The notes under the pieces: generated by a model | What the model was told of the DNA's origin: nothing | The model's database searches: none | What the model saw: the letters and a program-made list of their open reading frames with translations, nothing else | Translations under genes and position numbers: made by a program | Assembly (NCBI RefSeq): GCF_016801985.1 | Contig: NZ_JAEVLS010000002.1 | Location: forward strand, 124,001-188,000 | DNA: 64,000 bases | Origin: Steroidobacter gossypii | GTDB taxonomy: Bacteria; Pseudomonadota; Gammaproteobacteria; Steroidobacterales; Steroidobacteraceae | Reading direction: 5' to 3' | Shown here: positions 1-64,000 of the stretch, in pieces | How the letters are laid out: every line of letters begins with the position of its first letter | Numbering within the stretch: position 1 is the stretch's first letter

Positions 1-485
1 GTGAGCTGCCCCGTGCCCGTCGCGGTGGAATTGGTGCTCGGAAATACCTCGGCGGAGCTGACCGCCACATTGATCGTGGGAGAATTCAGCACGTTGACTG
101 TGGCTGCGGCGGACGTGGCAGAAACATTGGCTGCGTCCACCACGCGTGCAGTCACTGAGTGCGCACCGTCAGCAACGGTGGACGTGTCCCAATCGGTGGA
201 GTAGGGCGCGGTGGTGTCGGTGGCGATCACATTGCCATCGACAAGAAACTCGACGCGGTTCACGCCGCTTCCTGCGGTGGCGTTTGCAGTCAGCTGCACG
301 GTCCTGTTGACCGAACCGCCGGACGGCGCCGTGAGCGACACCGTAGGGGCGGCGGGTTGCGAATCGCCGCCTCCGCCGCCATTGCCACCCCCGCCGCCGC
401 AACCGCTCAGTATCCATGGAGCGATCAGCATCACTGCGAGCGAGGAGTATCGCCAATCGATGCTCGTTCTTCTCTGCATGCGCAT
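1..485 (-). CDS. Ig-like/CHRD-domain lipoprotein, 5' part only
   Basis: Reading the reverse strand from an ATG at 485 gives an open frame to the window edge, so the C-terminus is missing. The start has a GGAGAG about 10 nt upstream; a second in-frame ATG lies at 479. The N-terminus has a hydrophobic segment ending in a lipobox-like LSGC followed by a Gly-rich linker, so this is probably an anchored lipoprotein. An Ig-like domain of the Big type follows (PTVSLTAPSGGSV to about residue 130). The last visible part (NVAVSSAEVFPSTNSTATGT) resembles the start of a CHRD domain. The gene is divergent from the cytochrome lipoprotein at 651, so a promoter region is probably shared. No enzyme function can be inferred. 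The CHRD call rests on a short stretch. Confidence 0.7.
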   Translation of the reverse strand, partial: MRMQRRTSIDWRYSSLAVMLIAPWILSGCGGGGGNGGGGGDSQPAAPTVSLTAPSGGSVNRTVQLTANATAGSGVNRVEFLVDGNVIATDTTAPYSTDWDTSTVADGAHSVTARVVDAANVSATSAAATVNVLNSPTINVAVSSAEVFPSTNSTATGTGQL

Positions 486-650
486 GTCTGCGCTCTCCGC
501 GTGGCGTCGATGTTTCTGCGTCACTTGTCTGTACATGAGTGCCCGAGTGCGATCGCGAGGTTCAAAGAGTAGGAATGAACCGCGCGAGGGCATCGAGGCA
601 CTCACGGGCCAGCCAGCAACGATCTGGCGCTGGAAGCGGAAGGGGTGTGC

Positions 651-1502
651 ATGAAGCTGGCGAGTTTTTCTGCGTTGTGTATGACGTGCACACTGGTCGC
701 GTGCGCTGGAGACGGAGAAGGGCTGGACGAGAACGGTCGGCCCGCGGGGGAAGACAGCGGCACGTTGCAACCGACTTTCCAATCCATCCAGTCATTGGTG
801 TTCACGCCCGCTTGTACTGGATGCCACGCAGGCGCGGCCGCGCCGCTCGGCCTACGACTCGATGAAGGCGCTTCGTATGCACTGCTGGTGAATGCACCCA
901 GTGTCGAAGTGCCTGCGCTGATGCGCGTTCAGCCGGGCAATCCGGATGCGAGCTATCTGATCCAGAAAATCGAAGGAACAGCTGCGGTGGGAGCTCGCAT
1001 GCCGCTCAATGCGCCACCGCTGCCGCAGGCGACAGTCGATGTGATTCGCCAATGGATTGCCGATGGTGCGCCCAATACCTCTGGAGGCGGGAGCCAGAAA
1101 ACTCGTATCGAGTTCGCGCACCTGATCGCAGTGTCGCCCATGCGCTTCGAGAGCGCGCCGGCTTCGATGCGCGAGATCGTTGTGACCTCGGATACCGAGC
1201 TCGACACGTCTTTATTGCAATCGGATCTCGTGACGTTGCGAGTCAGCGGCGGGGATGGCGAATTCGCAGCGGGCAACGAGCGAACCGTGCCCGTTCAGGT
1301 GAGGGTTCGATCCACACAACCGTCGGTGCTGGCGATCGAGCCACGCGTGACGCCTCTGGCCGCCGACGAATATGAGTTGCGCATCAGCGGCAGCGATCCG
1401 GTAGCGCTCGCGGACCTGGCGGCTCGGCCCATCGACGGCGATCACGACGGTACCGCCGGAGGCGATTTCGTTCTGCGCTTCACAGTGGAGACGGCGCGAT
1501 GA
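651..1502 (+). CDS. Mono-haem c-type cytochrome lipoprotein
   Basis: The 283-residue protein has a signal peptide with lipobox LVAC (Cys18), so it is probably lipid-anchored in the envelope. A haem-binding CTGCH motif lies at residues 55-59, with a candidate axial Met117 in the sequence RMPLNAPPLP, the layout of planctomycete-type/'cytochrome c-like' domains. The remaining C-terminal half looks beta-rich and Ig-like and is not recognised. I chose ATG 651 over an in-frame GTG at 645 because the purine-rich GGAAGCGGAAGGGG precedes it. Its stop overlaps the start of the next gene (ATGA at 1499-1502), implying translational coupling. The likely role is electron transfer at the periplasmic or outer-membrane face; the partner is inferred from the coupling. 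Confidence 0.85.
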   Translation: MKLASFSALCMTCTLVACAGDGEGLDENGRPAGEDSGTLQPTFQSIQSLVFTPACTGCHAGAAAPLGLRLDEGASYALLVNAPSVEVPALMRVQPGNPDASYLIQKIEGTAAVGARMPLNAPPLPQATVDVIRQWIADGAPNTSGGGSQKTRIEFAHLIAVSPMRFESAPASMREIVVTSDTELDTSLLQSDLVTLRVSGGDGEFAAGNERTVPVQVRVRSTQPSVLAIEPRVTPLAADEYELRISGSDPVALADLAARPIDGDHDGTAGGDFVLRFTVETAR

Positions 1503-2599
1503 GGGCGGGCGCTGTGTTCTTGCAGATCTGTGCGCTCGTGGCGCTGTTTTCAGCCAGCGTGGCTGGCGTTCGAGCCGAGCCGTATTTCGCCGTTCGCGAA
1601 GGGCTCAAGTGCAGCAACTGTCATTTCAACGCAGCCGGCGGCGGCATGCGCAATGCTTTCGGCAATGGCTGGGCGCAGACCGCACTGCCGGCCCGTCGCA
1701 TCGAAGGCATAGAATCCGATGCGTGGACGGGCGTGGTGAATCGCTTCTTCGCGCTCGGCGGCAATCTGCGAGCCAACGCCACTCATACGGATGTGCCGGA
1801 CAACGACGCTCGGTCCGAGTTCGATCTGGAAGAGGGGCGGGCCTACCTTGCGATCACGCCCATACCGGATCGATTGGCGGTCTATTTCGATCAACGGTTC
1901 GCACCCGGCGGCAGCACCAACCTGGAAGCGTTCGCTCGCTACACAACTGAGGATCAACGCTGGCAGGTGCAGGCCGGACAATTCTATTTGCCGTACGGGC
2001 TGCGCCTCGAGGACGACGGGGCCTTCATTCGGCAGGTGACTGGCATCAACTTCGCGACCCCGGATCGCGGCGTGCAGGTGGGATACGAGTCCGGCTCGCT
2101 GTCGACACAACTTGCCGTGTCCAACGGCACGGCGAGCGGGCCGGAGCCCGACGAAGGCAAGCAGGTGAGCTTGCGCGCCGAGCATGTGCAGAGAGTCTGG
2201 CGCGTCGGGGCGGGCTTCAATCTGAATCACACGGACGCGGGCGACCGTCAGATGCAAGGCGTTTTTGCCGGTCTTCGCACCGGGCCCATCGCATGGCTGG
2301 CCGAGGCGGACTACCTCACGGATGAAACGCTCGGCCCCGAGGAGCGCAAGCAGTGGGTCGGGCTCATCGAAGCCAACTGGTGGATCTCACAAGGTCACAA
2401 CCTCAAGCTCACCGCCGAGGTGTTCGAGCCGGACACCGACGTTGACGAAGACGAGCAGAACCGCTACAGCCTGGTTTATGAACTGTTTCCATTCCAGTTC
2501 GTGCAACTGCGGCTAGGCGCGCGCATCTACGACGGCATCCCGCAAAACGACCTGCAGAACCGCAAGCTGTTTTTTGCGCAGCTGCACGGATTCTTCTGA
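1499..2599 (+). CDS. Cytochrome c motif fused to outer-membrane beta-barrel
   Basis: The 366-residue protein begins with a signal peptide cleaved near VRA|EP (residue 26). A single haem-attachment motif CSNCH follows at residues 38-42, in a Gly-rich context (FNAAGGGMRN). The rest is alternating amphipathic strands typical of a porin-like barrel and ends in ...LHGFF, the usual C-terminal aromatic signature for outer-membrane insertion. It shares a 4-nt overlap with the upstream cytochrome lipoprotein. The arrangement suggests haem delivered next to or inside an outer-membrane channel. Similar proteins are usually annotated only as hypothetical. Whether electrons cross the outer membrane is inference. 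Confidence 0.8.
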   Translation: MRAGAVFLQICALVALFSASVAGVRAEPYFAVREGLKCSNCHFNAAGGGMRNAFGNGWAQTALPARRIEGIESDAWTGVVNRFFALGGNLRANATHTDVPDNDARSEFDLEEGRAYLAITPIPDRLAVYFDQRFAPGGSTNLEAFARYTTEDQRWQVQAGQFYLPYGLRLEDDGAFIRQVTGINFATPDRGVQVGYESGSLSTQLAVSNGTASGPEPDEGKQVSLRAEHVQRVWRVGAGFNLNHTDAGDRQMQGVFAGLRTGPIAWLAEADYLTDETLGPEERKQWVGLIEANWWISQGHNLKLTAEVFEPDTDVDEDEQNRYSLVYELFPFQFVQLRLGARIYDGIPQNDLQNRKLFFAQLHGFF

Positions 2600-2657
2600 G
2601 CAAAACGAAAGCGCGACGTGCTCCGCTCGCGGGCGTCACATCTGCGCAATACGGGGT

Positions 2658-3296
2658 TCAGTTCGACCAGTCGGTGAGACCTTCGCGCCGGTTGAGCTCG
2701 ATAAAGGAAGGCATGGAGCGCATCCGGCGAATGTAGGGCGCGAGATTCTTCCAGGTGTCTGCAGGGCGCGGCATGTTTCGCGACCAGCGCATCAGCATCG
2801 TGCCCAGCAGATCAGCGGTGCTCAACTGATGGCCGACCAGATGACTGCGACCGTCGCTCAAGCGCGCATCCAGAAGGTCCCATGCGCCTTCGATTCGGCG
2901 GCGGGCCAATGCTTGCACCGCTTCGGCACCGGCGGGATCGCCGTCCTTTCCCGCATAGAACCAATCGCGCATGGCGGGCAGCACCGTGTTTGCCAGATAG
3001 ATCATCGTCTCCAGCCATTCAGCGCGGGCAGCGGAGCCAGGCGTCGGCGCCAGCCCCTTGTCTGGATGACGTTCGGCCAACGACATCAGCAGCGCGGTCG
3101 ATTCGGTGCGCGGAGCGCCGTCGATCATCAGGGTCGGAATGCGGCCGCTCGGATTGAGTTTGAGATATTCGGCAGAACGCTGCTCCCCGGCATCGATGCT
3201 GACCAGCTTCGCCTCGAAAGGCAGCTGCATTTCGATGAGCATCCAGTGCACAGCCATGCTCGCCGCACCGGGCGAGTAATAAAGAGTGTAGGTCAC
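2658..3296 (-). CDS. Glutathione S-transferase family protein
   Basis: The 212-residue product has the usual GST length and order. The N-terminal thioredoxin-like domain (TYTLYYSPGAASMAVHWML, then LNPSGRIPTLMIDG and the glutathione-contacting TES) is followed by an all-helical C-terminal domain. A longer open frame begins at 3416, but its first 40 residues do not look like a GST. The GTG at 3296, preceded by AGGAAC, places the start exactly at the first beta-strand. It conjugates or transfers glutathione in the cytoplasm; the substrate is unknown. It is convergent with the barrel gene ending at 2599. Confidence 0.85.
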   Translation of the reverse strand: MTYTLYYSPGAASMAVHWMLIEMQLPFEAKLVSIDAGEQRSAEYLKLNPSGRIPTLMIDGAPRTESTALLMSLAERHPDKGLAPTPGSAARAEWLETMIYLANTVLPAMRDWFYAGKDGDPAGAEAVQALARRRIEGAWDLLDARLSDGRSHLVGHQLSTADLLGTMLMRWSRNMPRPADTWKNLAPYIRRMRSMPSFIELNRREGLTDWSN

Positions 3297-3421
3297 TGCG
3301 GTTCCTGCGCGTGAAATAGCGAAGTATGGCAGGCGAAAGTCGGCCTGCACAGCCAGCTCCGGATGGAGCGCAATCTTCGCTCCCTGTAGTGCGTCGATAC
3401 CCAGACGCGGAAGCAAAGGTC

Positions 3422-3484
3422 ATGGTGCGACTCACGTTGATGGTGCTGTTCGTGTGCGTTTTACAGACGGCGATGGCCGATTAG
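3422..3484 (+). pseudogene. Orphan signal-peptide fragment, possible gene remnant
   Basis: The 20-codon frame MVRLTLMVLFVCVLQTAMAD reads like a complete signal peptide (basic n-region, hydrophobic core, small residues before the cleavage site) and then stops. About 10 nt later another frame reads QHGLAEKDRGAELHFTLPA and stops at 3553, like a soluble C-terminal tail. The two pieces would fit an ancestral secreted protein that lost its middle. Both are short, so this could be chance. Confidence 0.3.
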
Positions 3485-3555
3485 CGCTTTGACAGCATGG
3501 TCTGGCGGAGAAGGATCGTGGCGCGGAGTTGCACTTCACGCTGCCTGCATAGCAT

Positions 3556-4461
3556 TCAGCGAGCCAGGGGCCGCGCCAGCCGTCCTTTCTGCTTTTCTTC
3601 GTACATGAGGGCGTCCGCCTGCGCGAGCATTTCCTCCACCGAGAGCGGCTGATGCGGATCGGAAGTCACGATGCCCACGCTGACACACAGGTGAAAGCGT
3701 CGCTCCGGTTGCATGTTTCTGCGCCGTAGCTCCTGGTGAAGGCGCTCGCGGATCAGGTGTTCGCTATTGCCCTCGGTCGTGGGTAGCAGCAGTGCAAACT
3801 CGTCGCCGCCCAGGCGGCCGATGATATCCGACTCGCGAAAACAAACACGCAGCACGTCCGCGATCTCGCCGATGGCGGCATCGCCGGCTTGATGACCCAA
3901 AGTGTCGTTGATGGGCTTCAAACGATCCATGTCGATGAACACCACCACAAAGCGCTCGCCAGTACGCTTCACGAGCATGGCGTGCTGCTCGGCGCGCATC
4001 AGAAAGCCGCGGCGGTTCGCCAGGCCGGTGAGCTCGTCGAGAGTCGATTCCTTGCGCAACGCCATCTGCATGCCGTGTCGCTCGAACGCGTAACGCAACG
4101 CGCGCACCAGCAGGCTCGTGCTCATTTGACCTTTGATCAGATAATCCTGCGCGCCGGCGTGGAGCGCCTCGATCGCCGCTGCTTCGTCGTCGAGACCGGT
4201 CAACACCACCAATGGCACGTTGGGCGCGGCCCGCTGCACCCTGTGGATTGCATCGACGCCGCCGCCGTCGGGCAGCCCCAGATCCAGCACGATCATGTCG
4301 GGGCAGGTCCCGGCCAGGAAGCCGAGCGCCTTGTCGATGGTGTCGCGGTGCTCGAGCTCGAATTGAAACGCACGCGCCTCTCTGATCATCTCCGTGAACA
4401 GGCGGACATCGCCTGGACTGTCCTCGACCAGCAGCAGCCGGATCCGCCTATCGAACATCAT
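3556..4461 (-). CDS. Response regulator diguanylate cyclase (REC-GGDEF)
   Basis: The 301-residue protein has an N-terminal receiver domain with phosphoacceptor Asp60 ([13 protein letters not shown]) and conserved Lys110. A C-terminal GGDEF domain carries the intact catalytic motif GGDEF at residues 218-222. An RxxD inhibitory site (R209-E-S-D212) lies five residues before it, so c-di-GMP feedback control is expected. It makes c-di-GMP from two GTP when phosphorylated. It is the last gene of a three-gene operon with overlaps of 14 nt and 4 nt, so the MHYT-GAF kinase encoded first is the likely phosphodonor, perhaps via the single-domain regulator between them. Confidence 0.93.
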
Positions 4462-4900
4462 TGGCTCCGTGCGGGGGAAGTTTGACGAAGTTGAGCCAGA
4501 AACTTTCGATGGAATGCGCGACTCGCAGGAATTGCTCCAGGTCCACCGGCTTGCTGATATAACAATTGGCGTGACTGCTGTAGGCGCGCGCGATGTCTTC
4601 CTCGGCGGTGGAGGTCGTCAACACCACCACCGGGATCTGCCTCAGATGTTGGTCCGCCTTGATTTCGGCCAGCACTTCGCGGCCGTCCTTGCGGGGCAGA
4701 TTCAAATCGAGCAGCACCAGATCCGGTTGCCGGACCTCGCGGTATCTGCCTTCGCGTCGCAGGTAGGCCAGCGCCTCGACGCCGTCGCGCACCACGTGCA
4801 CATTGTTGATGACCTTGCCTTCCTTGAAGGCCTCCAGGGTGAGCCGGGCGTCGCCCGGATTGTCTTCGACCAGCAGAATCTCGACGGCGCCCGTGATCAT
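4448..4900 (-). CDS. Single-domain response regulator (Rcp1/CheY-like)
   Basis: The 150-residue protein is one receiver domain with acidic pocket VEDNPGD, phosphoacceptor Asp65 ([13 protein letters not shown]), the Thr-containing VVVLTTST strand and the conserved Lys in CYISKP. The [10 protein letters not shown] pattern is typical of Rcp1-type regulators paired with phytochrome-like kinases. There is no output domain, so it probably shuttles phosphate or controls a partner by binding. It overlaps the kinase gene by 4 nt and the REC-GGDEF gene by 14 nt. Confidence 0.92.
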
Positions 4901-7590
4901 GAGGTCAGACCCTCGGTGCGTGGAATCGTGAACAGAAAGTTGGAGCCTTTGCCGGGTTGCGACTCCACCCAGATCTGACCGCGGTGGCGCGCCACAATTT
5001 TTTTACATAGCGCCAGACCGATGCCGGTGCCCGAGTATTGCTCGCGCGTGTGCAGTCGCTTGAACATCTGAAAAATGCGCTCGAAATACTGCGGCTCGAT
5101 GCCGATGCCGTTGTCGCGCACCGAAAAGATCCAGTGGTCGGGCGTCGCTTGCGCGCTCACATGCACCTCCGGTTGCTGACGGTTGCAGTACTTGAGCGCG
5201 TTGCCGATGAGATTCTGAAACAGTTGAGTCAGCTGCGTGGCATAGCCGACCACGGTAGGTAACTGTTCCACGGTGATCACGGCGTTGCGCTCTTTGATGG
5301 ATTGTTTGAGCTGCGCGAGCGCGGCTTCGCACACGGTGGCGGTGTTGATGGGCTGCGGCGACTGACCTTTGGTCGATAGTCGCGCGTATGAGAGCAGATC
5401 CAGAATCAGCGTTTGCATGCGCTGCGCGCCGTCGACGGCATAGCCGATGTACTCATCGGCCTCTGAATCGAGCTGACCGCGGTAACGACGCGCCAGCAGC
5501 TGGGTGAAACTCGCCACCATGCGCAGCGGCTCCTGCAGATCGTGCGAAGCCACATAGGCGAATTGTTCGAGCTCCGCATTGGAACGCGCCAGGTCTTCGG
5601 CATTGCGGGCGATCTCCTCCTGAGCGCGAGCGCGCTCGACGACCTGACCCAGTTGGGTGCCCACGTTCGCCATCACATTGAGCAGCTCATCGTCCGGCTC
5701 TTCCACCCGGTGCGAGAAGAACTCCAGCACCGCCACCACTTTGCCTTGTACCAGCACCGGGAAACCGAAAGCGCCGCGCACATCGAGCGCGGCCACTTCG
5801 ACATCCGCCGCGAAACTGCTTTCGTCCCTCACATCACGGATCCATGCGGGCTTGCCGGTTTTCACGACTCGACCGGGCAGTCCCATGCCGGCGTGCAGGC
5901 GGGTTCGTTGGGTGGCATTGCACAGCGACGCGAATCGCTCCGGATCGTCGACGTGCCACAGCGAGCTGGAAATCAGGTCAGCGGAATCGGGTGCGCAAAG
6001 ATACACGTGCCCCACCGGCCAACCGGTGTGTGCGCAGATCCGGTCGAGTGCAAACTGCAGCACGGTGTCCGTCGATGTCGCCTCGTTGGCCGCGACCGCC
6101 ACCGACTGCAGCAACTCGACGAACGAGACCTGCCGATGCAGCGCCTGCGTGGTTCGCTCGAGCTCGCCAATGCCGTGTTGAATCCTGGATAGCGCAGGCC
6201 GTAACACCACCAGTCCTTGCAACAACAGTACACCCAGCAGCGACATGAGCATGAAGACATACAATCGATCGCGGCGAGCCTGGCGAGTCTCGGAATTCTG
6301 TTCATAGTGCGATACGAGTTCGCTCAACCTTTGCAGATAACTCTGCTCGTGACCGAGCAGTTCGTTTAGCAGGGAGCCGATCTCCGCGGATGACAGCTGC
6401 CCAAGCAAGCGCTGCACCGACCGGCTCATGGCCACGTAGGCGGCATCGATCGTTGCGAAAGTCCCGGTGTTCTCGGGCTCGACGTTCGCATGCACGGCGG
6501 CGCCGCCGACTCTCTTTTTCACCCCGCCGATGAGCATCGCCGCCGCACCGTCCGGGTGGTTTTGTTTCAAGGATTCGTGCGAGCGTCTCCACAGGACCCA
6601 CGTCTCTCGTGCACGTCTCGCCAGTTCCTCTGCCTCGGTGTTCTCGAGAGGGCGGGCCGCCAGCAGCAGATCCCTGGACAGTTCCCGGCTCAACATGATT
6701 TGCCGGCTGGCTTCGTTGATCAGCCGGGAATCCTGCGCCAGCTGCCGGCCTTCCTGCTCGATCAGCACGATGCCCAGGATCGACACCAGCCCCAGCACCG
6801 CCAGAAACAAAAAATGACGCACCGTGAGTTGCCGGGTGTGCGACAGCGAATCGATTTTCAGATTCGCCATCGGCGCCAGGCCGAGCAGCAGCAACGTGAT
6901 CACGATGATGGCCACCGTGCCGAGCGCCGAAACGCCGACCGCGCGTGATACATCGTGGAGATGCGTAGTGGAAGGGATGAATGTCACGGCTGCCATGCCG
7001 GTGTAATGCATCACCGGAATCGCGGCGCCCATCACCAGCGCGCTCAGGAGTTTCTTTCGGCTCCACGCCTTGGGGTCGGCGCGCAGATGAAAGGTGAGCC
7101 ACAGCGCCACGAACGAAATGACGATCGCCAGCACCACCGACAGCGCGACCAGGCTGGGAGAATAGGTATGAATTGCCGCGAGCCGCATGGCTTCCATGCC
7201 GACGTAGTGCATGGTCGCGATGCCTCCGCCCATGACGATGCTGGCTAGCGTGGCGCGCACCAGCCCCATCTGCTTGCGGCTGACCACGAACAACGCGACG
7301 GCGGAAGCAAACACTGCGGCGAGCAAGGACAGCACCACGGTGGGCCAGTCATAGCGCACCGGAATTGGCAATCGGAATGCGAGCATGCCGACGTAGTGCA
7401 TCGACCAGATGCCCACACCCATGCAGATGGCTCCGCCGACGAGACGCACCAGGCGCAGGGAGCCGCGCGCCGCATTGATTCGGACGGTGAAATCGAGTGC
7501 CGCATAGGCGGCGAGAATCGCAATCACAACCGACAGGCTGACGAGCAGAACATCGTATGACCCGCTCAGCGCCGCAGTCGATGACGACAT
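4897..7590 (-). CDS. MHYT-sensor GAF histidine kinase
   Basis: This 897-residue membrane kinase starts with a seven-helix MHYT sensor: SMHYVGM, TMHYVGM and VMHYTGM occur in the first ~210 residues. MHYT domains are proposed to bind a metal and sense O2, CO or NO. A second transmembrane/periplasmic segment follows (~250-465), then a GAF domain (~490-650). Next is a phytochrome-type HisKA with phosphoacceptor His near residue 680 ([10 protein letters not shown]), and a HATPase with DNGIGI and [12 protein letters not shown] motifs. It is the first gene of an operon with a receiver protein and a REC-GGDEF cyclase, so it likely feeds c-di-GMP signalling. The ligand of the GAF domain is unknown. 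Confidence 0.93.
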
Positions 7591-7731
7591 GATGGATCCT
7601 TCTCTAATTGTTATCGCCGTTCCCGGCGCGATTCTCTATTCGCTCGCCGAGGAACGCAAAAGGGAAGGCCGCAGCGCGCGGTGTGTTGGTACTTGCCGCG
7701 CTACAGCAGAAGCTTTATAGATATTTGAGAA

Positions 7732-10700
7732 TCAACCTTCCGCGCTGCTGCTTCGCATGGCAGCGTCCGTTACGGACGGCTTCGAGGGCACCCAGCGCGC
7801 GAGTGCAGCGCGCAAAGTGGCGCGACTGAAAGGCTTGCCAAGGTAGTCATCCATGCCGGCGGCGAAGCAGGCTTCGCGAGCTGCGCTCGTGGTATCGGCG
7901 GTCAATGCGATGACAGGGATGTGTCGGCCTGTGCCTTCGCGTCGCCGCCACTCCGTGGTGGCCGCGAACCCATCCATCACCGGCATGCGGCAGTCCATCA
8001 GCACGACGTCGTAAGACGTGCGTTCCAACATTTCGAGGGCGTGCTGCCCATCGTGCGCTGTATCTACGTCGACGCCGAGCGAACTCAACATGCCTTCCGC
8101 CACATCCCGATTGAGCGCCTGATCTTCGACCACCAGCACACGCACGCCCGGCGCCAGCGGTTTCATGGGAACGGGATGTGCACCGATTTGCGAGGTATCC
8201 ACGCTGGCATCACCGATCAGCGTGCGTTGTAGCTGCTGGAGGCGCACCGGCTTTGTGACTTCCGCATCGAGCCACTGCAGGTCGTTCCGCGGCGTTGGCC
8301 CGAGATTCACGAAGCTAGCCAGACGTATGATTCGCGGTCGCACTGCGCGTTCAGCGATCACGGCCTGCAGTTGTTGGATGGACGCGCCATCCAACAGCGA
8401 GTGGTCGATGACCATGGCGTTGTAGGCAGTCGCGCGCAGTTCTCTCATCACTTCAGCAAAGCTGCCTACGCCCGTGGCGTGTGCGCCCCACTCATCGAGC
8501 GTGTGAGCGAGAAAGCGTCGCACGGCTGCATTGTCGTCCGCGACAAGAACCCGTAGTCCGACCACCTCCGCGAACGGTGCAGGCGCCTGCGCATCGGCTT
8601 CGGCCAGTTGCAACGAGAGGTCGACAGTGAATGTCGAGCCGGCGCCGGGCGTGCTCGCCAGCGAGAGTTTGCCGCCCATCAGATCCACGAGTTGCCGTGC
8701 TATCGCCAGGCCCAGGCCCGTGCCGCCGTAACGGCGCGTAGTCGATGCATCTTCCTGTACGAACTCCTCGAAGATCCGCGCTTGATTCTCCGGCGCGATG
8801 CCGATGCCGGTGTCCGCCACGTCGATGCGCACGCGCAATCGGTCGCCTTCGACGCCGGGCGAGCTCACTCGCAATGTGACTTCGCCGCTTTCGGTGAACT
8901 TCACGGCGTTGCCGCCGAGGTTGACGAGGACCTGCCGGAGGCGCACCACGTCGACTCTTACTCGCGGTAATGGTCGTGGCGGGGTATCGCACATGAGCTC
9001 GATATTCTTGCCGGATGCGCGCGCGGCGAGCATTTCCGCGGTCTGCTCGACCAGCAATACGAGGTCGCAATCGACCGGCGCAAGTTGCAGACGACCTGCT
9101 TCGAGCTTGGAGAAATCGAGCACGTCGTCGACGATGGCCAGCAGCGAGTCGGCTGAACGATGGATGCCGTCGGCGAACCGCCGCTGCACGGGGTCCAGTC
9201 GCGTATCCAGCAGCAGCTCGCTCAATCCGAGTACGCCATTCATGGGCGTGCGCAGTTCGTGATTCATGCGCGCCACGAAATCGCTCTTGGCGCGACTCAG
9301 CACTTGCAGCTGATGGTTGCGCTCTTCCAGCTCGCGAGTGCGCACGGCGACCATTTCTTCCAGCTGGCGTTTGTGCATCAACTCGCGCGTGCGCCGCAGT
9401 CGTAGCAATCGCCCCACGTATAGGAGGGCGCAGACAACGATCGCGAGATAGATCACGCGTGCGACAAAGGTATTCCACCACGCGGCGGTAACGTGAACTG
9501 GAATGGTGAGGTCCTGCTCGCTCCATGTGCCATCGGCATTGCTGGCGCGGACCCGGAAGATGTACTCGCCTGCGTCCAGGTTGGTGTATGTCGCGCGATG
9601 CGCCGAACCCGCTTCCACCCAATCTGGGTCGAAGCCTTCCAACCGGTACAGATAGCGATTGTTCGCGGGTGACATGAAATCGAGCGCAGCGAATTCGAAC
9701 GTTACCAGCTTGTCGTCGTGCGCGAGGACGAGAGGGCGATCCGCACCGGGAAATTCTGCGAACGGCAGATGTTGATTGAGGATCGCGACTGAGGTGAGCG
9801 CCACACGCGGCGGCGGCGCGGGCGAGGGCTCGGCATCCGGCAGAAAGGCGTTGAAACCGCCGTTGCCGCCGAAGTAGAGCGTGCCGTCGCGCCCACGATA
9901 ATGAGCGTTGAAATTGAATTCATCCGCCTGTAGGCCGTGCGGTTCGCGGAACAAACGATTCGAGCCGCTGCGCGGATCGATGCGCACGAGACCGTTGTTC
10001 GTGCTGAGCCACAGATGGCCCTCGCGGTCCGACTCGATGCCGTACACCACCTGGCTGGGCATGTTCGTCAACCGCTCGTCCCGACGGAAGCGCACAGCGT
10101 CCGGCTCATCCGATCCGCCGACCACGCGATCGAGACCGCCGCCCGCGGTGCCGACCCACAACGTGCCGCTCGGATCGATGTGTAGAGCGTAGACGGTGTC
10201 GTCGCTCAGACTGCTCGGATCGCGGTCATTGCGACGAAAGTGATGGAAACGACCCGTGCGGGGATCGAGCAGATTCAGGCCGCCACCGATGGTGCCGATC
10301 CAAAGATTGCCTCGCACATCTTCGACAATGGCGCTCGCGCCCGGATTGCTGAGCGAACTCGTATCCGTTCCGTAGGGATAGCGCGTGAGATTGCCGGTCG
10401 CACGATCGATCCGCGCGAGTCCGCCGCCGTAGGTGCCGACCCAGATCGTTCCGTCGCGCGCCTCGTAGACGCACATCACGCCATCGACGGGCAACGTCGT
10501 CGGATCGCCTGGAACACTGGGGTAGGTGCGAAGCGTGCCGCTTTTCACGTCGAAGCGGGCGAGGCCGCCGCTCATCGTGCCAATCCACAATGCACCATCA
10601 CGATCGTGCAGTAGAGCCATCACGCCATTGTCAGGGAGGCGTAGCGGCCCACTGGACTCACGTGTGTAGCGGCGCTCGGTTCGCTGGATCGTGTCGATCT

Positions 10701-11877
10701 CCACCAGACCGTCGGCGGTTCCAACCCACACAGTGCCTTCGCCATCGTCCGCGAATGCGTTCACCGCGGTGTTCGCAAACAGGCTGCTGCGATAGTGACC
10801 GAGCGTCCAGCTCTTCGGGCTCCAATGACTGGCGCCGCCAGCGCGCGTGCCGACCCATAGCACGCCGCCTCGATCCTGATACAGCGACATCACATCGTCG
10901 TCGCGCAGACTGTGCTGATTGTCTGGATCCCGGCCATAGCGCACGAAGGTCTGGGACGAGGGTTGGAACAGATTGAGCCCGTCGGACGTGGCGATCCACA
11001 GCCGCTGCGCGTCGTCTTGCATCAAGGCGCGTACGCGATCGCTGCTGATCGAGCGCGGGTTGTTTGCATCTCGGCGAAATGAAGTGACCTCGCCAGTGCT
11101 CGGATCGATCCGGTGCAGGCCGCGTTCGAACGTGCCAACCCACAGTGCGCCCGCGTGATCCTCCAGAATGGCGCGCACTCGCGATCCATCCAGTGGGCTG
11201 CCCAATGCAACGTCGTTCGAGAAATCATTGGTATCGGGTTCGTAGCGGCTTAAGCCGTGGTCCGTACCAACCCAAAGCCGACCCGCGCGATCCGAATAAA
11301 GCGCAAACACTCCATTTGAAGGCAGCGAGCGTGCATTGCCGGGCTCATTGCGAAAGTGCCGCACGCGACCGGTGCGAGGATCGAGCATATCCAGACCCTG
11401 TCGCTCCAGGCCGGCCCAGATCATGCCCGCGGCATCGATGTGCAAGGTGCGCACAGCGTCGTCGCCGAGGGAGTGCGGATTGTTTGGATCGTGCCGGAAT
11501 TGTTGAAAGCGATCGTGGCGGCGGTCCCATCGCGCTACGCCGCCACCTCGGGTGGCGAGCCACAAGTCGCCGCGCGCATCTTCCGCAACTGACCAGATGT
11601 AGTCGCTCGCGAGCCCATGCTCGTTGCCGCGCTCGCGGCGATATTCGCGGATGGAGTAACCGTCATAGCGGTCGAGGCCGCTCTCGGTCGCAAGCCACAG
11701 GAAGCCCTGCGAGTCCTGCAGGATGCTCATCACCGTACTCTGCGACAGACCGTCGCGCATCGTCAGATGCTCGAAGTACATGGGCCGCACTTCGGGCACG
11801 GGCGGCGCTGCCTGCGCGGTGGTGAAAACCGCGCAGGCGAGCAGGGCAGCGATGCATCTGAGCCCGCGATGAGCCAC
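7732..11877 (-). CDS. Hybrid two-component sensor with periplasmic propeller
   Basis: The 1381-residue protein has a signal peptide ending AQA. About 14 propeller repeats follow over residues 35-690 (recurring GLxRxDxxT and xxGxLWVGT patterns, 'reg_prop'). After these come a Y_Y_Y domain (~700-775), one transmembrane helix (~780-800), HisKA with His near residue 870 ([11 protein letters not shown]) and HATPase (~965-1090). Two receiver domains close the protein: ~1110-1230 with VIDHSLLDG, and ~1240-1360 with [11 protein letters not shown]. There is no fused AraC-type output, unlike Bacteroides hybrids. Propeller/Y_Y_Y sensors usually detect polysaccharide fragments, but the signal here is not known. 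It lies 14 nt downstream of a secreted subtilase on the same strand, so they are probably co-transcribed. Confidence 0.93.
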
Positions 11878-11891
11878 GGCTCGGTTACTGC

Positions 11892-13754
11892 TTATTCCTG
11901 CGGCGCCGGTTCGACACTGGAACTGCTCGCCGAGGCGTTGCTCCAGGTGAAGCCATTGCTCCAGGCGTAGTTGTTGCTCCAGGTGAAGCCGTTGCTCCAG
12001 GTGAAGCCGTTACTCCAGGTGAAACCTTCGCTCCAGGTGACTGAGTCGCTGCTGGGCGGACTGCCGTCCCACAACAGACCATCGAGCGTCGAAGCCAGCC
12101 CCACCAGCAACTGCCCGAGCAGCGGCAGGCTGCCCAGCGGGCTCAGCAGCTGTGTCAACAGTCCGGGAGTCTGCTCAACTTCCATGATGTAGTAATTGCC
12201 GTTCTCGTCGCGATTCGCGCGGCCACCGTAGTGCTGCAGCCCCGCGAGATCGGCCGCGACGTTGAGACCTTGATTCGCGCAGTTCGTAGCGGTGCTGTAG
12301 ATCGCATCCTGCGCATTCACGAGGCCAGCGCCTTGTTGGAACACTGTGTAGGCGAGGGTGCCGTCGCCTTTCACAGCGGGACGCGCGCCGTCCATCAATC
12401 GACATTTCACGCTGTTCGGCGATAGTCCGGGATTCGCTTGCAGGATGAGTGCGACGACGCCGCTCGTCACCGCGGCGGCTTGCGAGGTGCCCGACATAGT
12501 CATATCGGGATAGCGAGTGTCGAGCCACTGCGGGAATCTTTGCGCGAGTGTGCCATCGTCCGGCGCATACGCGCGGATGTGACCGCCCATCGCGACGACT
12601 TCAGGTTTAACGAAGCCTTCGTAGGTCGGTCCCGCGGACGAGAACGAGGCAAGGCGATACATGCCTGGCTCGTACGGGTGATACGCATCTGTGACTGCGC
12701 CGACGGTGATGACATACGGGTTGTTGCCTGGCACGCCGATGCTCATGGGTGCGGGACCCTCGTTGCCGGCGGCGGCCACGACGACTACGCCCGAAGCCCA
12801 CGCCGCCATCACGGCTTGATTGAGCGGATCGTCCCAGTAGTGTGAACGCACCGGCGCGCTCAGCGAGAGGTTGAGCACGCGAATGCCATAAGCGAGGCGC
12901 TGGTTCACTGCCCACTGGATGCCGGCGATGACGTCGAAGTAACGGCCCATGCCTTCACTGTCGAGCACGCGCACCGACACGAGGTTCACGCCGGGCGCCA
13001 CGCCTTGGTAGCGGCCCGTGGATGCGATGGCGCTGCTGGCGATGATGGAAGAAACGTGCGTCCCGTGACCGTTCAGGTCGTCGATATCGCGGCTGTACTT
13101 GTTTAGCGACAGCAGAGGATAAGCTTGGGGATTTTCGCGTGCGAGGATGACATCGTACTGCGCGAGCACTCGCGGATTGCGACCAGAGGACGACTGCTGC
13201 AGCGGGCCCTTGTCCGCCCACACGCCCGTGTCGAGCACCGCGACTGTGACGCCTCGCCCTGTGACGCCGCCCGTATGCATCGTCGCGGCGCCGACCTGCG
13301 TCGGATAGTACGTCTCCGGAGGCGCACTAGTAGTGCTGCTCGAGGTGACCGACGCGTCGTCATACACGCGCAAACCATCCACGGGTTCTTCCCAAAGCCT
13401 GGCGAGTTCGTTGCCATCTAGAGCGGCCCCGACAGCTCGAATGATTCCGAGGTCGCCCGTGATCTCGCCGCCGGCGCGGGTCACTGCGCGTCGCGCTAGT
13501 TCCGTGCTCGCGGCTTGAACTATGTAATTCTGACGCACTCCGATGGGAGCACTCTGTACTGCGTTGCCCGTTGTACCTACAACCGGATCCGGTGGCGGGG
13601 CTGCAATGGCAATCGCGGACTCTACGGATGGAGGCGTGGCCGGCTTCGGAGTAGGCGATGTGTCCTCTGCGCGCGGAAACCACACCGCGAGAGTAATTGC
13701 ACCGAGAGCGCCAGCTCCCACCAGCCAGCGCTTGCGCCGAACGATCTTCCCCAT
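11892..13754 (-). CDS. Secreted S8 subtilisin-like serine peptidase
   Basis: The 620-residue protein has an N-terminal signal/anchor helix (residues ~11-26) and an I9-like propeptide (~75-125). The peptidase domain carries catalytic Asp175 (VLDTGVW), His230 (NGHGTHVSS), oxyanion Asn331 (GNEGP) and Ser424 (SGTSQAAA), so it should be active. The C-terminus (residues ~573-605) is a run of near-identical hexapeptides related to WSNGFT, encoded by 18-bp DNA repeats. Such tails occur on exported subtilases in related bacteria, but their role is not established. It is followed 14 nt later by the propeller hybrid kinase, so the peptidase could produce or trim the signal the kinase reads. That link is inference. 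Confidence 0.92.
11934..12042 (+). repeat. 18-bp tandem repeats coding WSNGFT tail
   Basis: Six to seven imperfect copies of an 18-bp unit (gctccaggtgaagccgtt on the plus strand) lie inside the subtilase gene and encode the hexapeptide tail. Unit length is a multiple of three, so copy-number change would keep the frame. Some copies are diverged (ATT/GTT/TTC start, one with gcgtag). Confidence 0.85.
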
Positions 13755-13870
13755 CGCTTCCTCCGTTTGTCGGCATGCGACAATATTTGCGGCGTGTTTC
13801 TACCGAACACGCGTGATTACAACAAGTGAGCCGGTAACGGTTCGTGGTACGGGCTGAGGCCAATCTGCGG

Positions 13871-14779
13871 TTATGAGCGCGAGGCGACTGCAGCAGCCAG
13901 TTCTTTGGCCACTTGTTCTAAGTACTGTTGCAAAGCGGCGCGACTCTCCGGCTCCAGTGTGACGAAGTCGCGGCGCGCGTCCATTGGGTCGGGATTGCGC
14001 ACGATGTGTCCCGCTTTCACCAGCTCGCGGATCCGACGCAAGGCAGTGGTGGGCGAGATGTGCTCCACGGAGATGCTGAGCGCGGACACCGAAATGCGCT
14101 GACCCGCTTTTTCGGCCCGCAGTAGTTCGCGCAAGAGGTCCCACGCGACGTCGTCGAGCTCACCGAGCGGCGCGACAGCCTGCCGCGGCCGGCGGAAGTG
14201 ATCCAGCCCGAGGAGCGTGAGATCGCCTCCCGGCGCGCCGCTTCTTCGCGAGACCTGCTCCGGTGTCTGTTTCCAAGCATTCAAGGCAGCAGCCAGAGCT
14301 TCAGCCTGCTGAGCGAGCATCGCCGCCTGATCGGTGAGCTGCATGGCGATCTGATTGCGATCCACGCGATCTACCGCGGTTCGAACCGCGCTCAGCAGGT
14401 CCTGCGGGCGCACCGGTTTGACCAGAAAATCCAGCGCGCCCAGTCGCAAGGCGGCGACGGCGAATTCGATCTCGGGGTAGGCGGTGAGAAAAATGAACCG
14501 CGGCACCGAGAGCGTGGCCTGCAGGGAGCCAATGTTCTGTAGCAGGGTGATGCCATCCATTCCGGGCATGTGGATATCGCTGATCGCGACTACGATTCCC
14601 GGCGTAGTGCGGAGGATCGCGAGCGCTTCCTCACCGCTGTGCGCGGGGTAACAGTCGTAACCGCGCGCCTGCAGTACCGAGCGCACCCACAGCACCATCG
14701 AAGAGTCGTTGTCTATGACTAGGACACGACCTCTTGCCGTATCAACGTTCGTACGAGCGTCGGCAGACTGCGATTTCAT
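13871..14779 (-). CDS. Response regulator with C-terminal winged helix
   Basis: The 302-residue protein has an N-terminal receiver domain with phosphoacceptor Asp68 (AISDIHMPGMDG), the switch Thr in FLTAYPE and Lys in FLVKPVRP. A helical linker rich in Ala/Gln (~120-160) and a C-terminal MarR-like winged-helix region (~200-290, TTALRRIRELVKAGHIVRNPDPMDARRDFVTL) follow. It is therefore a probable DNA-binding regulator. A longer frame begins at 14857, but ATG 14779 with AGGACC upstream fits the domain boundary. It is divergent from the Hpt gene at 14865. Its cognate kinase may be one of the two nearby kinases. Confidence 0.88.
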   Translation of the reverse strand: MKSQSADARTNVDTARGRVLVIDNDSSMVLWVRSVLQARGYDCYPAHSGEEALAILRTTPGIVVAISDIHMPGMDGITLLQNIGSLQATLSVPRFIFLTAYPEIEFAVAALRLGALDFLVKPVRPQDLLSAVRTAVDRVDRNQIAMQLTDQAAMLAQQAEALAAALNAWKQTPEQVSRRSGAPGGDLTLLGLDHFRRPRQAVAPLGELDDVAWDLLRELLRAEKAGQRISVSALSISVEHISPTTALRRIRELVKAGHIVRNPDPMDARRDFVTLEPESRAALQQYLEQVAKELAAAVASRS

Positions 14780-14864
14780 CCGTGGTCCTGTACCGTATAC
14801 CTGACCGACAGGTAGACGCGTGCAATGTACCCTATCCGGACCCACTGCTGACACCACCCGCGAT

Positions 14865-15272
14865 ATGTCACATTCAATGGATCAACTGAAGTCCGGGGCT
14901 GCCTCCGCGATCGAGCCCTCAGCCAAGGTGCTCGATGTGGATGTCTTACAAGACCTCCTGGGGAGCCTGGGTCAGCCTGTCGCAGTTGCCGCGATATACA
15001 GCAAGTTTATTGCGAATGCCGCGGGGTTCATCCGCGAGCTGAGTGTTCTCGACGCCGCCGCGCGCGTGGAAACACTGCACACTTTGAAGGGGAGCGCCGC
15101 GATGGTGGGGGCTGAACGCCTGGCAGCGTTGGCGGCGCGCCTGGAGCCGCAGTCGCCCGTTCAGGTTGAGCAGGCAATCCAGGCGCTTGAAATCGAGCTG
15201 AAGCAGTTTCGCGCAATGGTCGTGGCGCAGTTCGACGCGCTGGGTGCGCCCATCCAATCTGAGTCAATTTGA
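14865..15272 (+). CDS. Histidine phosphotransfer (Hpt) domain protein
   Basis: The 135-residue protein is a single Hpt four-helix bundle with phosphoacceptor His72 in LHTLKGSAAMVGA. It would pass phosphate between receiver domains of the phosphorelay proteins around it, most plausibly the hybrid kinase at 7732-11877, which lacks its own Hpt. The frame is open from a GTG at 14820. I prefer ATG 14865, or the in-frame ATG at 14877; neither has a strong ribosome binding site. The divergent REC-wHTH gene begins 85 nt away. Confidence 0.85.
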   Translation: MSHSMDQLKSGAASAIEPSAKVLDVDVLQDLLGSLGQPVAVAAIYSKFIANAAGFIRELSVLDAAARVETLHTLKGSAAMVGAERLAALAARLEPQSPVQVEQAIQALEIELKQFRAMVVAQFDALGAPIQSESI

Positions 15273-15298
15273 CGCGGGTTCCAACTCGCAGCACCGCC

Positions 15299-16063
15299 CT
15301 ATTTGCGCGCAGGACCGATCAGCGTGGCGACGGCTTCCACCAGCGTGTCGTGGAAGGTGCCCTTGATGACATAGTAGTTCGCGCCCGCGTCGAAGCAGCG
15401 CCAGCGCTGCTGAAGGTTGCCTTTGTCGCATGCGATCAACACGGGCAGGCGCTCGAAGCGTGGATCCCTCCTGATGCGCCGGGTGAGCTCGATGCCGTCG
15501 AGCAATGGCATCTCCACGTCGGTGAGCACGAGATCGAAGTCGCCGGTGAGCACCGCGTACCAGGCTTCGATGCCGTCCGCGGCCACCACCACTTCGTAGC
15601 CTTGATACTTGAGCAGCTTGCGCTCGAGCTCGCGAGTCTCCTCCGAGTCGTCCACAACCAGCACTGGCTTGCCTTTGCTGTGTCGGGCGCTCTCCAGGTA
15701 CGGCTCCTCGAAGTCGTCCTCGTCTTCGCCATCGATCGCTCTTAATAAGGGCGGCGCGGTGGGCGATGTGCGGGCCATGCAATCGAGCAGGTCGACGGCT
15801 TGAACCATCATGCCGATCAGCTCCCGCTGCAATTCGATCTCGCCGCGGCGAACGGCCGCGCAACACTCTTCCATGGCTCGCGCCAGCTCGGCGCCAGCTT
15901 CGAGTCCGACGGTCTGCGCGGTTCCCTCGAAGGAGCGCGCGGCCGCCGCGCAGGCGTTCAGCTGTTCAGGAGCGAGAGGATCGCGCGCCAGTGCCAGCAC
16001 ACAGTTCGAGAGCAGCTCGGCTTGTCTCTGTGCTTGCATCCGTAGCAGTTCGAGCATCACCAT
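15299..16063 (-). CDS. WspE/CheA-like Hpt-REC protein lacking kinase core
   Basis: The 254-residue protein joins an Hpt-like helical domain (residues 1-~105) to a receiver domain (~132-250). The receiver has phosphoacceptor Asp182 (VLTDVEMPLLDG) and the ANYYVIKGTFHD ending seen in WspE-type CheA receivers. In the Hpt part the usual HSLKG motif reads RSFEG, so the phosphorylatable His is Arg43 here. The catalytic ATPase and CheW-like domains expected between the two are missing, replaced by an acidic linker (DGEDEDDFEEPY). It looks like an internally deleted CheA/WspE that kept only its ends. It may act as a phosphate sink or competitor. It is convergent with the Hpt gene. Confidence 0.85.
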   Translation of the reverse strand: MVMLELLRMQAQRQAELLSNCVLALARDPLAPEQLNACAAAARSFEGTAQTVGLEAGAELARAMEECCAAVRRGEIELQRELIGMMVQAVDLLDCMARTSPTAPPLLRAIDGEDEDDFEEPYLESARHSKGKPVLVVDDSEETRELERKLLKYQGYEVVVAADGIEAWYAVLTGDFDLVLTDVEMPLLDGIELTRRIRRDPRFERLPVLIACDKGNLQQRWRCFDAGANYYVIKGTFHDTLVEAVATLIGPARK

Positions 16064-16242
16064 GGCTTAGATCACTCGACGGGGTTTCTTCTGGTGAGTC
16101 GGATTCTGGCCGAGCCCTGGGCGATGAGACGCGAGTGTCTGCGCCAAATTGACGACGATCGGCGCGCGAGAGAGTTGTCGAAATGACCGCGGCTCCACCG
16201 TCATCGTAGGGGCAGCAACACGCTCGCACAGCGGAGGACGAG

Positions 16243-16626
16243 ATGCTTTACGCCTTGATGATTTATGAGAGACCCGACGATTGGGAGCGGCGCGATCCCG
16301 CCGTGGCGGATTCATATATCGGCGCCTGGCGCAGTTACTTCCGTGCCATATCCGATGCCGGCATCTACGTCGGCGGCAACGCGCTGGAAAGTCCCGACAA
16401 CGCCACGACGGTTCGGCTGCGCGAGGACAAGCGGCTGATCCAGGACGGTCCGTACGCCAACACCAAAGAACAGTTGGGCGGGTTGATGGTGCTCGAGCTG
16501 CCCTCGCTCGACGAAGCCCTGGATTGGGCGGCGCGCTGTCCGGCCGCGGCTTATGGCGCGATCGAAGTGCGACCTGTGTCAAGCGAGACGGATGAGAGCG
16601 TCACTGGTGAACGCCAGCAATGGTGA
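16243..16626 (+). CDS. YCII-related (DGPF) protein
   Basis: The 127-residue protein has the YCII/DGPF fold signature: LYALMIYE at the start and the motif DGPYANTKEQLGG in the middle. Proteins of this family are almost always encoded beside ECF42 sigma factors, as here: the next gene overlaps it by about 35 nt on the same strand. The biochemical function is unproven; a role in sensing or detoxification under sigma-factor control is proposed for the family. Confidence 0.9.
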   Translation: MLYALMIYERPDDWERRDPAVADSYIGAWRSYFRAISDAGIYVGGNALESPDNATTVRLREDKRLIQDGPYANTKEQLGGLMVLELPSLDEALDWAARCPAAAYGAIEVRPVSSETDESVTGERQQW

Positions 16627-17836
16627 CGTCCAGCGCGCGATCGAAGAAGTCGCGCGCGAATCTTACGGACGACTCGTGGCCGTGCTCGCCGCGCGCACGC
16701 GAGATGTCGCGGGCGCAGAAGACGCATTAGCGGACGCGCTCGTATCTGCATTGCTGACATGGCCGCGTGATGGTGTGCCGCGCAGTCCGCAAGGTTGGCT
16801 GCTCACTGCCGCGCGCAATCGGCTGCTGGATCGCATCCGACATCAGCAGGTTCATGACCTGAGTGCGCCGTCTTTGGCGCTGATGATGCGCGAACTGGAA
16901 GAGACACCCGATCCGGACACGTTGCCGGACGAGCGTCTGAAACTCCTGTTCGTTTGCGCGCATCCTGCGATCGATCCTGACATGCATACTCCGCTGATGT
17001 TGCAAACGGTGCTCGGGCTCGACGCCGTGGCGATCGGTCGCGCTTTAGTCGTGGCGCCGAAGACCATAGGACAGCGCCTGGTCCGCGCCAAGAACAAGAT
17101 TCGAAAGGCGCGCATCTCGTTTGAAATTCCTTCCGCGAAGCAGATCCCCGAACGGCTCGAAGCCGTGCTGAACGCCATCTACGCCGCGTACGGGAACAGC
17201 TGGGAAGATGCGGCGGGCGCGGACCATCGAATCGCGGAGCTCGGTCAGGAAGCAATCTGGCTGGCCCGCGTGTTGAGAGACCACATTCCTGACAACTCGG
17301 AAGTGCGCGGGCTGCTCGCGCTGATGCTCCACTGCGAGGCCCGACGGCCGGCGCGTCGTAGTGCCGACGGACGCTACGTGCCATTGTCGGAGCAGGATCC
17401 ACACAGCTGGCAGATGCCGCTTATCCACGAGGCCGAGCGTGAGCTGGCCGCAGCCGCGCGGATGCAGAGCCTGGGACGATTCCAAATCGAAGCGGCCATC
17501 CAATCGGCTCATGCAGAACGCGCATTCGGGGGCAGCACGAATTGGGTCGCGGTCGCCGCGTTCTACGATCAACTACTGCGGCTCGCTCCCTCGATCGGCG
17601 CTGCCGTGGCTCGAGCGGCGGCGCATGCCGAGTTGCACGGGCCGCAGGCCGGATTGGGGTTGCTAGATCATCTCGAGCCTGAGACCAGTTCGTATCAACC
17701 CTACTGGGCAGTGCGCGCGCATCTCCTGCAACAGCTTGGCAGCGCCGAGCTGGCGGCGGAAGCTTACGATCGCGCGATTCAGCTCAGCGAAGATGCGGCG
17801 GTTCGGCACTTCCTGCTGGAGCGGCGCGGTTGCTGA
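16592..17836 (+). CDS. ECF42-type RNA polymerase sigma factor
   Basis: The ~414-residue protein has sigma regions 2 and 4 in the first ~180 residues (YGRLVAVLAARTRDVAGAEDAL..., SPQGWLLTAARNRLLDRIR; helix-turn-helix around VLGLDAVAIGRALVVAPKT). A long helical TPR-like C-terminal extension (~185-414) is the hallmark of ECF42. This class has no dedicated anti-sigma; the extension is thought to be required for activity. The open frame reaches back to 16553. I chose ATG 16592, which overlaps the DGPF gene; a GTG at 16607 is an alternative. It likely drives the DGPF gene beside it. Confidence 0.9.
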   Translation: MRASLVNASNGDVQRAIEEVARESYGRLVAVLAARTRDVAGAEDALADALVSALLTWPRDGVPRSPQGWLLTAARNRLLDRIRHQQVHDLSAPSLALMMRELEETPDPDTLPDERLKLLFVCAHPAIDPDMHTPLMLQTVLGLDAVAIGRALVVAPKTIGQRLVRAKNKIRKARISFEIPSAKQIPERLEAVLNAIYAAYGNSWEDAAGADHRIAELGQEAIWLARVLRDHIPDNSEVRGLLALMLHCEARRPARRSADGRYVPLSEQDPHSWQMPLIHEAERELAAAARMQSLGRFQIEAAIQSAHAERAFGGSTNWVAVAAFYDQLLRLAPSIGAAVARAAAHAELHGPQAGLGLLDHLEPETSSYQPYWAVRAHLLQQLGSAELAAEAYDRAIQLSEDAAVRHFLLERRGC

Positions 17837-17852
17837 AGCGCGCCCGCGAATA

Positions 17853-18572
17853 TCAAGGTCCGCGATCCCCCGGCGAGAGCTCTGGTCTCGAGTCGTACAG
17901 CTGCTGAGCTCGCGCGGCTTTTTCTTCCATGGTCAAACCCTGATCCTTTTCCACACGCATCAGCTCGATCAGCGAGCGCGTGAGCGCCTCTTCTTTGCCG
18001 TAGAGCGCCATGGCTGTTTCGGGGCCGAAGTGGGCTACACGAAGCGCGTGCAGACCTTCCAGCTCGGCTAGTGCCGCTTCTTCGGTCGCGGGCGCGACGC
18101 CTGGTGGATAAGCCTGTCGCTGCGCCTTCGAATAATTGTCGTAGCGCTCGAGCAATCTCACAGCCTCCGCTGCTGCGGCAGCGGGTAATTGCTGCGTGAT
18201 CTTCTGCTGGGCCTCGCCCAGGTCCGCTGCATCGGTCTGCGCAAACAAGGCTTCCATGTTGAGTCGTGTTTGCTCATCGACCACGAGCTTGCCTGCACTG
18301 TCGACGCGGAACGGTTGTTCCGGATCGGTCTTTGCGGGCGATCCAGTTTGTTCCGATGTCGTCGCGGCAGTCCCGGAGGTCGCAGCGTCCATGTTCGGCT
18401 CGCGCTCCGCGACGTCTTGTTCAGCCTTCGCCGTTACCGTCGGTGCGGGTGCGGGCTGGTCTCTCAACGGAAGAGATTCGGTTGTTTTCGGTACGTCCGC
18501 ACGCCACCACCACGACGCGGCGACGCCGACCGCTGCAGCAACCAACACAGCTGATATGAGATTTCGTTGCAT
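17853..18572 (-). CDS. Short lipase-foldase (Lif)-like chaperone
   Basis: The 239-residue protein has an N-terminal membrane anchor (residues ~4-22) and a variable Ala/Pro/Thr-rich linker (~30-85), as in lipase-specific foldases. The region ~88-150 (GKLVVDEQTRLNMEALFAQT, then QLPAAAAAEAVRLLERYDNY) follows the Lif pattern. So does ALHALRVAHFGPETAMALYGKEE further on, matching the extended helical domain. Typical Lif proteins are ~300-350 residues and end with a second mini-domain; this one stops ~100 residues early. The ATG at 18572 begins just before the anchor; the upstream open frame is not Lif-like. It sits 53 nt downstream of the PETase-like gene on the same strand, the order of lipase-foldase operons. 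Inference: a periplasmic folding helper for that hydrolase. Confidence 0.75.
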   Translation of the reverse strand: MQRNLISAVLVAAAVGVAASWWWRADVPKTTESLPLRDQPAPAPTVTAKAEQDVAEREPNMDAATSGTAATTSEQTGSPAKTDPEQPFRVDSAGKLVVDEQTRLNMEALFAQTDAADLGEAQQKITQQLPAAAAAEAVRLLERYDNYSKAQRQAYPPGVAPATEEAALAELEGLHALRVAHFGPETAMALYGKEEALTRSLIELMRVEKDQGLTMEEKAARAQQLYDSRPELSPGDRGP

Positions 18573-18625
18573 GGCGGGCTCTCCTGCAAGGATGGCGGCG
18601 AAGCCGCCATCCCGGTGCGAACGTT

Positions 18626-19486
18626 TCAATACGGGCAGGTCGATCGATAGTCCGAGAACACCAATCCCGTGGCGTAACTCTGATGAGGCGCGCCACACAG
18701 GAACGGCGAATAGCGCGTGTCTTCATCCATGAAGCGCTTCACCCACGCCACCGCGTAGCGACCGATCGGCGTGTTGGTCGAATTCGGAGCGAAGTGGCTG
18801 GCGCCATTGAGCTCCGCATACGCTTTGTCGAGCGAGCTCGGCAAGCCGTTGTAGAACGGAATCGAATGCGACGTGACCGAGGCGACCGAATCGTTCTCGG
18901 CGCCGATCACCAGGGTCGGTACCTGCATGGACGAAAAAGTCTTGGTCGTGCTCCACGCCGTGAGCGGTACGGCCGCCTTCAAGGAAGGATTGTCTCGGGC
19001 GGCGTACAACGAGCCACCGCCACCCATGGAATGACCGGCGACGCCGCGTCGTGAAGCGTCCACTCTGCTACGAATCGTGGCGCTGCTCGACTGGGTAACG
19101 TGTCGCAGTGCTGCCATCAGCTGCGTGGCGCGGCTGGGTGGCTGATCCAGCGTCGAATTGGTATCGATGGTGATCACGACGAAGCCGTGCGTGGCGATCC
19201 GGCGGCCGAGCCATGCGATCGACGATTGAGTGGCGGTGAACCCCGGCGAGATCGCAAGCACGGCATACGTGCCGCTGGTCGTCGGGTAGTAGATCGTGCC
19301 GCCGCCAAAACCGACCGCCGCCAGACTCGACACCGACGAGGTGGCGACGCTGAACGGGCCGCTGGTGGCGTTCAACGAAGCGGAGGTGGGATCCGGTCCT
19401 TTTTGATACTGCGCGTGTGCGCTGGCGGCCAGGAAGAGCAGGCCGAGTGCCAAACCAAAGCGCCGACGGGAGTTGTTCCTTTCCAT
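18626..19486 (-). CDS. PETase-like polyester hydrolase (type I cutinase family)
   Basis: The 286-residue secreted alpha/beta hydrolase has a signal peptide (cleavage near AHA|Q, residue 26). Its sequence is close to Ideonella PETase and bacterial cutinases: GPDPTSASL..., [40 protein letters not shown]. The catalytic triad is Ser153 ([10 protein letters not shown]), Asp199 (GAENDSV) and His231 (GASHFAP). The substrate-site Trp178 is present; the oxyanion aromatic is Phe83. His152 and Phe232 occupy the positions of Trp159 and Ser238 of Ideonella PETase. The PETase-specific second disulfide is absent (Ala196, Ala233), while the C-terminal Cys264-Cys284 pair is kept. These are type I features. 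Natural substrates are probably cutin-like or aliphatic polyesters; PET activity is possible but unproven. A Lif-like gene follows. Confidence 0.92.
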
Positions 19487-19867
19487 GTGGTTCCCCTGAT
19501 ATCGAAGCGATGTGGATGAAGCGCAGCGCCGGCAATGGCGCTGCTCAGCTTTGCCGAGTTCCGTTCTGCAGCTGCAAGTCGATCGGATTGGAATTCACGG
19601 CCGAGCGGATATACCAGGGCGGGCGCTGTCGTGCCATGAATGGGCAGTAGTGCACCGAAATGTCAATTCATTCGCACCGAGAGCAGACGGGATCAAGCGA
19701 TTGATTTCCCAACAAACGTCACGATCCGAATGGATGTGAGACAGGCGAGCGCGATGAACGCTCAGCGGGATCGGAGTTGGACTATTGGCAAAGCGCCACG
19801 ACCGCGATCTGCAGAAGGGGGACTGCAGATCGGGCCGTGGCAGCGCCGCTCCACTCCAAACGATGAC
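19487..19867. other. Intergenic region between polyester hydrolase and porin
   Basis: About 380 bp lies upstream of the PETase-like gene, so it should hold its promoter. No convincing gene is seen. The only clear structure is the hairpin at 19805-19832. Confidence 0.6.
19805..19832 (-). terminator. Hairpin downstream of porin gene
   Basis: A perfect 10-bp inverted repeat (CGATCTGCAG / CTGCAGATCG) with an 8-nt loop lies 36 nt past the porin stop. There is no T-run on the minus strand, so it may be a stability hairpin or weak terminator rather than a classical intrinsic terminator. Confidence 0.55.
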
Positions 19868-21109
19868 TCAGAACGACAGATAGGCGCCGACGTTGAAATT
19901 GCTGCTGTCGTTCTCGATGCCGTTGTGAGCTTCGGCCTTGGTGTCGGTGAACTCGGCGAGCAAGGTGAGATTCTCGGTGAGCGAGTGATACACGCCGACC
20001 GTGTACTTCTCGTTGCTCTCGACCAGCGCCGAGATCGGTTCGCCCGGGGCCAGATCGAGATTGCTCTGGCCGAAGTTCACGCCCACTTTGGTGTCGCCGA
20101 ACTTGTATGTGACTTGCGCCAGGAAGCCGTCGGAATCACGCTCCTCGCCCCCGGGCGCCGCGCCGAACAGATACAACGCGGTCGTGCCCATGCCCTCGCC
20201 GGCGTAGTACCAGCCCATGATCTCCAGGCCGCCGAAAGTCAGTTTGCCGCCGACATCGAAACCGCGGCTGTCGAAGTCGTCCGCATTCGTGACGCCTTCA
20301 TGCTTCTGCCCGATGAAGCTGGCGGAGAGATAAATGGGCCCGTTGGTGTACTGCAGTTTGGCGTGATAGCCCGGGCTGCCTTCGGGGGTCGCCACGCCCT
20401 GCGTGATGGGCTCGAGCGGATCGAAAATGCCGACGGTGAGTTTGAAGCCGCTCAGATCCGGCGTGGTGTAATTGATCTGCCCAAGCCAGTCCGTATAGAT
20501 ATATCCCAGGCCGATCGAGCCCAGCGAAGTATTGGCCGGCGCCGCGTAGTTGCCGTTGCCCGCGCCCACGCCGGGCAAGGTCATGTCGGCCAATATCACA
20601 TCCGCGCCGAACAGCCCGATGTTCCTTCCCAGCAGGAACGTGCCGATGCTGTCGTTGCCGAACGTCATGAACACCTGACGCATGTCGATGGAGGTGGTGC
20701 CGAGCGCCGTGTTCAACAGGTCCGCGCCCTGTTGCAGATTCGGGCTGCCGTCGTTGGTGCTGATGCCCGGATAGAAGCCGAAGGTGACGGTCAGGTCGTA
20801 GCCGTTCTGCGTGGTGGAGGCGCCGATGGCCAGCGCCGCTGGCAGCAGACCGTTGCTGATCGAGGAAGATTTGTCTTCGCCGGCCGCGCCCCGGCACGCC
20901 AGTCCGCCGGTGACGGCCGCCACTGTTTCTTCCTCACAACTGGAATGAATGTAATGAACGTTGACGTTGCCCGAGGCAGTGAGTTTCCAATCGCCGGCGT
21001 CCACTTCGACCGCGGCGGCCGGCGGCCCCGCCAGCAGCGTCATGATGACGGCCCCGATTGCGTACCAGAACCAATGAGTTGGCCCAATCCTGCGCTCTGT
21101 CGTCCGCAT
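19868..21109 (-). CDS. Gram-negative porin
   Basis: The 413-residue protein has a signal peptide ending around AAA|VEVDAG (residue ~33). A barrel of alternating amphipathic strands follows, with a typical FGNDSIGTFLLGRNIGLFG strand-turn of general diffusion porins and a final strand ending YLSF. Two Cys near the mature N-terminus (SSCEEETVAAVTGGLACRG) may form a loop disulfide. The substrate is not deducible. It is transcribed alone; its upstream region holds palindromes at 21343-21373. A large open frame on the opposite strand is only its shadow. Confidence 0.85.
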   Translation of the reverse strand: MRTTERRIGPTHWFWYAIGAVIMTLLAGPPAAAVEVDAGDWKLTASGNVNVHYIHSSCEEETVAAVTGGLACRGAAGEDKSSSISNGLLPAALAIGASTTQNGYDLTVTFGFYPGISTNDGSPNLQQGADLLNTALGTTSIDMRQVFMTFGNDSIGTFLLGRNIGLFGADVILADMTLPGVGAGNGNYAAPANTSLGSIGLGYIYTDWLGQINYTTPDLSGFKLTVGIFDPLEPITQGVATPEGSPGYHAKLQYTNGPIYLSASFIGQKHEGVTNADDFDSRGFDVGGKLTFGGLEIMGWYYAGEGMGTTALYLFGAAPGGEERDSDGFLAQVTYKFGDTKVGVNFGQSNLDLAPGEPISALVESNEKYTVGVYHSLTENLTLLAEFTDTKAEAHNGIENDSSNFNVGAYLSF

Positions 21110-21342
21110 GGCTTTCCCCCTGGATTGTTTCGATCGCCGGGGCGATCGCTTATCGGGTCGCTCGTCGTCGCTGCGAGCACGTGTTGGCTCTTCGCTGCAC
21201 TCAGACGTAGCAAGGCCTATGCCATTTGGATTTGTGCTGGTGCGTAAGGCGCAGTCAGTATGTTTCTAGCGACATTCGGCGCGTTGGATTCTTTTGTTTG
21301 TAATTTTCCGTCACGCCCGCGCCGGCAGGGAATGTGTCAGCC

Positions 21343-21373
21343 TGTGACAGTGTTACGTCACACTGGCACAGTG
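21343..21373. promoter_or_regulatory. Adjacent palindromes upstream of porin
   Basis: TGTGAC-8nt-GTCACA (21343-21362) runs directly into CACTG-GCA-CAGTG (21361-21373), about 235 bp upstream of the porin start and just past the DUF3750 stop. The first resembles a CRP/FNR half-site pair, but with a 10-nt rather than 6-nt gap between TGTGA and TCACA. It could be an operator or a terminator-type structure; no regulator can be assigned. Confidence 0.35.
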
Positions 21374-21404
21374 ATGCACCACCCGGTGAATGATCGATGG
21401 ATGA

Positions 21405-22181
21405 TCAATCGACGATCAGTGGCTCGTGCTCGTCCGGCCCGATGCGGCCGAGCAGCGGCAGCTTCAGCGACAGGCTCAGGGGGTCGAGGCCGAATGTGAG
21501 ACCCAGCAGATTGAGCTCCACGCCTTCCTCCCAACCCGCCGCCACGCCGGCGACGCCGAGCACACTGACTTGCCCGCCGGTGCCGCTGGGCGTGAGCGCC
21601 ACCGGCATGACGCCGAGATAATCCTTGCCGATGGCGGTGGGTGGCAAGTCGACGCGCAATTCCGGTACGTCTCGCAATACAAACGCGGTGAAGGTATTCG
21701 AATTCGGTCCCGGCCAGATGCGGTAAGTGTCGGCGTAGGGATAATTTTGCACGGCCGTTTCGATGCGGTCGATCAATGCGTCCACGCCTGGCCCGCGCAC
21801 GTCTTTCAACAGATCGGGTTCAGCGCCGAACCAGCGACCGTCCGGCGGACGCACGCGAGTGACCACGGTGGTGCCTGTTCGTCGCAGACGGTAGCCGATG
21901 ACTTCATGCACGGTGAATTCACTGGCGTTACTGCGCTTCACCGCGATCCATGTATGCACGCCGAAATAGCCGCGCCAGCTGATCGTGCGCGCCGCGTATA
22001 CCTGTACGACGGCTTCCGGTGTCGTCGCCGGATCCGGCGCAAGCCCGACCGGCTCGCGACTCGCCGTTCGCCAGTCGCTGCCGCCGAGTCGTCCCGACTG
22101 ACCGATGTAGGTGGCCGAGCAGGCCGCGTACAGAGGCAAAAGTAGAATCAGCCAGCCGATCCGCCGGCGCTTGGTGCTCAT
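21405..22181 (-). CDS. DUF3750 family envelope protein
   Basis: The 258-residue protein has an N-terminal hydrophobic helix followed by a Cys (LPLYAACSATY), so it may be an exported or lipid-modified protein. The core contains the DUF3750 pattern SWRGYFGVHTWIAVK, EVIGYRL and NYPYADTYRIWPGPNSNTF, ending with a Gly-rich stretch and a positionally conserved Asp/Glu tail. The start at ATG 22181 has GGGAG upstream; the longer frame to 22247 adds non-signal residues. No function is known for the family. It lies ~110 nt downstream of the broken haloperoxidase on the same strand. Confidence 0.85.
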   Translation of the reverse strand: MSTKRRRIGWLILLLPLYAACSATYIGQSGRLGGSDWRTASREPVGLAPDPATTPEAVVQVYAARTISWRGYFGVHTWIAVKRSNASEFTVHEVIGYRLRRTGTTVVTRVRPPDGRWFGAEPDLLKDVRGPGVDALIDRIETAVQNYPYADTYRIWPGPNSNTFTAFVLRDVPELRVDLPPTAIGKDYLGVMPVALTPSGTGGQVSVLGVAGVAAGWEEGVELNLLGLTFGLDPLSLSLKLPLLGRIGPDEHEPLIVD

Positions 22182-22292
22182 CGTTGGTGCTCCCGCTGCT
22201 CGATAAGCGTCGGGCATTTCTCGGCATATTGCAAACAACCGGAGCACAGACTTCGCGAGTGAAGCCCGCGAAGCCCGTGCTCGCGGTGAGCG

Positions 22293-23575
22293 TCAGTCGC
22301 GGTGGTGGTCGCCGCGTTTGTTCTCGATCGGTAGCAAGAAGTGCTTGAAGGTCCACTCGGCCACGCGGTTGCCCTGCGCGCGCGCCGCCTCGTCGGCGAA
22401 GCGGAAATGGATACCCAGATACACGCGCGCATCGACCACGTCGCGCGCGGCGTCCGAGAACTTCTCGTACGTCCGCACCTTCTTCTGGACCATCGGTGCG
22501 AGGCTGGTGACTTCGAACGTCATGCGGTCGCGACCAAAGAACATCGCCAGGGTTCGGGTCATCGCCGCGGTCACGTTGTTGGCGCCCGAGGTGTATTCGG
22601 GATAGTTCGGCGTGTTCACCAACGGCTGCCAGGCGGGGTCGCCCACGGTCTGCGGATGGGTATCGTTGTCGCCCTCGCGGATCGCCGTGATGGGGCGCCA
22701 GAAGACGTAATGTTTCTTGCTGTCCCAGCAGGCGATTACGGCGTCGGCCGTCGCGATGTTGGCCAGCGCAAACAGTCGGGCGCTGTCCCGATGCGGTGGA
22801 TATGCTTCGCCGAGATGGCGCGCAGCGCGCGATTCCATTGGGCGAAGATATTGTCGTTATAGAAGTAAGCCAGATCGGTCTGTTCGGCCGAACGCCCACT
22901 GTTGATGAGCGCGCCCAGCGACTTCACCTCATCGTAATCGCGACGATAGCGCTCGCTGGTGAGGGCCGGAGGTGGGTCGGCGCGAAAGCGTCTCGGACTG
23001 GTCAACGTGAACGGATCGGTCGTGGACATCCACGGCGCCACCATCGACGAGAACGGCGCCGGCGCGGGAGGCGTGCCTTGGAATGAATCGGTAGGCCGCC
23101 AAACACCTACATCCATGCCCCCCACAAACGGCGGCGGCAGCGGTTCGGGGGCAGAGCGCCGCAGCGGCAGGATGCCGGCAGCAACCTTTTGGCCCACGGT
23201 CAAACCAGGGTCGCCCGTGAGACCATGATTGGCCAGATAGTTGTAGTAAGTGGCGTCAAGCGACGCAGCCTGCGCGGGATACATGCCCACCAGCACATCA
23301 TGCGCGGCTGCCGCGACGGCTGCGGAACGACTGCCTTTCGCGCCCCGCACCTCCATGTGATAAGGCTCGAAACGTCGCTCGATGGCTTGCACCGCATCGT
23401 GCACGGCGATCTGGACCAGTGCGGTGTCCAGCGATCCGACCGGACCCGGTCGACCCGCCGCCACCGCCGCCATGGTGATTTCGTTCCAGTCCGTTACTGC
23501 GTCGGCGGCGACGGGCCCGGTCCAGGCGGCGAACGCACACACGGTTGCGGCCCACAGGCCTCGAAGTCTGCTCAT
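22293..23575 (-). pseudogene. Vanadium-dependent haloperoxidase homologue, frameshifted
   Basis: Two overlapping reading frames together give a PAP2-superfamily haloperoxidase of about 427 residues. The first runs from ATG 23575 (GGGAG upstream; signal peptide MSRLRGLWAATVCAFAAW) to ...AISAKHIHRIG. The second continues with DSARLFALANIATADAV, DSKKHYVFWRPITAI, NTPNYPEYTSGANNV and ARVYLGIHFRFADEAA. The frame changes at a run of three C (plus strand 22787-22789); a fourth C would restore IGDSARLF, the family sequence. It is therefore a 1-nt deletion in a homopolymer, either real or a sequencing error. The usual SGH motif reads SGAN here, as in a common bacterial subgroup of uncertain activity. 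Confidence 0.85.
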
Positions 23576-23652
23576 GGTGATCTCCCAGAAGTTGGTATGA
23601 ATGGCGGGCTGCAACTTAGGCTCGGCGCGTGGCAGCGACCGTGGTAAAAACC

Positions 23653-25671
23653 ATGGGAAATGGAGGGTTCGTGACCGACCATCCCGTCCAGTTGCGACTG
23701 TTGGGTCGGCTGACGCTATGCAGGCAAGGCGTCCAGATCCCCTTGCCCTCGTCACGCAAGGTGCGAGGGTTGCTGGCACTCCTGGCCGTGACGCCAGGGC
23801 CGCTGCCGCGTAGTCGCGTTTGTGACTTGCTGTGCGATTCCTCCAGCGATCCACGCGGTGAGCTGCGCTGGTGCCTGAGCCGGCTTCGAGCGGTGCTCGA
23901 CGATGCATCGAAGCCGCGGGTCGATGCCGCCGCGGACGCCATCTCTCTCGATCTCTCCGATTGCGATGTGGACGTGTTCCACATCGCTCGTCTCAGGGAG
24001 CCCGGTCTGGAAACATTGAATGTTTCTCAGCTGCGCCAGCTCGGCGAGCTGTACACCGGGGATTTCGCCGAAGGCCTGGAGCTCGACCGCAATCCGGAGT
24101 TCGCAAGCTGGCTTGGTTCACAACGACGACGATTTCGCGCCGATCATGTGGCCGTGCTGGAACAGCTCGTCTCGCGCCTCGGCGAGCAGGAGCACGGCGA
24201 AGCGGGTGCCTGTCTCGAGAAATGGCTGCAACTTGCGCCGTTCGACCGACGCGCCCACGAGTCACTGCTGCAGCGTTTGTCGATGGCGGGCCGGATCAAG
24301 GAGGGGGAGGCGCATCTCGAGGCAACGATCCGGTTGTTCGAAGCCGAAGGAGTGGAGTGGCTGCCGATCCGTGAATGCTGGCGGGCGGCGCGTCGCCATG
24401 CGTCGCAGCACGTGCAGACGCCCCGAATCGAAGTGAACGCCGCTGTTCCAGCCGCCGTCGCGGCGGAGTCGTCCACGAACAAGCCGCGTCGCGCCTCCAT
24501 CTGTGTCATGCCGTTCTCCGATCACTCTCTGGAACCGGGCGCTCGCGGCGGCCTGGCCGATTGGCTCACGGAAGACATCATTACCCGGCTGGCCAAGTTG
24601 CGCGTTTTGTTCGTGATCGCACGCGGCAGTGTGTTCGCGTTGTGCGAACGGAACGTGCCGCCCGACGAAGCTGCTCGTCTGCTCGCGGTCGACTACGTCG
24701 CGAGTGGCTCGGTGCGGCGGTATCAGGGGCGTTTGAATGTCACCGCGCAGCTGGCCGAAGCGGCCACCGGCCGGATCGTGTGGGCGGACGACTTCAGTTA
24801 CAGCCTGGACGCCGCGTTCGACGTGCTCGAGGAGATCGGCAATCGCATCGTGATCTGTCTGGCCGGGCAGATCGAAGCGGCTGAACGCAATCGCGCCGTG
24901 CTCAAGCCTCCCAACAGCCTCGATGCATGGGAGGCCTATCATCGCGGGCTATGGCACATGTATCGGTTCAACGCCGACGACAATCGCCATGCGGCTCATT
25001 ATTTTCAGCTTGCGGTGAAACAGGATCGCACCTTTGCGCGCGCGCACGCCGGCCTGTCGTTCACCCATTTCCAGAATGTGTTCCTGCATTGGAGCACCGA
25101 GCGGGATCGCGAAATCGAACGCGCCTATGCGGCAGCCGCGGACAGCGTGGTCGCCGACGATCTGGACCCTGCCGCGCATTGGGCCATGGGCCGAGCGCAG
25201 TGGCTGCGTGGACATGTCGACGATTCGGTCTTCGAGCTGCAGCGCTCGGTATCGCTGAGCCCCAACTTTGCGCTCGGCCACTACACGCTGGGATTCGTGC
25301 AGAGCCAGGAAGGCGACGCGCAGAGCGCCATCGAGTCGAGCGATACTTCCCGCCGACTCAGTCCCTTCGATCCACTCATGTTCGCCATGCTGGCCTCGCG
25401 CGCGATGGCTCTGTTCAGGCTGCAGCGCTTCGAAGAGGCCGCGGACTGGGCCAGCAAAGCGGCCGTGCGGCCCAACGCCCATGTGAACGTGCAGGCTGTC
25501 GCCATCAATTGGCTCGCCGCCGCCGGCAGACTCGAGGAAGCTCGTGCGCAGGTGGCAGCGCTGCGTCGCGTGGCGCCGGGCTACGGGATCGAAGACTTTT
25601 TCCGCGCGTTTCGGTTCACATCGGAGACTCGCGAGTCGTTCCGGCGGGCTGCGGCCAAGGTCGGGTTCTGA
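23653..25671 (+). CDS. BTAD/TPR transcriptional regulator (SARP-like)
   Basis: The ~672-residue protein has an N-terminal OmpR-type winged helix (VQLRLLGRLTLCRQGVQIPLPSSRKVRGLLALLA...). A bacterial transcriptional activation domain follows (~100-240: LRQLGELYTGDFAEGLELDRN...), then a TolB/adenylate-cyclase-associated domain (~285-400: ICVMPFSDHS..., LAVDYVASGSVRRY...). TPR-like repeats fill the C-terminus (~420-660). It is a soluble one-component regulator without an obvious small-molecule pocket. The start is uncertain: ATG 23653 or GTG 23671, the latter with GGAGGG just upstream. It is divergent from the haloperoxidase by ~77 nt and may control it. The ECF sigma gene follows 82 nt later on the same strand. 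Confidence 0.85.
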   Translation: MGNGGFVTDHPVQLRLLGRLTLCRQGVQIPLPSSRKVRGLLALLAVTPGPLPRSRVCDLLCDSSSDPRGELRWCLSRLRAVLDDASKPRVDAAADAISLDLSDCDVDVFHIARLREPGLETLNVSQLRQLGELYTGDFAEGLELDRNPEFASWLGSQRRRFRADHVAVLEQLVSRLGEQEHGEAGACLEKWLQLAPFDRRAHESLLQRLSMAGRIKEGEAHLEATIRLFEAEGVEWLPIRECWRAARRHASQHVQTPRIEVNAAVPAAVAAESSTNKPRRASICVMPFSDHSLEPGARGGLADWLTEDIITRLAKLRVLFVIARGSVFALCERNVPPDEAARLLAVDYVASGSVRRYQGRLNVTAQLAEAATGRIVWADDFSYSLDAAFDVLEEIGNRIVICLAGQIEAAERNRAVLKPPNSLDAWEAYHRGLWHMYRFNADDNRHAAHYFQLAVKQDRTFARAHAGLSFTHFQNVFLHWSTERDREIERAYAAAADSVVADDLDPAAHWAMGRAQWLRGHVDDSVFELQRSVSLSPNFALGHYTLGFVQSQEGDAQSAIESSDTSRRLSPFDPLMFAMLASRAMALFRLQRFEEAADWASKAAVRPNAHVNVQAVAINWLAAAGRLEEARAQVAALRRVAPGYGIEDFFRAFRFTSETRESFRRAAAKVGF

Positions 25672-25753
25672 GCAGCGACCCAGTTATCATTCGATATCCA
25701 TGGATGCACGTGCTTCTTGAACTTGCGTGCGGCGCACGGCACGATTTACAACT

Positions 25754-26329
25754 GTGAGCGCCGAAGCCACCAATGAAGCCACTCTCACCCTGGGTGAGTT
25801 GCTATACGCCAATCCAGCGGTCACCCGAATCGGGGAGAAGGAGTGGCTCGCCCTGATTCACGCGATTGCCGCTGGCGACGAGGCGGCGTTGCGCTCGCTG
25901 TACGAGAAAACTCATCCGCTGGTCTTCACCTACCTGGTGCGTTTGACCGGCGACCGCGAGCTGACTCAAGAGCTGGTTCTCGACATCTACCAAATGATCT
26001 GGTGCGAAGCGCCGGTGTTTGCGGCTGCGGAGGGCCCCGTGCTCGGCTGGATCATGCGACAAGCCCGAGCCCACGCGCTCCATCATCCACGCGCCGGCAA
26101 GCCGCCCGGCGATGCGGAGCGAGTCGCCGAGGACTTGAGACTGAAAGAGGCGCTCGAGACGCTGACCATGCATGAACGCGAGGCCATCGAGGCCACTATC
26201 CTGAACGGCTCGTCGTACTCCGAGCTCGCCGCCCAACATGGCGATAGCATTGGCACGATCAAGAGTCGTCTCCGAGCCGGACTGGCGAAGCTGCAGCTGG
26301 CCTTCCAAAAACAAGGTGCGGCATCATGA
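25754..26329 (+). CDS. ECF-family RNA polymerase sigma factor
   Basis: The 191-residue protein has sigma region 2 (LIHAIAAGDEAALRSLYEKTHPLVFTYLVRL, LVLDIYQMIW) and region 4 with a helix-turn-helix (LNGSSYSELAAQHGDSIGTIKSRLRAGLAKL). GTG 25754 is taken as start; no ATG lies upstream in frame and the ribosome binding site is weak. Its stop overlaps the next gene's start (ATGA at 26326), so sigma and anti-sigma are translationally coupled. The group resembles ECF11/ECF-ChrR systems that answer singlet oxygen or peroxides; the signal here is inferred. Confidence 0.9.
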   Translation: MSAEATNEATLTLGELLYANPAVTRIGEKEWLALIHAIAAGDEAALRSLYEKTHPLVFTYLVRLTGDRELTQELVLDIYQMIWCEAPVFAAAEGPVLGWIMRQARAHALHHPRAGKPPGDAERVAEDLRLKEALETLTMHEREAIEATILNGSSYSELAAQHGDSIGTIKSRLRAGLAKLQLAFQKQGAAS

Positions 26330-26928
26330 GCTCGTCATCGCGCAACAATCGATGCGAGCGCACCGACCTGGTCGCCTCGTATGCGCTGGCGGCTCTGGAT
26401 AGCGCCGAAGCGCGGCTGATGGCGGAGCATTTGCCCGCCTGCCTGGAGTGTCAGCAGGAGTATTACTCGCTGGGGCCGCTCACCGGCGCCTTGACGGCGT
26501 GGCGCACTCAAACGTTGCCGCCTCCCGCGCCGATCTGGAACGAGCTCGCCGAGCGCATCGCCAAGGCGTCGCAAAAGAAGGCATCGGCTCCAGCGCCCAA
26601 GGTGACATGGTCCGGCGCGGAGGATTGGCATGAGCCTCAGTGGGAACAAGCCGCACCCGGCATCACCGTCAAGCTGCTATCGACGGACAAGGAAGGCGAC
26701 CGTGTGAGCATGCTCGTGCGTCTCGCTCCGGGCGTCTCGTATCCGCCGCATCGGCACGCGGGCGTCGAGGAGTTGTATCTGCTCGAAGGCGAGCTGTGGA
26801 TCGAAGACCGGAAACTGTATCCCGGCGATTTCAACCGAGCCGAGCCTGGCACGGCGGATCAGCGTGTGTACAGTGAAACCGGCTGCATGTGCCTGTTGAT
26901 CACCTCGCCGTCGGATCAACTGCGCTGA
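26326..26928 (+). CDS. ChrR-like cupin anti-sigma factor
   Basis: The 200-residue protein has a zinc anti-sigma domain (HLPACLEC at residues ~31-38 with an N-terminal His/Cys region) and a C-terminal cupin (~95-190: YPPHRHAGVEELYLLEGELWIED...). This is the ChrR architecture: the N-terminal part binds the sigma factor and the cupin senses the stress that releases it. The cupin metal ligands HRH and Glu are present. It is coupled by 4-nt overlap to the sigma gene. A bidirectional hairpin follows at 26941-26969. Confidence 0.9.
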   Translation: MSSSSRNNRCERTDLVASYALAALDSAEARLMAEHLPACLECQQEYYSLGPLTGALTAWRTQTLPPPAPIWNELAERIAKASQKKASAPAPKVTWSGAEDWHEPQWEQAAPGITVKLLSTDKEGDRVSMLVRLAPGVSYPPHRHAGVEELYLLEGELWIEDRKLYPGDFNRAEPGTADQRVYSETGCMCLLITSPSDQLR

Positions 26929-26940
26929 TCTTCGCGCGAG

Positions 26941-26969
26941 AGCAGGGCCGACCGTGGGTCGACCCTGCT
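26941..26969. terminator. Hairpin between convergent anti-sigma and xylanase genes
   Basis: Arms of 12 nt (AGCAGGGCCGAC / GTCGACCCTGCT, one mismatch) with a 5-nt loop lie in the 50-nt gap between converging genes. It could serve both strands; T-tracts are short. Confidence 0.6.
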
Positions 26970-26978
26970 TCAGCCGCG

Positions 26979-28865
26979 TTATCTCACCACGATCGACACG
27001 CTACCCGGTTCGCTGCGCTGGTAGCCGTCCCACACCGACACGAACAGTTTCAGCTCGGTGCCTTTGGGTACAGCGCTCAACCCAGCGGCATCCGCCACGG
27101 TGATCGCGCCCGTATCCGCGTCGATCGCGAATATGCCGCCGGAGGAATATTCCGTTTGCCACTCTGAGAGCGTCGTGTCCGTGTCCGCATCGCGTGCGTT
27201 GGCGGTGCCGACGACCGTTCCGGTGGGCGCGTTTCCGGCTACAGACAGCCACTGATGCACGACCTCAGCGCGGTCGTTACGAACGTAACGTTGCAGCCAC
27301 TGCATGGCTGGACGCTCGGCACCATTCTCATAAACGAGCCAGGCACCCTGAGCAGTCCGCCAGTGGCCCGGGCGATAACCCCACAAGGTGATGCCGCGCA
27401 CCGCGGGATGCTCCCAGAACACCGGGAAGATTTTCTGATAGCCCGCCAGTTGCACCGGATCGTCGTTGCCGTCGATGTCGAGCTCGGTCACGTAGATCGG
27501 CAGCGCGGTCTTGCTCGCCAGATAGTCGAGATTGGCGCGCAGGTTGGGCATCGGCGCCGGCTCGGTCGTCGAGAACGCATGACCTTGAATGCCGACCAGA
27601 TCGATGAGTCCACGCGCCTTCAAGAGCTTGACGATGTCGACGTAGTTCCGGACCGCGTTGCCGTCGTTGACGATGCTGTAATCGTTGAGCATCAGCTTCG
27701 CGTCGGGGAAATACTCGCGCGCCAGCGCGAAGGCGTTGATGATCCAATCCCAGCCGGTGGCGCCGGCGCCGCCGAGCGCCTCGTAATAGTTGCCGCAGCC
27801 ACCGCATGACTGGCCGGCAGGTGTATTGGCCGGCGCGAGCGGCGGATCGTGCAGCGGCTCGTTGACGACCTCGATCTGCTCCAGATCGGGATAGCGCTCG
27901 GCGATGGCGGCAAACCATTCCCGCAGCTCCTCGAGCTGTTCGGCGGGCGGCAGATTCTGCATCCACTCCGGTTGCTGATTGCCCCACACCAGCACGTGCC
28001 ATTTGAAGATGAAGCCGTTGTCGCGCGCCATCTGATACGCCGCGTCGGCCTGGGCCCAGTTCATGACGTCGCGCGTGCTCTCGACCGTCGCCCATTTGCC
28101 GCCGTTCTCGGGCGTGACTTGATTCCAGTACGCGGCGAAATTCGCCGTCTGCGCCGGACTGTGAGCGCTGCCCAGGAACTTCGCTTTGCCCGTCGCGATC
28201 GGTGGACCGGGCGGTGTGTACGGCGGAGGAGGTGGGGGCGGTGGCGTTCCGGTGGCGGCCGAGCCGGTATCCAGATCGTTCACCGTGTACCACGAGCCCT
28301 GATGGCCGAAGGCAAACTTGTCGATGAAATTGCCGGTTTCGCGGCCGGCGGCGGAAAACACCTGCGTGAGATTGCCTTCGGGCACCGTCCAGGTGGCCGG
28401 GCCGGCAAAGCCGGTGAGCCTGAACCATTTGAAAACATTGGTGGTGGCCGGACCGCCATTGCGAACCGTATCGGCTGGCGCGGTGAAGCCGCCGCCATCG
28501 ACTTGATTCACCAGCACCCATTCACTGGTGCCGACCTTGTCGCCAAAGCCGTTGCCGATGAAGAAACTATCGTCGCTGCCGCCACCGGGGCCGACGCGGA
28601 ACCGGGCGTACAGATCGTAGTTGCCCGCGGCCGGGAACGTGACCGAATAGGTCAGCGCGCCATCGGCAGTGGCGGGCGGGCCGAAGCCCGGTGAATCGTT
28701 GACGATGGTGACGTAGGTGGCGCCGTCCGCGGTTCCGACGGCATAGCCAGAACTGACAGTGGCCGATTCCGCTTCGACAATGATGGGTTCGGTCTGCGCC
28801 ACGGCGGCCAGTGGCGCGGCCCAAAACACACACGCACTCAGCAACGCACGAGAGTCCATGCTCAT
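26979..28865 (-). CDS. Secreted GH10 endo-1,4-beta-xylanase, multidomain
   Basis: The 628-residue protein has a signal peptide (residues 1-23) and an N-terminal carbohydrate-binding-like beta domain (~27-195: IIVEAESATVSSGY..., NYDLYARFRVGPGG). A Pro-rich linker (TPPPPPPPPYTPPGPP) leads to the GH10 barrel (~225-530), and a C-terminal cadherin-like domain (~535-628: NAPTGTVVGTANARDADTD) closes it. Catalytic acid/base Glu336 (VVNEPL) and nucleophile Glu461 (TELDID) are both present, with the substrate motif WHVLVWGNQQPEW. It should cleave internal xylan bonds outside the cell. A GGGGG stretch precedes the start. Confidence 0.92.
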   Translation of the reverse strand: MSMDSRALLSACVFWAAPLAAVAQTEPIIVEAESATVSSGYAVGTADGATYVTIVNDSPGFGPPATADGALTYSVTFPAAGNYDLYARFRVGPGGGSDDSFFIGNGFGDKVGTSEWVLVNQVDGGGFTAPADTVRNGGPATTNVFKWFRLTGFAGPATWTVPEGNLTQVFSAAGRETGNFIDKFAFGHQGSWYTVNDLDTGSAATGTPPPPPPPPYTPPGPPIATGKAKFLGSAHSPAQTANFAAYWNQVTPENGGKWATVESTRDVMNWAQADAAYQMARDNGFIFKWHVLVWGNQQPEWMQNLPPAEQLEELREWFAAIAERYPDLEQIEVVNEPLHDPPLAPANTPAGQSCGGCGNYYEALGGAGATGWDWIINAFALAREYFPDAKLMLNDYSIVNDGNAVRNYVDIVKLLKARGLIDLVGIQGHAFSTTEPAPMPNLRANLDYLASKTALPIYVTELDIDGNDDPVQLAGYQKIFPVFWEHPAVRGITLWGYRPGHWRTAQGAWLVYENGAERPAMQWLQRYVRNDRAEVVHQWLSVAGNAPTGTVVGTANARDADTDTTLSEWQTEYSSGGIFAIDADTGAITVADAAGLSAVPKGTELKLFVSVWDGYQRSEPGSVSIVVR

Positions 28866-29073
28866 GGTCTATCCCCCAGGATTTATAGTGCAGCGTTGAA
28901 ACTGTCTGTCGGACGATTGGAAGCTAACACCAATCACGGCGCGATGGTAGCGGTATCAACTTCATGGCCTCGGGGCCGGGCGGCCGGGTGGTGCCGCCAA
29001 CGTTTGCTAAAACCGAAATGACGATCCGCTAAACTAGCGCGCCGCCCCCGGTTCTTCAGTCCAGGATCACTCG

Positions 29074-31404
29074 ATGTCCCTGTTCTCGCGCTTCCGAAAG
29101 GCGCCGCCTCCCGCAGCACCGGTGCAGTCGTCGGAGAAGATTCCTACGGATGCGCCCGCACCCAGCGCGCCCGCACCCGGCGCGCCCGAGCCCGCTTTGC
29201 TCGCCGTGCAGGAGGAGCAGAGTCTGACCGCGGCCATTTCGGCCGGGGATGCCCAGACCGTCGCCAGGCTGGTGATCGAGGGGACGTCCACCAAGATCCG
29301 CCAGCGGGCCGCCGAGGCAGTTGAAGATCCCGCGCAGATTCGCCAGCTCCTCAGGGATGCGCGCGGCGGCAAGGACAAGAGCGTCTACAAGATTCTGACC
29401 CGCAAACGCGACGCTCTGCTCGCGCATGAGCGAGAGGTTCAGCATCTGCATGAGGAGGTCGCTGCGGTTTCCGCCGCTATCGAGCGACATAGCCATCGGC
29501 ACTACGACGCCTTGTTCACACCGACGCTCGAGCAATTGGAAAGTCGTTGGAAAGCGGTGGCTGCGCACGCCGGGCAAGACGTTGCCGCGGCGACTCAGGA
29601 GGCCATCGATCGGTCGCGCGAGGTCATCGCGCAACACTTGCGACAGATTGCCGCTGACGCCGCTCGCGAACTCGCCGCTGCCAACGCCGCAGCTCTCGCC
29701 CAGAAGCAACGCGAAGCGGAACAGCAGGCGGCGGCTGCAGCTGCGGCCGAACGAGCGCACCTCATCGAAGAGGAGCGCAAGGCGCAAGCACAGAAAGCCG
29801 AGGCGGAAGCACAGGCTCTGCGCCAGATCGGCGGACTGTTGCGCAAGGCGCATGGGGCTCTGGCCACGGGCAGCAGCAGAACGGCTCAAGGCCTGCGTCG
29901 TGCCATCGAAGAGAAGCTGCCCGCGGTTCCGCCGCTGCCGGCGCACCTCGCCAATCAGCTGAAACAGCTCGACGCCAAGCTGCAGGAGCTGGCCGACTGG
30001 CGCAGCTTCTCGGTCGCTCCGAAGCGCCTCGAGCTGATCGAACGGATGGAGTCGCTGATCGGCGCGACTCTGCATCCGTCGGCGCTCGCCGGGCACATCA
30101 AGGATTTGCAGGAACAGTGGCGCACGTTGAGCAAAGGCTCGGGCGAGGCGGAGGCGGAGTGGCATCGTTTCCACGAGGCCGCGCAAAAGGCTTATCAACC
30201 CTGCCGCGAATTCTTCGAAGCTCAGGCGCAAGTGAAGCAGGAAAACCTGCGCCAGCGCGGCCTGCTGTTCGAACGGCTCGCCAATTTCGAGGCGCAGCAC
30301 AACTGGGAGCAGCCGGACTGGCGCACTGTGATCACCGCGGTGCGCGAAGCCCGTCAACTGTGGCGCCAGCACTCGCCCGTGGATCCCGCCGAAGCCGAGG
30401 CTCTGCAGCGCAAGTTCAACGAGCTCACTTCGTCACTGCAAAGTCGTATCGATGCCGAATACGCGCGCAACGTGAAGGAGAAAACATCACTCATCGCGCG
30501 GGTGCGGGGGCTGTTGCAATCCTCGGATATTCGCAAGGCCATCGAAGAGGCCAAGCGACTGCAAGAGCAATGGAAATCCGTCGGTCCTGTGCCGCGCGAC
30601 GAAGATCGCAAGCTGTGGGAAGAGTTTCGACAGCAATGCGATACCCTGTTTCAAAAGCGTCAGCAGGAGTTTGCGACTCAGAACGAAGCCATCGAGGGCA
30701 AGAAATCCCAGGTGGTCGCGTTGTGCGAAGAGCTGGACAGGATGGCCGCTTGCACCGGCCAGGAATTGCTCGGCATGGCCCGAAAGCTTCCCGAGATGTG
30801 GCTCGCGTTCGAGGAGATTGGCGAACTGCCCAAGGGCCAGGCCCGGCAGTTGCAGGACAGATTCGAGCGCGCATTCGATCGCTGTCACCACGCAGTGGCT
30901 CGTCAGCATGCGCTCGATGCCGAGCAAGGTTGGACCGATCTGTTCGATGCGGCCAACGCCGTCCGCGCCTATCGACTCGCACTCGCTCGTCATGCCGATG
31001 CTGCCGAGAGTCAGGCGCTGAAACAGGCTGCGGAAGATCGCCTGGCTGGCGCGACCAAGTGGCCCAAGCGTGGCCTGGAGGCTGTGAAGAACACGCTCGC
31101 TCGCGCAGGCGACGACGATGTGGCCGCGAACGAGCGCGCATTACGAATGCTCTGTATCCGCGCCGAGATCTCGACTGATACTCCGACCCCTTCGGACGAC
31201 CAGACGCTCCGCCGTGAATACCAAATGCAGCGGCTGAGAGACAGCATGGGGCAGGGAGTGAAGGCGGACGAACATGAGATCGATTCGTTGACGCTCGAAT
31301 GGCTGGGCGTGGGTCCGGTGGACGAGACTGTGTACGCACCGCTGCTCGAGCGCTTCAAAAAGTGTCGGGAGAAGGTGTTGCTATCGTCGAGGCGCAAGGG
31401 CTAA
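29074..31404 (+). CDS. DUF349 coiled-coil protein
   Basis: The 776-residue cytoplasmic protein has a short Pro/Ala-rich N-terminus, HEAT-like helices (residues ~50-110) and a long Ala/Gln/Glu coiled coil (~190-260). Several DUF349 helical repeats follow in the second half, each with an LxxxWKxxG-like core (for example LQEQWKSVGPVPRDEDRKLWEEFRQQCD, residues ~489-516). Members are widespread single-copy genes in gammaproteobacteria. The function is not settled; links to cell-envelope stress have been proposed. It is probably monocistronic. Confidence 0.88.
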   Translation: MSLFSRFRKAPPPAAPVQSSEKIPTDAPAPSAPAPGAPEPALLAVQEEQSLTAAISAGDAQTVARLVIEGTSTKIRQRAAEAVEDPAQIRQLLRDARGGKDKSVYKILTRKRDALLAHEREVQHLHEEVAAVSAAIERHSHRHYDALFTPTLEQLESRWKAVAAHAGQDVAAATQEAIDRSREVIAQHLRQIAADAARELAAANAAALAQKQREAEQQAAAAAAAERAHLIEEERKAQAQKAEAEAQALRQIGGLLRKAHGALATGSSRTAQGLRRAIEEKLPAVPPLPAHLANQLKQLDAKLQELADWRSFSVAPKRLELIERMESLIGATLHPSALAGHIKDLQEQWRTLSKGSGEAEAEWHRFHEAAQKAYQPCREFFEAQAQVKQENLRQRGLLFERLANFEAQHNWEQPDWRTVITAVREARQLWRQHSPVDPAEAEALQRKFNELTSSLQSRIDAEYARNVKEKTSLIARVRGLLQSSDIRKAIEEAKRLQEQWKSVGPVPRDEDRKLWEEFRQQCDTLFQKRQQEFATQNEAIEGKKSQVVALCEELDRMAACTGQELLGMARKLPEMWLAFEEIGELPKGQARQLQDRFERAFDRCHHAVARQHALDAEQGWTDLFDAANAVRAYRLALARHADAAESQALKQAAEDRLAGATKWPKRGLEAVKNTLARAGDDDVAANERALRMLCIRAEISTDTPTPSDDQTLRREYQMQRLRDSMGQGVKADEHEIDSLTLEWLGVGPVDETVYAPLLERFKKCREKVLLSSRRKG

Positions 31405-31447
31405 TCGGGACAGCCAGTGCGCTAGTCAACACTGCTAAGATTTCTGG

Positions 31448-31738
31448 ATGACGCAGTGCTGGTGGCTGTATTTGCTCGCTTGCCGCGATGGTCGCACTTA
31501 CGCCGGCATCGCGATCGACGTTGCTGCGCGCTTTGCCGCTCATAGCAGCGGCAAAGGCGCGAAGTTCACGCGTTCCAATCCACCGACCCGCGTGCTGGGG
31601 GCGCGCGCTTTTGCTAGCAAGTCCGAGGCAATGAAGGCAGAGGCGGCGCTGAAGAAATTGAATCGCACGCAGCGCCTGGCCTGGGCGCAAGAATGCGGAG
31701 CGTTTCAAGCCGATCCATCGCCGCCATCGCCAGGGTAG
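31448..31738 (+). CDS. GIY-YIG domain nuclease (UPF0213/YhbQ-like)
   Basis: The 96-residue protein is a minimal GIY-YIG fold: WWLYLLACRDGRTYAGIAIDVAARFAAH, with the Tyr-Ala-Gly replacing YIG, the catalytic Arg in ARFAAH and the conserved KFTR. Small stand-alone members such as YhbQ act on DNA or RNA structures. The 3' end overlaps the converging DUF488 gene by 34 nt. Confidence 0.88.
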   Translation: MTQCWWLYLLACRDGRTYAGIAIDVAARFAAHSSGKGAKFTRSNPPTRVLGARAFASKSEAMKAEAALKKLNRTQRLAWAQECGAFQADPSPPSPG

Positions 31739-32244
31739 GTGAGCTCGCCGTTCACCACGCGCGCCGGCGGCGCGATCTCGTGGCGCTTTGCATGCGTTTC
31801 ATCCATGATGTGGATGACCTCCACGCCGCGCAATTCCAATACGTCTGCGATCAATCGACGATGACAGCGCCACCAGACGGCTTCGGCGCACATCAACGCG
31901 GTGCGTTCCTGACTGGCCAATTCGAGTAGCTCTGCGAGTCCCGTCTCGAATTCCTCGGATTGCAGATGGTCCGCATAACCTCGGAAAGAAACATTGCGCC
32001 AGCCGGTGTTTGCCGAGTCCTTGTGCGCTCGTCGCCTGCCTCCAAGGGCAGGAAACCAGCGATAGGCGAACCCGTTGGCCGGCAGCTGTTCGCGTAGCGC
32101 CTGGTGATCGAACTGCGGCAGCCGGCGCGAGCCCGGCAGCTTCCGTACGTCCGCGACGGCCTGAAGCTCATAGGACCACAGCAGCCGAACGAATTCCTGC
32201 CACGATCGAGTGGAGTGCCCGACCGTCCAGACTTTGAGACTCAT
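31705..32244 (-). CDS. DUF488 family protein
   Basis: The 179-residue protein has the DUF488 signature: VWTVGHSTRSW at the start, VADVRKLPGSRRLPQF, then ERTALMCAEAVWWRCHRRLIADVL with a conserved Cys. The family is of unknown function; the Cys and Arg/His cluster suggests a catalytic site. It converges on and overlaps the GIY-YIG gene at its 3' end. Confidence 0.88.
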   Translation of the reverse strand: MSLKVWTVGHSTRSWQEFVRLLWSYELQAVADVRKLPGSRRLPQFDHQALREQLPANGFAYRWFPALGGRRRAHKDSANTGWRNVSFRGYADHLQSEEFETGLAELLELASQERTALMCAEAVWWRCHRRLIADVLELRGVEVIHIMDETHAKRHEIAPPARVVNGELTYPGDGGDGSA

Positions 32245-32421
32245 CGGTGAGCCTGCCGGCGCCGGTCGAGTCTGTCGGCGTCTTCGGTGTTACAGTGTGT
32301 TTGCGAACCCATGGTTTTCCGGTGCAGGACCCGTACCCAGTCGACGAATCGTCTGGTGGAACGCGGCAGCACCGCCGAAGTTCGTTTTCTGGGGCACAGG
32401 GCAGTAACGAGCGGTCAACGT

Positions 32422-33069
32422 ATGGCGCAGGTCATCCCCGATCCGAAAAAGATCAAGAGCTTCCGGTCGGCGGCCGATTTCGAGCAGTGGCTCAGCAGAT
32501 ATCACGACCGGGAGACGGAGCTGTGGCTGCGGGTTTACAAGAAGGACTCCGGTAAACCGACCGTGACTACCGCCGAGGCGCTCGATGTCGTGCTGTGCTG
32601 GGGCTGGATCGACGGAATACGCAAGGCCTATGACGACAGCTCGTTTCTGCAACGCTATACGCCGCGCAAGCCCAAGAGCATCTGGAGCCACATCAATCGC
32701 GAGAACGTTGCGCGCCTGATCGCGGCCGGCCGCATGACTCCGCACGGCCAGAAGCAGATCGACGCCGCCAAAGCCGATGGTCGCTGGGATGCCGCTTACG
32801 CCCCGATCCGCAGCGCCTCCGCAGACACCATTCCGAAAGACCTGCGCGCCGCAATCGATGCGAACGCTCGCGCCCGCAAGACCTTTGAACTGCTCAACCG
32901 CCAGAACCTGTTCGCGTTGACCTTTCGCACCAACAACATGAAAACGCCCGCCGGGCGCGCGAAGAAGATCGAGACGCTGGTCGCGATGCTTGCCAAGGGC
33001 GAAACCATCGTGCCTCAACGACTCGAAAAGAAGGCCGTGGCCAGCCGAGCCAAGCCGAACAAGAGGTGA
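32422..33069 (+). CDS. YdeI/OmpD-associated family protein
   Basis: The 215-residue protein matches the YdeI family: FEQWLSRYHDRETELWLRVYKK, TTAEALDVVLCWGWIDG, and YTPRKPKSIWSHINRENVARLIAAGRMTPHG. The start at ATG 32422 is chosen because the upstream part of the open frame (from 32287) has no family similarity. These cytoplasmic proteins are linked to antimicrobial-peptide and stress survival in enterobacteria, without a defined reaction. A signal-peptide gene follows 6 nt later. Confidence 0.88.
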   Translation: MAQVIPDPKKIKSFRSAADFEQWLSRYHDRETELWLRVYKKDSGKPTVTTAEALDVVLCWGWIDGIRKAYDDSSFLQRYTPRKPKSIWSHINRENVARLIAAGRMTPHGQKQIDAAKADGRWDAAYAPIRSASADTIPKDLRAAIDANARARKTFELLNRQNLFALTFRTNNMKTPAGRAKKIETLVAMLAKGETIVPQRLEKKAVASRAKPNKR

Positions 33070-33075
33070 GCGGGC

Positions 33076-33981
33076 ATGGCAAGGTGGATGCTGTTGTTCA
33101 TCTTGCTGCTGGCCGGCCTGTCGCGTGTCGCGTCCGCCTGCACGTGCCGACCGGGCCTGAGCTTGGAAGAGCATTATCAGCGTGCCGATCACATCCTGAT
33201 CGCGAAGATCACCGGCTGCGCGCCGGACAGATTGTCACAGGACGGACAGTGCCGCGATCACGGCTGGACCTTCGATACCATCGAAAACTTGAAGGGTTCA
33301 GAGGCTCGGGTTCAGCAGCGTCCTGCCAGTGCCGGCTACGTTTCGGACACCTGCGACATTGCTTTCAAGATCGGTGAGCTGTACCTGCTATTTCTCGAGG
33401 AGGGCCGCACCCACGCATGCAGCGGCACAGGCATCCTCAGTGGCGAAACGGGCGCTCGCAAGCAGAGCGATCTGGAAATATTGCGCGCTTACCGCGACGG
33501 CACAATCAGCAAGATCGTCAATCCTTGGTACTTCTCCGACTCGGGGTGGTACTGCGGTATCGATCATTTGTTGGAGGGTGGCGCCGAGCTCCGCTTCGGT
33601 TACGTTTATGGAACGCCTCCGGTGCCTGTTCGAAGCAGCGCGGACGGATCGCCCACGCCAGTGATGACGTTGAAACTTGTCGGGGCCTTCGATGTTCCGA
33701 GGTCCACGCGTCTCGTCATCGATGGTGAGCCAGTGCCGCTGACCAGGGCGACAACTCAGGTGACTGCAACGTATACATACTCTGCGGATACCGTGAAAGG
33801 AGCCGCAGCGCTCGCCTTCGTAGACAGGTTGATGCAGCCTGCGGAACTCGTCTTCAGTGGTCACCGATCCGTTGCCGGCGAGCCGCCAAAGCCCTTCCGG
33901 GCCACGACGAACACTGCTCACGCCCCGGATGCCGCGGCCAGGTTCAAAGCTTGCGTTGCGGCTCATCCTGCGGCGAACTGA
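33076..33981 (+). CDS. Secreted TIMP/NTR-like protein
   Basis: The 301-residue exported protein has a signal peptide cleaved at SA|C, so that the mature protein starts CTCRPG. That mirrors the N-terminal Cys-Thr-Cys of tissue inhibitors of metalloproteinases, whose first Cys chelates the enzyme metal. The first ~130 residues hold further paired Cys (GCAPD, GQCRD, DTCDIAF, HACSGTG) like an NTR domain. The second half is beta-rich and unrecognised. Inference: an envelope protease inhibitor or adaptor. A GTGAGCGGG precedes the ATG, 6 nt after the YdeI-like gene. Confidence 0.7.
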   Translation: MARWMLLFILLLAGLSRVASACTCRPGLSLEEHYQRADHILIAKITGCAPDRLSQDGQCRDHGWTFDTIENLKGSEARVQQRPASAGYVSDTCDIAFKIGELYLLFLEEGRTHACSGTGILSGETGARKQSDLEILRAYRDGTISKIVNPWYFSDSGWYCGIDHLLEGGAELRFGYVYGTPPVPVRSSADGSPTPVMTLKLVGAFDVPRSTRLVIDGEPVPLTRATTQVTATYTYSADTVKGAAALAFVDRLMQPAELVFSGHRSVAGEPPKPFRATTNTAHAPDAAARFKACVAAHPAAN

Positions 33982-34055
33982 GCCGCCGATTTCCGAAGCT
34001 GGCGAGGCTGCGTTCTGGTGTTAGTCTTACGAGCCCAACGCAGCGAGACTGAAGC

Positions 34056-34412
34056 ATGAGCCTGATTCTTTCGTGGTTGATCCTCTCGTTCGCCGTGTGG
34101 ATCACGGCTGCCATCCTGCCGGGCTTCCATATCAAGAGCGCCAAGAGCGCCTTGCTGGTGGCCGCGATTTTTGGCGTGCTCAACTTCCTGCTGGGCTGGC
34201 TGCTGTTCGCGGTCTTCACCGTCGCGACTCTCGGCATCGCGTGGCTGCTGGCGTTCATCACGCGGTGGATCATCAACGCCATCCTGCTCGTCATCACGGA
34301 CAAGCTGACCGACCACCTGAAGATCGACGGCTTCGGCTGGGCGCTCGGCGGCGCCCTGGTGATGTCGCTGGCGGGGACGCTCGGCGAGTGGATCGTGCGC
34401 TCCGTCTTTTAG
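34056..34412 (+). CDS. Phage-holin-family (4_2) membrane protein
   Basis: The 118-residue protein consists of four hydrophobic helices with short loops (MSLILSWLILSFAVWITAAI, SALLVAAIFGVLNFLLGWLL, LAFITRWIINAILLVI, GWALGGALVMSLAGTLGEWI). This is the chromosomal 'phage holin family' seen in most bacteria, not evidence of a prophage. It is probably an inner-membrane protein of unknown role. Confidence 0.85.
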   Translation: MSLILSWLILSFAVWITAAILPGFHIKSAKSALLVAAIFGVLNFLLGWLLFAVFTVATLGIAWLLAFITRWIINAILLVITDKLTDHLKIDGFGWALGGALVMSLAGTLGEWIVRSVF

Positions 34413-34520
34413 CCCAGTCGCTGCCGCGAAAAAAATTCGGCGCGAGCTGTCGGTTGTCCCGCCGCTCGCCCGTCCTTGGATTCGACAGACTCGCTCACTC
34501 ATGAATCCTCGGAGACCTCC

Positions 34521-35003
34521 ATGGCCAAGAATGTCATTTGCCTTTGGTACGACGGCACGGCGGAAGAAGCCGCCAGATTTTACGCCGAGACCTTCCCGAA
34601 CAGTGCCGTTACGGCCGTCCACTCCGCGCCGGGCGATTTCCCCGGCGGCAAGCAAGGGCAGGCGCTCACGGTCGAGTTCACCGTGCTGGGCGTGGCTTGC
34701 CTCGGCCTGAACGGCGGTCCCATCTTCAAGCACAGTGAAGCGTTTTCGTTTCAGGTGATCACCGAAGACCAGGCCGAGACCGATCGCTACTGGAACGCCA
34801 TCGTCGGCAACGGCGGCGCCGAGAGCGTCTGCGGCTGGTGCAAGGACAAATGGGGCGTGTCCTGGCAGATCAGCCCTCGCGTTCTGATCGAAGCCACCAC
34901 CCATCGCGACCCTGCCGTCGCGAAGCGCGCGTTCGACGCGATGATGAAAATGAAAAAGATCGACATCGCCGCCATCGAAGCAGCCGTTCGCGGCGCGGCC
35001 TGA
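34521..35003 (+). CDS. PhnB-like VOC superfamily protein
   Basis: The 160-residue protein has the PhnB/'3-demethylubiquinone-9 3-methyltransferase' pattern: CLWYDGTAEEAARFYAETFPNS, LTVEFTVLGVACLGLNGGPIFKHSEAFSFQV, and WGVSWQISPRVL. It is a glyoxalase/dioxygenase-type fold and not a real methyltransferase. The start at ATG 34521 has GGAGACC upstream. A 9-bp hairpin follows the stop. Confidence 0.88.
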   Translation: MAKNVICLWYDGTAEEAARFYAETFPNSAVTAVHSAPGDFPGGKQGQALTVEFTVLGVACLGLNGGPIFKHSEAFSFQVITEDQAETDRYWNAIVGNGGAESVCGWCKDKWGVSWQISPRVLIEATTHRDPAVAKRAFDAMMKMKKIDIAAIEAAVRGAA

Positions 35004-35019
35004 GACGGCTTTCCTGTCG

Positions 35020-35040
35020 GCCGGGCGCGTAGCGCCCGGC
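35020..35040 (+). terminator. GC hairpin after PhnB-like gene
   Basis: GCCGGGCGC-GTA-GCGCCCGGC is a perfect 9-bp stem 17 nt past the stop codon. No T-run follows, so it may be a REP-like or stabilising hairpin. Confidence 0.5.
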
Positions 35041-35194
35041 TAGACATAACCAAGCGCGTCTCGCAGCCGCGCGATCCCATTCCCTGTGAAGGTCCGTTTA
35101 GCCGAACCACAAACTATTCTGAATTTGTGAGAATATTCCTCGCCCGAGCACATCCCTGCTCCAAACATTCCTAGAACATTGTCAGGGGATACGG

Positions 35195-37105
35195 ATGAAT
35201 CGAGCGCTGAAAGTCGTCAATGGAATTCTGCTGGCTCTGTTTGCGCTCGCCGTCGTGGGTGCGGCGATGGGCGGTGGATTGGGCGGCGCCTTGCCTGCCT
35301 CCATCTGGCTCGTCGTACCCTTCCTCACAATGCGCGCGGCCGACCAACCGAGCGGCTCGCTCTACGGCTGGGCGTTCGGCCTCAATGTGTTCGGCCTGTT
35401 CTGTTTTGCGGCATCGACGGTCGCACTGTTCTTGAACACAGGCTTGCATGCGAAAGCTGCCGCCATCGCGCTCCTGGTTGCACTGTTCGCAGCGCCTTTT
35501 GCGTGGAATCTGTACGCGCTTCGCAAGGTGAAGGCGGAAGATGAGAACTACGAGCCGAGCACCTGGGAAGCAGCCCAGAGCGCGCAATCAGTCGAGGCGC
35601 CCGCGAGCCGCAACTACTTCATCCGGCACTGGCGCGGTGAGTTGTCGCTTCCGATCTCCTATTGGGTGAATGGCTCGCTGCTGGGCCTGGGTCTCGGGCT
35701 GCTGTTTCTGCTCATGGCCGAGCTGGCAAAGGATTGGGAACTTCGCACCACCGCCTTTGTGATGCTTGGGCTGATGTCGCTACTCATCCTGGTGACCATC
35801 TGGTCGACCGTCGGCATCTTGCGATCGGCCAATCAGCACGCCAGTCGCGGGGGCAGCGCCGGCTGGGCGATTGCGGCCCAGGTCGTTACCTGCTTGAGCG
35901 CGCTCAGTTTCGTAGCCAGGGTGGGCACGCAGCTGGGTCCGCAGATGGGCGAATTTGCGTCGATCGCCTTCAACTACGATTCGTTGAAGCGTGTGAATGC
36001 AACACTCTCCGCTGACGGCACCATCCTGACGCTACAGGGCACGATTGGCACCGGCAGCTACGAGTACGTGCATCAAGTTCTCGGAGCGGCGCCTGAAGTT
36101 CGCACGATCGTGCTCGACTCACAGGGCGGACGCATTCGTGAAGCAGAGCAGCTCGCCGAGATGGTTCGCGACCGAGGCCTGGATACCTACGTTGAGGGGC
36201 AGTGCGCGAGCGCGTGTACTTATTTGTTCCTTGCAGGCAAGGATCGCGCCGCCACGCCGAATGCCAAGATCGGCTTTCATCGTCCTTCCTTCGCTGGCAC
36301 CAGTGATTATCAGGCGGGTCTTACCAAGATGCTCGCCTACTATCGCACGGCGGGCATCTCCGAGCCCTTCCTCGATCGGATTCGCAACACCAAGTCAGAG
36401 CAGATGTGGTATCCCTCGCGCGATGAGCTCATCGACAACGGTGTGCTCACACGTGTCTCGCTCGGTGGCGAGGCCGCCATGCTCGCTGCCAAGTTTGGCT
36501 CACGCTCGGAGCTCGAGCAGGCTTATCGATCGTTGCCGCTGATGCAGGCTATGGACAGGCGCTTTCCGGGGACGGTCGATCAAGCGATCGATGCAGCCTG
36601 GGCGCAGTATCAGTCCGGCGCTCGCGACGGCGATATTTCTGCCGCGGCCCGTCGGATCCTGTCCGACATCTACCCGCAGCTCCTCGCCACGGCGGACGAT
36701 GCCGGCCTCGAGGCATTTCTGAATTTGTCGATTCGTCAGCTGAGCGCGGCAAGCGAGTTGGGAGCGGATGCCTGTGGCCTGTTCCTGGATTCGAAACTCG
36801 ATGTAACAAAGGTGTTCGCACCCGAGCTCATCGAGGAGGAGATGCAGTGGAGCCTGTCGCAGCTTGCTGCATCCCCCGTGCCGCGAGCGACGGTGTCTGC
36901 TGGGCAGTTCCAACAGGCGCTTCTGCCGGTGGCCGAGGCGCTCGACCCATCGATTCTCGACGTCGTCGCGGCGCCAGAACAGTTTGCCGACGAACCTCAC
37001 CGGCGCTGCACTTCAACGCTCGCGTTCTACGAAGCCGTCGCCTCGCAACCCGCGACCGCGCGAGCAATCCTGTTACGCGGGATGTTTCAGTCCGGCGACG
37101 AATGA
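35195..37105 (+). CDS. Membrane-anchored ClpP/SDH-like serine protease-fold protein
   Basis: The 636-residue protein has about seven N-terminal transmembrane helices (residues ~8-260). A ClpP/crotonase-fold domain follows (~270-430): RTIVLDSQGGRIREAEQLAEMV and YVEGQCASACTYLFLAG, with candidate nucleophile Ser339, then KIGFHRPSF with a His. The C-terminal ~200 residues are helical and unassigned. It resembles COG3904 'predicted periplasmic protein'. The fusion to a polytopic membrane domain suggests regulated proteolysis at the inner membrane; the substrate is unknown. The ATG has CAGGGGATACGG upstream. Confidence 0.8.
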   Translation: MNRALKVVNGILLALFALAVVGAAMGGGLGGALPASIWLVVPFLTMRAADQPSGSLYGWAFGLNVFGLFCFAASTVALFLNTGLHAKAAAIALLVALFAAPFAWNLYALRKVKAEDENYEPSTWEAAQSAQSVEAPASRNYFIRHWRGELSLPISYWVNGSLLGLGLGLLFLLMAELAKDWELRTTAFVMLGLMSLLILVTIWSTVGILRSANQHASRGGSAGWAIAAQVVTCLSALSFVARVGTQLGPQMGEFASIAFNYDSLKRVNATLSADGTILTLQGTIGTGSYEYVHQVLGAAPEVRTIVLDSQGGRIREAEQLAEMVRDRGLDTYVEGQCASACTYLFLAGKDRAATPNAKIGFHRPSFAGTSDYQAGLTKMLAYYRTAGISEPFLDRIRNTKSEQMWYPSRDELIDNGVLTRVSLGGEAAMLAAKFGSRSELEQAYRSLPLMQAMDRRFPGTVDQAIDAAWAQYQSGARDGDISAAARRILSDIYPQLLATADDAGLEAFLNLSIRQLSAASELGADACGLFLDSKLDVTKVFAPELIEEEMQWSLSQLAASPVPRATVSAGQFQQALLPVAEALDPSILDVVAAPEQFADEPHRRCTSTLAFYEAVASQPATARAILLRGMFQSGDE

Positions 37106-37651
37106 GATAAAGCAACGTCTGCATAGTCCGCCAATGTGCCTCCGCAAAGCCGGCGGCGATTCAACAGTCGACGTTTCCTTCGAAACGCCGAATGTAGATT
37201 CAAGTCGTCGCGGCCGGCGTCACCGTACGGTAAGCACCATGGATCGAACCGTCCGCCTCGCCGTGCTCATCGGATGAGACAAGGCACGAGCCAGCAATTA
37301 TTTGGAATCCCACTCGAGGTGTCTGGCTAGCCATCAACCATAGCGGCTCATTCGGGTGGTGCTTCTTGGTGGGCGATCGCATCGGCGACCGCTCTGGGTC
37401 ACGCGAAATCGTCGCATGAAGCTCGCTTGCAATACGCGCCTCTGTAACTTTTCCAGTAAAAGATTTCCGGCGTGGAGCTTCAGCGACAGTTGCGCACTAC
37501 GAGTGATCGCGCGTAGGGTCGCGCGCGCAACTCAGAAGAATCGTCGGGCACGCGCATATTCCAAAGAATCTGTGATCGGTCTTCGGTGGCGACGCCGAGG
37601 GCCGCACGTGACCGGCTGTCACTAGCAATCAGACTAAGAAGGGTGAGAGAG
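37106..37651. other. Gene-free stretch, 546 bp
   Basis: No frame here has protein-like composition; those present are rich in Arg, Ser and Cys and lack family motifs. The 3' end supplies the promoter and GAAGGGTGAGAGAG ribosome binding site of the next gene. No repeats or hairpins stand out. Confidence 0.5.
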
Positions 37652-38542
37652 ATGTTCCGAATGCATGCACTCGTTGCAGCCAGCGCACTATTGCTGTCTG
37701 TTGTCGCGGTGGAGTCCGCGAGCGCGGCGAATCCGTTGGGGATCGCTTGGAAGAACGTCACCAACGTCCACTTATACGGCAAGCCGACGGGCATGCTGAT
37801 CGCGGGGCGGTGCAATCGGAACGATCCGGCATTTCAGGCCGCGAGACAGAAGGGGGCGGAGGTGCTCGCTTATATCAATCCGATAGCGCGGCCGGATCAT
37901 TTCGTGTGCGCGCTCGACACGCAGTTCTACATGAACGACATCGGCCAGGTGCCGCTGTGGCCCTATCCGACGTATGGCCAGAGAAGCGCATGGGCGAACA
38001 CGCGCATGACCGACATTCGCGCGGGATCGGATTGGGCGGATTACGTGGTGAGCTACGTCGAGCGTCTGATGCGTGAAGGCAAAGTGGATGGCGTGTTCGT
38101 GGATAGCGTGGGTGTGCGACCCTGGAGCAGTCTGGCGGAGTGGAACTCCTGGCCGCTGGCGGAAAAGAACGCCTATGCGAAGGGCAACATCGATCTGATG
38201 CGCCGGTTGGACGCGCGGCGGCGGGCAATCAAGCCCAGTTTCATCATCGTGAACAACAACGTGTGGGAAGCGGGCAATATCAAAGCGCTTGAAGGGGAAC
38301 GCTACGTCGACGGCGTGGTGCTCGAGCATCCCAAGCCGCTGTCGCCCTGGCATGTGAAATACGCGAACCGGCCTTTCGGCAATCTCGGCCATCGTCGCGT
38401 GCTGGTGATCGCCAACACGCGAGCGGATGCACAGGCATGGGCCAAAGTGCCTGGCGTGACCCATGTGTCGGACCAGAAGACTTCGCAGTACAAGCACCCG
38501 AATGCGCCGGCGGTATCGTTCCAGCGGCTGAACGATCGATAG
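37652..38542 (+). CDS. Secreted glycosidase-like TIM-barrel protein
   Basis: The 296-residue protein has a signal peptide (ESASA|AN). Its body matches putative bacterial glycoside hydrolases of the GH114/'putative glycoside hydrolase' type: AEVLAYINPIARPD, VDGVFVDSVGVRPW with acidic residues on a strand end, PSFIIVNNNVWEAG, YVDGVVLEHP. An Asp and a Glu at the barrel mouth (DSVG, LEHP) could be catalytic. The start is ATG 37652 with a strong purine-rich site. Substrate unknown. Confidence 0.7.
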   Translation: MFRMHALVAASALLLSVVAVESASAANPLGIAWKNVTNVHLYGKPTGMLIAGRCNRNDPAFQAARQKGAEVLAYINPIARPDHFVCALDTQFYMNDIGQVPLWPYPTYGQRSAWANTRMTDIRAGSDWADYVVSYVERLMREGKVDGVFVDSVGVRPWSSLAEWNSWPLAEKNAYAKGNIDLMRRLDARRRAIKPSFIIVNNNVWEAGNIKALEGERYVDGVVLEHPKPLSPWHVKYANRPFGNLGHRRVLVIANTRADAQAWAKVPGVTHVSDQKTSQYKHPNAPAVSFQRLNDR

Positions 38543-38561
38543 CGCTGCGATGCTGCGGCAG

Positions 38562-39635
38562 TCAGCTTCGCTCCGACTGCCGCAGCAACTCTGCCAGGTG
38601 CTGCTCCCACACTTCCGCCAACGTGTGAGTGCCGTGGCCCGCCGTCTGGTCGCTGAACGGTATCAGCAGCGCCTTGCCGTTCGGCACGCGACGAATCTCG
38701 CGCTCGAGGATCTGCAGCTCGGGAGGGTTGATCAGGTCGTCGGCGAAATTGATCGCCAGTAGCGGGGCTCGAATCATCTCCAGCTGCGGGGCCGGGTCGT
38801 AATCCTCCGAAGCCGACAGCGCATAAAGCAGGTCATTGGCATCGGCGGTCTTCAACGCGTTGCTGACGTAAGCGTCCAGCACTTCATCGCTACGACGCAG
38901 CGTCGGCATCTGCTCCTGGCGCAGCACCGGGTTGCTGCCCATCAGGAACAGCATCTGCAGACCCGTCTTCAACGCGGCAGGTTGCTCCTTATAGTCTCCT
39001 TGCCGCCACTCGGGATCGTTGCGGATCGCGTCGATGACCACGCGTCGCCACGCGCGATTGCGCCCCGAGATCTGTCCCGGAAGGCTGGCGAGGGGCAGCA
39101 GGGCGTCCATGAACTGCGGGTGCAGCTCGCCCCATAACCAGCTGTGCATGCCGCCCATCGACGTGCCCATCACCAGCCGCGCATGCTCGACGCCAAGCTC
39201 CTTCAGCAGCAGACGCTGCGCCTCGATCATGTCGAGATAGCCATAACGCGGAAACCTGGCGCGCAACCCATCGCTCGGTTTGCTGGATTGGCCGTGACCG
39301 ATGCCGTCCGGCAGGACGATGAAATATTTCGTTCCATCGAGGACGCCGCCGACGCGAAACAGTCGATCCGCGAAATCGGCGCGCAGGAACTGAGCGCCAC
39401 TGCCTCCCGTGCCGTGCAGGATCAGCACCGCATTCTTCGCCACGCCTTTGGCATCACGCTCGAGCTTGCCCACCGTTCGGTAATGCAAGCGCAGCTCCGG
39501 CAACTGCTCGTTCGATTGGAAGCGGAAGTTGCGCAGGACCACGTCGCCTTCGACCGGTTGTGGATAGTTCGCCTGGGCCATGCACAGGGTCTGCACGGCA
39601 AACTGACACAGCAGCAGGAGCACGATTCGAAGCAT
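38562..39635 (-). CDS. Secreted alpha/beta hydrolase, MetX-like
   Basis: The 357-residue protein has a signal peptide (TLCMA|QA) and a homoserine O-acetyltransferase-like hydrolase fold: LHYRTVGKLERD, LILHGTGGSG, nucleophile Ser159 in VMGTSMGGMHSW, a candidate Asp in NFADDLINPPE and His in TAGHGTHTL. The signal peptide argues against a methionine-biosynthesis role; it is more likely a periplasmic esterase or acyltransferase. It is convergent with the glycosidase-like gene, 19 nt away. Confidence 0.85.
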   Translation of the reverse strand: MLRIVLLLLCQFAVQTLCMAQANYPQPVEGDVVLRNFRFQSNEQLPELRLHYRTVGKLERDAKGVAKNAVLILHGTGGSGAQFLRADFADRLFRVGGVLDGTKYFIVLPDGIGHGQSSKPSDGLRARFPRYGYLDMIEAQRLLLKELGVEHARLVMGTSMGGMHSWLWGELHPQFMDALLPLASLPGQISGRNRAWRRVVIDAIRNDPEWRQGDYKEQPAALKTGLQMLFLMGSNPVLRQEQMPTLRRSDEVLDAYVSNALKTADANDLLYALSASEDYDPAPQLEMIRAPLLAINFADDLINPPELQILEREIRRVPNGKALLIPFSDQTAGHGTHTLAEVWEQHLAELLRQSERS

Positions 39636-39808
39636 GCGATGAGTTCCAGTGACAAAGGGCGCCGGGCGCTCTTATATCAAACCTGGGCGGCGCTTGCCGC
39701 TCGCGGTCCGGAGCGTTATGTTGGGACGATGCCACGCTCAGTCTCCCCACGGGTGCCGGTGCGCACGATGAGATGCGGTGAGGGCGACGGATGTGCCAGG
39801 ATGTTTTC

Positions 39809-40498
39809 ATGAGACGTTTCATGCTGTCGGCATTGGCCACCCTGCTGCTCTCGGTAAGCGCCGGCGCACAACCCGTGGTCGTGGAATTGTTCACCTCGCA
39901 GGGATGCAGCTCGTGTCCGCCGGCTGACGCCTTGCTCGGCGAGTTGGCGCGCCGGCCCGACGTCATCGCCTTGGCCTATCACGTCGACTACTGGGACGAT
40001 CAGGGCTGGAAGGATCGCTTCTCGATGCCCGAGGCCACGCAGCGGCAGAAGGGCTACATCAGGCGGTTGTCGCGCGCCGGCGCGTTCACACCACAGATCG
40101 TGGTGAGTGGCGACACCAGCCTGGTGGGATCGAATCGCCAGGCGGTGGAGCAGGCCATCGCGGGCGACCGGGATGCGCTGGCCATGAGGTTATCGAAGGT
40201 CGGCAGCAACCTGCAGATTCAGTTCACCGAAGCCTGGCGCGAGTCGATGGATGTTTATCTGGTTTCCTATCTGGCCGAGGCCACGCACAAGATCGCCGCC
40301 GGCGAAAACGCTCGGCGCACGCTGAAACATTACAACGTGGTTCGCTCGTTCAAGCGGCTTGGCACCTGGAACGGCAAGCCGCAGCGGATGAGCGCGTCGA
40401 TCACGGAATTGCCGCAGGATGCGACCGGCGTGGCCGTCATCCTGCAGCGGAAGAATCAAGGCGCGATCGCCGGCGCCGCCAGGCTGGCGCTGCGTTGA
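39809..40498 (+). CDS. DUF1223 thioredoxin-fold exported protein
   Basis: The 229-residue protein has a signal peptide (SAGA|QP) and the DUF1223 signature VVVELFTSQGCSSCPPADALLGEL, with a CxxC redox motif, then AYHVDYWDDQGWKDRFS and TPQIVVSG. The fold is thioredoxin-like. The start is ATG 39809 with AGGA eight nt upstream; the upstream ATG at 39791 would spoil the signal peptide. The family probably acts as a periplasmic redox protein; partner unknown. Confidence 0.88.
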   Translation: MRRFMLSALATLLLSVSAGAQPVVVELFTSQGCSSCPPADALLGELARRPDVIALAYHVDYWDDQGWKDRFSMPEATQRQKGYIRRLSRAGAFTPQIVVSGDTSLVGSNRQAVEQAIAGDRDALAMRLSKVGSNLQIQFTEAWRESMDVYLVSYLAEATHKIAAGENARRTLKHYNVVRSFKRLGTWNGKPQRMSASITELPQDATGVAVILQRKNQGAIAGAARLALR

Positions 40499-40543
40499 AA
40501 TCTCATCCGCCGATCATCGGTCGATTCAAGGAGAACCCACTGC

Positions 40544-41197
40544 ATGAGCAAGATTCGCGTTGCCGGCTTTGCTGTTTCACTGGACGGCTACGGCGCCGGT
40601 CCCGACCAGTCGCTGCAGAATCCTCTCGGCGTCGGTGGCGAGTCATTGCATGAATGGGCGGTCGCCACCCGGACGTTCAAAAGAATGCACGGTGGCGAAG
40701 GCGGCAGCACGGGCATCGACGATGACTTTCTGGCCCGCGGTTTCGACAACATGGGCGCCTGGATCCTCGGACGGAACATGTTCGGTCCGATTCGCGGTGA
40801 GTGGCCGGACGATCAGTGGAAGGGCTGGTGGGGAACGAATCCGCCGTATCACGTGCCGGTGTTCGTGCTGACCCATCATCCGCGCGCTCCGATCGAAATG
40901 GCCGGCGGCACGACGTTTCATTTCGTGACCGAGGGCATTCACGCCGCACTCGAGCAGGCAGTCAAAGCAGCGAAGGGCAAGGATGTGCGGATCGGCGGCG
41001 GAGCTTCCACCATCCGGCAGTTCCTGGAGGCCCGACTCATCGACGAGATGCACCTGGCGATCGTGCCGAGACTGCTGGGCCGGGGCGAGTCGCTATTCCA
41101 GGGGCTGGATCTTGGCGCGCTCGGCTATGAGGTGATCGAGCGTCGAACTTCTGAACAGGTGCTCCACGTGATCATCGGCAGAGCCGCCGGCGCTTAG
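40544..41197 (+). CDS. Dihydrofolate-reductase-family (RibD C-terminal) protein
   Basis: The 217-residue protein has the RibD_C/DHFR-like pattern: VAGFAVSLDGYGAGPDQS, MGAWILGRNMFGPIRGEW, VFVLTHHPRAPIEMAGGTTFHFV, VRIGGGASTIRQFLEARLIDEMHLAIVP. It probably binds NADPH and reduces an unknown substrate. AAGGAGAA precedes the start. Its stop overlaps by 4 nt with the stop of the converging lipoprotein gene. Confidence 0.88.
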   Translation: MSKIRVAGFAVSLDGYGAGPDQSLQNPLGVGGESLHEWAVATRTFKRMHGGEGGSTGIDDDFLARGFDNMGAWILGRNMFGPIRGEWPDDQWKGWWGTNPPYHVPVFVLTHHPRAPIEMAGGTTFHFVTEGIHAALEQAVKAAKGKDVRIGGGASTIRQFLEARLIDEMHLAIVPRLLGRGESLFQGLDLGALGYEVIERRTSEQVLHVIIGRAAGA

Positions 41198-41784
41198 CCG
41201 CCGGAGCGGCTCGACTCGCCCGGCAGCTGGCTCAGAAAATCGCTGAGGCTCTGGCGGCCATCGCTGAATTCCTCATAACGACGTGGTGCGTCCGGAACAC
41301 CACGCGCGGTGAGCAGGATGCGATTCGAGCGCGAGATCGCCAGCAGATCTTCGCGCTCGATCGGGAAATAAATGTGAGTCGAACCGGGAATGGGCAGCGG
41401 CAGCGCCGACTGGCTGATACCCAGTTCGGATGCAGTGCCTGCGTGGCGGGCGAGTGAGAGTGCGCGATCGCCGACCTGCACCTCGACGTTCTGGAACGAA
41501 GCTTCGAGCTTTTGCGGCACCGTCGGTGAAAAGTCGGCGGTGGTCCATAAAATCGCCACCAGATACAGTCGCCGGTCGCCCATGCGGTTGACTTCGATGG
41601 CCGTCAGCTGCGCGTAATCGCGCTCGTTGAACACGGGGGGCGGCTCGGCGCGAATCATGACCATCGGTTCGGTCTGCGCCGTGATCGTGACCGACGACAC
41701 CGGATCCATCCATGACTTCACGGTGGGCTGCGCCGAGCAACCGGCCAGCATCAGTACCGCCAACAGCACGCCATATTTCTTCAT
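41194..41784 (-). CDS. Hypothetical lipoprotein
   Basis: The 196-residue protein begins MKKYGVLLAVLMLAGCSAQP, a clear lipoprotein signal with lipobox LAGC (Cys16). The mature part is beta-rich (VTITAQTEPMVMIRAEPPP, LYLVAILWTTADFSP) and belongs to no family I recognise. The start at 41784, with AGGTCCGAG upstream, removes an unlikely 38-residue extension. An inner or outer membrane location is not decidable. Confidence 0.75.
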   Translation of the reverse strand: MKKYGVLLAVLMLAGCSAQPTVKSWMDPVSSVTITAQTEPMVMIRAEPPPVFNERDYAQLTAIEVNRMGDRRLYLVAILWTTADFSPTVPQKLEASFQNVEVQVGDRALSLARHAGTASELGISQSALPLPIPGSTHIYFPIEREDLLAISRSNRILLTARGVPDAPRRYEEFSDGRQSLSDFLSQLPGESSRSGG

Positions 41785-42015
41785 CTCGGACCTGCCGACT
41801 TCCTGACGGGAAACTGCCATCGAGGCGGCATCATACAAGAACTCGCTGAATGGGAGAGCGCGGGCATGTGGCGCTTGCACCGTCGAGATTGGATACATGC
41901 CGCTTACGCGTCATGGTGCTCTCGAGCCGTTAACGCGGGACGTTATCGATCGTTTTATTTTTACGGTGCGTGGCTTGCATTAATCGCGGGCGCTTCAACA
42001 ACAAAGGGGTTTGTC

Positions 42016-42345
42016 ATGAGTAAGCTGATAAGAAACACATTGTGCGTTGCCGCGCTTGGAGTAGGAATGTCACTGGGCTATTTCGCTTCAGCCACGGCGC
42101 CCGACGGTGGTGAGGAGCCACCACCGCCGCCGCCGCCGAAATTGAACGATTGCAGCCCGGGCTTCTGGAAGAACCATACGGAATATTGGGCGACACAGTA
42201 CTGTGGCAGCGAGGCGTGTGTGGCCGATGTGCTGCGCAACCTCACCAGTCAGGGCAAGGGAAGCGACGCGCTTCGTCACAACCAGGCTGCCGCCTTGAAT
42301 GCGTGGGCCGATGGCTACTACAAAGCAAAGATCTGTACGGATTGA
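42016..42345 (+). CDS. Small secreted protein with CSPGFWKNH motif
   Basis: The 109-residue protein has a signal peptide (~1-26), a short Pro-rich spacer (GGEEPPPPPPPK) and a compact C-terminal module beginning NDCSPGFWKNHTEYW, with four Cys (C in CSPGFW, YCGSEAC, KICTD) that could form two disulfides. The CSPGFWKNH signature recurs in exported proteins of unknown function in many bacteria. AAAGGGG precedes the ATG. It is transcribed alone and ends in a strong terminator at 42388. Confidence 0.8.
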   Translation: MSKLIRNTLCVAALGVGMSLGYFASATAPDGGEEPPPPPPPKLNDCSPGFWKNHTEYWATQYCGSEACVADVLRNLTSQGKGSDALRHNQAAALNAWADGYYKAKICTD

Positions 42346-42387
42346 GCAGGGTCGGTCGCCGCGCGTCGGTGCGGTCGGCTGGAAACG

Positions 42388-42416
42388 AAACGCCGCCTTC
42401 GGGCGGCGTTTTGTTT
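42388..42416 (+). terminator. Intrinsic terminator
   Basis: AAACGCCGCC-TTCG-GGCGGCGTTT gives a 10-bp stem with a stable TTCG tetraloop followed by TGTTTG. It lies 43 nt past the CSPGFWKNH gene stop and is the clearest intrinsic terminator in the window. Confidence 0.9.
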
Positions 42417-42559
42417 GCTCGGGAGCAAGCGTGATATCCGAGCTATCAGCGCGTGGCTCGCGGCGCGTGTCTGTGTAGTACGAAGAAATCACCCAAGGCC
42501 AGCGGGTCGCGGACTACGTGTACGATCGAATCTATCGACCGACGCCTTGAGACGACGGT

Positions 42560-42799
42560 TCATTCGAACTGTGCATCGTCCAGCTTCAGGTCGCCGCGCT
42601 CATAAGCGTCGACGATACGTTTCGCGGCGGTCCGATCCTCCTCGTCGACCATGATCGCGAGGAAGCCGATCGCGGGCACTTCGCCGAGCGCGCCTTGCAA
42701 GTACGATCCTTGAACGAACGTATCTATGCCATGCTCTCGCAGCAGCCCCGCGAGCAGGTGGGCTTCGAAGTAGTCGCTGCAACGAAAGACTGGCGTCAC
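42560..42799 (-). CDS. DUF2007 putative signal-transducing protein
   Basis: The 79-residue protein matches DUF2007: [31 protein letters not shown], then [22 protein letters not shown]. It is a small ferredoxin-like/GlnB-like domain of unknown role. The 5' end faces the SDR gene, about 80 nt away. Confidence 0.85.
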
Positions 42800-42880
42800 G
42801 ATACGCTCCGCTGTTCAGGCCGTTTCGAAGGTGCGGCCAACGGCGGTAGTATGGCTGAATCCAGGCGCCAGGGGTTGTCA

Positions 42881-43639
42881 ATGACTGCACGGGAAAGAGT
42901 AGCGATCGTCACGGGAGCTGGAACGGGGATTGGCAAGGCGGTGGCCTTGGCGATGCTCCGGGACGGCTATCGCGTCGTGCTCGCAGGACGTCGCAAGGAG
43001 CCCCTCGAGGCGGTGATCGCGCAGGCGGGGGTCGATAGCTCTCGGGCGCTGGCGGTTCCGACAGACGTAGCCCATCCTGGTTCGGTGCAGGCGTTGTTCG
43101 AAAGGACTCAGGCCAACTTCGGTCGTCTGGACGTGCTGTTCAACAACGCCGGCGTCGCCGCGCCGCCTGTGCCGCTCGAAGAATTGACCTTCGAACAATG
43201 GCGGCACGTGGTGGACGTCAATCTCACCGGAATGTTTCTTTGCACGCAGGCGGCCTTCAAGCTCATGAAGGCGCAGCAGCCGCGCGGTGGGCGCATCATC
43301 AACAACGGTTCGATCTCGGCGCACGCGCCGAGACCGAACTCTGCGCCATACACGGCGACCAAGCACGCCGTGACCGGGCTCACCAAGTCCACTTCGCTCG
43401 ACGGCCGGAAATACGATATTGCCTGTGGACAGATCGACATCGGCAATGCAGTCACCGATCTCGCGGCGCCGATGGCCCACGGCGTGCCCCAGGCCAACGG
43501 CAGCATCGCGGTCGAGCCGCTGATGGACGTCGAGCACGTCGGCTCATCCGTGCTCTACATGGCCAACCTGCCGCTCGATGCAAACGTGCAGTTCATGACC
43601 ATCATGGCGACCAAGATGCCGTTCGTGGGTCGGGGTTAG
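42881..43639 (+). CDS. SDR-family oxidoreductase
   Basis: The 252-residue protein is a classical short-chain dehydrogenase: nucleotide-binding [10 protein letters not shown] near residues 10-19, NNAG (~88-91), catalytic Ser in NNGSISAH and Tyr-x-x-x-Lys in YTATKHA. It uses NAD(P)H to interconvert a hydroxyl and a ketone. The start ATG 42881 has AGGGG upstream; the frame is open further back. It converges on the FAD oxidoreductase gene, 14 nt away, and may belong to the same catabolic cluster. Confidence 0.92.
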
Positions 43640-43653
43640 ACCCACCCGCCCGA

Positions 43654-45276
43654 TCAGGCGACTCGCCGAAGCACTCGGCGGCGGAAATCGCTGAGAATTT
43701 CGTGAGCGGCGTTGTGGCCCGGTGCGCCAGTGACTCCGCCGCCGGGGTGTGTGCCGGAGCCGCACATATATAAGCCATGCAGCGGGCCGCGATAGTTGCC
43801 GTGGCCGAGCATGGGGCGGGCGGAGAACATTTGATCCAGGCTGAGCGCGCCGTGGAAGATATCGCCGCCGATCAGGCCGAAGGTGCGTTCCAGATCCAGC
43901 GGGCTCATGATCTGTCGACCGAGCACGGCGGCCTTGAAGTTGGGCGCGTGCGCGTTGACTGTATCGATCATGAGATCGGCGACAGCTTCACGATGCGCGT
44001 CCCACGATTCGCCGTTCGGCAGCGTTGGCGCGACGTGCTGGCAGAACATGCTGGCGACGTGTTGACCGGCAGGCGCGAGGCTGTCGTCCAGGGTCGAGGG
44101 AATGAGCACTTCGACGATGGGTTGTTTCGACCAGCCATGGGTGCGGGCGTCGAAGTAGGCGCGCTCCATATAAGCCAACGTCGGTGCGATGATGATGCCC
44201 GCGGTGTGATGAGCCGCGCGCTGCTTCCCGGGCAGGCAAGAAAAGTCCGGCAGCTCGGACAGCGCGACGTTCATGCGAAATGTGCCGGAGCCGCAGCGCC
44301 ATTGTTTGATGCGCTCCAGAAAGGTGGCAGGCAATGCCGCCGGATCGAGCAGGCTCGTATACAACAATTTGGGGTTCAGATTCGAGACGACGGCAGCGGC
44401 ATGAAACGTTTCGCCCGACTCGGTCACCGCGCCGACAGCTTTGCCGTTCTCGACGATGATCTCTCGCACGCCCGCGTTGACGCGAATGTCCACGCCGCGG
44501 CTGGCGGCCGACTTGGCCATCGCTTGCGTGATCGCGCCCATGCCGCCGATGGCGTGACCCCACGCACCTTTCTTACCATTTACCTCACCGAACACGTGAT
44601 GAAGCAGAACGTAGGCGGACCCTGGAGAGTAGGGGCTCGCATAGTTGCCGACGACGCCGTCGAAACCGTAGACCGCTTTGATCGGCGCGCTCTCGAACCA
44701 GCCGTCCAGATAGTCGCCGGCGGAAGTGACGAACAGGCTCAACAATTCCTGGCGCATCGCCATGTCGAGCTTGCTGAAACGACCTCCCAGTTTGGCCGCG
44801 TGCACCAGTTCCGGTAACGCCATGCGCCAGCCGCCATCGACCACGTTCGGCGGCGTCTGCAAAACCAGGTCCCGGAGCAGGTCGGCGATGATATCGAGCC
44901 GGTCGCCGTAGGCGTCCAGTCGATCCGCATCCTTCTGTGAGAACTTCGCGACTTCACGTTTGGTGCGATCGCCGCCTGTGGCGAGATAACGCCCATCCTC
45001 GGTGGGAAGGAAGTTGGACATCTCGCGTTCCACGACACGCAATCCATGCGCTTGCAACTGCAGATCCCGAATCACCTTCGGATTGAGCAGCGAGACCGTG
45101 TACGAGGCGACGGAGTTGCGAAAGCCCGGGTGAAATTCTTCAGTGACTGCCGCGCCGCCGACCACATGGCGTCGCTCCAGCACCGTTACCTTCAGGCCCG
45201 ACGCGGCGAGGTAAGCCGCGCACACCAACCCATTGTGGCCACCGCCGACGATCAGAACGTCAGACTTTGCGGGCAC
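43654..45276 (-). CDS. PYROXD2/phytoene-desaturase-like FAD oxidoreductase
   Basis: The 540-residue protein starts with a Rossmann FAD motif (VLIVGGGHNGLVCAAYLAASG, residues ~7-27) and ends with the C-terminal FAD signature GLYMCGSGTHPGGGVTGAPGHNAA. The family includes carotenoid desaturases and PYROXD2-like oxidoreductases; there is no carotenoid operon around it, so a catabolic oxidation is more likely. Its start overlaps the Rieske oxygenase stop by 17 nt, implying co-expression. Confidence 0.9.
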   Translation of the reverse strand: MPAKSDVLIVGGGHNGLVCAAYLAASGLKVTVLERRHVVGGAAVTEEFHPGFRNSVASYTVSLLNPKVIRDLQLQAHGLRVVEREMSNFLPTEDGRYLATGGDRTKREVAKFSQKDADRLDAYGDRLDIIADLLRDLVLQTPPNVVDGGWRMALPELVHAAKLGGRFSKLDMAMRQELLSLFVTSAGDYLDGWFESAPIKAVYGFDGVVGNYASPYSPGSAYVLLHHVFGEVNGKKGAWGHAIGGMGAITQAMAKSAASRGVDIRVNAGVREIIVENGKAVGAVTESGETFHAAAVVSNLNPKLLYTSLLDPAALPATFLERIKQWRCGSGTFRMNVALSELPDFSCLPGKQRAAHHTAGIIIAPTLAYMERAYFDARTHGWSKQPIVEVLIPSTLDDSLAPAGQHVASMFCQHVAPTLPNGESWDAHREAVADLMIDTVNAHAPNFKAAVLGRQIMSPLDLERTFGLIGGDIFHGALSLDQMFSARPMLGHGNYRGPLHGLYMCGSGTHPGGGVTGAPGHNAAHEILSDFRRRVLRRVA

Positions 45277-46420
45277 TGCGGCTCTCCGGAATCATGGCGC
45301 GCATGCGCTTGGCGAAACTGCGCAGGCACACTTCGCTTTCGCTCAGCGGCCCGACCGTATAGCTGCTCGAATACATGCCCGCTTGCACGCGAGAGATCAA
45401 CGCGGTGTCCTCTTTGTTGACCTGTCGATTGATGCGCCAGTTCAGAAAACGCGCCGCGCGCATTTCGCGCCGGTCGTCGGGATGCACATAGGCGATCTCG
45501 CGGATCATGGTTTCGGTGGCGGAGATCGGAATGAACTGCATGAAGTCGATCTGATCGGGATAGATGTCGAAGGCGAGGTTCGGCCACAGCTTGAAGTAGG
45601 TCCAAAGCCGCTGCCGCTCCGGCGGCAGCCACTCGACGGCTGGCAGCAGCTGTTGATACATGCGCTCCGACCAGCTCTTGCGGGGCGACTCCTGCAGCAG
45701 GCCCCACATCTTGTCCGCCCACGGTTGCGCTTCGATTCCATAGCTGCGACCAAACAGCCGGTTGAGCCCGGGGTGCGCCACGTCGATATGCATGCCGTCG
45801 GAGTAGTTGTCGGCGACGTTCTTCCAGTTCACGTTGCGCGGTCGCAGAGTGACGCGACCTTGGGGCACGAGCTCTTCCATGCGATAGGCGGCGAGCTCGT
45901 CGACGTACGGTGCCAGCATTTCGCTCACACTCGGCAGGCCGGGCTCCAGCCGAATGAAGATGAAGCCCATGAAAATTTCCTGCTCCAGTGGCACGAGTCC
46001 GTGCTGATCGGGATTCAGATCGCGAAACGTTTCGCGATAGGGCACCCCGATGAGCCGTCCGTCGAGAGAATAACTCCACGCGTGATACGGGCAGGTGATG
46101 CGTCCGCCGCAATGTCCCTTCGGCCCGTCGAGCAGCCGCGAGGCGCGATGGCGACATACATTGTGAAAGCTGCGGATCTGGCCGTCGCGTCCGCGGACCG
46201 ACACGATCGACTCGCCCAGCAGGTCGAAGCAATGATAGTCGCCTGGTTTGGGGATGTCGTTGCCGTGGCACACCAACTGCCAGCTGGTGCGGAAGATCGA
46301 GCGCTTCTCGAGCTCGAAAAACTCCGGATCGTGGTAGATCCAGGCCGGCAGACCCACGCTCGGATCGTCCATTTGGGCGGTGGCGGAGGGAGCGGATTGC
46401 GATCGGGCAGCGGCAGTCAT
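45260..46420 (-). CDS. Rieske aromatic-ring oxygenase, alpha subunit
   Basis: The ~386-residue protein has an N-terminal Rieske 2Fe-2S centre (CRHRASRLL...CPYHAWSY). A C-terminal non-haem iron site follows, with bridging Asp and two His (ADNYSDGMHIDVAHPG), as in ring-hydroxylating dioxygenases and related demethylases. The open frame extends to 46744, but the upstream part is not family-like. ATG 46420 with AGGA upstream is chosen; 46429 is the alternative. It needs a reductase not seen here. It overlaps the FAD oxidoreductase by 17 nt and is divergent from the BBE oxidase. Confidence 0.93.
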   Translation of the reverse strand: MTAAARSQSAPSATAQMDDPSVGLPAWIYHDPEFFELEKRSIFRTSWQLVCHGNDIPKPGDYHCFDLLGESIVSVRGRDGQIRSFHNVCRHRASRLLDGPKGHCGGRITCPYHAWSYSLDGRLIGVPYRETFRDLNPDQHGLVPLEQEIFMGFIFIRLEPGLPSVSEMLAPYVDELAAYRMEELVPQGRVTLRPRNVNWKNVADNYSDGMHIDVAHPGLNRLFGRSYGIEAQPWADKMWGLLQESPRKSWSERMYQQLLPAVEWLPPERQRLWTYFKLWPNLAFDIYPDQIDFMQFIPISATETMIREIAYVHPDDRREMRAARFLNWRINRQVNKEDTALISRVQAGMYSSSYTVGPLSESEVCLRSFAKRMRAMIPESRSARKV

Positions 46421-46628
46421 GAGCGCCATCCTGGGGGTCGGAAAGATGCCCAGGATTGCTGCAGTGGCGTTGAATGTCCAGTCCCAGGCGTGGCGGGGCA
46501 CCGTACCAAAGTCGGTTGCATTCGAACCGGCAGGGGCATCTACTTCGCAACTGCCGGCGTGCCGACAGGGACGGCGCGCTGAAGAAGAACTCGAACGGAC
46601 TGTGCCATTCAATTGCATGGGGGCCTTT

Positions 46629-48125
46629 ATGAAACGCCGCGAGTTCGTGAGATCTGCGCTACTGGCTTCGGCCACGCTTCCTGCCTTCAAGTTCGTACCT
46701 GCCTTGGCGCGCTCTGGGCCCATTCCGGACGTGGCCGCGATCACCGGTGACGGGCGCGAAGTGACGCTTCGTGGCGCGGAGATTCGCGAGCTCGCCGAGA
46801 AGCTGCAGGGTCATCTGCTGTTGGCCGGCGATAACGGGTACGACCAGGCGCGGCTGCTGCTGAACCCGTCGTTCGACAAACATCCCGCCCTGATCGCTCA
46901 GCCTGCCGACGTGGCGGGGATACAGAACGCGGTGAAATTCGCCCGCGAGCACAATCTGTTGCTGGCGGTGAAGTGCGGTGGCCACAGCCATTCCGGGCAA
47001 TCGAGCTGCGAACGCGGGTTGCAGATCGATCTCAAGAACTTCCGCGGTGTTCAGCTGGATGCGCCAGGCCGGAAGATATCGGTGAAAGGTGGCAGCTTAC
47101 TCGGCCAAGTCGATCGCGAGACCATGCCGCACGGCTTGGTGACGCCGCTTGGTACCGTGTCACACACGGGCGTCGGCGGTCTCACTTTGGGCGGCGGCTT
47201 CGGGCGAGTGGCGCGTCGGTTCGGCATGGCCATCGACAATCTCACTTCCATGGATGTGGTGACCGCGGACGGGCGATTGCTCCACACGAGTGCCAGAGAG
47301 AATGCGGAGTTGTTCTGGGGATTGCGGGGCGGCAGCGGCAATTTCGGTGTCGTGACCCACTTCGAGTTCAAGTTGCACCCGATGCAACGGGAGGTGGTGG
47401 CGGGCAAGCTGACGTTCCCGTTCGAGAGCATGCGCGATGCGTTGAGCATGTGGGCGGATTATGCGCCCGCGGCGCCGGACGAGCTTTATTTCGATCCCGT
47501 GGTGATGATGCCGCCCGGCGGCGCGCCCGCGATCGTGCAGCTCGAAATTTGTTACAGCGGGCCGGTGAAGGATGCGGAGCGTGCGCTGGCTCCGATCCGG
47601 AAGTTGGGGACGCCGGTGGCGGACACGGTCACGACGATGGACTATGTCGATGTGCAGCGCTCGGGTGATATCGCCGATCCGCGGGCGCTAGGGACTTATC
47701 TCAAAGGTGGGTTCATTTCTTCCATGCCCGGTGAGCTCATCGATGCACTGGTCGGCGGGATCAAGGGCGATCCGAGGCGGGCCACTTTGTTGTTCTTCCA
47801 GCACTGCGGTGGTGCGTGTTCACGAGTGCCGGAGAACGCCACGGCGTTCGCTCATCGATATGCGTTAGCGAACATGATGACTCTGAGTGGCTGGGCCCAT
47901 GGTGAGGATCCTGCCGATCACATCGAAGCGACGCGGCGGTACTGGTCGGGGCTCGAGAAGTTCACTCGTGGGTTCTATGTGAACGATATGCCGCGTGAGG
48001 CGACGGCTGCTCAGATCAATGCGAATTATCGGGGCAATCATCAGCGGCTGGTCGCGTTGAAGACCAAGTACGACCCGACGAATTTGTTTCGCTTGAATGC
48101 TAACGTGCAGCCGAAGCGAACCTGA
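46629..48125 (+). CDS. FAD-linked BBE-type oxidase, Tat-like signal
   Basis: The ~498-residue protein begins MKRREFVRSALLASATL, a twin-arginine-like signal. It then has a PCMH/VAO FAD domain (LIAQPADVAGIQNAVKFA, CGGHSHSG with the His for covalent FAD, GGLTLGGGFGRVARRFG) and a C-terminal berberine-bridge motif (NYRGNHQRLVALKTKYDPTNLFRLNANV). The second covalent Cys of bicovalent members is replaced in LGTVSHTGVGG, so FAD is probably attached only through His. It would oxidise alcohols, sugars or phenols with O2. It is divergent from the Rieske gene by ~200 nt. Confidence 0.9.
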   Translation: MKRREFVRSALLASATLPAFKFVPALARSGPIPDVAAITGDGREVTLRGAEIRELAEKLQGHLLLAGDNGYDQARLLLNPSFDKHPALIAQPADVAGIQNAVKFAREHNLLLAVKCGGHSHSGQSSCERGLQIDLKNFRGVQLDAPGRKISVKGGSLLGQVDRETMPHGLVTPLGTVSHTGVGGLTLGGGFGRVARRFGMAIDNLTSMDVVTADGRLLHTSARENAELFWGLRGGSGNFGVVTHFEFKLHPMQREVVAGKLTFPFESMRDALSMWADYAPAAPDELYFDPVVMMPPGGAPAIVQLEICYSGPVKDAERALAPIRKLGTPVADTVTTMDYVDVQRSGDIADPRALGTYLKGGFISSMPGELIDALVGGIKGDPRRATLLFFQHCGGACSRVPENATAFAHRYALANMMTLSGWAHGEDPADHIEATRRYWSGLEKFTRGFYVNDMPREATAAQINANYRGNHQRLVALKTKYDPTNLFRLNANVQPKRT

Positions 48126-48220
48126 CCCCGTTCAGAGGGAAAGATTGGGGCGCTGCTTTGGGCTAGTTGCGTTGGTGGCGGGGTCAGTTACGAAAAGAGG
48201 GGGCGGTGGCTCGCGCCGTC

Positions 48221-48355
48221 CGAGGTGTCCTCGCTCCTTCCGGCACCGTGCTCCCCTCAGTCGCGCAAGCGCGCCCGAGGGGTCCCGTCCCTGGGCGCAC
48301 TGCGGCGACAAGGTCCCTCTTGTTCGACGCTGCCGGAAGAAGCGAGGACACCTCG
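48221..48355. repeat. Inverted repeat with 25-bp arms
   Basis: Arms 48221-48245 and 48331-48355 are reverse complements with 24 of 25 matches, separated by 85 nt. The right arm runs into the first, diverged copy of the 51-bp tandem unit, so the left arm is an inverted copy of part of that unit. It may be a miniature or REP-type element remnant. Confidence 0.8.
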
Positions 48356-48688
48356 AACGTCGCCTCAACGTTGGTGGTGGCGTATCGCCAGGAAGGGAGA
48401 CAGCTCGAACGTCGCCTCGAGGTTGGTAGTGGCGCTTCGCCAGGAAGGAGACACCTCGAACGTCGCCTCGAGGTTGGTGGTGGCGTTTCGCCAGGAAGGA
48501 GACACCTCGAACGTCGCCTCGAGGTTGGTGGTGGCGTTTCGCCAGGAAGGAGACAGCTCGAACGTCGCCTCGAGGTTGGTGGTGGCGTTTCGCCAGGAAG
48601 GAGACAGCTCGAACGTCGCCTCGAGGTTGGTGGTGGCGCTTCGCCAGGAAGGAGACAGCTCGAACGTCGCTCGAGGTTGGCAGTACCT
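48339..48688. repeat. 51-bp tandem repeat array, six to seven copies
   Basis: Units begin at 48390 (52 nt, one extra G), 48442, 48493, 48544, 48595 and 48646 (partial). A diverged copy precedes them from ~48339. Units differ at a few sites (cacct/cagct; gtttc/gcttc). Each holds a small palindrome: ACCTCGA-8nt-TCGAGGT in units with cacct, and a 5-bp version in the others. Units touch with no spacers, so this is not a CRISPR array. Confidence 0.93.
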
Positions 48689-48766
48689 TTCTGAATGAAT
48701 TGGATCCCCTCCCGGGCGGGAGGGGATGCGGTGTTGTGGCCTGATGATTCGCGCAGCGGAGCGAGC

Positions 48767-49351
48767 TCAGTTGCTCACTCTTACGTACCCATACATTCCA
48801 TCCAGCAAGTGCGGGCGGATGTTGCAGATCACGAGGTAGGTTCCGGCCTCGAGGAAAGCGACGGGTTCGCTGCGGTTCTGGGCGTTGAGGGGATCCACTA
48901 CAGGTGGGGTGGCGAGTGGTCCGCCGGCGGGGTTGATGCCGCGGTAATAGATCTTGTCCGCAAGGAACGCGCTGCTCGCCGGTAGCGGAGTGGTCGGGTT
49001 CGGCGGGATCACGAACACCGGTGGAAATACCGGCAGTTGTCCACTGCCGTCGTTCAAGTCCTCGAGGGTTACGCCCGGTTTGAATATCACGATGTCGTGA
49101 AATCCCGCCACGCCGAAGTCCACGACGCCGCCCTTCTTCACATGGATCCTCTTCGGCAGGACCACGTGATTCACAGGATTGCCCGGCGAAGCGGTGTTGA
49201 GCCCGCGGCCGAACGAGGCGGTTACGCTCGTCTGACGATTGCTGTCGTTGTTACGGTTGTCGTCGCTGGCGCTCGCCAGGGTTGCGGCGAGTGCGAGGCA
49301 GGTGAGGAGCGCGGGCTTGAGCAAGGCGGATGCCTTCGTTCTGGTGGTCAT
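48767..49351 (-). CDS. Exported cupredoxin (type-1 copper protein)
   Basis: The 194-residue protein has a signal peptide (LASA|SDD) and a plastocyanin-like fold. The copper ligands are visible: His in VAGFHDIVIF near the middle, and Cys-x4-His-x4-Met in VICNIRPHLLDGM at the C-terminus. An insert of Pro-rich sequence (FPPVFVIPPNPTTPLP) lies between strands. It probably transfers electrons in the periplasm. GGGGAG precedes ATG 49351. It is divergent from the TraF-like gene. Confidence 0.85.
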   Translation of the reverse strand: MTTRTKASALLKPALLTCLALAATLASASDDNRNNDSNRQTSVTASFGRGLNTASPGNPVNHVVLPKRIHVKKGGVVDFGVAGFHDIVIFKPGVTLEDLNDGSGQLPVFPPVFVIPPNPTTPLPASSAFLADKIYYRGINPAGGPLATPPVVDPLNAQNRSEPVAFLEAGTYLVICNIRPHLLDGMYGYVRVSN

Positions 49352-49668
49352 AGGAATCTCCCCGGAATCACAAGCACAGGTTCGCGTTATTGCATGGTCA
49401 ACATGCAGCGTGAGCTGTGTTAGCACATCTGATACAGGGTTGCCTCGGGACTTTAACGGACCCGCAGCGCGACAGAACGTTGACGGTCGTCGATGCCTCG
49501 CCGCTCTGTCGTGTGATCGGCGTCAAACAATTCGAACCCACTCGGCCGCGCCGCTTCAGTTGCATGAATCAGCGCCGCTGTACACCGAAGGCTCCCGGCA
49601 CAGCGCCATCGACACTGGCAGGCGCGCTGCGAAGCCGACCAAGCAAAGCGAGTCGGAGGTCCATTTCT
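49352..49668. other. Divergent promoter region, 317 bp
   Basis: This lies between the cupredoxin start and the TraF-like GTG start. Open frames from both sides extend through it, but without signal-peptide or family features. It should hold promoters for both genes; none is clear enough to mark. Confidence 0.45.
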
Positions 49669-50964
49669 GTGAAGAGTTTCGTTGTTGCCGCTGCCGTTGG
49701 CGCGGTGTTGTTCTCGTGCGCGTCGATGGCGGCGCCCGGGTTCCTGGATGCGGGGCCCAATCTTTCCGACAATGGTGCATCCGGCGCATGGACCTCGCTG
49801 TATGCCACGCGCAATCCGGCCGGCGCCGAATTCGCGATCGCGCCCAACGCGAAGTTTCGCATGGGCATCCTCAGCTCGTTCGGCCTGGGCACGGAAGTGG
49901 GCCCGGTCGACAACTTCGCCGACGAGATCGACGATCTGATCGACGAGCTCGATCGCGACAACATTTCGCTATCCGAAGGCAACGCGCTGGTCGAGCGCTT
50001 CAACGGCATCCTCGAACCGCTGAGCAGGGACGGTTACGTCAAGGTGCATGGCGGCGTGCAAGTGCCGCTGTTCCCGATGCTCTATCGCAGCAGCTTCGGC
50101 GTGTTCACCGCCGACGCCAACCTCAGCGCTCAGGCGCGACTCGGATTTCTCGATGCGCCGCTGACCTACAACCCGGTCGCCGAAGAAGTCGAGACCGCGT
50201 CGGCCGCGTACGTCAAGGCCGGGCAGATCAACGAGATTGCGGTCGGCTTCAGCCGTCCGGTGTGGAAGCCGAGCGCCGGTCAGCTGATCGTCGGCGGCAA
50301 CCTGCGCTATCTGCAGGCCAAGCTCAGCAAACAGGTCGTGGCGTTGGATTCGGTCGAAGACGACGAGGATGTCGAAGACATTCTCAAGGACAGCTACGAC
50401 GCCAACGAGCGCAAGTCGAGCAACGTGACGCTCGATGTCGGCGCCATCTTCGACTTCTCCAAATATCGCGTCGGCGTGACGCTCGCCAATCTGACCGAGC
50501 CCGAGTTCAAGTATGGCGCCATCGGCAGCAACTGCGGCGCTCTGAGCGGCAGCGCGCAGTACAACTGCTACACGGCTGCTTTCTACAGCGACCGCATCGC
50601 GCTCAACGAAACCTGGACGCTGGAACGTCTTGCCACGCTGGAAGGCGCGATGTTCTTCGGCTCCGGCGCGGGCTCGCTCGCGGCCAGCGTCGATCTCAAC
50701 GACGTGCACGATCCGGTCGGCGATCTCAACCAGAACCTGAAGGTCGCGCTCGGCTACAAGACGGAAACGAACTGGCTGCCGGACTTCCGTCTGGGCTATC
50801 GCAAGAACCTGGCGGGCACCGAACTGAGTTCGGCCTCGGTGGGCTTCACATTCTTCGGCAGCGTGCACTTGGACGTGGCCTGCGGCCTCGAATCGACCAA
50901 GATCGACGGTAGCTCTGTGCCTCGAACCATGGCGTTCAACCTCGGGTTCGAGATGAGCTATTGA
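49669..50964 (+). CDS. TraF-like outer-membrane protein (PF13729 type)
   Basis: The 431-residue protein begins at GTG 49669 with GGAGG eight nt upstream and a signal peptide (CASMA|AP). The mature part reads as a beta-barrel: SGAWTSLYATRNPAGAEFA, QINEIAVGFSRPVWKPSAGQLIVGGNLRYL, VALGYKTETNWLPDFRLGYRK. It ends FNLGFEMSY with a terminal aromatic residue. This matches the 'conjugal transfer protein TraF' family in name only; no conjugation genes are nearby. A lipoprotein gene follows, implying a paired export or surface structure. Confidence 0.8.
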   Translation: MKSFVVAAAVGAVLFSCASMAAPGFLDAGPNLSDNGASGAWTSLYATRNPAGAEFAIAPNAKFRMGILSSFGLGTEVGPVDNFADEIDDLIDELDRDNISLSEGNALVERFNGILEPLSRDGYVKVHGGVQVPLFPMLYRSSFGVFTADANLSAQARLGFLDAPLTYNPVAEEVETASAAYVKAGQINEIAVGFSRPVWKPSAGQLIVGGNLRYLQAKLSKQVVALDSVEDDEDVEDILKDSYDANERKSSNVTLDVGAIFDFSKYRVGVTLANLTEPEFKYGAIGSNCGALSGSAQYNCYTAAFYSDRIALNETWTLERLATLEGAMFFGSGAGSLAASVDLNDVHDPVGDLNQNLKVALGYKTETNWLPDFRLGYRKNLAGTELSSASVGFTFFGSVHLDVACGLESTKIDGSSVPRTMAFNLGFEMSY

Positions 50965-50986
50965 TCGGGAAGAGATGGAGAACAGA

Positions 50987-52624
50987 ATGAAGATTCGTAA
51001 CAGGATTCTGGCGGGTGCGACCGCCATCGCCTCGCTCGGACTGGCTGCGTGCAGCGGTGGCAGCCAGGGCACGCAGGACGGCGGTAGCAGCAACAACGGC
51101 AGCGGCGCGAGCAGCCGCACGTTTCATGCGCGCGCCGTCGACGGTTATCTCGCTGGCGCCAACGTTTATGTGGACGTGAACGGCAACGGTCAGCTCGACG
51201 CCTTCGAACCTCGCGCCATCACCGACGTCGACGGTTACTTCTCGTACAACCACAAGACGGGAATCGACTACTGCGCAACCGGTGGACTCAAACAGCACTG
51301 CCTGCGCGGTGCGATCGATGCGAACGAAACCGTGCTGATCCGTGTGACCGGCGGCTACGACACGGTGACGCAGTTGCCGTTCAAAGGTGTGCTCAGCCTG
51401 CGCTCCAGCGAGTTGAATCGGGACGACCTGCGCCTGATCACGCCCGTAACCAGCATGGTGGCGGACTCTTTAACGCCGGAGCAGAAGTTCCAGGCGCTCG
51501 TGGATGCAGGCGTCTTCGAGGGGACGATGGACGACGATCCGTTGCTCGATGTGGCGAACGCGTCGCGGGCGCAGATGGCTGCGATCCTATCGCGCATCTT
51601 CGGCGAGGTCGGCAATCTATCGCTGTCGTCTTCGAGCTTCGAGGATGTGGAGCATGCCGCCTGGGCGTCCGGCTATATCGCCATCGCCGGGCAGATCGGG
51701 ACGATCGAGGGTACTTCTTTCGGTGATGCATTCTCCGATCCTGCTGTCGTCGAGGCCGCCGCGCGGGAGGCGATCTTCGCAGCGCTGCATCCGGGACGGA
51801 CACTCACCAACGATTTTCAGCTGACCAATCCGGCGTCCTACTCCCACCTCGTTCAGTTCGCCGCCGATCTCGTCGGTCTGAACGAAGAGCTCATCGAGAG
51901 CGTGCACGGCGCGGCGTCGATCGAAGAACTGCAAGCGATTCTGCGCGTGCAGATGATCGCGGCCGAGCGCGCGTTGGCCAATCCGCACGATCCCGAGCTG
52001 AGCGACCTCAGCGACTGGATTCGCAACCAGCTCGCTCAGGGCAATCGACTCGGCGCCGATCTCACGGCGCTGGGCGAGGCGGATATGGACTTGAGCGCGC
52101 TCATCGATCCGGCCTTCAACTTCGATCCGGCGTCCAACTCGGTCAGCGCCAGCGCGAAGATTCCGGCCGAGGCGGCCAGCACCTTCGCGGCGCTCGTCAA
52201 CACTTCGTTCGGCGTGGCCGTCAACGAGCCGGACGAGCAGGGCGCGGCGCTGTTCTTCTTGAGCGGCGATGCGAATGCGCGTTCGGGCGAGATCGACGTG
52301 TGCGTGCGCTATACCGGCGACGATGGCGATTTCGACACCACCAGCAGCACCGATCCTAACGGTGCGCTGCTCGTCGGCGGTCACTGGAGCCTGCTCGACG
52401 ATCACACGCTGACCTTGGGCGTGGAAGTCGCCGGCGGCGTGCGCCCGCTGTTGTTGAAGGCGGTCGCCGGCAGCGGCTCCGAACGCGATTATCGTTTCGA
52501 TTTCGGCAGAGATTTGTCGACGTGGTCCGGCTCGATGCCTTCGGCCTTCGCGCCAGGCTCGGTGCCCGCCAACGACGCGGCCTGCAAAGCCGCGTTGATC
52601 GAACGTTTCGGCTCCATCGGCTGA
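50987..52624 (+). CDS. Large hypothetical lipoprotein paired with TraF-like protein
   Basis: The 545-residue protein has a lipoprotein signal MKIRNRILAGATAIASLGLAAC (lipobox LAAC) and a Gly/Ser-rich linker. A carboxypeptidase-regulatory-like beta domain follows (ARAVDGYLAGANVYVDVNGNGQLDAFEPRAITDVDGYF, Ca-binding-like DVNGNG), then a long helical region (~150-370) and a C-terminal beta domain. The start may be ATG 50975 or 50987; GGAG six nt before 50987 favours the latter. It is 10-22 nt downstream of the TraF-like gene. Surface lipoprotein is the most likely location. Confidence 0.8.
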   Translation: MKIRNRILAGATAIASLGLAACSGGSQGTQDGGSSNNGSGASSRTFHARAVDGYLAGANVYVDVNGNGQLDAFEPRAITDVDGYFSYNHKTGIDYCATGGLKQHCLRGAIDANETVLIRVTGGYDTVTQLPFKGVLSLRSSELNRDDLRLITPVTSMVADSLTPEQKFQALVDAGVFEGTMDDDPLLDVANASRAQMAAILSRIFGEVGNLSLSSSSFEDVEHAAWASGYIAIAGQIGTIEGTSFGDAFSDPAVVEAAAREAIFAALHPGRTLTNDFQLTNPASYSHLVQFAADLVGLNEELIESVHGAASIEELQAILRVQMIAAERALANPHDPELSDLSDWIRNQLAQGNRLGADLTALGEADMDLSALIDPAFNFDPASNSVSASAKIPAEAASTFAALVNTSFGVAVNEPDEQGAALFFLSGDANARSGEIDVCVRYTGDDGDFDTTSSTDPNGALLVGGHWSLLDDHTLTLGVEVAGGVRPLLLKAVAGSGSERDYRFDFGRDLSTWSGSMPSAFAPGSVPANDAACKAALIERFGSIG

Positions 52625-52636
52625 GTTTGACTGGGC

Positions 52637-52661
52637 GGCAGGGCTCGGCAACGACCCTGCC
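52637..52661. terminator. Hairpin between convergent genes
   Basis: GGCAGGG-11nt-CCCTGCC lies in the 40-nt gap between the lipoprotein stop and the converging STAS-like gene. Short stem and no T-run; a weak bidirectional terminator at best. Confidence 0.4.
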
Positions 52662-52664
52662 TGC

Positions 52665-53039
52665 TCACTGCTCTGGCTCGATCAGCCACTGCCTGGCCGC
52701 TGCCGCGTCTTCATAGAAAACACGATAGTCGCCCTCGCCAAAGGCGAGTCGCGCCAGAAACGCCAGTTTGCTGTTCGGCACGACGACGGCCCGGCGCAGT
52801 TTCATATCCACCAGCTGCTCATCCAGAGCCCTCTGCGCCCAAGGCACGCTGAAGTGCGGCGGGTCCATCTGCAAGGCGTCGTAAAGGACCTTGCGTATCC
52901 CGCTGTGCCGCGCCAGCTGTAAGACCTCCGCTTGGCATTCCTGCAATACCGCGTCGGTCGGTTGACCCCGGATCCGGGCGACGATGAGAGTGTCGGCTAG
53001 TTCCACGGTCACTTGTTTGTCGGCGGGTTCGCTCGTCAT
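52665..53039 (-). CDS. STAS/SpoIIAA-like protein
   Basis: The 124-residue protein (from ATG 53039) has a small alpha/beta pattern typical of STAS-like domains: VTVELADTLIVARIRGQPTDAV, GIRKVLYDALQMD, and a C-terminal helix RVFYEDAAAARQWL, as in SpoIIAA-like proteins. No phosphorylatable Ser motif is obvious. Function unknown. The ribosome binding site is weak. Confidence 0.6.
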   Translation of the reverse strand: MTSEPADKQVTVELADTLIVARIRGQPTDAVLQECQAEVLQLARHSGIRKVLYDALQMDPPHFSVPWAQRALDEQLVDMKLRRAVVVPNSKLAFLARLAFGEGDYRVFYEDAAAARQWLIEPEQ

Positions 53040-53162
53040 GAGCGGACATTCTACAGAGCCTCTCTTGCGGAACGCCGAAGCGCATCGCAGCACCTGGGCG
53101 CTCCGCTCGAGGCTCGTACCACGCGTTGTGGATCAGCGCGACCCGTGAACCACGCGGTGACC

Positions 53163-53297
53163 ATGGCGTCCGCAAGGAATCCGAAGCGCATCAATAACTT
53201 AGATCTTAATGCCGAGGTCCTGGCAGAGCGCCGACAGGGCGCTGTTCAGGACGACATGGATGCTAACTATTATCAGCCGGAAATGGTTCGCATTTGA
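53163..53297 (+). CDS. Possible 44-residue protein
   Basis: ATG 53163 opens a 44-codon frame (MASARNPKRINNLDLNAEVL...MVRI). Its composition is protein-like (charged, few Arg/Ala runs) and AT-richer than the surroundings. No ribosome binding site or family is recognised. It lies 45 nt before the PepSY gene. Confidence 0.3.
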   Translation: MASARNPKRINNLDLNAEVLAERRQGAVQDDMDANYYQPEMVRI

Positions 53298-53341
53298 ATC
53301 TGACCGCCGTCTGACGGTATAACAACGGCTTACTCTTAGGG

Positions 53342-54493
53342 ATGGATCTCATGCTGAGCGCGACCGCGATTCGCCGTTGGTACTGGGTGCACAAGTGGAC
53401 CAGTCTGGTGTCCACCCTGTTTCTGCTCATGTTGTGCATCACCGGCCTGCCGTTGATCTTCTATCACGAGATCGACCATGCCACCGGCTACTCCATCGAG
53501 CCGCCCGAAATGCCGGGTGTGACCACGCGCGTCAGCATCGACGAGATCGTCGCGGACGCTCGGGCGCGGCGCCCGGACGACGTGGTCACCTACTTGTTCC
53601 GCGATGCCGATGAACCGGAGGCGTGGTTCCTGTCGATGGCGGAGACGCCGAGCTCACCCGAGTCGTCGGCCTTCTATATGTATGACGCGCGCACCGGCGA
53701 CTTCCTGCACGAGTATCCGCTCAACCAGGGCTTCATGAATTTCATGTTCCGCCTGCACTACGACATGTTCACCGGGTTGCCGGGCACGTTGTTCCTCGGC
53801 TTCATGGGGTTGTTGCTGGCGGCGTCGCTGGTGTCGGGCACCGTCGTGTACGGTCCCTTCATGCGCAAGCTGCCGTTCGGCTCGGTCCGGCATGAACGTT
53901 CCTCGCGCATCAAATGGCTGGACCTGCACAACCTGCTCGGCATCGCGACCTTGATGTGGTTGATGGTGGTGGGCGTGACCGGCGTGATCAACACACTCGC
54001 GGTTCCCATCCTCGGCTTGTGGCAACAGAACGAGGTCACCGACATGACCGCGAAGTACAAGGGCCAGCCGCCGCTCACGCAGTTCAGCTCCGCCGATCAG
54101 GCAGTCGCGACGGCGCGGGCGACCGTGCCCGACGCCGATCTGAGCTTCATGGCGTTCCCCGGCACCGACTACGCCACTCCGCATCACTACATCGCCTTCA
54201 TGCATGGCTCGACACCGCTCACATCGAAGCTGCTCACCCCGGTGCTGATCGATGCGAGCACCGGCGCGATGATCGATAGTCGTTCGATGCCGTGGTATGT
54301 GAAGGCGCTGCTCGTGTCGCAGCCGCTGCACTTCGGCGACTACGGCGGCATGGTGCTGAAGATTTTGTGGGCGCTGCTCGACATTCTCGCCATCGTCGTG
54401 CTCGGCAGTGGCGTGTATCTGTGGCTCAAGAAGCGCAATGTTCCGGTCGAAGCGCGCTTGGGCATGCTGGCGCCGGAAGGAGCGACGTCATGA
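53342..54493 (+). CDS. PepSY-associated TM helix protein
   Basis: The 383-residue inner-membrane protein has four transmembrane segments (RRWYWVHKWTSLVSTLFLLMLCITGLPLIF; FLGFMGLLLAASLVSG; LLGIATLMWLMVVGVTGVI; LKILWALLDILAIVVLGSGVYLW) with periplasmic PepSY-like regions between them. The N-terminal WH+W and HxH-like residues resemble haem/iron-linked PepSY proteins found near siderophore receptors. It probably reduces or handles iron at the inner membrane. No TonB receptor is visible nearby. It overlaps the next gene by 4 nt. Confidence 0.88.
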   Translation: MDLMLSATAIRRWYWVHKWTSLVSTLFLLMLCITGLPLIFYHEIDHATGYSIEPPEMPGVTTRVSIDEIVADARARRPDDVVTYLFRDADEPEAWFLSMAETPSSPESSAFYMYDARTGDFLHEYPLNQGFMNFMFRLHYDMFTGLPGTLFLGFMGLLLAASLVSGTVVYGPFMRKLPFGSVRHERSSRIKWLDLHNLLGIATLMWLMVVGVTGVINTLAVPILGLWQQNEVTDMTAKYKGQPPLTQFSSADQAVATARATVPDADLSFMAFPGTDYATPHHYIAFMHGSTPLTSKLLTPVLIDASTGAMIDSRSMPWYVKALLVSQPLHFGDYGGMVLKILWALLDILAIVVLGSGVYLWLKKRNVPVEARLGMLAPEGATS

Positions 54494-54714
54494 GCGGCAA
54501 ACGTCCCATACGGGTGTGGACGGCGCCCATCGTCCTGGCAGTGCTCACTTCGATCGGGCTGATCTCGGCGCTGGTTTCAGACGATGCCGGCGACGTCCTC
54601 GCCTGGATCACATTGGCTGTGCCGGTGCTGGTGTGTTGCTGGTACGCGCCGCGACGTACTCGTAGCGACTCCGCTCAGGGCGCGCCCGCGTCTTCGGTTC
54701 CGGACGCCTCGTAA
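54490..54714 (+). CDS. Small two-helix membrane partner of PepSY protein
   Basis: The 74-residue protein starts within the ATGA overlap with the PepSY gene and has two hydrophobic helices (PIVLAVLTSIGLISALVS and LAWITLAVPVLVCCWYA). Small proteins of this type regularly follow PepSY genes. It converges with the zinc-ribbon gene, overlapping it by 40 nt. Confidence 0.8.
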   Translation: MSGKRPIRVWTAPIVLAVLTSIGLISALVSDDAGDVLAWITLAVPVLVCCWYAPRRTRSDSAQGAPASSVPDAS

Positions 54715-55274
54715 GCTCGCAGCATTTCCAGAGTTCCTGCCGCGGCCTGGCGATCACGACAGGTCGCAAGCCACTGTTTGAAGCGTCCCACCGTGAAGAG
54801 ATCCTTCAGGTACATCCCTTCCTGGATCTGCTGCTCGAGCGGAATCAACCGCCGCGCTGCCACCGTCATCATGATCATCAGCGCGACCTCGCGAGGTGCG
54901 AGCTTCTCCAGAGCAAGGTGCAGCGCCGCTTCGTGATCCTCATGGCCGCGCTCTGCAGCCACCCGCGCGTTGACGCAATGCCAGACCATGCGCATGAGGT
55001 GAGAGCCGACGAAAGTTCCCGCCTCCGGATCGTTCGCTTCACAGCGGGGCAGGTCGACCAGTGCGCTGGATGGCAGCGTTCGCTGCACTTTGCACAGTGG
55101 CATGCGAACCAGCCGGAAATACCAAGGCTGCCTGGCCACGGTGATGTGGCTACATTGGAAACACCAGCTGAATAGACACAGCGGCTTGCGGCTGTAGTAG
55201 CGGGCGAAGTCGACCGAGAAGTATCCGTACGGTTCGGTGAACGAGTGCCCGCAGTGAGCGCAGCCGTCACTCAT
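54675..55274 (-). CDS. Zinc-ribbon protein of unknown function (A)
   Basis: The 199-residue protein opens with CAHCGH, and a second pair CFQC follows about 30 residues on (SWCFQCSHITV), giving a CxxC...CxxC zinc ribbon. The C-terminal half is helical (NARVAAERGHEDHEAALHLALEKLAPREVALMIMMTVAARRLIPLEQQ). The spacing and the helical part resemble the protein at 55631-56215, so they are distant homologues. Its start overlaps the stop of the upstream gene by 8 nt. Not a known family. Confidence 0.7.
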   Translation of the reverse strand: MSDGCAHCGHSFTEPYGYFSVDFARYYSRKPLCLFSWCFQCSHITVARQPWYFRLVRMPLCKVQRTLPSSALVDLPRCEANDPEAGTFVGSHLMRMVWHCVNARVAAERGHEDHEAALHLALEKLAPREVALMIMMTVAARRLIPLEQQIQEGMYLKDLFTVGRFKQWLATCRDRQAAAGTLEMLRAYEASGTEDAGAP

Positions 55275-55575
55275 CCGGCCGCACCTCTCTGACGCGGTCT
55301 TTTCCCAGCTTGCGGGACAGCGCGAGCATGGTCTGCTTCACCAGATCGTAGAGCATGCCGCCAGCCATGGCGCCGCTGACGAATGTGACGACCGCGCTGA
55401 GCGCTTCCGGGTCGACGCCGCGTCGTCTCAGCAACGGATTCTCCGGTTCCGGGCTCTGCTCGATCTTGATGCTTTGCAGTTGCTCCGGTGTGAGCGCCGC
55501 TTGCAGCGCGGCTTGAATGTCGGCGCGGGATGCCGAGACCAGTAACTTTGGCGCCGGTGCTGCTTCAGTCTGCAT
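55267..55575 (-). CDS. Small helical protein with one membrane-like segment
   Basis: The 102-residue protein starts at ATG 55575 with GGGAG upstream (the frame is open to 55641). It has an Ala/Glu-rich N-terminal half with LTPEQLQSIKIEQSPEPENPLLRRRGVDPE, then a hydrophobic segment (LSAVVTFVSGAMAGGMLYDLV) and a basic tail. The layout recalls small effector-associated components, but the resemblance is weak. It is coupled to zinc-ribbon gene A and divergent from gene B. Confidence 0.65.
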   Translation of the reverse strand: MQTEAAPAPKLLVSASRADIQAALQAALTPEQLQSIKIEQSPEPENPLLRRRGVDPEALSAVVTFVSGAMAGGMLYDLVKQTMLALSRKLGKDRVREVRPDE

Positions 55576-55630
55576 GTGACTCCCTGCCGCCGCGGTTTCC
55601 GCGAGTAACAAAACTATAAAGGGCTGTGAC

Positions 55631-56215
55631 ATGCTCGGCAACGCGCCGTCGGCCCCCTCGAGGAAACAAAATGTGTACGGGCCCTATGTGACTTGTATTG
55701 CATGTGCGACGTACTTGCAGACCACGCCCGCGTCACCGACCCATGCTCGCGTACTGGATGAGCCGTCGACAACGATGTCCCTCGCGTGGTGCGCCGGATG
55801 TAACAACGTTTCGATTTTTCAACGGCCGCGCTGGCGTCGCTGGTTGGATCGCTGGGCGCCGTTGAATGGCTTCAAGCCGGTGCGCGCACTCAGTCTCGAG
55901 GAGTTCGCCTCCGAGCAGGTGGCGCAGGGGCACGGGTTGAAGATGCATCGAAAGCTGATGGACGAGCTCTCACTCAGTTTCGCGCAACGTGCCCGCGCGG
56001 AAGGCGCTGCAGATGCGGAGACCGGCGCGTGGCGCATCGCGAAACGCGTTCTCGGCCCGACGCACCTGATTTTGTACATCGCCGCGACTCGTCAATATGT
56101 TTCCAGAACGCGAGCGCTGGTGTGGATCGATGAGCTCGATTCACATGCTGCTTTTACCGATCCGCAGCTGAAGCAGATGTTGCGTCAGATGCGCGATGAC
56201 TTGCTGGGAGCATAG
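55631..56215 (+). CDS. Zinc-ribbon protein of unknown function (B)
   Basis: The 194-residue protein has CIAC near residue 22 and CAGC near residue 54 (AWCAGCNNVSIFQRPRW), again a split CxxC pair. The helical C-terminus (MDELSLSFAQRARAEGAADAETGAWRIAKRVLGPTHLILYIAATRQYVS) aligns in pattern with protein A. ATG 55631 is the first possible start; the divergent operon starts 55 nt away. Function unknown. Confidence 0.65.
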   Translation: MLGNAPSAPSRKQNVYGPYVTCIACATYLQTTPASPTHARVLDEPSTTMSLAWCAGCNNVSIFQRPRWRRWLDRWAPLNGFKPVRALSLEEFASEQVAQGHGLKMHRKLMDELSLSFAQRARAEGAADAETGAWRIAKRVLGPTHLILYIAATRQYVSRTRALVWIDELDSHAAFTDPQLKQMLRQMRDDLLGA

Positions 56216-56222
56216 CTGCGCA

Positions 56223-56414
56223 ATGCTACAGCGCCTGTTCAGGGTCTTATCGCCCCGCTCGAATCGGCTGCACGCAGCGATGGATCGTTCGATTCGCGCC
56301 AGCACACCGGACGAGGCCTTCCAGTTCGCGGAGCAGGCGTTGCTGCTTGCACAATCATGGCAGTCATGGCCGCTCGGACTGCCAGATCGAAATGCGAGGC
56401 AAGCACGTGGATGA
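56223..56414 (+). CDS. Small hypothetical protein before TerB-like pseudogene
   Basis: The 63-residue frame MLQRLFRVLSPRSNRLHAAM...RNARQARG starts 7 nt after zinc-ribbon gene B. It is helical and charged, with no family. It overlaps the TerB-like frame, so it may be an N-terminal piece displaced by a frameshift rather than a gene. Confidence 0.4.
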   Translation: MLQRLFRVLSPRSNRLHAAMDRSIRASTPDEAFQFAEQALLLAQSWQSWPLGLPDRNARQARG

Positions 56415-56838
56415 AAGGTCAGTCATCGCTCACAGCATGGTCGCGATGATCATGATGGCAGCGTCCGATGGAGAGTTGACCAGAAACGAGATCGACGAAA
56501 TGGTCTTGCTCCTGAGCATTGCCGCTCGGGAGCAGGCGCCCGAAGCCGTGTTGGAGAGCCTGGAATAGCAACTATGGTTCGTGGTCGGCGCGACGCGTGA
56601 ACGGTGGCCCGAGCTCATGGCTGTCATGCGGGACGTAGCGGCGGAGCGCAAGGAAACAATACTGTTCGCCGCCGCCAAAATGGCGCATGTGGAAGGTCCG
56701 CCGGACCGGGAGCGTATGGCGCTGCTGCGGCAGATGGCGGAATGGCTTGCAGTGCCGAAGTCGGACTACCGCCGGTTCACCGCGAGCTTCGCGGCCCAAT
56801 GGGAGGCGAGCCGATACGTTCCCAAGCCTGGGCAGTAG
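56392..56838 (+). pseudogene. TerB-like gene interrupted by in-frame amber stop
   Basis: The frame MRGKHVDERSVIAHSMVAMIMMAASDGELTRNEIDEMVLLL...VLESLE ends at TAG (56566-56568). It then continues in the same frame without a new start as QLWFVVGATRERWPELMAVMRDVAAERKETILFAAAKMAHVEGPPDRERMALLRQM...KPGQ. Together they give one TerB-like helical domain of ~148 residues with an acidic DGEL metal-binding-like loop. A single base change (for example CAG to TAG) explains the break. The second half is well preserved, so the mutation is recent, a read-through site, or a sequencing error. Confidence 0.7.
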
Positions 56839-57029
56839 TGCACTGGAGCGTCCAAGACCATGACCCGCGGCAAATCCGACTGACATGTGGGCCGGCGTAT
56901 CGATTCGCACGCCGATGTGTCGCAGGCGACCTGAACAACCCCGCGCTCGATCCCTACCTGTCGGACAACATCGATCTGGGCTTCGAGCATTACCGTGGTG
57001 GTAGCGCTGAACGCGGGCTGCAGCCCGTG

Positions 57030-57494
57030 CTAAGCCTTCTTGTTCGCGGACTTCGCTCTCTTCTTGGGTGCAGCTTTGGCCTTGGTGGTCTTGGCCTTGC
57101 TCGATTTAGCCGCGGCGTTCAGCGCGACCGCCTCGCGCACCAGCGCCTTGAAGTCGGAGGCATCGAGCTCTTCGCCTTCGCGAATGTCGATGGCGCGGCG
57201 AACGTTGCCTTCCAGGCTCGAGTTGAACAGCCCGGCGGGATCCTGCAATGACGCGCCTTTGGCGAAGGTCAGCTTGACCACACTTTTATAGGACTCGCCG
57301 GTGCAGATGATGCCGCCGCGCGACCACACCGGCGTGCCCATCCATTTCCATTCCTCGACCACGTCGGGAACGGCTTCCTTGATGAGCTTGCGCATTCTGG
57401 CCAGCGTCTTGCCGCGCCAGTCGCCCAGCTCCGCGATTCTTTTTGAAATGAGTTCCGATGCGGAGGCCGCTGCGCTGGCGTCGGTTTGTTTCAT
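57030..57494 (-). CDS. DUF1801 family protein with Lys-rich tail
   Basis: The 154-residue protein matches DUF1801/YdhG: LGDWRGKTLARMRKLIKEAVPDVVEEWKWMGTPVWSRGGIICTGESYKSVVKLTF. The C-terminal ~30 residues are Lys/Ala repeats (SSKAKTTKAKAAPKKRAKSANKKA) of the kind that bind nucleic acid. ATG 57494 is the better start than 57530. Function unknown. Confidence 0.85.
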   Translation of the reverse strand: MKQTDASAAASASELISKRIAELGDWRGKTLARMRKLIKEAVPDVVEEWKWMGTPVWSRGGIICTGESYKSVVKLTFAKGASLQDPAGLFNSSLEGNVRRAIDIREGEELDASDFKALVREAVALNAAAKSSKAKTTKAKAAPKKRAKSANKKA

Positions 57495-57655
57495 GCCGGC
57501 AATCTTAGTCAAGCGACGCTCGTCACACAATTATCGTTCCCATGACACGGTAGTTAAACATATTCGGCTCACCCTCCGCACGTTGTTGCCGTGTTCGCTG
57601 CGCGAACGCAAGCGGCAGTCTCGCGTTCATCTGTCAAGAAGATAAGGGGTTAGCC

Positions 57656-59092
57656 ATGAGCGATTCTTTGCGTGAATCGGCCGACGAAGCGCGGCCGGTG
57701 ACCAGCCGTCGTGACTTCATCAGGAACGGCGTCGTCGGCGCCGCGTCGATTTCTTTCGCCGCGATGCTGGCGCGTCGCGAAGCCCATGCCGTGGAGCTGC
57801 CGTATTCGGACGATTACGGTCCGGTCGCGCCGGTGCGCGACCTCACCACCGGCCTGCCGTTGATCTCGTTGCCGGCCGGCTTCTCCTATATGACTTACGG
57901 CTGGACGGGTCACGTCATGGCCGATGGCCAGCGCACACCGGCCGTGCATGATGGCATGGACGTCGTTGCGGCGCGCGGCAATGAAATCGCGCTGGTCCGC
58001 AACCATGAACAGGGCACCAGCGGCATCGCCTTCAACGCGCCGGCCGCCTACGATCCGGGCTACGGCTTCGGCGGCACCACCAACGTATTGTTCGACGCGG
58101 TGGCCGGGAAGTTCCTGAGCTCGCATGCATCGCTCACCGGCACCATTCGTAACTGCGCCGGTGGACGCACTCCGTGGGGTTCGTGGTTGACTTGCGAAGA
58201 AGCGGGCAACGTTTCTCCGGCAGGCGTGCGGCACGGCTGGATCTTCGAAGTGCCGGGGTATGGGACGGCGACCGGCCGACCGCTGCGCGCCATGGGCAAG
58301 TCCGACTGGGAAGCGGTTGCGGTGGATCCTGCCACCGGCAACGTGTATCAGACCGAGGACGTGACTCCGGGCGGCTTCTACAAGTTCGTGCCGAAGAAGT
58401 ACGGCAAGCTGGCGGAAGGTGGCGAACTGTTCGCGCTCAAGGTGGTCGGCGCCGACGACTTCAACTTCAGCGGCCTGAATGGCGCGTATGTCGATTTCCC
58501 CGCGGGCACGACCTGGGATGTGGAGTGGGTGCGCGTGACCGACGTGGAAGCGATCAACGGTCGCATCTACAACTCGGCGCCGGGACGCGCGTGTTTCTCT
58601 CGCCCCGAGGGTTGCTTCTACGACAGCGGCAAGATCTATTTCACTTGCACCAATGGCGGCATGGCGCGCCAGGGGCAAGTGTTCGTTTACGACCCGCGTC
58701 GCGAGCAGCTGCAGATGGTGTTCAACTCCATGGGCAGCGGCGTCAGCAACACCGAATGTAACAATCCGGACAACATTGCGGTGAGTCCGCGTGGCGGCAT
58801 CATCCTGTGCGAGGACGGTGGCAACAACATCCAGCGCCTGCGCGGCCTGACTCAGAGCGGCGGAACGTTCGTCTTCGCTGAAAACAATGTGAATCTGAAC
58901 CAGGGTCAGATCGCTCGCGCCGACGCCATCTTCAAAGCCGGCGGCAAGATCCTCAGCACCGTTCGCCCGGGCAACTACTCCGGCAGCGAGTGGTGCGGAG
59001 CCTGCTTCTACGAGAAGTGGATGTTCGTGAACCTGCAGTCGCCAGGCATCACGTTTGCGATCACCGGTCCCTGGGACAACGGCGCGCTGTAA
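57656..59092 (+). CDS. PhoX-like (DUF839) Tat-exported protein
   Basis: The 478-residue protein has a twin-arginine signal (SRRDFIRNGVVGAASISFAAML, residues ~17-38). A six-bladed-propeller PhoX/DUF839 body follows: VRNHEQG, TPWGSWLTCEE, GHG-like HGWIFEV, NPDNIAVSPRGGIILCEDGGNN, EWCGACFYEKWMFVNLQSPG. PhoX enzymes are Ca/Fe phosphatases; the conserved CEE and CEDG acidic sites are present. It is probably a periplasmic phosphatase, folded before export. A strong hairpin follows. Confidence 0.9.
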   Translation: MSDSLRESADEARPVTSRRDFIRNGVVGAASISFAAMLARREAHAVELPYSDDYGPVAPVRDLTTGLPLISLPAGFSYMTYGWTGHVMADGQRTPAVHDGMDVVAARGNEIALVRNHEQGTSGIAFNAPAAYDPGYGFGGTTNVLFDAVAGKFLSSHASLTGTIRNCAGGRTPWGSWLTCEEAGNVSPAGVRHGWIFEVPGYGTATGRPLRAMGKSDWEAVAVDPATGNVYQTEDVTPGGFYKFVPKKYGKLAEGGELFALKVVGADDFNFSGLNGAYVDFPAGTTWDVEWVRVTDVEAINGRIYNSAPGRACFSRPEGCFYDSGKIYFTCTNGGMARQGQVFVYDPRREQLQMVFNSMGSGVSNTECNNPDNIAVSPRGGIILCEDGGNNIQRLRGLTQSGGTFVFAENNVNLNQGQIARADAIFKAGGKILSTVRPGNYSGSEWCGACFYEKWMFVNLQSPGITFAITGPWDNGAL

Positions 59093-59098
59093 AAAGAG

Positions 59099-59122
59099 GC
59101 GGGGGCGCATCTGCGCCCCCGC
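59099..59122 (+). terminator. GC-rich hairpin after PhoX-like gene
   Basis: GCGGGGGCGC-ATCT-GCGCCCCCGC gives a perfect 10-bp stem 6 nt after the TAA. The T-run is minimal (CTTCACC), so termination in the other direction is helped more by the AAAAAG on its left. Confidence 0.7.
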
Positions 59123-59227
59123 TTCACCAGGCGACTCAAGGGATAGCGCGCGTCGATCCATTGGACGAGCGCTCTCAGGCCAGAGCGCTCGCGAGATCCA
59201 AGGTTTCATGGCGCCACGCCCGCGGGG

Positions 59228-59641
59228 CTAGTTCAGCGGTTTGAAGAACTGCTCGCCTTGATTCTTGAGCAGCAGCACCAGGAACTTGGCCGACTCGGTC
59301 TTGCTGGCGTTCCGGCCAACCGTGTGGATGTCGGTCGGCGCTTCGTAGAACGTGTCGCCGGCCTTCAGGGTCACTTCGCGTCCACCTTTGACGCCCATCA
59401 CGATCGAGCCTTCGACCACGTACACGAAGGCGTGCGCATCGTGCTTGTGTACGGGGTCCATCGCGCCCGGAGGGAATTCCACTGTGATCATCAGTGCTTC
59501 CTTGCCCGGATAGTCCGACAGCGCTTTGGTGAACAGCTCGGTCACCTTGGGGTGAGCGGCGTCGACATCGTTCGCCTGCGCGGTCGTCATCAAGGCGCAC
59601 GCGGCCGCGAGCGCCATTCCACATTGCTTGAGTTTGAACAT
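59228..59641 (-). CDS. Exported cupin-domain protein
   Basis: The 137-residue protein has a signal peptide (TTAQA|ND) and a single cupin: PPGAMDPVHKHDAHAFVYVVEGSIVMG with metal ligands H-x-H...E, and AGDTFYEAPTDIHTV with the final His. A periplasmic metal-cupin; the reaction is unknown. It lies 2 nt downstream of the GST gene, so the two are probably co-transcribed. Confidence 0.9.
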   Translation of the reverse strand: MFKLKQCGMALAAACALMTTAQANDVDAAHPKVTELFTKALSDYPGKEALMITVEFPPGAMDPVHKHDAHAFVYVVEGSIVMGVKGGREVTLKAGDTFYEAPTDIHTVGRNASKTESAKFLVLLLKNQGEQFFKPLN

Positions 59642-59643
59642 GA

Positions 59644-60282
59644 TCAGCTCCTCGGTTGGAGATCGTTTGCGAAAGTGCCTTCCTCGGCCAGGACAGCGGC
59701 GCGCACGCCAGGGTCGGCGTACATCCGATCGAGAAAGCGGGTGAGACCTTTGTATGCGTCGAGGCCGATCTTCAGGCGCAGCGCCCAGCGCAGCATGACA
59801 AACAGATAAGGATCGGCAATCGACCGCTCACCGTTGAGCCAGTCCCGATCTTCGAGTCGCGACTCGAGAATGGCGAGGTAGGCGCGCACGCGATCCCGCG
59901 CGGTATCGGCCACGGCCGACGAATGTTTGGTGTCGGGGTGGAAGCGAGCGGGCGAAAAGATGGGCTTGAACGCGGGATGGACATCCGAGTTGAGAAAGCT
60001 CAACCAATCCATGACTTCGGCCCGTTCTCGCACGCTGCCACGACCGAGCAGGCGAGCTCGCGGATACTGTTCGGCGAGGTAGGTCAGGATCGCGGCGTTC
60101 TGGGTCAGATGTAAGTCGCCGTCGATCAGCAACGGCACGGTGCCGGCCGGATTCAGCGCCAGGTACTCCGGCGAGTTGAGATTGGCGTGGCTCATCTCGA
60201 CCGTTTGATATGGGGCGCCGGTCCATTCGAGCACGATGTGGTCGGCCAGCGAGCAGGCGCCTCGAAAGTAGTACAGCTTCAT
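59644..60282 (-). CDS. Beta-class-like glutathione S-transferase
   Basis: The 212-residue protein begins MKLYYFRGACSLADHIVLEW, with the Cys of beta-class GSTs at residue 10. It continues with LNPAGTVPLLIDGDLHLTQNAAILTYLAE and the helical C-terminal domain (DWLNGERSIADPYLFVMLRW). It conjugates glutathione to unknown electrophiles. It heads a probable operon with the cupin gene. Confidence 0.9.
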   Translation of the reverse strand: MKLYYFRGACSLADHIVLEWTGAPYQTVEMSHANLNSPEYLALNPAGTVPLLIDGDLHLTQNAAILTYLAEQYPRARLLGRGSVRERAEVMDWLSFLNSDVHPAFKPIFSPARFHPDTKHSSAVADTARDRVRAYLAILESRLEDRDWLNGERSIADPYLFVMLRWALRLKIGLDAYKGLTRFLDRMYADPGVRAAVLAEEGTFANDLQPRS

Positions 60283-60350
60283 GATGTTTCTCCGGGTCCA
60301 TCGATCGATGCGCCTCTACAAGGCAGGCGCATCGAACCTGGATCCCCGCC

Positions 60351-61154
60351 TCAGTGGCGGGCAGCCGATGCGGCTGCCGCGCTCGTGGCTTTCTGCGCAC
60401 CAGGCTGAGCAGCCGAATAGCTCAGCCAGTCGAAGTAACGCGTCGCGGCAATGCGCGCACCGGCGCTCGCAGTGAGCGACTCTTCCTGCAACAGAGCGCC
60501 GAAGTAGCCGGCGTTCTTGTCCGTGATCACTGCCCGGTTATCACCGGTGGCCTTCAGCGTGCGCCTCACGAGATCGTCGAGATGAAAGCGATCCGGGCCG
60601 GCAACTTCCACCGTGCCATTCAGCGGTGCGCCGAGAGTGATATCGGCGAGTGCGGCGACGACGTCGTCCGACAGAATGGGCTGAATCATCGCGTCCGAGA
60701 CACGCAAGCTCTTGCCGTCGGCCGTGGACTCCGCGATACGGTTGATGAACTCGAAGAACTGCGTGGAATGCAGAATCGTATAGGGGATGGAGGAGGCCTT
60801 GATCAGCTTCTCCTGCGCCAGCTTGGCGCGAAAGTAACCACTGTCCTGCAGGCGATCGGTGCCCACCACCGACAAGGCGACGTGATGTTTGATGCCGAGG
60901 CGCTCCCCGGCGGCGAGCAGATTGCGGGTGGAGGTTTCGAAGAACTTCAGCACTTCCGCAGCTTCGAAGGATGGCGAGTTGGCCACGTCGACCACGACTT
61001 GAGCGCCGGTGAGCGCTTCGGCGAGGCCTTCGCCAGTGATGGTGTTGACTCCCGAGTTTGGCGACGCGGCCAGCACCTCGTGCCCCGCCTGGCGAAGTTT
61101 GTTGACGAGCTTCGAGCCGATGAGGCCCGTGCCGCCGATCACTACGATTTTCAT
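60351..61154 (-). CDS. NmrA/SDR-like NAD(P)-binding protein (copy 1)
   Basis: The 267-residue protein has an atypical SDR Rossmann motif (MKIVVIGGTGLIGSKLV) and the NmrA-like body KHHVALSVVGTDRLQDSGYFRAKLAQEKLI, IPYTILHSTQFFEF. It lacks the Tyr-x-x-x-Lys catalytic pair of classical SDRs, so it may be a redox sensor or NAD(P)H-quinone-type reductase. It is a diverged tandem paralogue of 61464-62258. Confidence 0.9.
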   Translation of the reverse strand: MKIVVIGGTGLIGSKLVNKLRQAGHEVLAASPNSGVNTITGEGLAEALTGAQVVVDVANSPSFEAAEVLKFFETSTRNLLAAGERLGIKHHVALSVVGTDRLQDSGYFRAKLAQEKLIKASSIPYTILHSTQFFEFINRIAESTADGKSLRVSDAMIQPILSDDVVAALADITLGAPLNGTVEVAGPDRFHLDDLVRRTLKATGDNRAVITDKNAGYFGALLQEESLTASAGARIAATRYFDWLSYSAAQPGAQKATSAAAASAARH

Positions 61155-61463
61155 ACTTTGCTCCTACGCTGTTGTCGGGTCGAGTTCACACGAGTGCCGT
61201 GTGATGCCATCCTGCTCGGCGCCGCGTCGGATCTCTTGGCGAAGCCGGCGGTGACTTGGATGCGTGTGGGGCGATGGGTCTGCGATCTGGATCAGTGGAG
61301 CCGGGGAATGCCCGCCGTCGCATCGTCGTGTAACCATTCGCCGCCCCGTGGCGATGGCGCCAGCAGGGTGGAATCGCGCATGAACGGGTGGAAAATGCGC
61401 CTTCACGAACGGCCCCTCGACGACCTGACAGCCCGTCTTCTTCGTTGCTAGGGCGGGCAATGA
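61155..61463. other. Intergenic region between paralogues, 309 bp
   Basis: No protein-like frame or hairpin is evident. It should hold the promoter of the downstream paralogue. Confidence 0.45.
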
Positions 61464-62258
61464 TCAAACACTCATCGCGGACAACTCGCTGCTGCGTGAT
61501 TGGGTTGCCCGAGCCGCGGAGTGTTTCAACCAATCTTCGAACGTTCCCACGCCGATGATGGCTCCTTCATCCGGCGTCAACGTGTCCTCGGCCAGCAGCG
61601 CGCCGAAATATCGGGCATGCGTGTCTGTGACGACTTCACGTCGATCCTGATAAGCGTGCATCACGCGCTGCACGATCTCATCGAGTCGGAAGCACTCCGG
61701 CCCGGCGAACTCGATCATGCGATTGCGTGGCGCTGTCGTTGCCAGATCGGCGAGCGCAGCGGCGACTTCACCAGACGCTAACGGCTGAACCAAAGCAGGC
61801 GAAGCACGCACGGTGCGCTCGTCCGCATCCGATTCGGGAATGCGCGGCATGAACTCGTAGAACTGAGTCGAACGCAGAATGGTGTGAGGAATCGGCGATG
61901 AGCTGACCAGATCTTCCTGGATCATCTTGGCGCGGAAGTAACTGCTCTGGAGCAGACGATCCGTGCCTACGATCGACAGCACCATGTGATGCTTCACGCG
62001 CGCGGCCCGTGCAGCCTCGATCAGGTTGCGGGAGGAGCAGCGAAAAAATTGAGTGACTTCAGGGTCGTGGTACGAAGCCGAGTTGGTGACATCCACCACC
62101 ACCTCGGCGCCGGCGAGCGCTTCAGCGAGACCTTCACGGGTGAGCGTGTCGACGCCGGATCGCCGTGACGCCGGCACCACTTCGTGACCTCGGTGCCGCA
62201 GGTTGCTCACCAGCTTCGCGCCCACCAGGCCACTGCCGCCAACCACCACGATTTTCAT
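61464..62258 (-). CDS. NmrA/SDR-like NAD(P)-binding protein (copy 2)
   Basis: The 264-residue protein mirrors copy 1 across its length: MKIVVVGGSGLVGAKLVSNL, GLAEALAGAEVVVDVTNSASY, VKHHMVLSIVGTDRLLQSSYFRAKMIQEDLV, IPHTILRSTQFYEFMPRI. The two arose by tandem duplication and then diverged, most at the C-terminus. Cytoplasmic NAD(P)-dependent role inferred. Confidence 0.9.
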   Translation of the reverse strand: MKIVVVGGSGLVGAKLVSNLRHRGHEVVPASRRSGVDTLTREGLAEALAGAEVVVDVTNSASYHDPEVTQFFRCSSRNLIEAARAARVKHHMVLSIVGTDRLLQSSYFRAKMIQEDLVSSSPIPHTILRSTQFYEFMPRIPESDADERTVRASPALVQPLASGEVAAALADLATTAPRNRMIEFAGPECFRLDEIVQRVMHAYQDRREVVTDTHARYFGALLAEDTLTPDEGAIIGVGTFEDWLKHSAARATQSRSSELSAMSV

Positions 62259-62378
62259 GATCTGCCGCTCCGATCAGCTTCGTCGGAAGCATGGTCGGCG
62301 ATGAGGGGGGCGTGCGCTTGAAGGGAACTAAGGCGACTTGGATGCGAACGACGTCATGCGCTACACTGCAGTCGCCTT

Positions 62379-62699
62379 ATGCGCCGGCACGTCTTCCATT
62401 GGATGCTGTTCATCGCCTTGATACTGCAAGGCGTCGTCGCCGTGGGGGCGGGCATGCCGGCGGATCATGGACAAGAGCAGCACTGCGCCGGTCATGAGGT
62501 CATGCAAAAGGACTGTGCCTGCTGTCCCGATGGAGCAATGGCCGGCATGAGCTGCACTGCTCAGTGCACCGTGTCGCAAGCTTTCCTGGTCGTCGCCACT
62601 CCGGTTCGTCTCGCGAGCTACAGTACGAACTTTTCCTTCGTCCAGCCGGACTTCGCCGCTCTCAGCTACGCACCGTGGGTCCCCCCGCCGATCGCCTGA
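62379..62699 (+). CDS. Cys/His/Met-rich exported protein (DUF2946-like)
   Basis: The 106-residue protein has a signal peptide (MRRHVFHWMLFIALILQGVVAVGA) and a metal-binding-like centre: GMPADHGQEQHCAGHEVMQKDCACCPDGAMAGMSCTAQC. It is the first gene of a same-strand run with a barrel, an HMA protein and a MerT-like protein, so a copper or mercury role is plausible. Confidence 0.7.
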   Translation: MRRHVFHWMLFIALILQGVVAVGAGMPADHGQEQHCAGHEVMQKDCACCPDGAMAGMSCTAQCTVSQAFLVVATPVRLASYSTNFSFVQPDFAALSYAPWVPPPIA

Positions 62700-62761
62700 T
62701 TCCGAGCTCGTAACCATCGCGGCCCCAGGCCGCAGGCATCGTTACCTCTTGGAGTCATCCC

Positions 62762-63424
62762 ATGAAGCATCTTCCTGGGCGCCTCGCACTGTCGACGGCG
62801 TTCCTGAGTTGCGCCACTTGCGTCAGTGCGGTGGCCAAACCTATCGCCTTCGCCGATGGCACCACCGTGATGTCGGAATACGGCGCCGGCACGATGACCG
62901 AGTTCCAGGCGTTCTACGCGCCGACCTTTCGGTACTCGGTAGGCGGCGGCCATCTTGCGCTGAACAGCGAAGTCGACGACGACACCCGAGATATCACTTA
63001 TTTGCGTTTCAACTACCTGCCCAGGCGCTGGAACTTGGAATCGGCACAGGCCAACGTGTTCGTCTGGGGCGGACTCGGGCGAGCGCACATCGGCGAGACG
63101 GGCGATAACCAGTTCGCCTGGCATGCCGGCGGGCAGCTCGATTACGAAACTCGCCGTGTGTACGCCTCGCTCCGCACGGATTATCACGATGGCAGCGCCT
63201 TTAGTCACAGGATCGACACCTTGCAGTTGGGCGTCGCGCCGTACGCCCACGACTACGAAACGCTCGCGATCTGGTTCGTCGTCCAGGCTCGCGAATACAC
63301 CGGCGATCTGTTCAACGGCACCGAGTGGGCCGCTCTCCTGCGGCTCTTCAAAGGCAACGCATGGTTGGAAGCTGGCGCGACCCGCGAAGGCAAGCTGCAG
63401 GCCATGCTCATGATCAATTTCTAG
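62762..63424 (+). CDS. Small outer-membrane beta-barrel protein
   Basis: The 220-residue protein has a signal peptide (CVSAVA|KP) and a regular pattern of amphipathic strands (FQAFYAPTFRYSVGGGHLALNSEV, DITYLRFNYLPRRWN, HAGGQLDYETRRVYASLRTDYHDG) ending ...KLQAMLMINF. That is typical of an 8-10-strand barrel. TTGGAG precedes the start. It is located between two metal-related genes. Confidence 0.8.
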   Translation: MKHLPGRLALSTAFLSCATCVSAVAKPIAFADGTTVMSEYGAGTMTEFQAFYAPTFRYSVGGGHLALNSEVDDDTRDITYLRFNYLPRRWNLESAQANVFVWGGLGRAHIGETGDNQFAWHAGGQLDYETRRVYASLRTDYHDGSAFSHRIDTLQLGVAPYAHDYETLAIWFVVQAREYTGDLFNGTEWAALLRLFKGNAWLEAGATREGKLQAMLMINF

Positions 63425-63435
63425 GAAACATCGTT

Positions 63436-63759
63436 ATGAGAACCTCCAATTTCCTGCTGGCGTTCACGCTGCTCGCCACCGGCGCGGACGCTACTACTAT
63501 CGAGATGAAGGTGAATGGATTGGTGTGCAGCTTCTGCGCGCAAGGCATCGAGAAAACTTTGCGCAAGAACCCGGCCACGCAGGACGTGCTGGTGAGTCTC
63601 GAGAACAGGCTGGTGGCCATCGTCACCAAGGACGGAACCGATATCGCCGACGCTGACTTGCGCAAGGCGCTCACCGACGCCGGATACGACGTCAAGGCCA
63701 TCGAACGCACGCAGCGCTCCATGGACGAGTTGCGGTCGCGGTTGAAGCAGAGCCAATGA
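63436..63759 (+). CDS. Exported heavy-metal-associated (HMA) domain protein
   Basis: The 107-residue protein has a signal peptide (TGADA|TT) and an HMA fold with metal motif GLVCSFCAQG (CxxC) near residue 30, as in MerP. It is a periplasmic metal shuttle, for mercury or copper. AGGAA lies eight nt before the ATG. Its stop overlaps the next start (ATGA at 63756). Confidence 0.9.
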   Translation: MRTSNFLLAFTLLATGADATTIEMKVNGLVCSFCAQGIEKTLRKNPATQDVLVSLENRLVAIVTKDGTDIADADLRKALTDAGYDVKAIERTQRSMDELRSRLKQSQ

Positions 63760-64000
63760 GGGTCACGCTGAAGCGAACCCTCGGTGCGTCAGTGGCCGCG
63801 CTGCTGGCGAGTTCGGCGACCCTGGTGTGCTGCGTATTGCCGGCATTGCTGGTATCGCTGGGGGCTGGCGCGGTGTTGGTCGGCCTGGTCTCGGCAGTGC
63901 CTCAGCTCGTCTGGCTCAGCGAACACAAGGGGCTGGTGTTTTCGGTGGCCGGCGGAGCGCTCCTGATCAGCGGCATCATGCTACGAGTCGCGGCGAGATT
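63756..64000 (+). CDS. MerT-like membrane transporter, 5' part only
   Basis: The 81 visible residues contain a hydrophobic segment with a vicinal Cys pair (SSATLVCCVLPALLVSLGAGAVLVGLV) as in MerT. A second helix (VFSVAGGALLISGIML) follows before the window ends. Translational coupling to the MerP-like gene supports a transport pair. The metal is not certain. Confidence 0.85.
   Translation, partial: MRVTLKRTLGASVAALLASSATLVCCVLPALLVSLGAGAVLVGLVSAVPQLVWLSEHKGLVFSVAGGALLISGIMLRVAAR

Follow-up and report, generated by a model that had tools for sequence, protein, structure and literature searches.

Lipase-specific foldases of the Lif/LipH/LipB type (PF03280) are composed of MD1 (helices 1-3), EHD (helices 4-8) and MD2 (helices 9-11), and are inactivated by mutation of a motif that they carry, RXXFDY(F/C)L(S/T)A; for a lipase foldase, MD1 is described as being essential (available text of PMC7046727). 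MD2 has been reported as a stable client contact, and the lipase uses the type II secretion route (accessible part of PMC13381987). Solved examples include 2ES4 from B. glumae and 9G8U from A. baumannii. In the available part of PMC13101487, a lipase/LipO pair of Burkholderia vietnamiensis is needed for extracellular mcl-PHA degradation, with transposon insertions as support. Like the arrangement proposed below, that system combines a secreted polyester-degrading hydrolase, a Lif-type chaperone and type II secretion; its client is set apart by description, being a named triacylglycerol lipase with a canonical partner (same source). In the available excerpt of PMC13304423, a paper that contains both cutinase and Lif terms, the pair described is a family I.1 lipase pair. 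For the pairing of a PETase with a Lif, no report was found in the open-licence literature. A precedent outside the lipases is CpaA/CpaB of Acinetobacter, where a membrane-anchored chaperone serves a non-lipase type II substrate; its client is a metalloprotease, unlike the PETase considered here.

The locus under study lies in a 64,000-nucleotide stretch of the Steroidobacter gossypii genome (the window). As in the Lif/LipH/LipB foldases, its Lif-like protein has a predicted N-terminal membrane helix and a linker, a segment that varies among these proteins; it has MD1 and the first half of EHD in common with them by sequence and fold, and its gene adjoins that of a secreted serine hydrolase. 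It differs from them in lacking both MD2 (helices 7-11) and the RxxFDY motif, and in having as neighbor and putative client a PF12740 enzyme of the PETase/cutinase type instead of a family I lipase. PETases are heavily engineered for plastic recycling, and members of the PETase clade have been produced in E. coli without the short Lif. The review PMC10546322, in its available text, implies such production (section 3.2), presents soluble and secreted PETase yield in foreign hosts as a recurrent engineering target, and gives an approximately 12.5-fold increase in a soluble IsPETase mutant with GroEL/ES in E. coli.

The PETase-like gene and its neighbor

The PETase-like polyester hydrolase gene (18626..19486, minus strand; 286 aa) matches PF12740 over profile positions 3-263 of 263 (4.8e-115, 383.9 bits), and the names of the best 60 of its 182 solved relatives are for the most part those of PET hydrolases, cutinases and esterases of similar kind, in line with the relationship proposed in the first-pass annotation. 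The full catalytic triad claimed there was also located: Ser153 (GHSMG, 19028..19030), Asp199 (ENDS, 18890..18892) and His231 (ASHF, 18794..18796), all on the minus strand and with roles assigned by homology, occupy the conserved places of the PETase/cutinase family. This is the single strong PF12740 gene of its genome (383.7 bits; the runner-up, at 31.6 bits, is barely above the cut-off). The Ideonella-type second disulfide is absent, Cys264 and Cys284 being the only cysteines in the sequence, and we take the enzyme to be type I-like in the customary class scheme. Against the NCBIfam BHET-hydrolase equivalog it scores 405.8 of 520 bits, below the cut-off. A signal peptide is predicted from the sequence at residues ~1-25 (19412..19486, minus strand), with a putative cleavage point after AHA. 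It contains a Tat-like pattern, SRRRFGL, found in one of the 32 PETase signal regions of our pair set and not in the other 31, two Steroidobacter siblings included, which suggests that most PETases of this set are of the Sec type. A porin gene (PF13609, window 19868-21109) lies on the same strand, approximately 380 nt upstream of the PETase gene.

The short Lif-like gene (17853..18572, minus strand; 239 aa) lies downstream on the same strand. Its frame is also readable from an upstream GTG at 18698, overlapping the PETase gene; the ATG at 18572 is the better start because the predicted membrane helix begins there, and with this start the gap from the PETase stop is exactly the 53 nt first reported (18573..18625, minus strand, from ORF coordinates). 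The protein matches positions 1-92 of the 192 of PF03280 (9.8e-13, 48.9 bits, cut-off 25.7), which bears out its initial likening to Lif, and PF03280 was significant in all 15 short Lifs scanned, the window's included. The match to the NCBIfam lipase secretion chaperone is weak (7e-19, 68 bits against an equivalog cut-off of 285). No other Lif of this genome scores above the cut-off.

A sigma-70/DUF6596 gene (16553..17836, plus strand), convergent with the Lif gene and ending 16 nt from its stop, forms the boundary and lies outside the system; it leaves no room for an MD2 half in the window Lif. Read-through of the Lif stop into an MD2 was considered: the match then reached position 167 across two TGA codons (53.3 bits). 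This stretch was judged non-coding, as it is antisense to the 3' end of the sigma-factor gene and gains only ~4 bits. The sigma-factor gene is preceded by a YCII-domain gene (together window 16243-17836, convergent with the Lif gene), and the two presumably form an ordinary ECF-type pair.

Predicted fold of the short Lif

An AlphaFold2 model of the window Lif was built from 14 aligned sequences. It has a predicted N-terminal membrane helix at residues 3-23 (18504..18566, minus strand), whose composition suggests anchoring, followed by disorder up to about residue 80, with pLDDT below 50 at residues 26-43 and 45-77. Six helices are then predicted within residues 100-228 (17889..18275, minus strand), at 100-112, 115-127, 131-154, 164-182, 184-207 and 215-228, and pLDDT is at least 93 in each ten-residue block from 91 to 230. 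Named by alignment and by the scheme in the available text of PMC7046727, they correspond to MD1 (a1-a3) and the first half of EHD (a4-a6). Aligned with full-length Lifs, the sequence of the window Lif runs out after helix 6, and the complete MD1-EHD-MD2 architecture is thus not present.

The top three PDB fold matches (Foldseek) were Lif chains from two lipase-Lif complexes, 2es4_E (5.1e-4), 9g8u_B (9.4e-4) and 2es4_D (0.029), each with a probability of 1.00; their TM-scores are 0.40-0.48 because the window Lif holds only part of the Lif fold. The fourth match was the lipase-binding domain of the P. aeruginosa foldase (E 1.4). At the site where lipase-linked Lifs have RxxFDYFLS, the alignment places TRLNMEALF (18243..18269, minus strand), and the RXXFDY(F/C)L(S/T)A motif is absent from the window Lif both in the alignment and under the strict pattern. 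The first-pass proposal of a Lif-foldase partner is partly supported, by a profile match and, as described below, a conserved neighborhood; it did not foresee that the partner is about half a Lif, that it is without the motif essential in lipase foldases, or that the association is widespread.

Occurrence of the pair in other genomes

In order to describe the recurrence of the pair, we drew on four surveys. In survey (a), a similarity search of genome contigs, the best 80 loci comprised 14 proteobacterial and 66 actinobacterial ones by genus name. A Lif-like ORF adjoins the PETase in 13 of the 14 proteobacterial loci; the remaining one (L081) has no Lif in 5 kb downstream, and upstream its contig ends after 718 bp. 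In the 66 actinobacterial loci no Lif-like ORF was seen in flanks reaching up to 5 kb on either side, which is what a partner acting in a periplasm would lead one to expect. Survey (b), which shares two genomes with (a) (Roseateles YR242 and R. terrae), covered 349 genomes from the family of a Roseateles, 9 of which together hold 19 PF12740 genes at E <=1e-40. A Lif-like gene belongs to the cluster of 18 of these, standing at one remove in tandem for L157 and L158, and is lacking at L152. In survey (c), 369 genomes of the class, three had a PETase at E 1e-50 (the window's, G341 and G454), each with a short Lif, and among 109 genomes of the order of G341 a Lif adjoins the PETase in all six genomes that have one, G341 and G454 among them.

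Survey (d) covered 341 genomes from another order of the class and gave 26 PF12740 genes in 19 genomes. Fourteen of these are strong, at 230 bits or more, a line set after seeing the gap from 230.7 to 163 bits in this survey. Five strong genes have a Lif within 1.7 kb (one at one remove in tandem), one (L167) has a Lif cassette at 5.9 kb, and eight have no Lif in the ~7 kb read on each side (for L198, the contig starts 2 kb upstream). The 12 weaker genes (<=163 bits) divide into three with a Lif and nine without.

Over the three whole-genome samples ((b), the 109-genome order and (d)), a Lif occurs within 1.7 kb of 29 of the 39 strong PETase genes, the window's own not counted, and the conserved neighborhood that the first-pass annotation had named as a check was indeed found. 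Of the other ten, one has the cassette at 5.9 kb and nine have none in the larger stretches read. These survey counts rule out a chance neighborhood of PETase and Lif. The Lif lies directly downstream in the Steroidobacter and Roseateles types and divergently upstream in the Ideonella/Piscinibacter types, so the linkage survives rearrangement. The window PETase and the short Lif are confirmed as a real gene pair.

Altogether 37 short Lifs were collected, including one without an adjoining PETase (L139b) and two that are identical (36 distinct). All 37 are open frames, in a search for open frames that broken copies could escape, and they stop at much the same point of the domain; the L148 frame ends earlier than the others. 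At L131 (G579, 1447-2061), a 205-aa Lif-like frame that lacks the N-terminal membrane part stands beside a PETase fragment at the start of the locus, and is either truncated or a draft-genome error.

The pair is also present at an Ideonella-type locus. The PETase of G632 is identical over 290 of 290 residues to the crystallized poly(ethylene terephthalate) hydrolase 6QGC, which we take to be the Ideonella enzyme; judged from this enzyme, G632 would be I. sakaiensis. Beside it lies a divergent short Lif of 251 aa (L142:382-1134, PF03280 3.8e-16). Like the window, this locus has a PETase beside a short PF03280 Lif; it differs from the window in being divergent instead of co-directional and in having its Lif on a different branch of the tree. 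WP_082368613.1, identical to the G632 Lif, adjoins a 97% identical PETase on the Piscinibacter gummiphilus plasmid NZ_CP136337.1 and is annotated 'lipase secretion chaperone', so the Lif gene is already named in at least one record. On the same plasmid (L139, 156498-169262), transposase genes of IS1071 and ISPps1 enclose an IsPETase-like gene with its Lif, as well as a further Lif that has no PETase, likely a mobile PET-hydrolase block.

Searches starting from Lif showed that such genes are rare. In 200 genomes of the window's family there were eight matches in seven genomes, and six genomes have one above the Pfam cut-off. Four matches are short and beside a PETase (L001, L013, L014 and L016, the window's included), three are full-length and beside another small hydrolase (L010-L012), and the eighth (L015) is weak. 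Genomes looked at have 0-7 Lif matches each, some being two pieces of one gene. In survey (d), two genomes whose PETase has no neighboring Lif (G1202, G1263) have a two-gene Lif cassette at another site, and no hydrolase was seen in its 1.5-kb flanks. In G1091, G1300, G1245, G1285 and G1130 the Lifs found are long, with open frames of 345-462 aa, and the long Lifs L227, L228, L230 and L235 adjoin lipases. G1253, given as 100% complete and possessing a strong PETase, has no Lif at E 0.001. As this genome is without any Lif and other strong PETase genes are without one nearby, the enzyme family can do without it: the short-Lif partner is common, not universal, and not universally needed.

Motif, client and descent

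The strict motif pattern was found in seven of eight lipase-linked Lifs, a label assigned by reading the neighboring sequences with no profile search behind it, versus none of the 37 short Lifs; the eighth lipase-linked Lif has LLHLFDFYLAG at the motif. The pattern was likewise absent from the first (0/4) and second (0/5) genes of two-gene cassettes, from Lifs beside weak PF12740 genes (0/3) and from those beside other hydrolases (0/5), and was present in one of four Lifs with unassigned neighbors. A looser pattern, R..FD[YFD], gave four hits in the 37 short Lifs, all of them RRHFDD in helix 4, away from the motif site, and was discarded. These Lifs amount to a natural experiment: the lipase-linked examples examined retain both motif and MD2, and beside a PETase the motif is lost, as is MD2 in most cases.

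Over 32 pairs, with second copies of tandem PETases excluded, PETase and Lif core distances run in parallel (r 0.81; none of 5000 permutations as high), a pattern that shared descent of linked genes also yields. Two genomes hold several pairs, three in G791 and four in G922, and each of their Lifs is nearest to a Lif that accompanies the same PETase type in a different genome or replicon, and less close to those of the other types in its own genome. As the Lifs cluster by PETase type across genomes, the pairs stay together. In a tree of 44 Lif cores, which contains several long branches and in which the full-length Steroidobacter rows occupy under half of the columns, short Lifs stand at three separate places, and the starred branches force at least three changes between short and full length; as the tree is unrooted, the short form could also be ancestral.

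Short Lifs are under purifying selection. dN/dS is 0.14-0.31 in 9 of 11 Lif pairs, in a set where some rows include a short leader ahead of the start and where synonymous sites are close to saturated among the Steroidobacter sequences; the other two pairs have saturated dS and identical sequences, respectively. Twelve residues are invariant across 15 copies. Lif evolves faster than PETase in Steroidobacter, with 60% identity between the window and L016 for Lif and 86% for PETase.

Discussion

We favor, as somewhat better than an even bet, a client-chaperone pair in which the short Lif is a dedicated periplasmic escort or foldase for the exported PETase and works without the MD2 clamp. The PETase would be exported to the periplasm, probably by Sec, and the Lif-like protein, presumably held in the inner membrane by its N-terminal helix, would present its six-helix domain (MD1 and the first half of EHD) on the disordered linker. 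The emerging PETase may then be bound briefly, helped to reach or keep a secretion-competent fold, and handed over for outer-membrane export, probably via the type II system. A type II secretin gene (GspD) is present in the genome, and together with the predicted anchor and the actinobacterial loci without a Lif it points to a periplasmic step before outer-membrane export. The absence of MD2 and of the RxxFDY motif predicts weak, transient binding, which fits enzymes that fold unaided and whose soluble yield in E. coli is limited. The partner would thus be a transient escort for a client that folds nearly alone, not an obligatory steric foldase as for family I lipases. The gain in the soluble IsPETase mutant with GroEL/ES makes it plausible that PETase folding is limiting; as PETases are made in E. 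coli without Lif, the first-pass idea of a 'foldase-assisted' hydrolase, in which the short Lif folds the enzyme, is likely but unproven.

Several observations count against this reading. The motif is missing in 37 of 37 short Lifs, and MD2 is missing as well. Ten of the 39 strong PETase genes have no Lif within 1.7 kb, and the parallel distances could also come from co-inheritance of neighboring genes. The window PETase has a Tat-like signal, and a Tat client would arrive folded; in addition, there are the Lif without a PETase (L139b) and the frame without the membrane part (L131). A different role, which we regard as unlikely without setting it aside, is that the short Lif binds PETase that has already folded and keeps it tethered or retained at the inner membrane, as a secretion or localization factor or a temporary protective inhibitor, and gives no folding help. 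Loss of the foldase motif and MD2, with the predicted anchor helix and the long linker kept, would suit such a role, as would production of clade members in E. coli without Lif (noted above; available text of PMC10546322); the part that was retained, MD1, is however the one described as essential in a lipase foldase (PMC7046727, available text). It is improbable that the short Lif serves another exported hydrolase and adjoins the PETase incidentally. Full-length motif-free Lifs of Steroidobacter do adjoin a different small serine hydrolase, two genomes hold a two-gene Lif cassette with no hydrolase in the 1.5-kb flanks read, and the Piscinibacter plasmid holds a short Lif that no PETase adjoins; yet a Lif lies within 1.7 kb of 29 of 39 strong PETase genes although the genomes looked at have just 0-7 matches each, and in the genome of the window a single strong PETase is matched by a single Lif above the cut-off. 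That short Lifs are the degenerating leftovers of full-length lipase foldases, carried along next to PETase genes, is very improbable, and pseudogene status was rejected: they are shorter than canonical Lifs and have lost the motif, and L131 lacks its N-terminal part and L148 ends early, but 37 frames, found in a search for open frames, share about the same end point, dN/dS is 0.14-0.31 in 9 of 11 pairs, and the short form occupies three separate places in the tree with 12 invariant residues across 15 copies.

The client-chaperone reading has a wider form. The Gram-negative PETase family, the Ideonella type included, may have an overlooked helper protein. In its full form, which we consider as apt to be wrong as right, Gram-negative PETases, Ideonella's included, are clients of a distinct half-length, motif-free Lif class; should the full-length form be the ancestral one, three or more Lif lineages would have been cut back to the MD1 half, each of them next to PETase genes, and elsewhere the task is split between two neighboring Lif-like proteins. 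In their native hosts, these PETases would then mature and be secreted with the aid of a dedicated partner, one that appears to be missing from recombinant work. If natural hosts use a membrane-anchored escort, co-expression would be a simple lever, and we found no report of such use. If true, the pair would also show how little of a steric chaperone suffices, and would widen the clients of Lif beyond lipases.

Other Lif arrangements were seen near PETases and related enzymes. Two adjacent Lif-like genes, possibly a two-part chaperone, occur at gammaproteobacterial PETase loci (L193:8874-10539, L211:3180-4844, L212:6867-8490, L213:6790-8228 and L100:682-2340); in L193 and L211-L213 the first cassette gene keeps the final part of MD2, with the preceding segment missing. 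Distant PF12740 hydrolases (~140 bits) in L214, L215 and L216 (G1173, G1352 and G1258) adjoin motif-free Lifs, and the L216 Lif, the one of the three that was aligned, is missing the end of MD2. Finally, full-length Lifs without the FDY motif in Steroidobacter (L010, L011 and L012, from G106, G115 and G044) and in L232 (G1127) adjoin small secreted serine hydrolases with GHSQGGGG. The L010 hydrolase has no Pfam match at E 0.01, and these four loci appear to represent another non-lipase client group of Lif.
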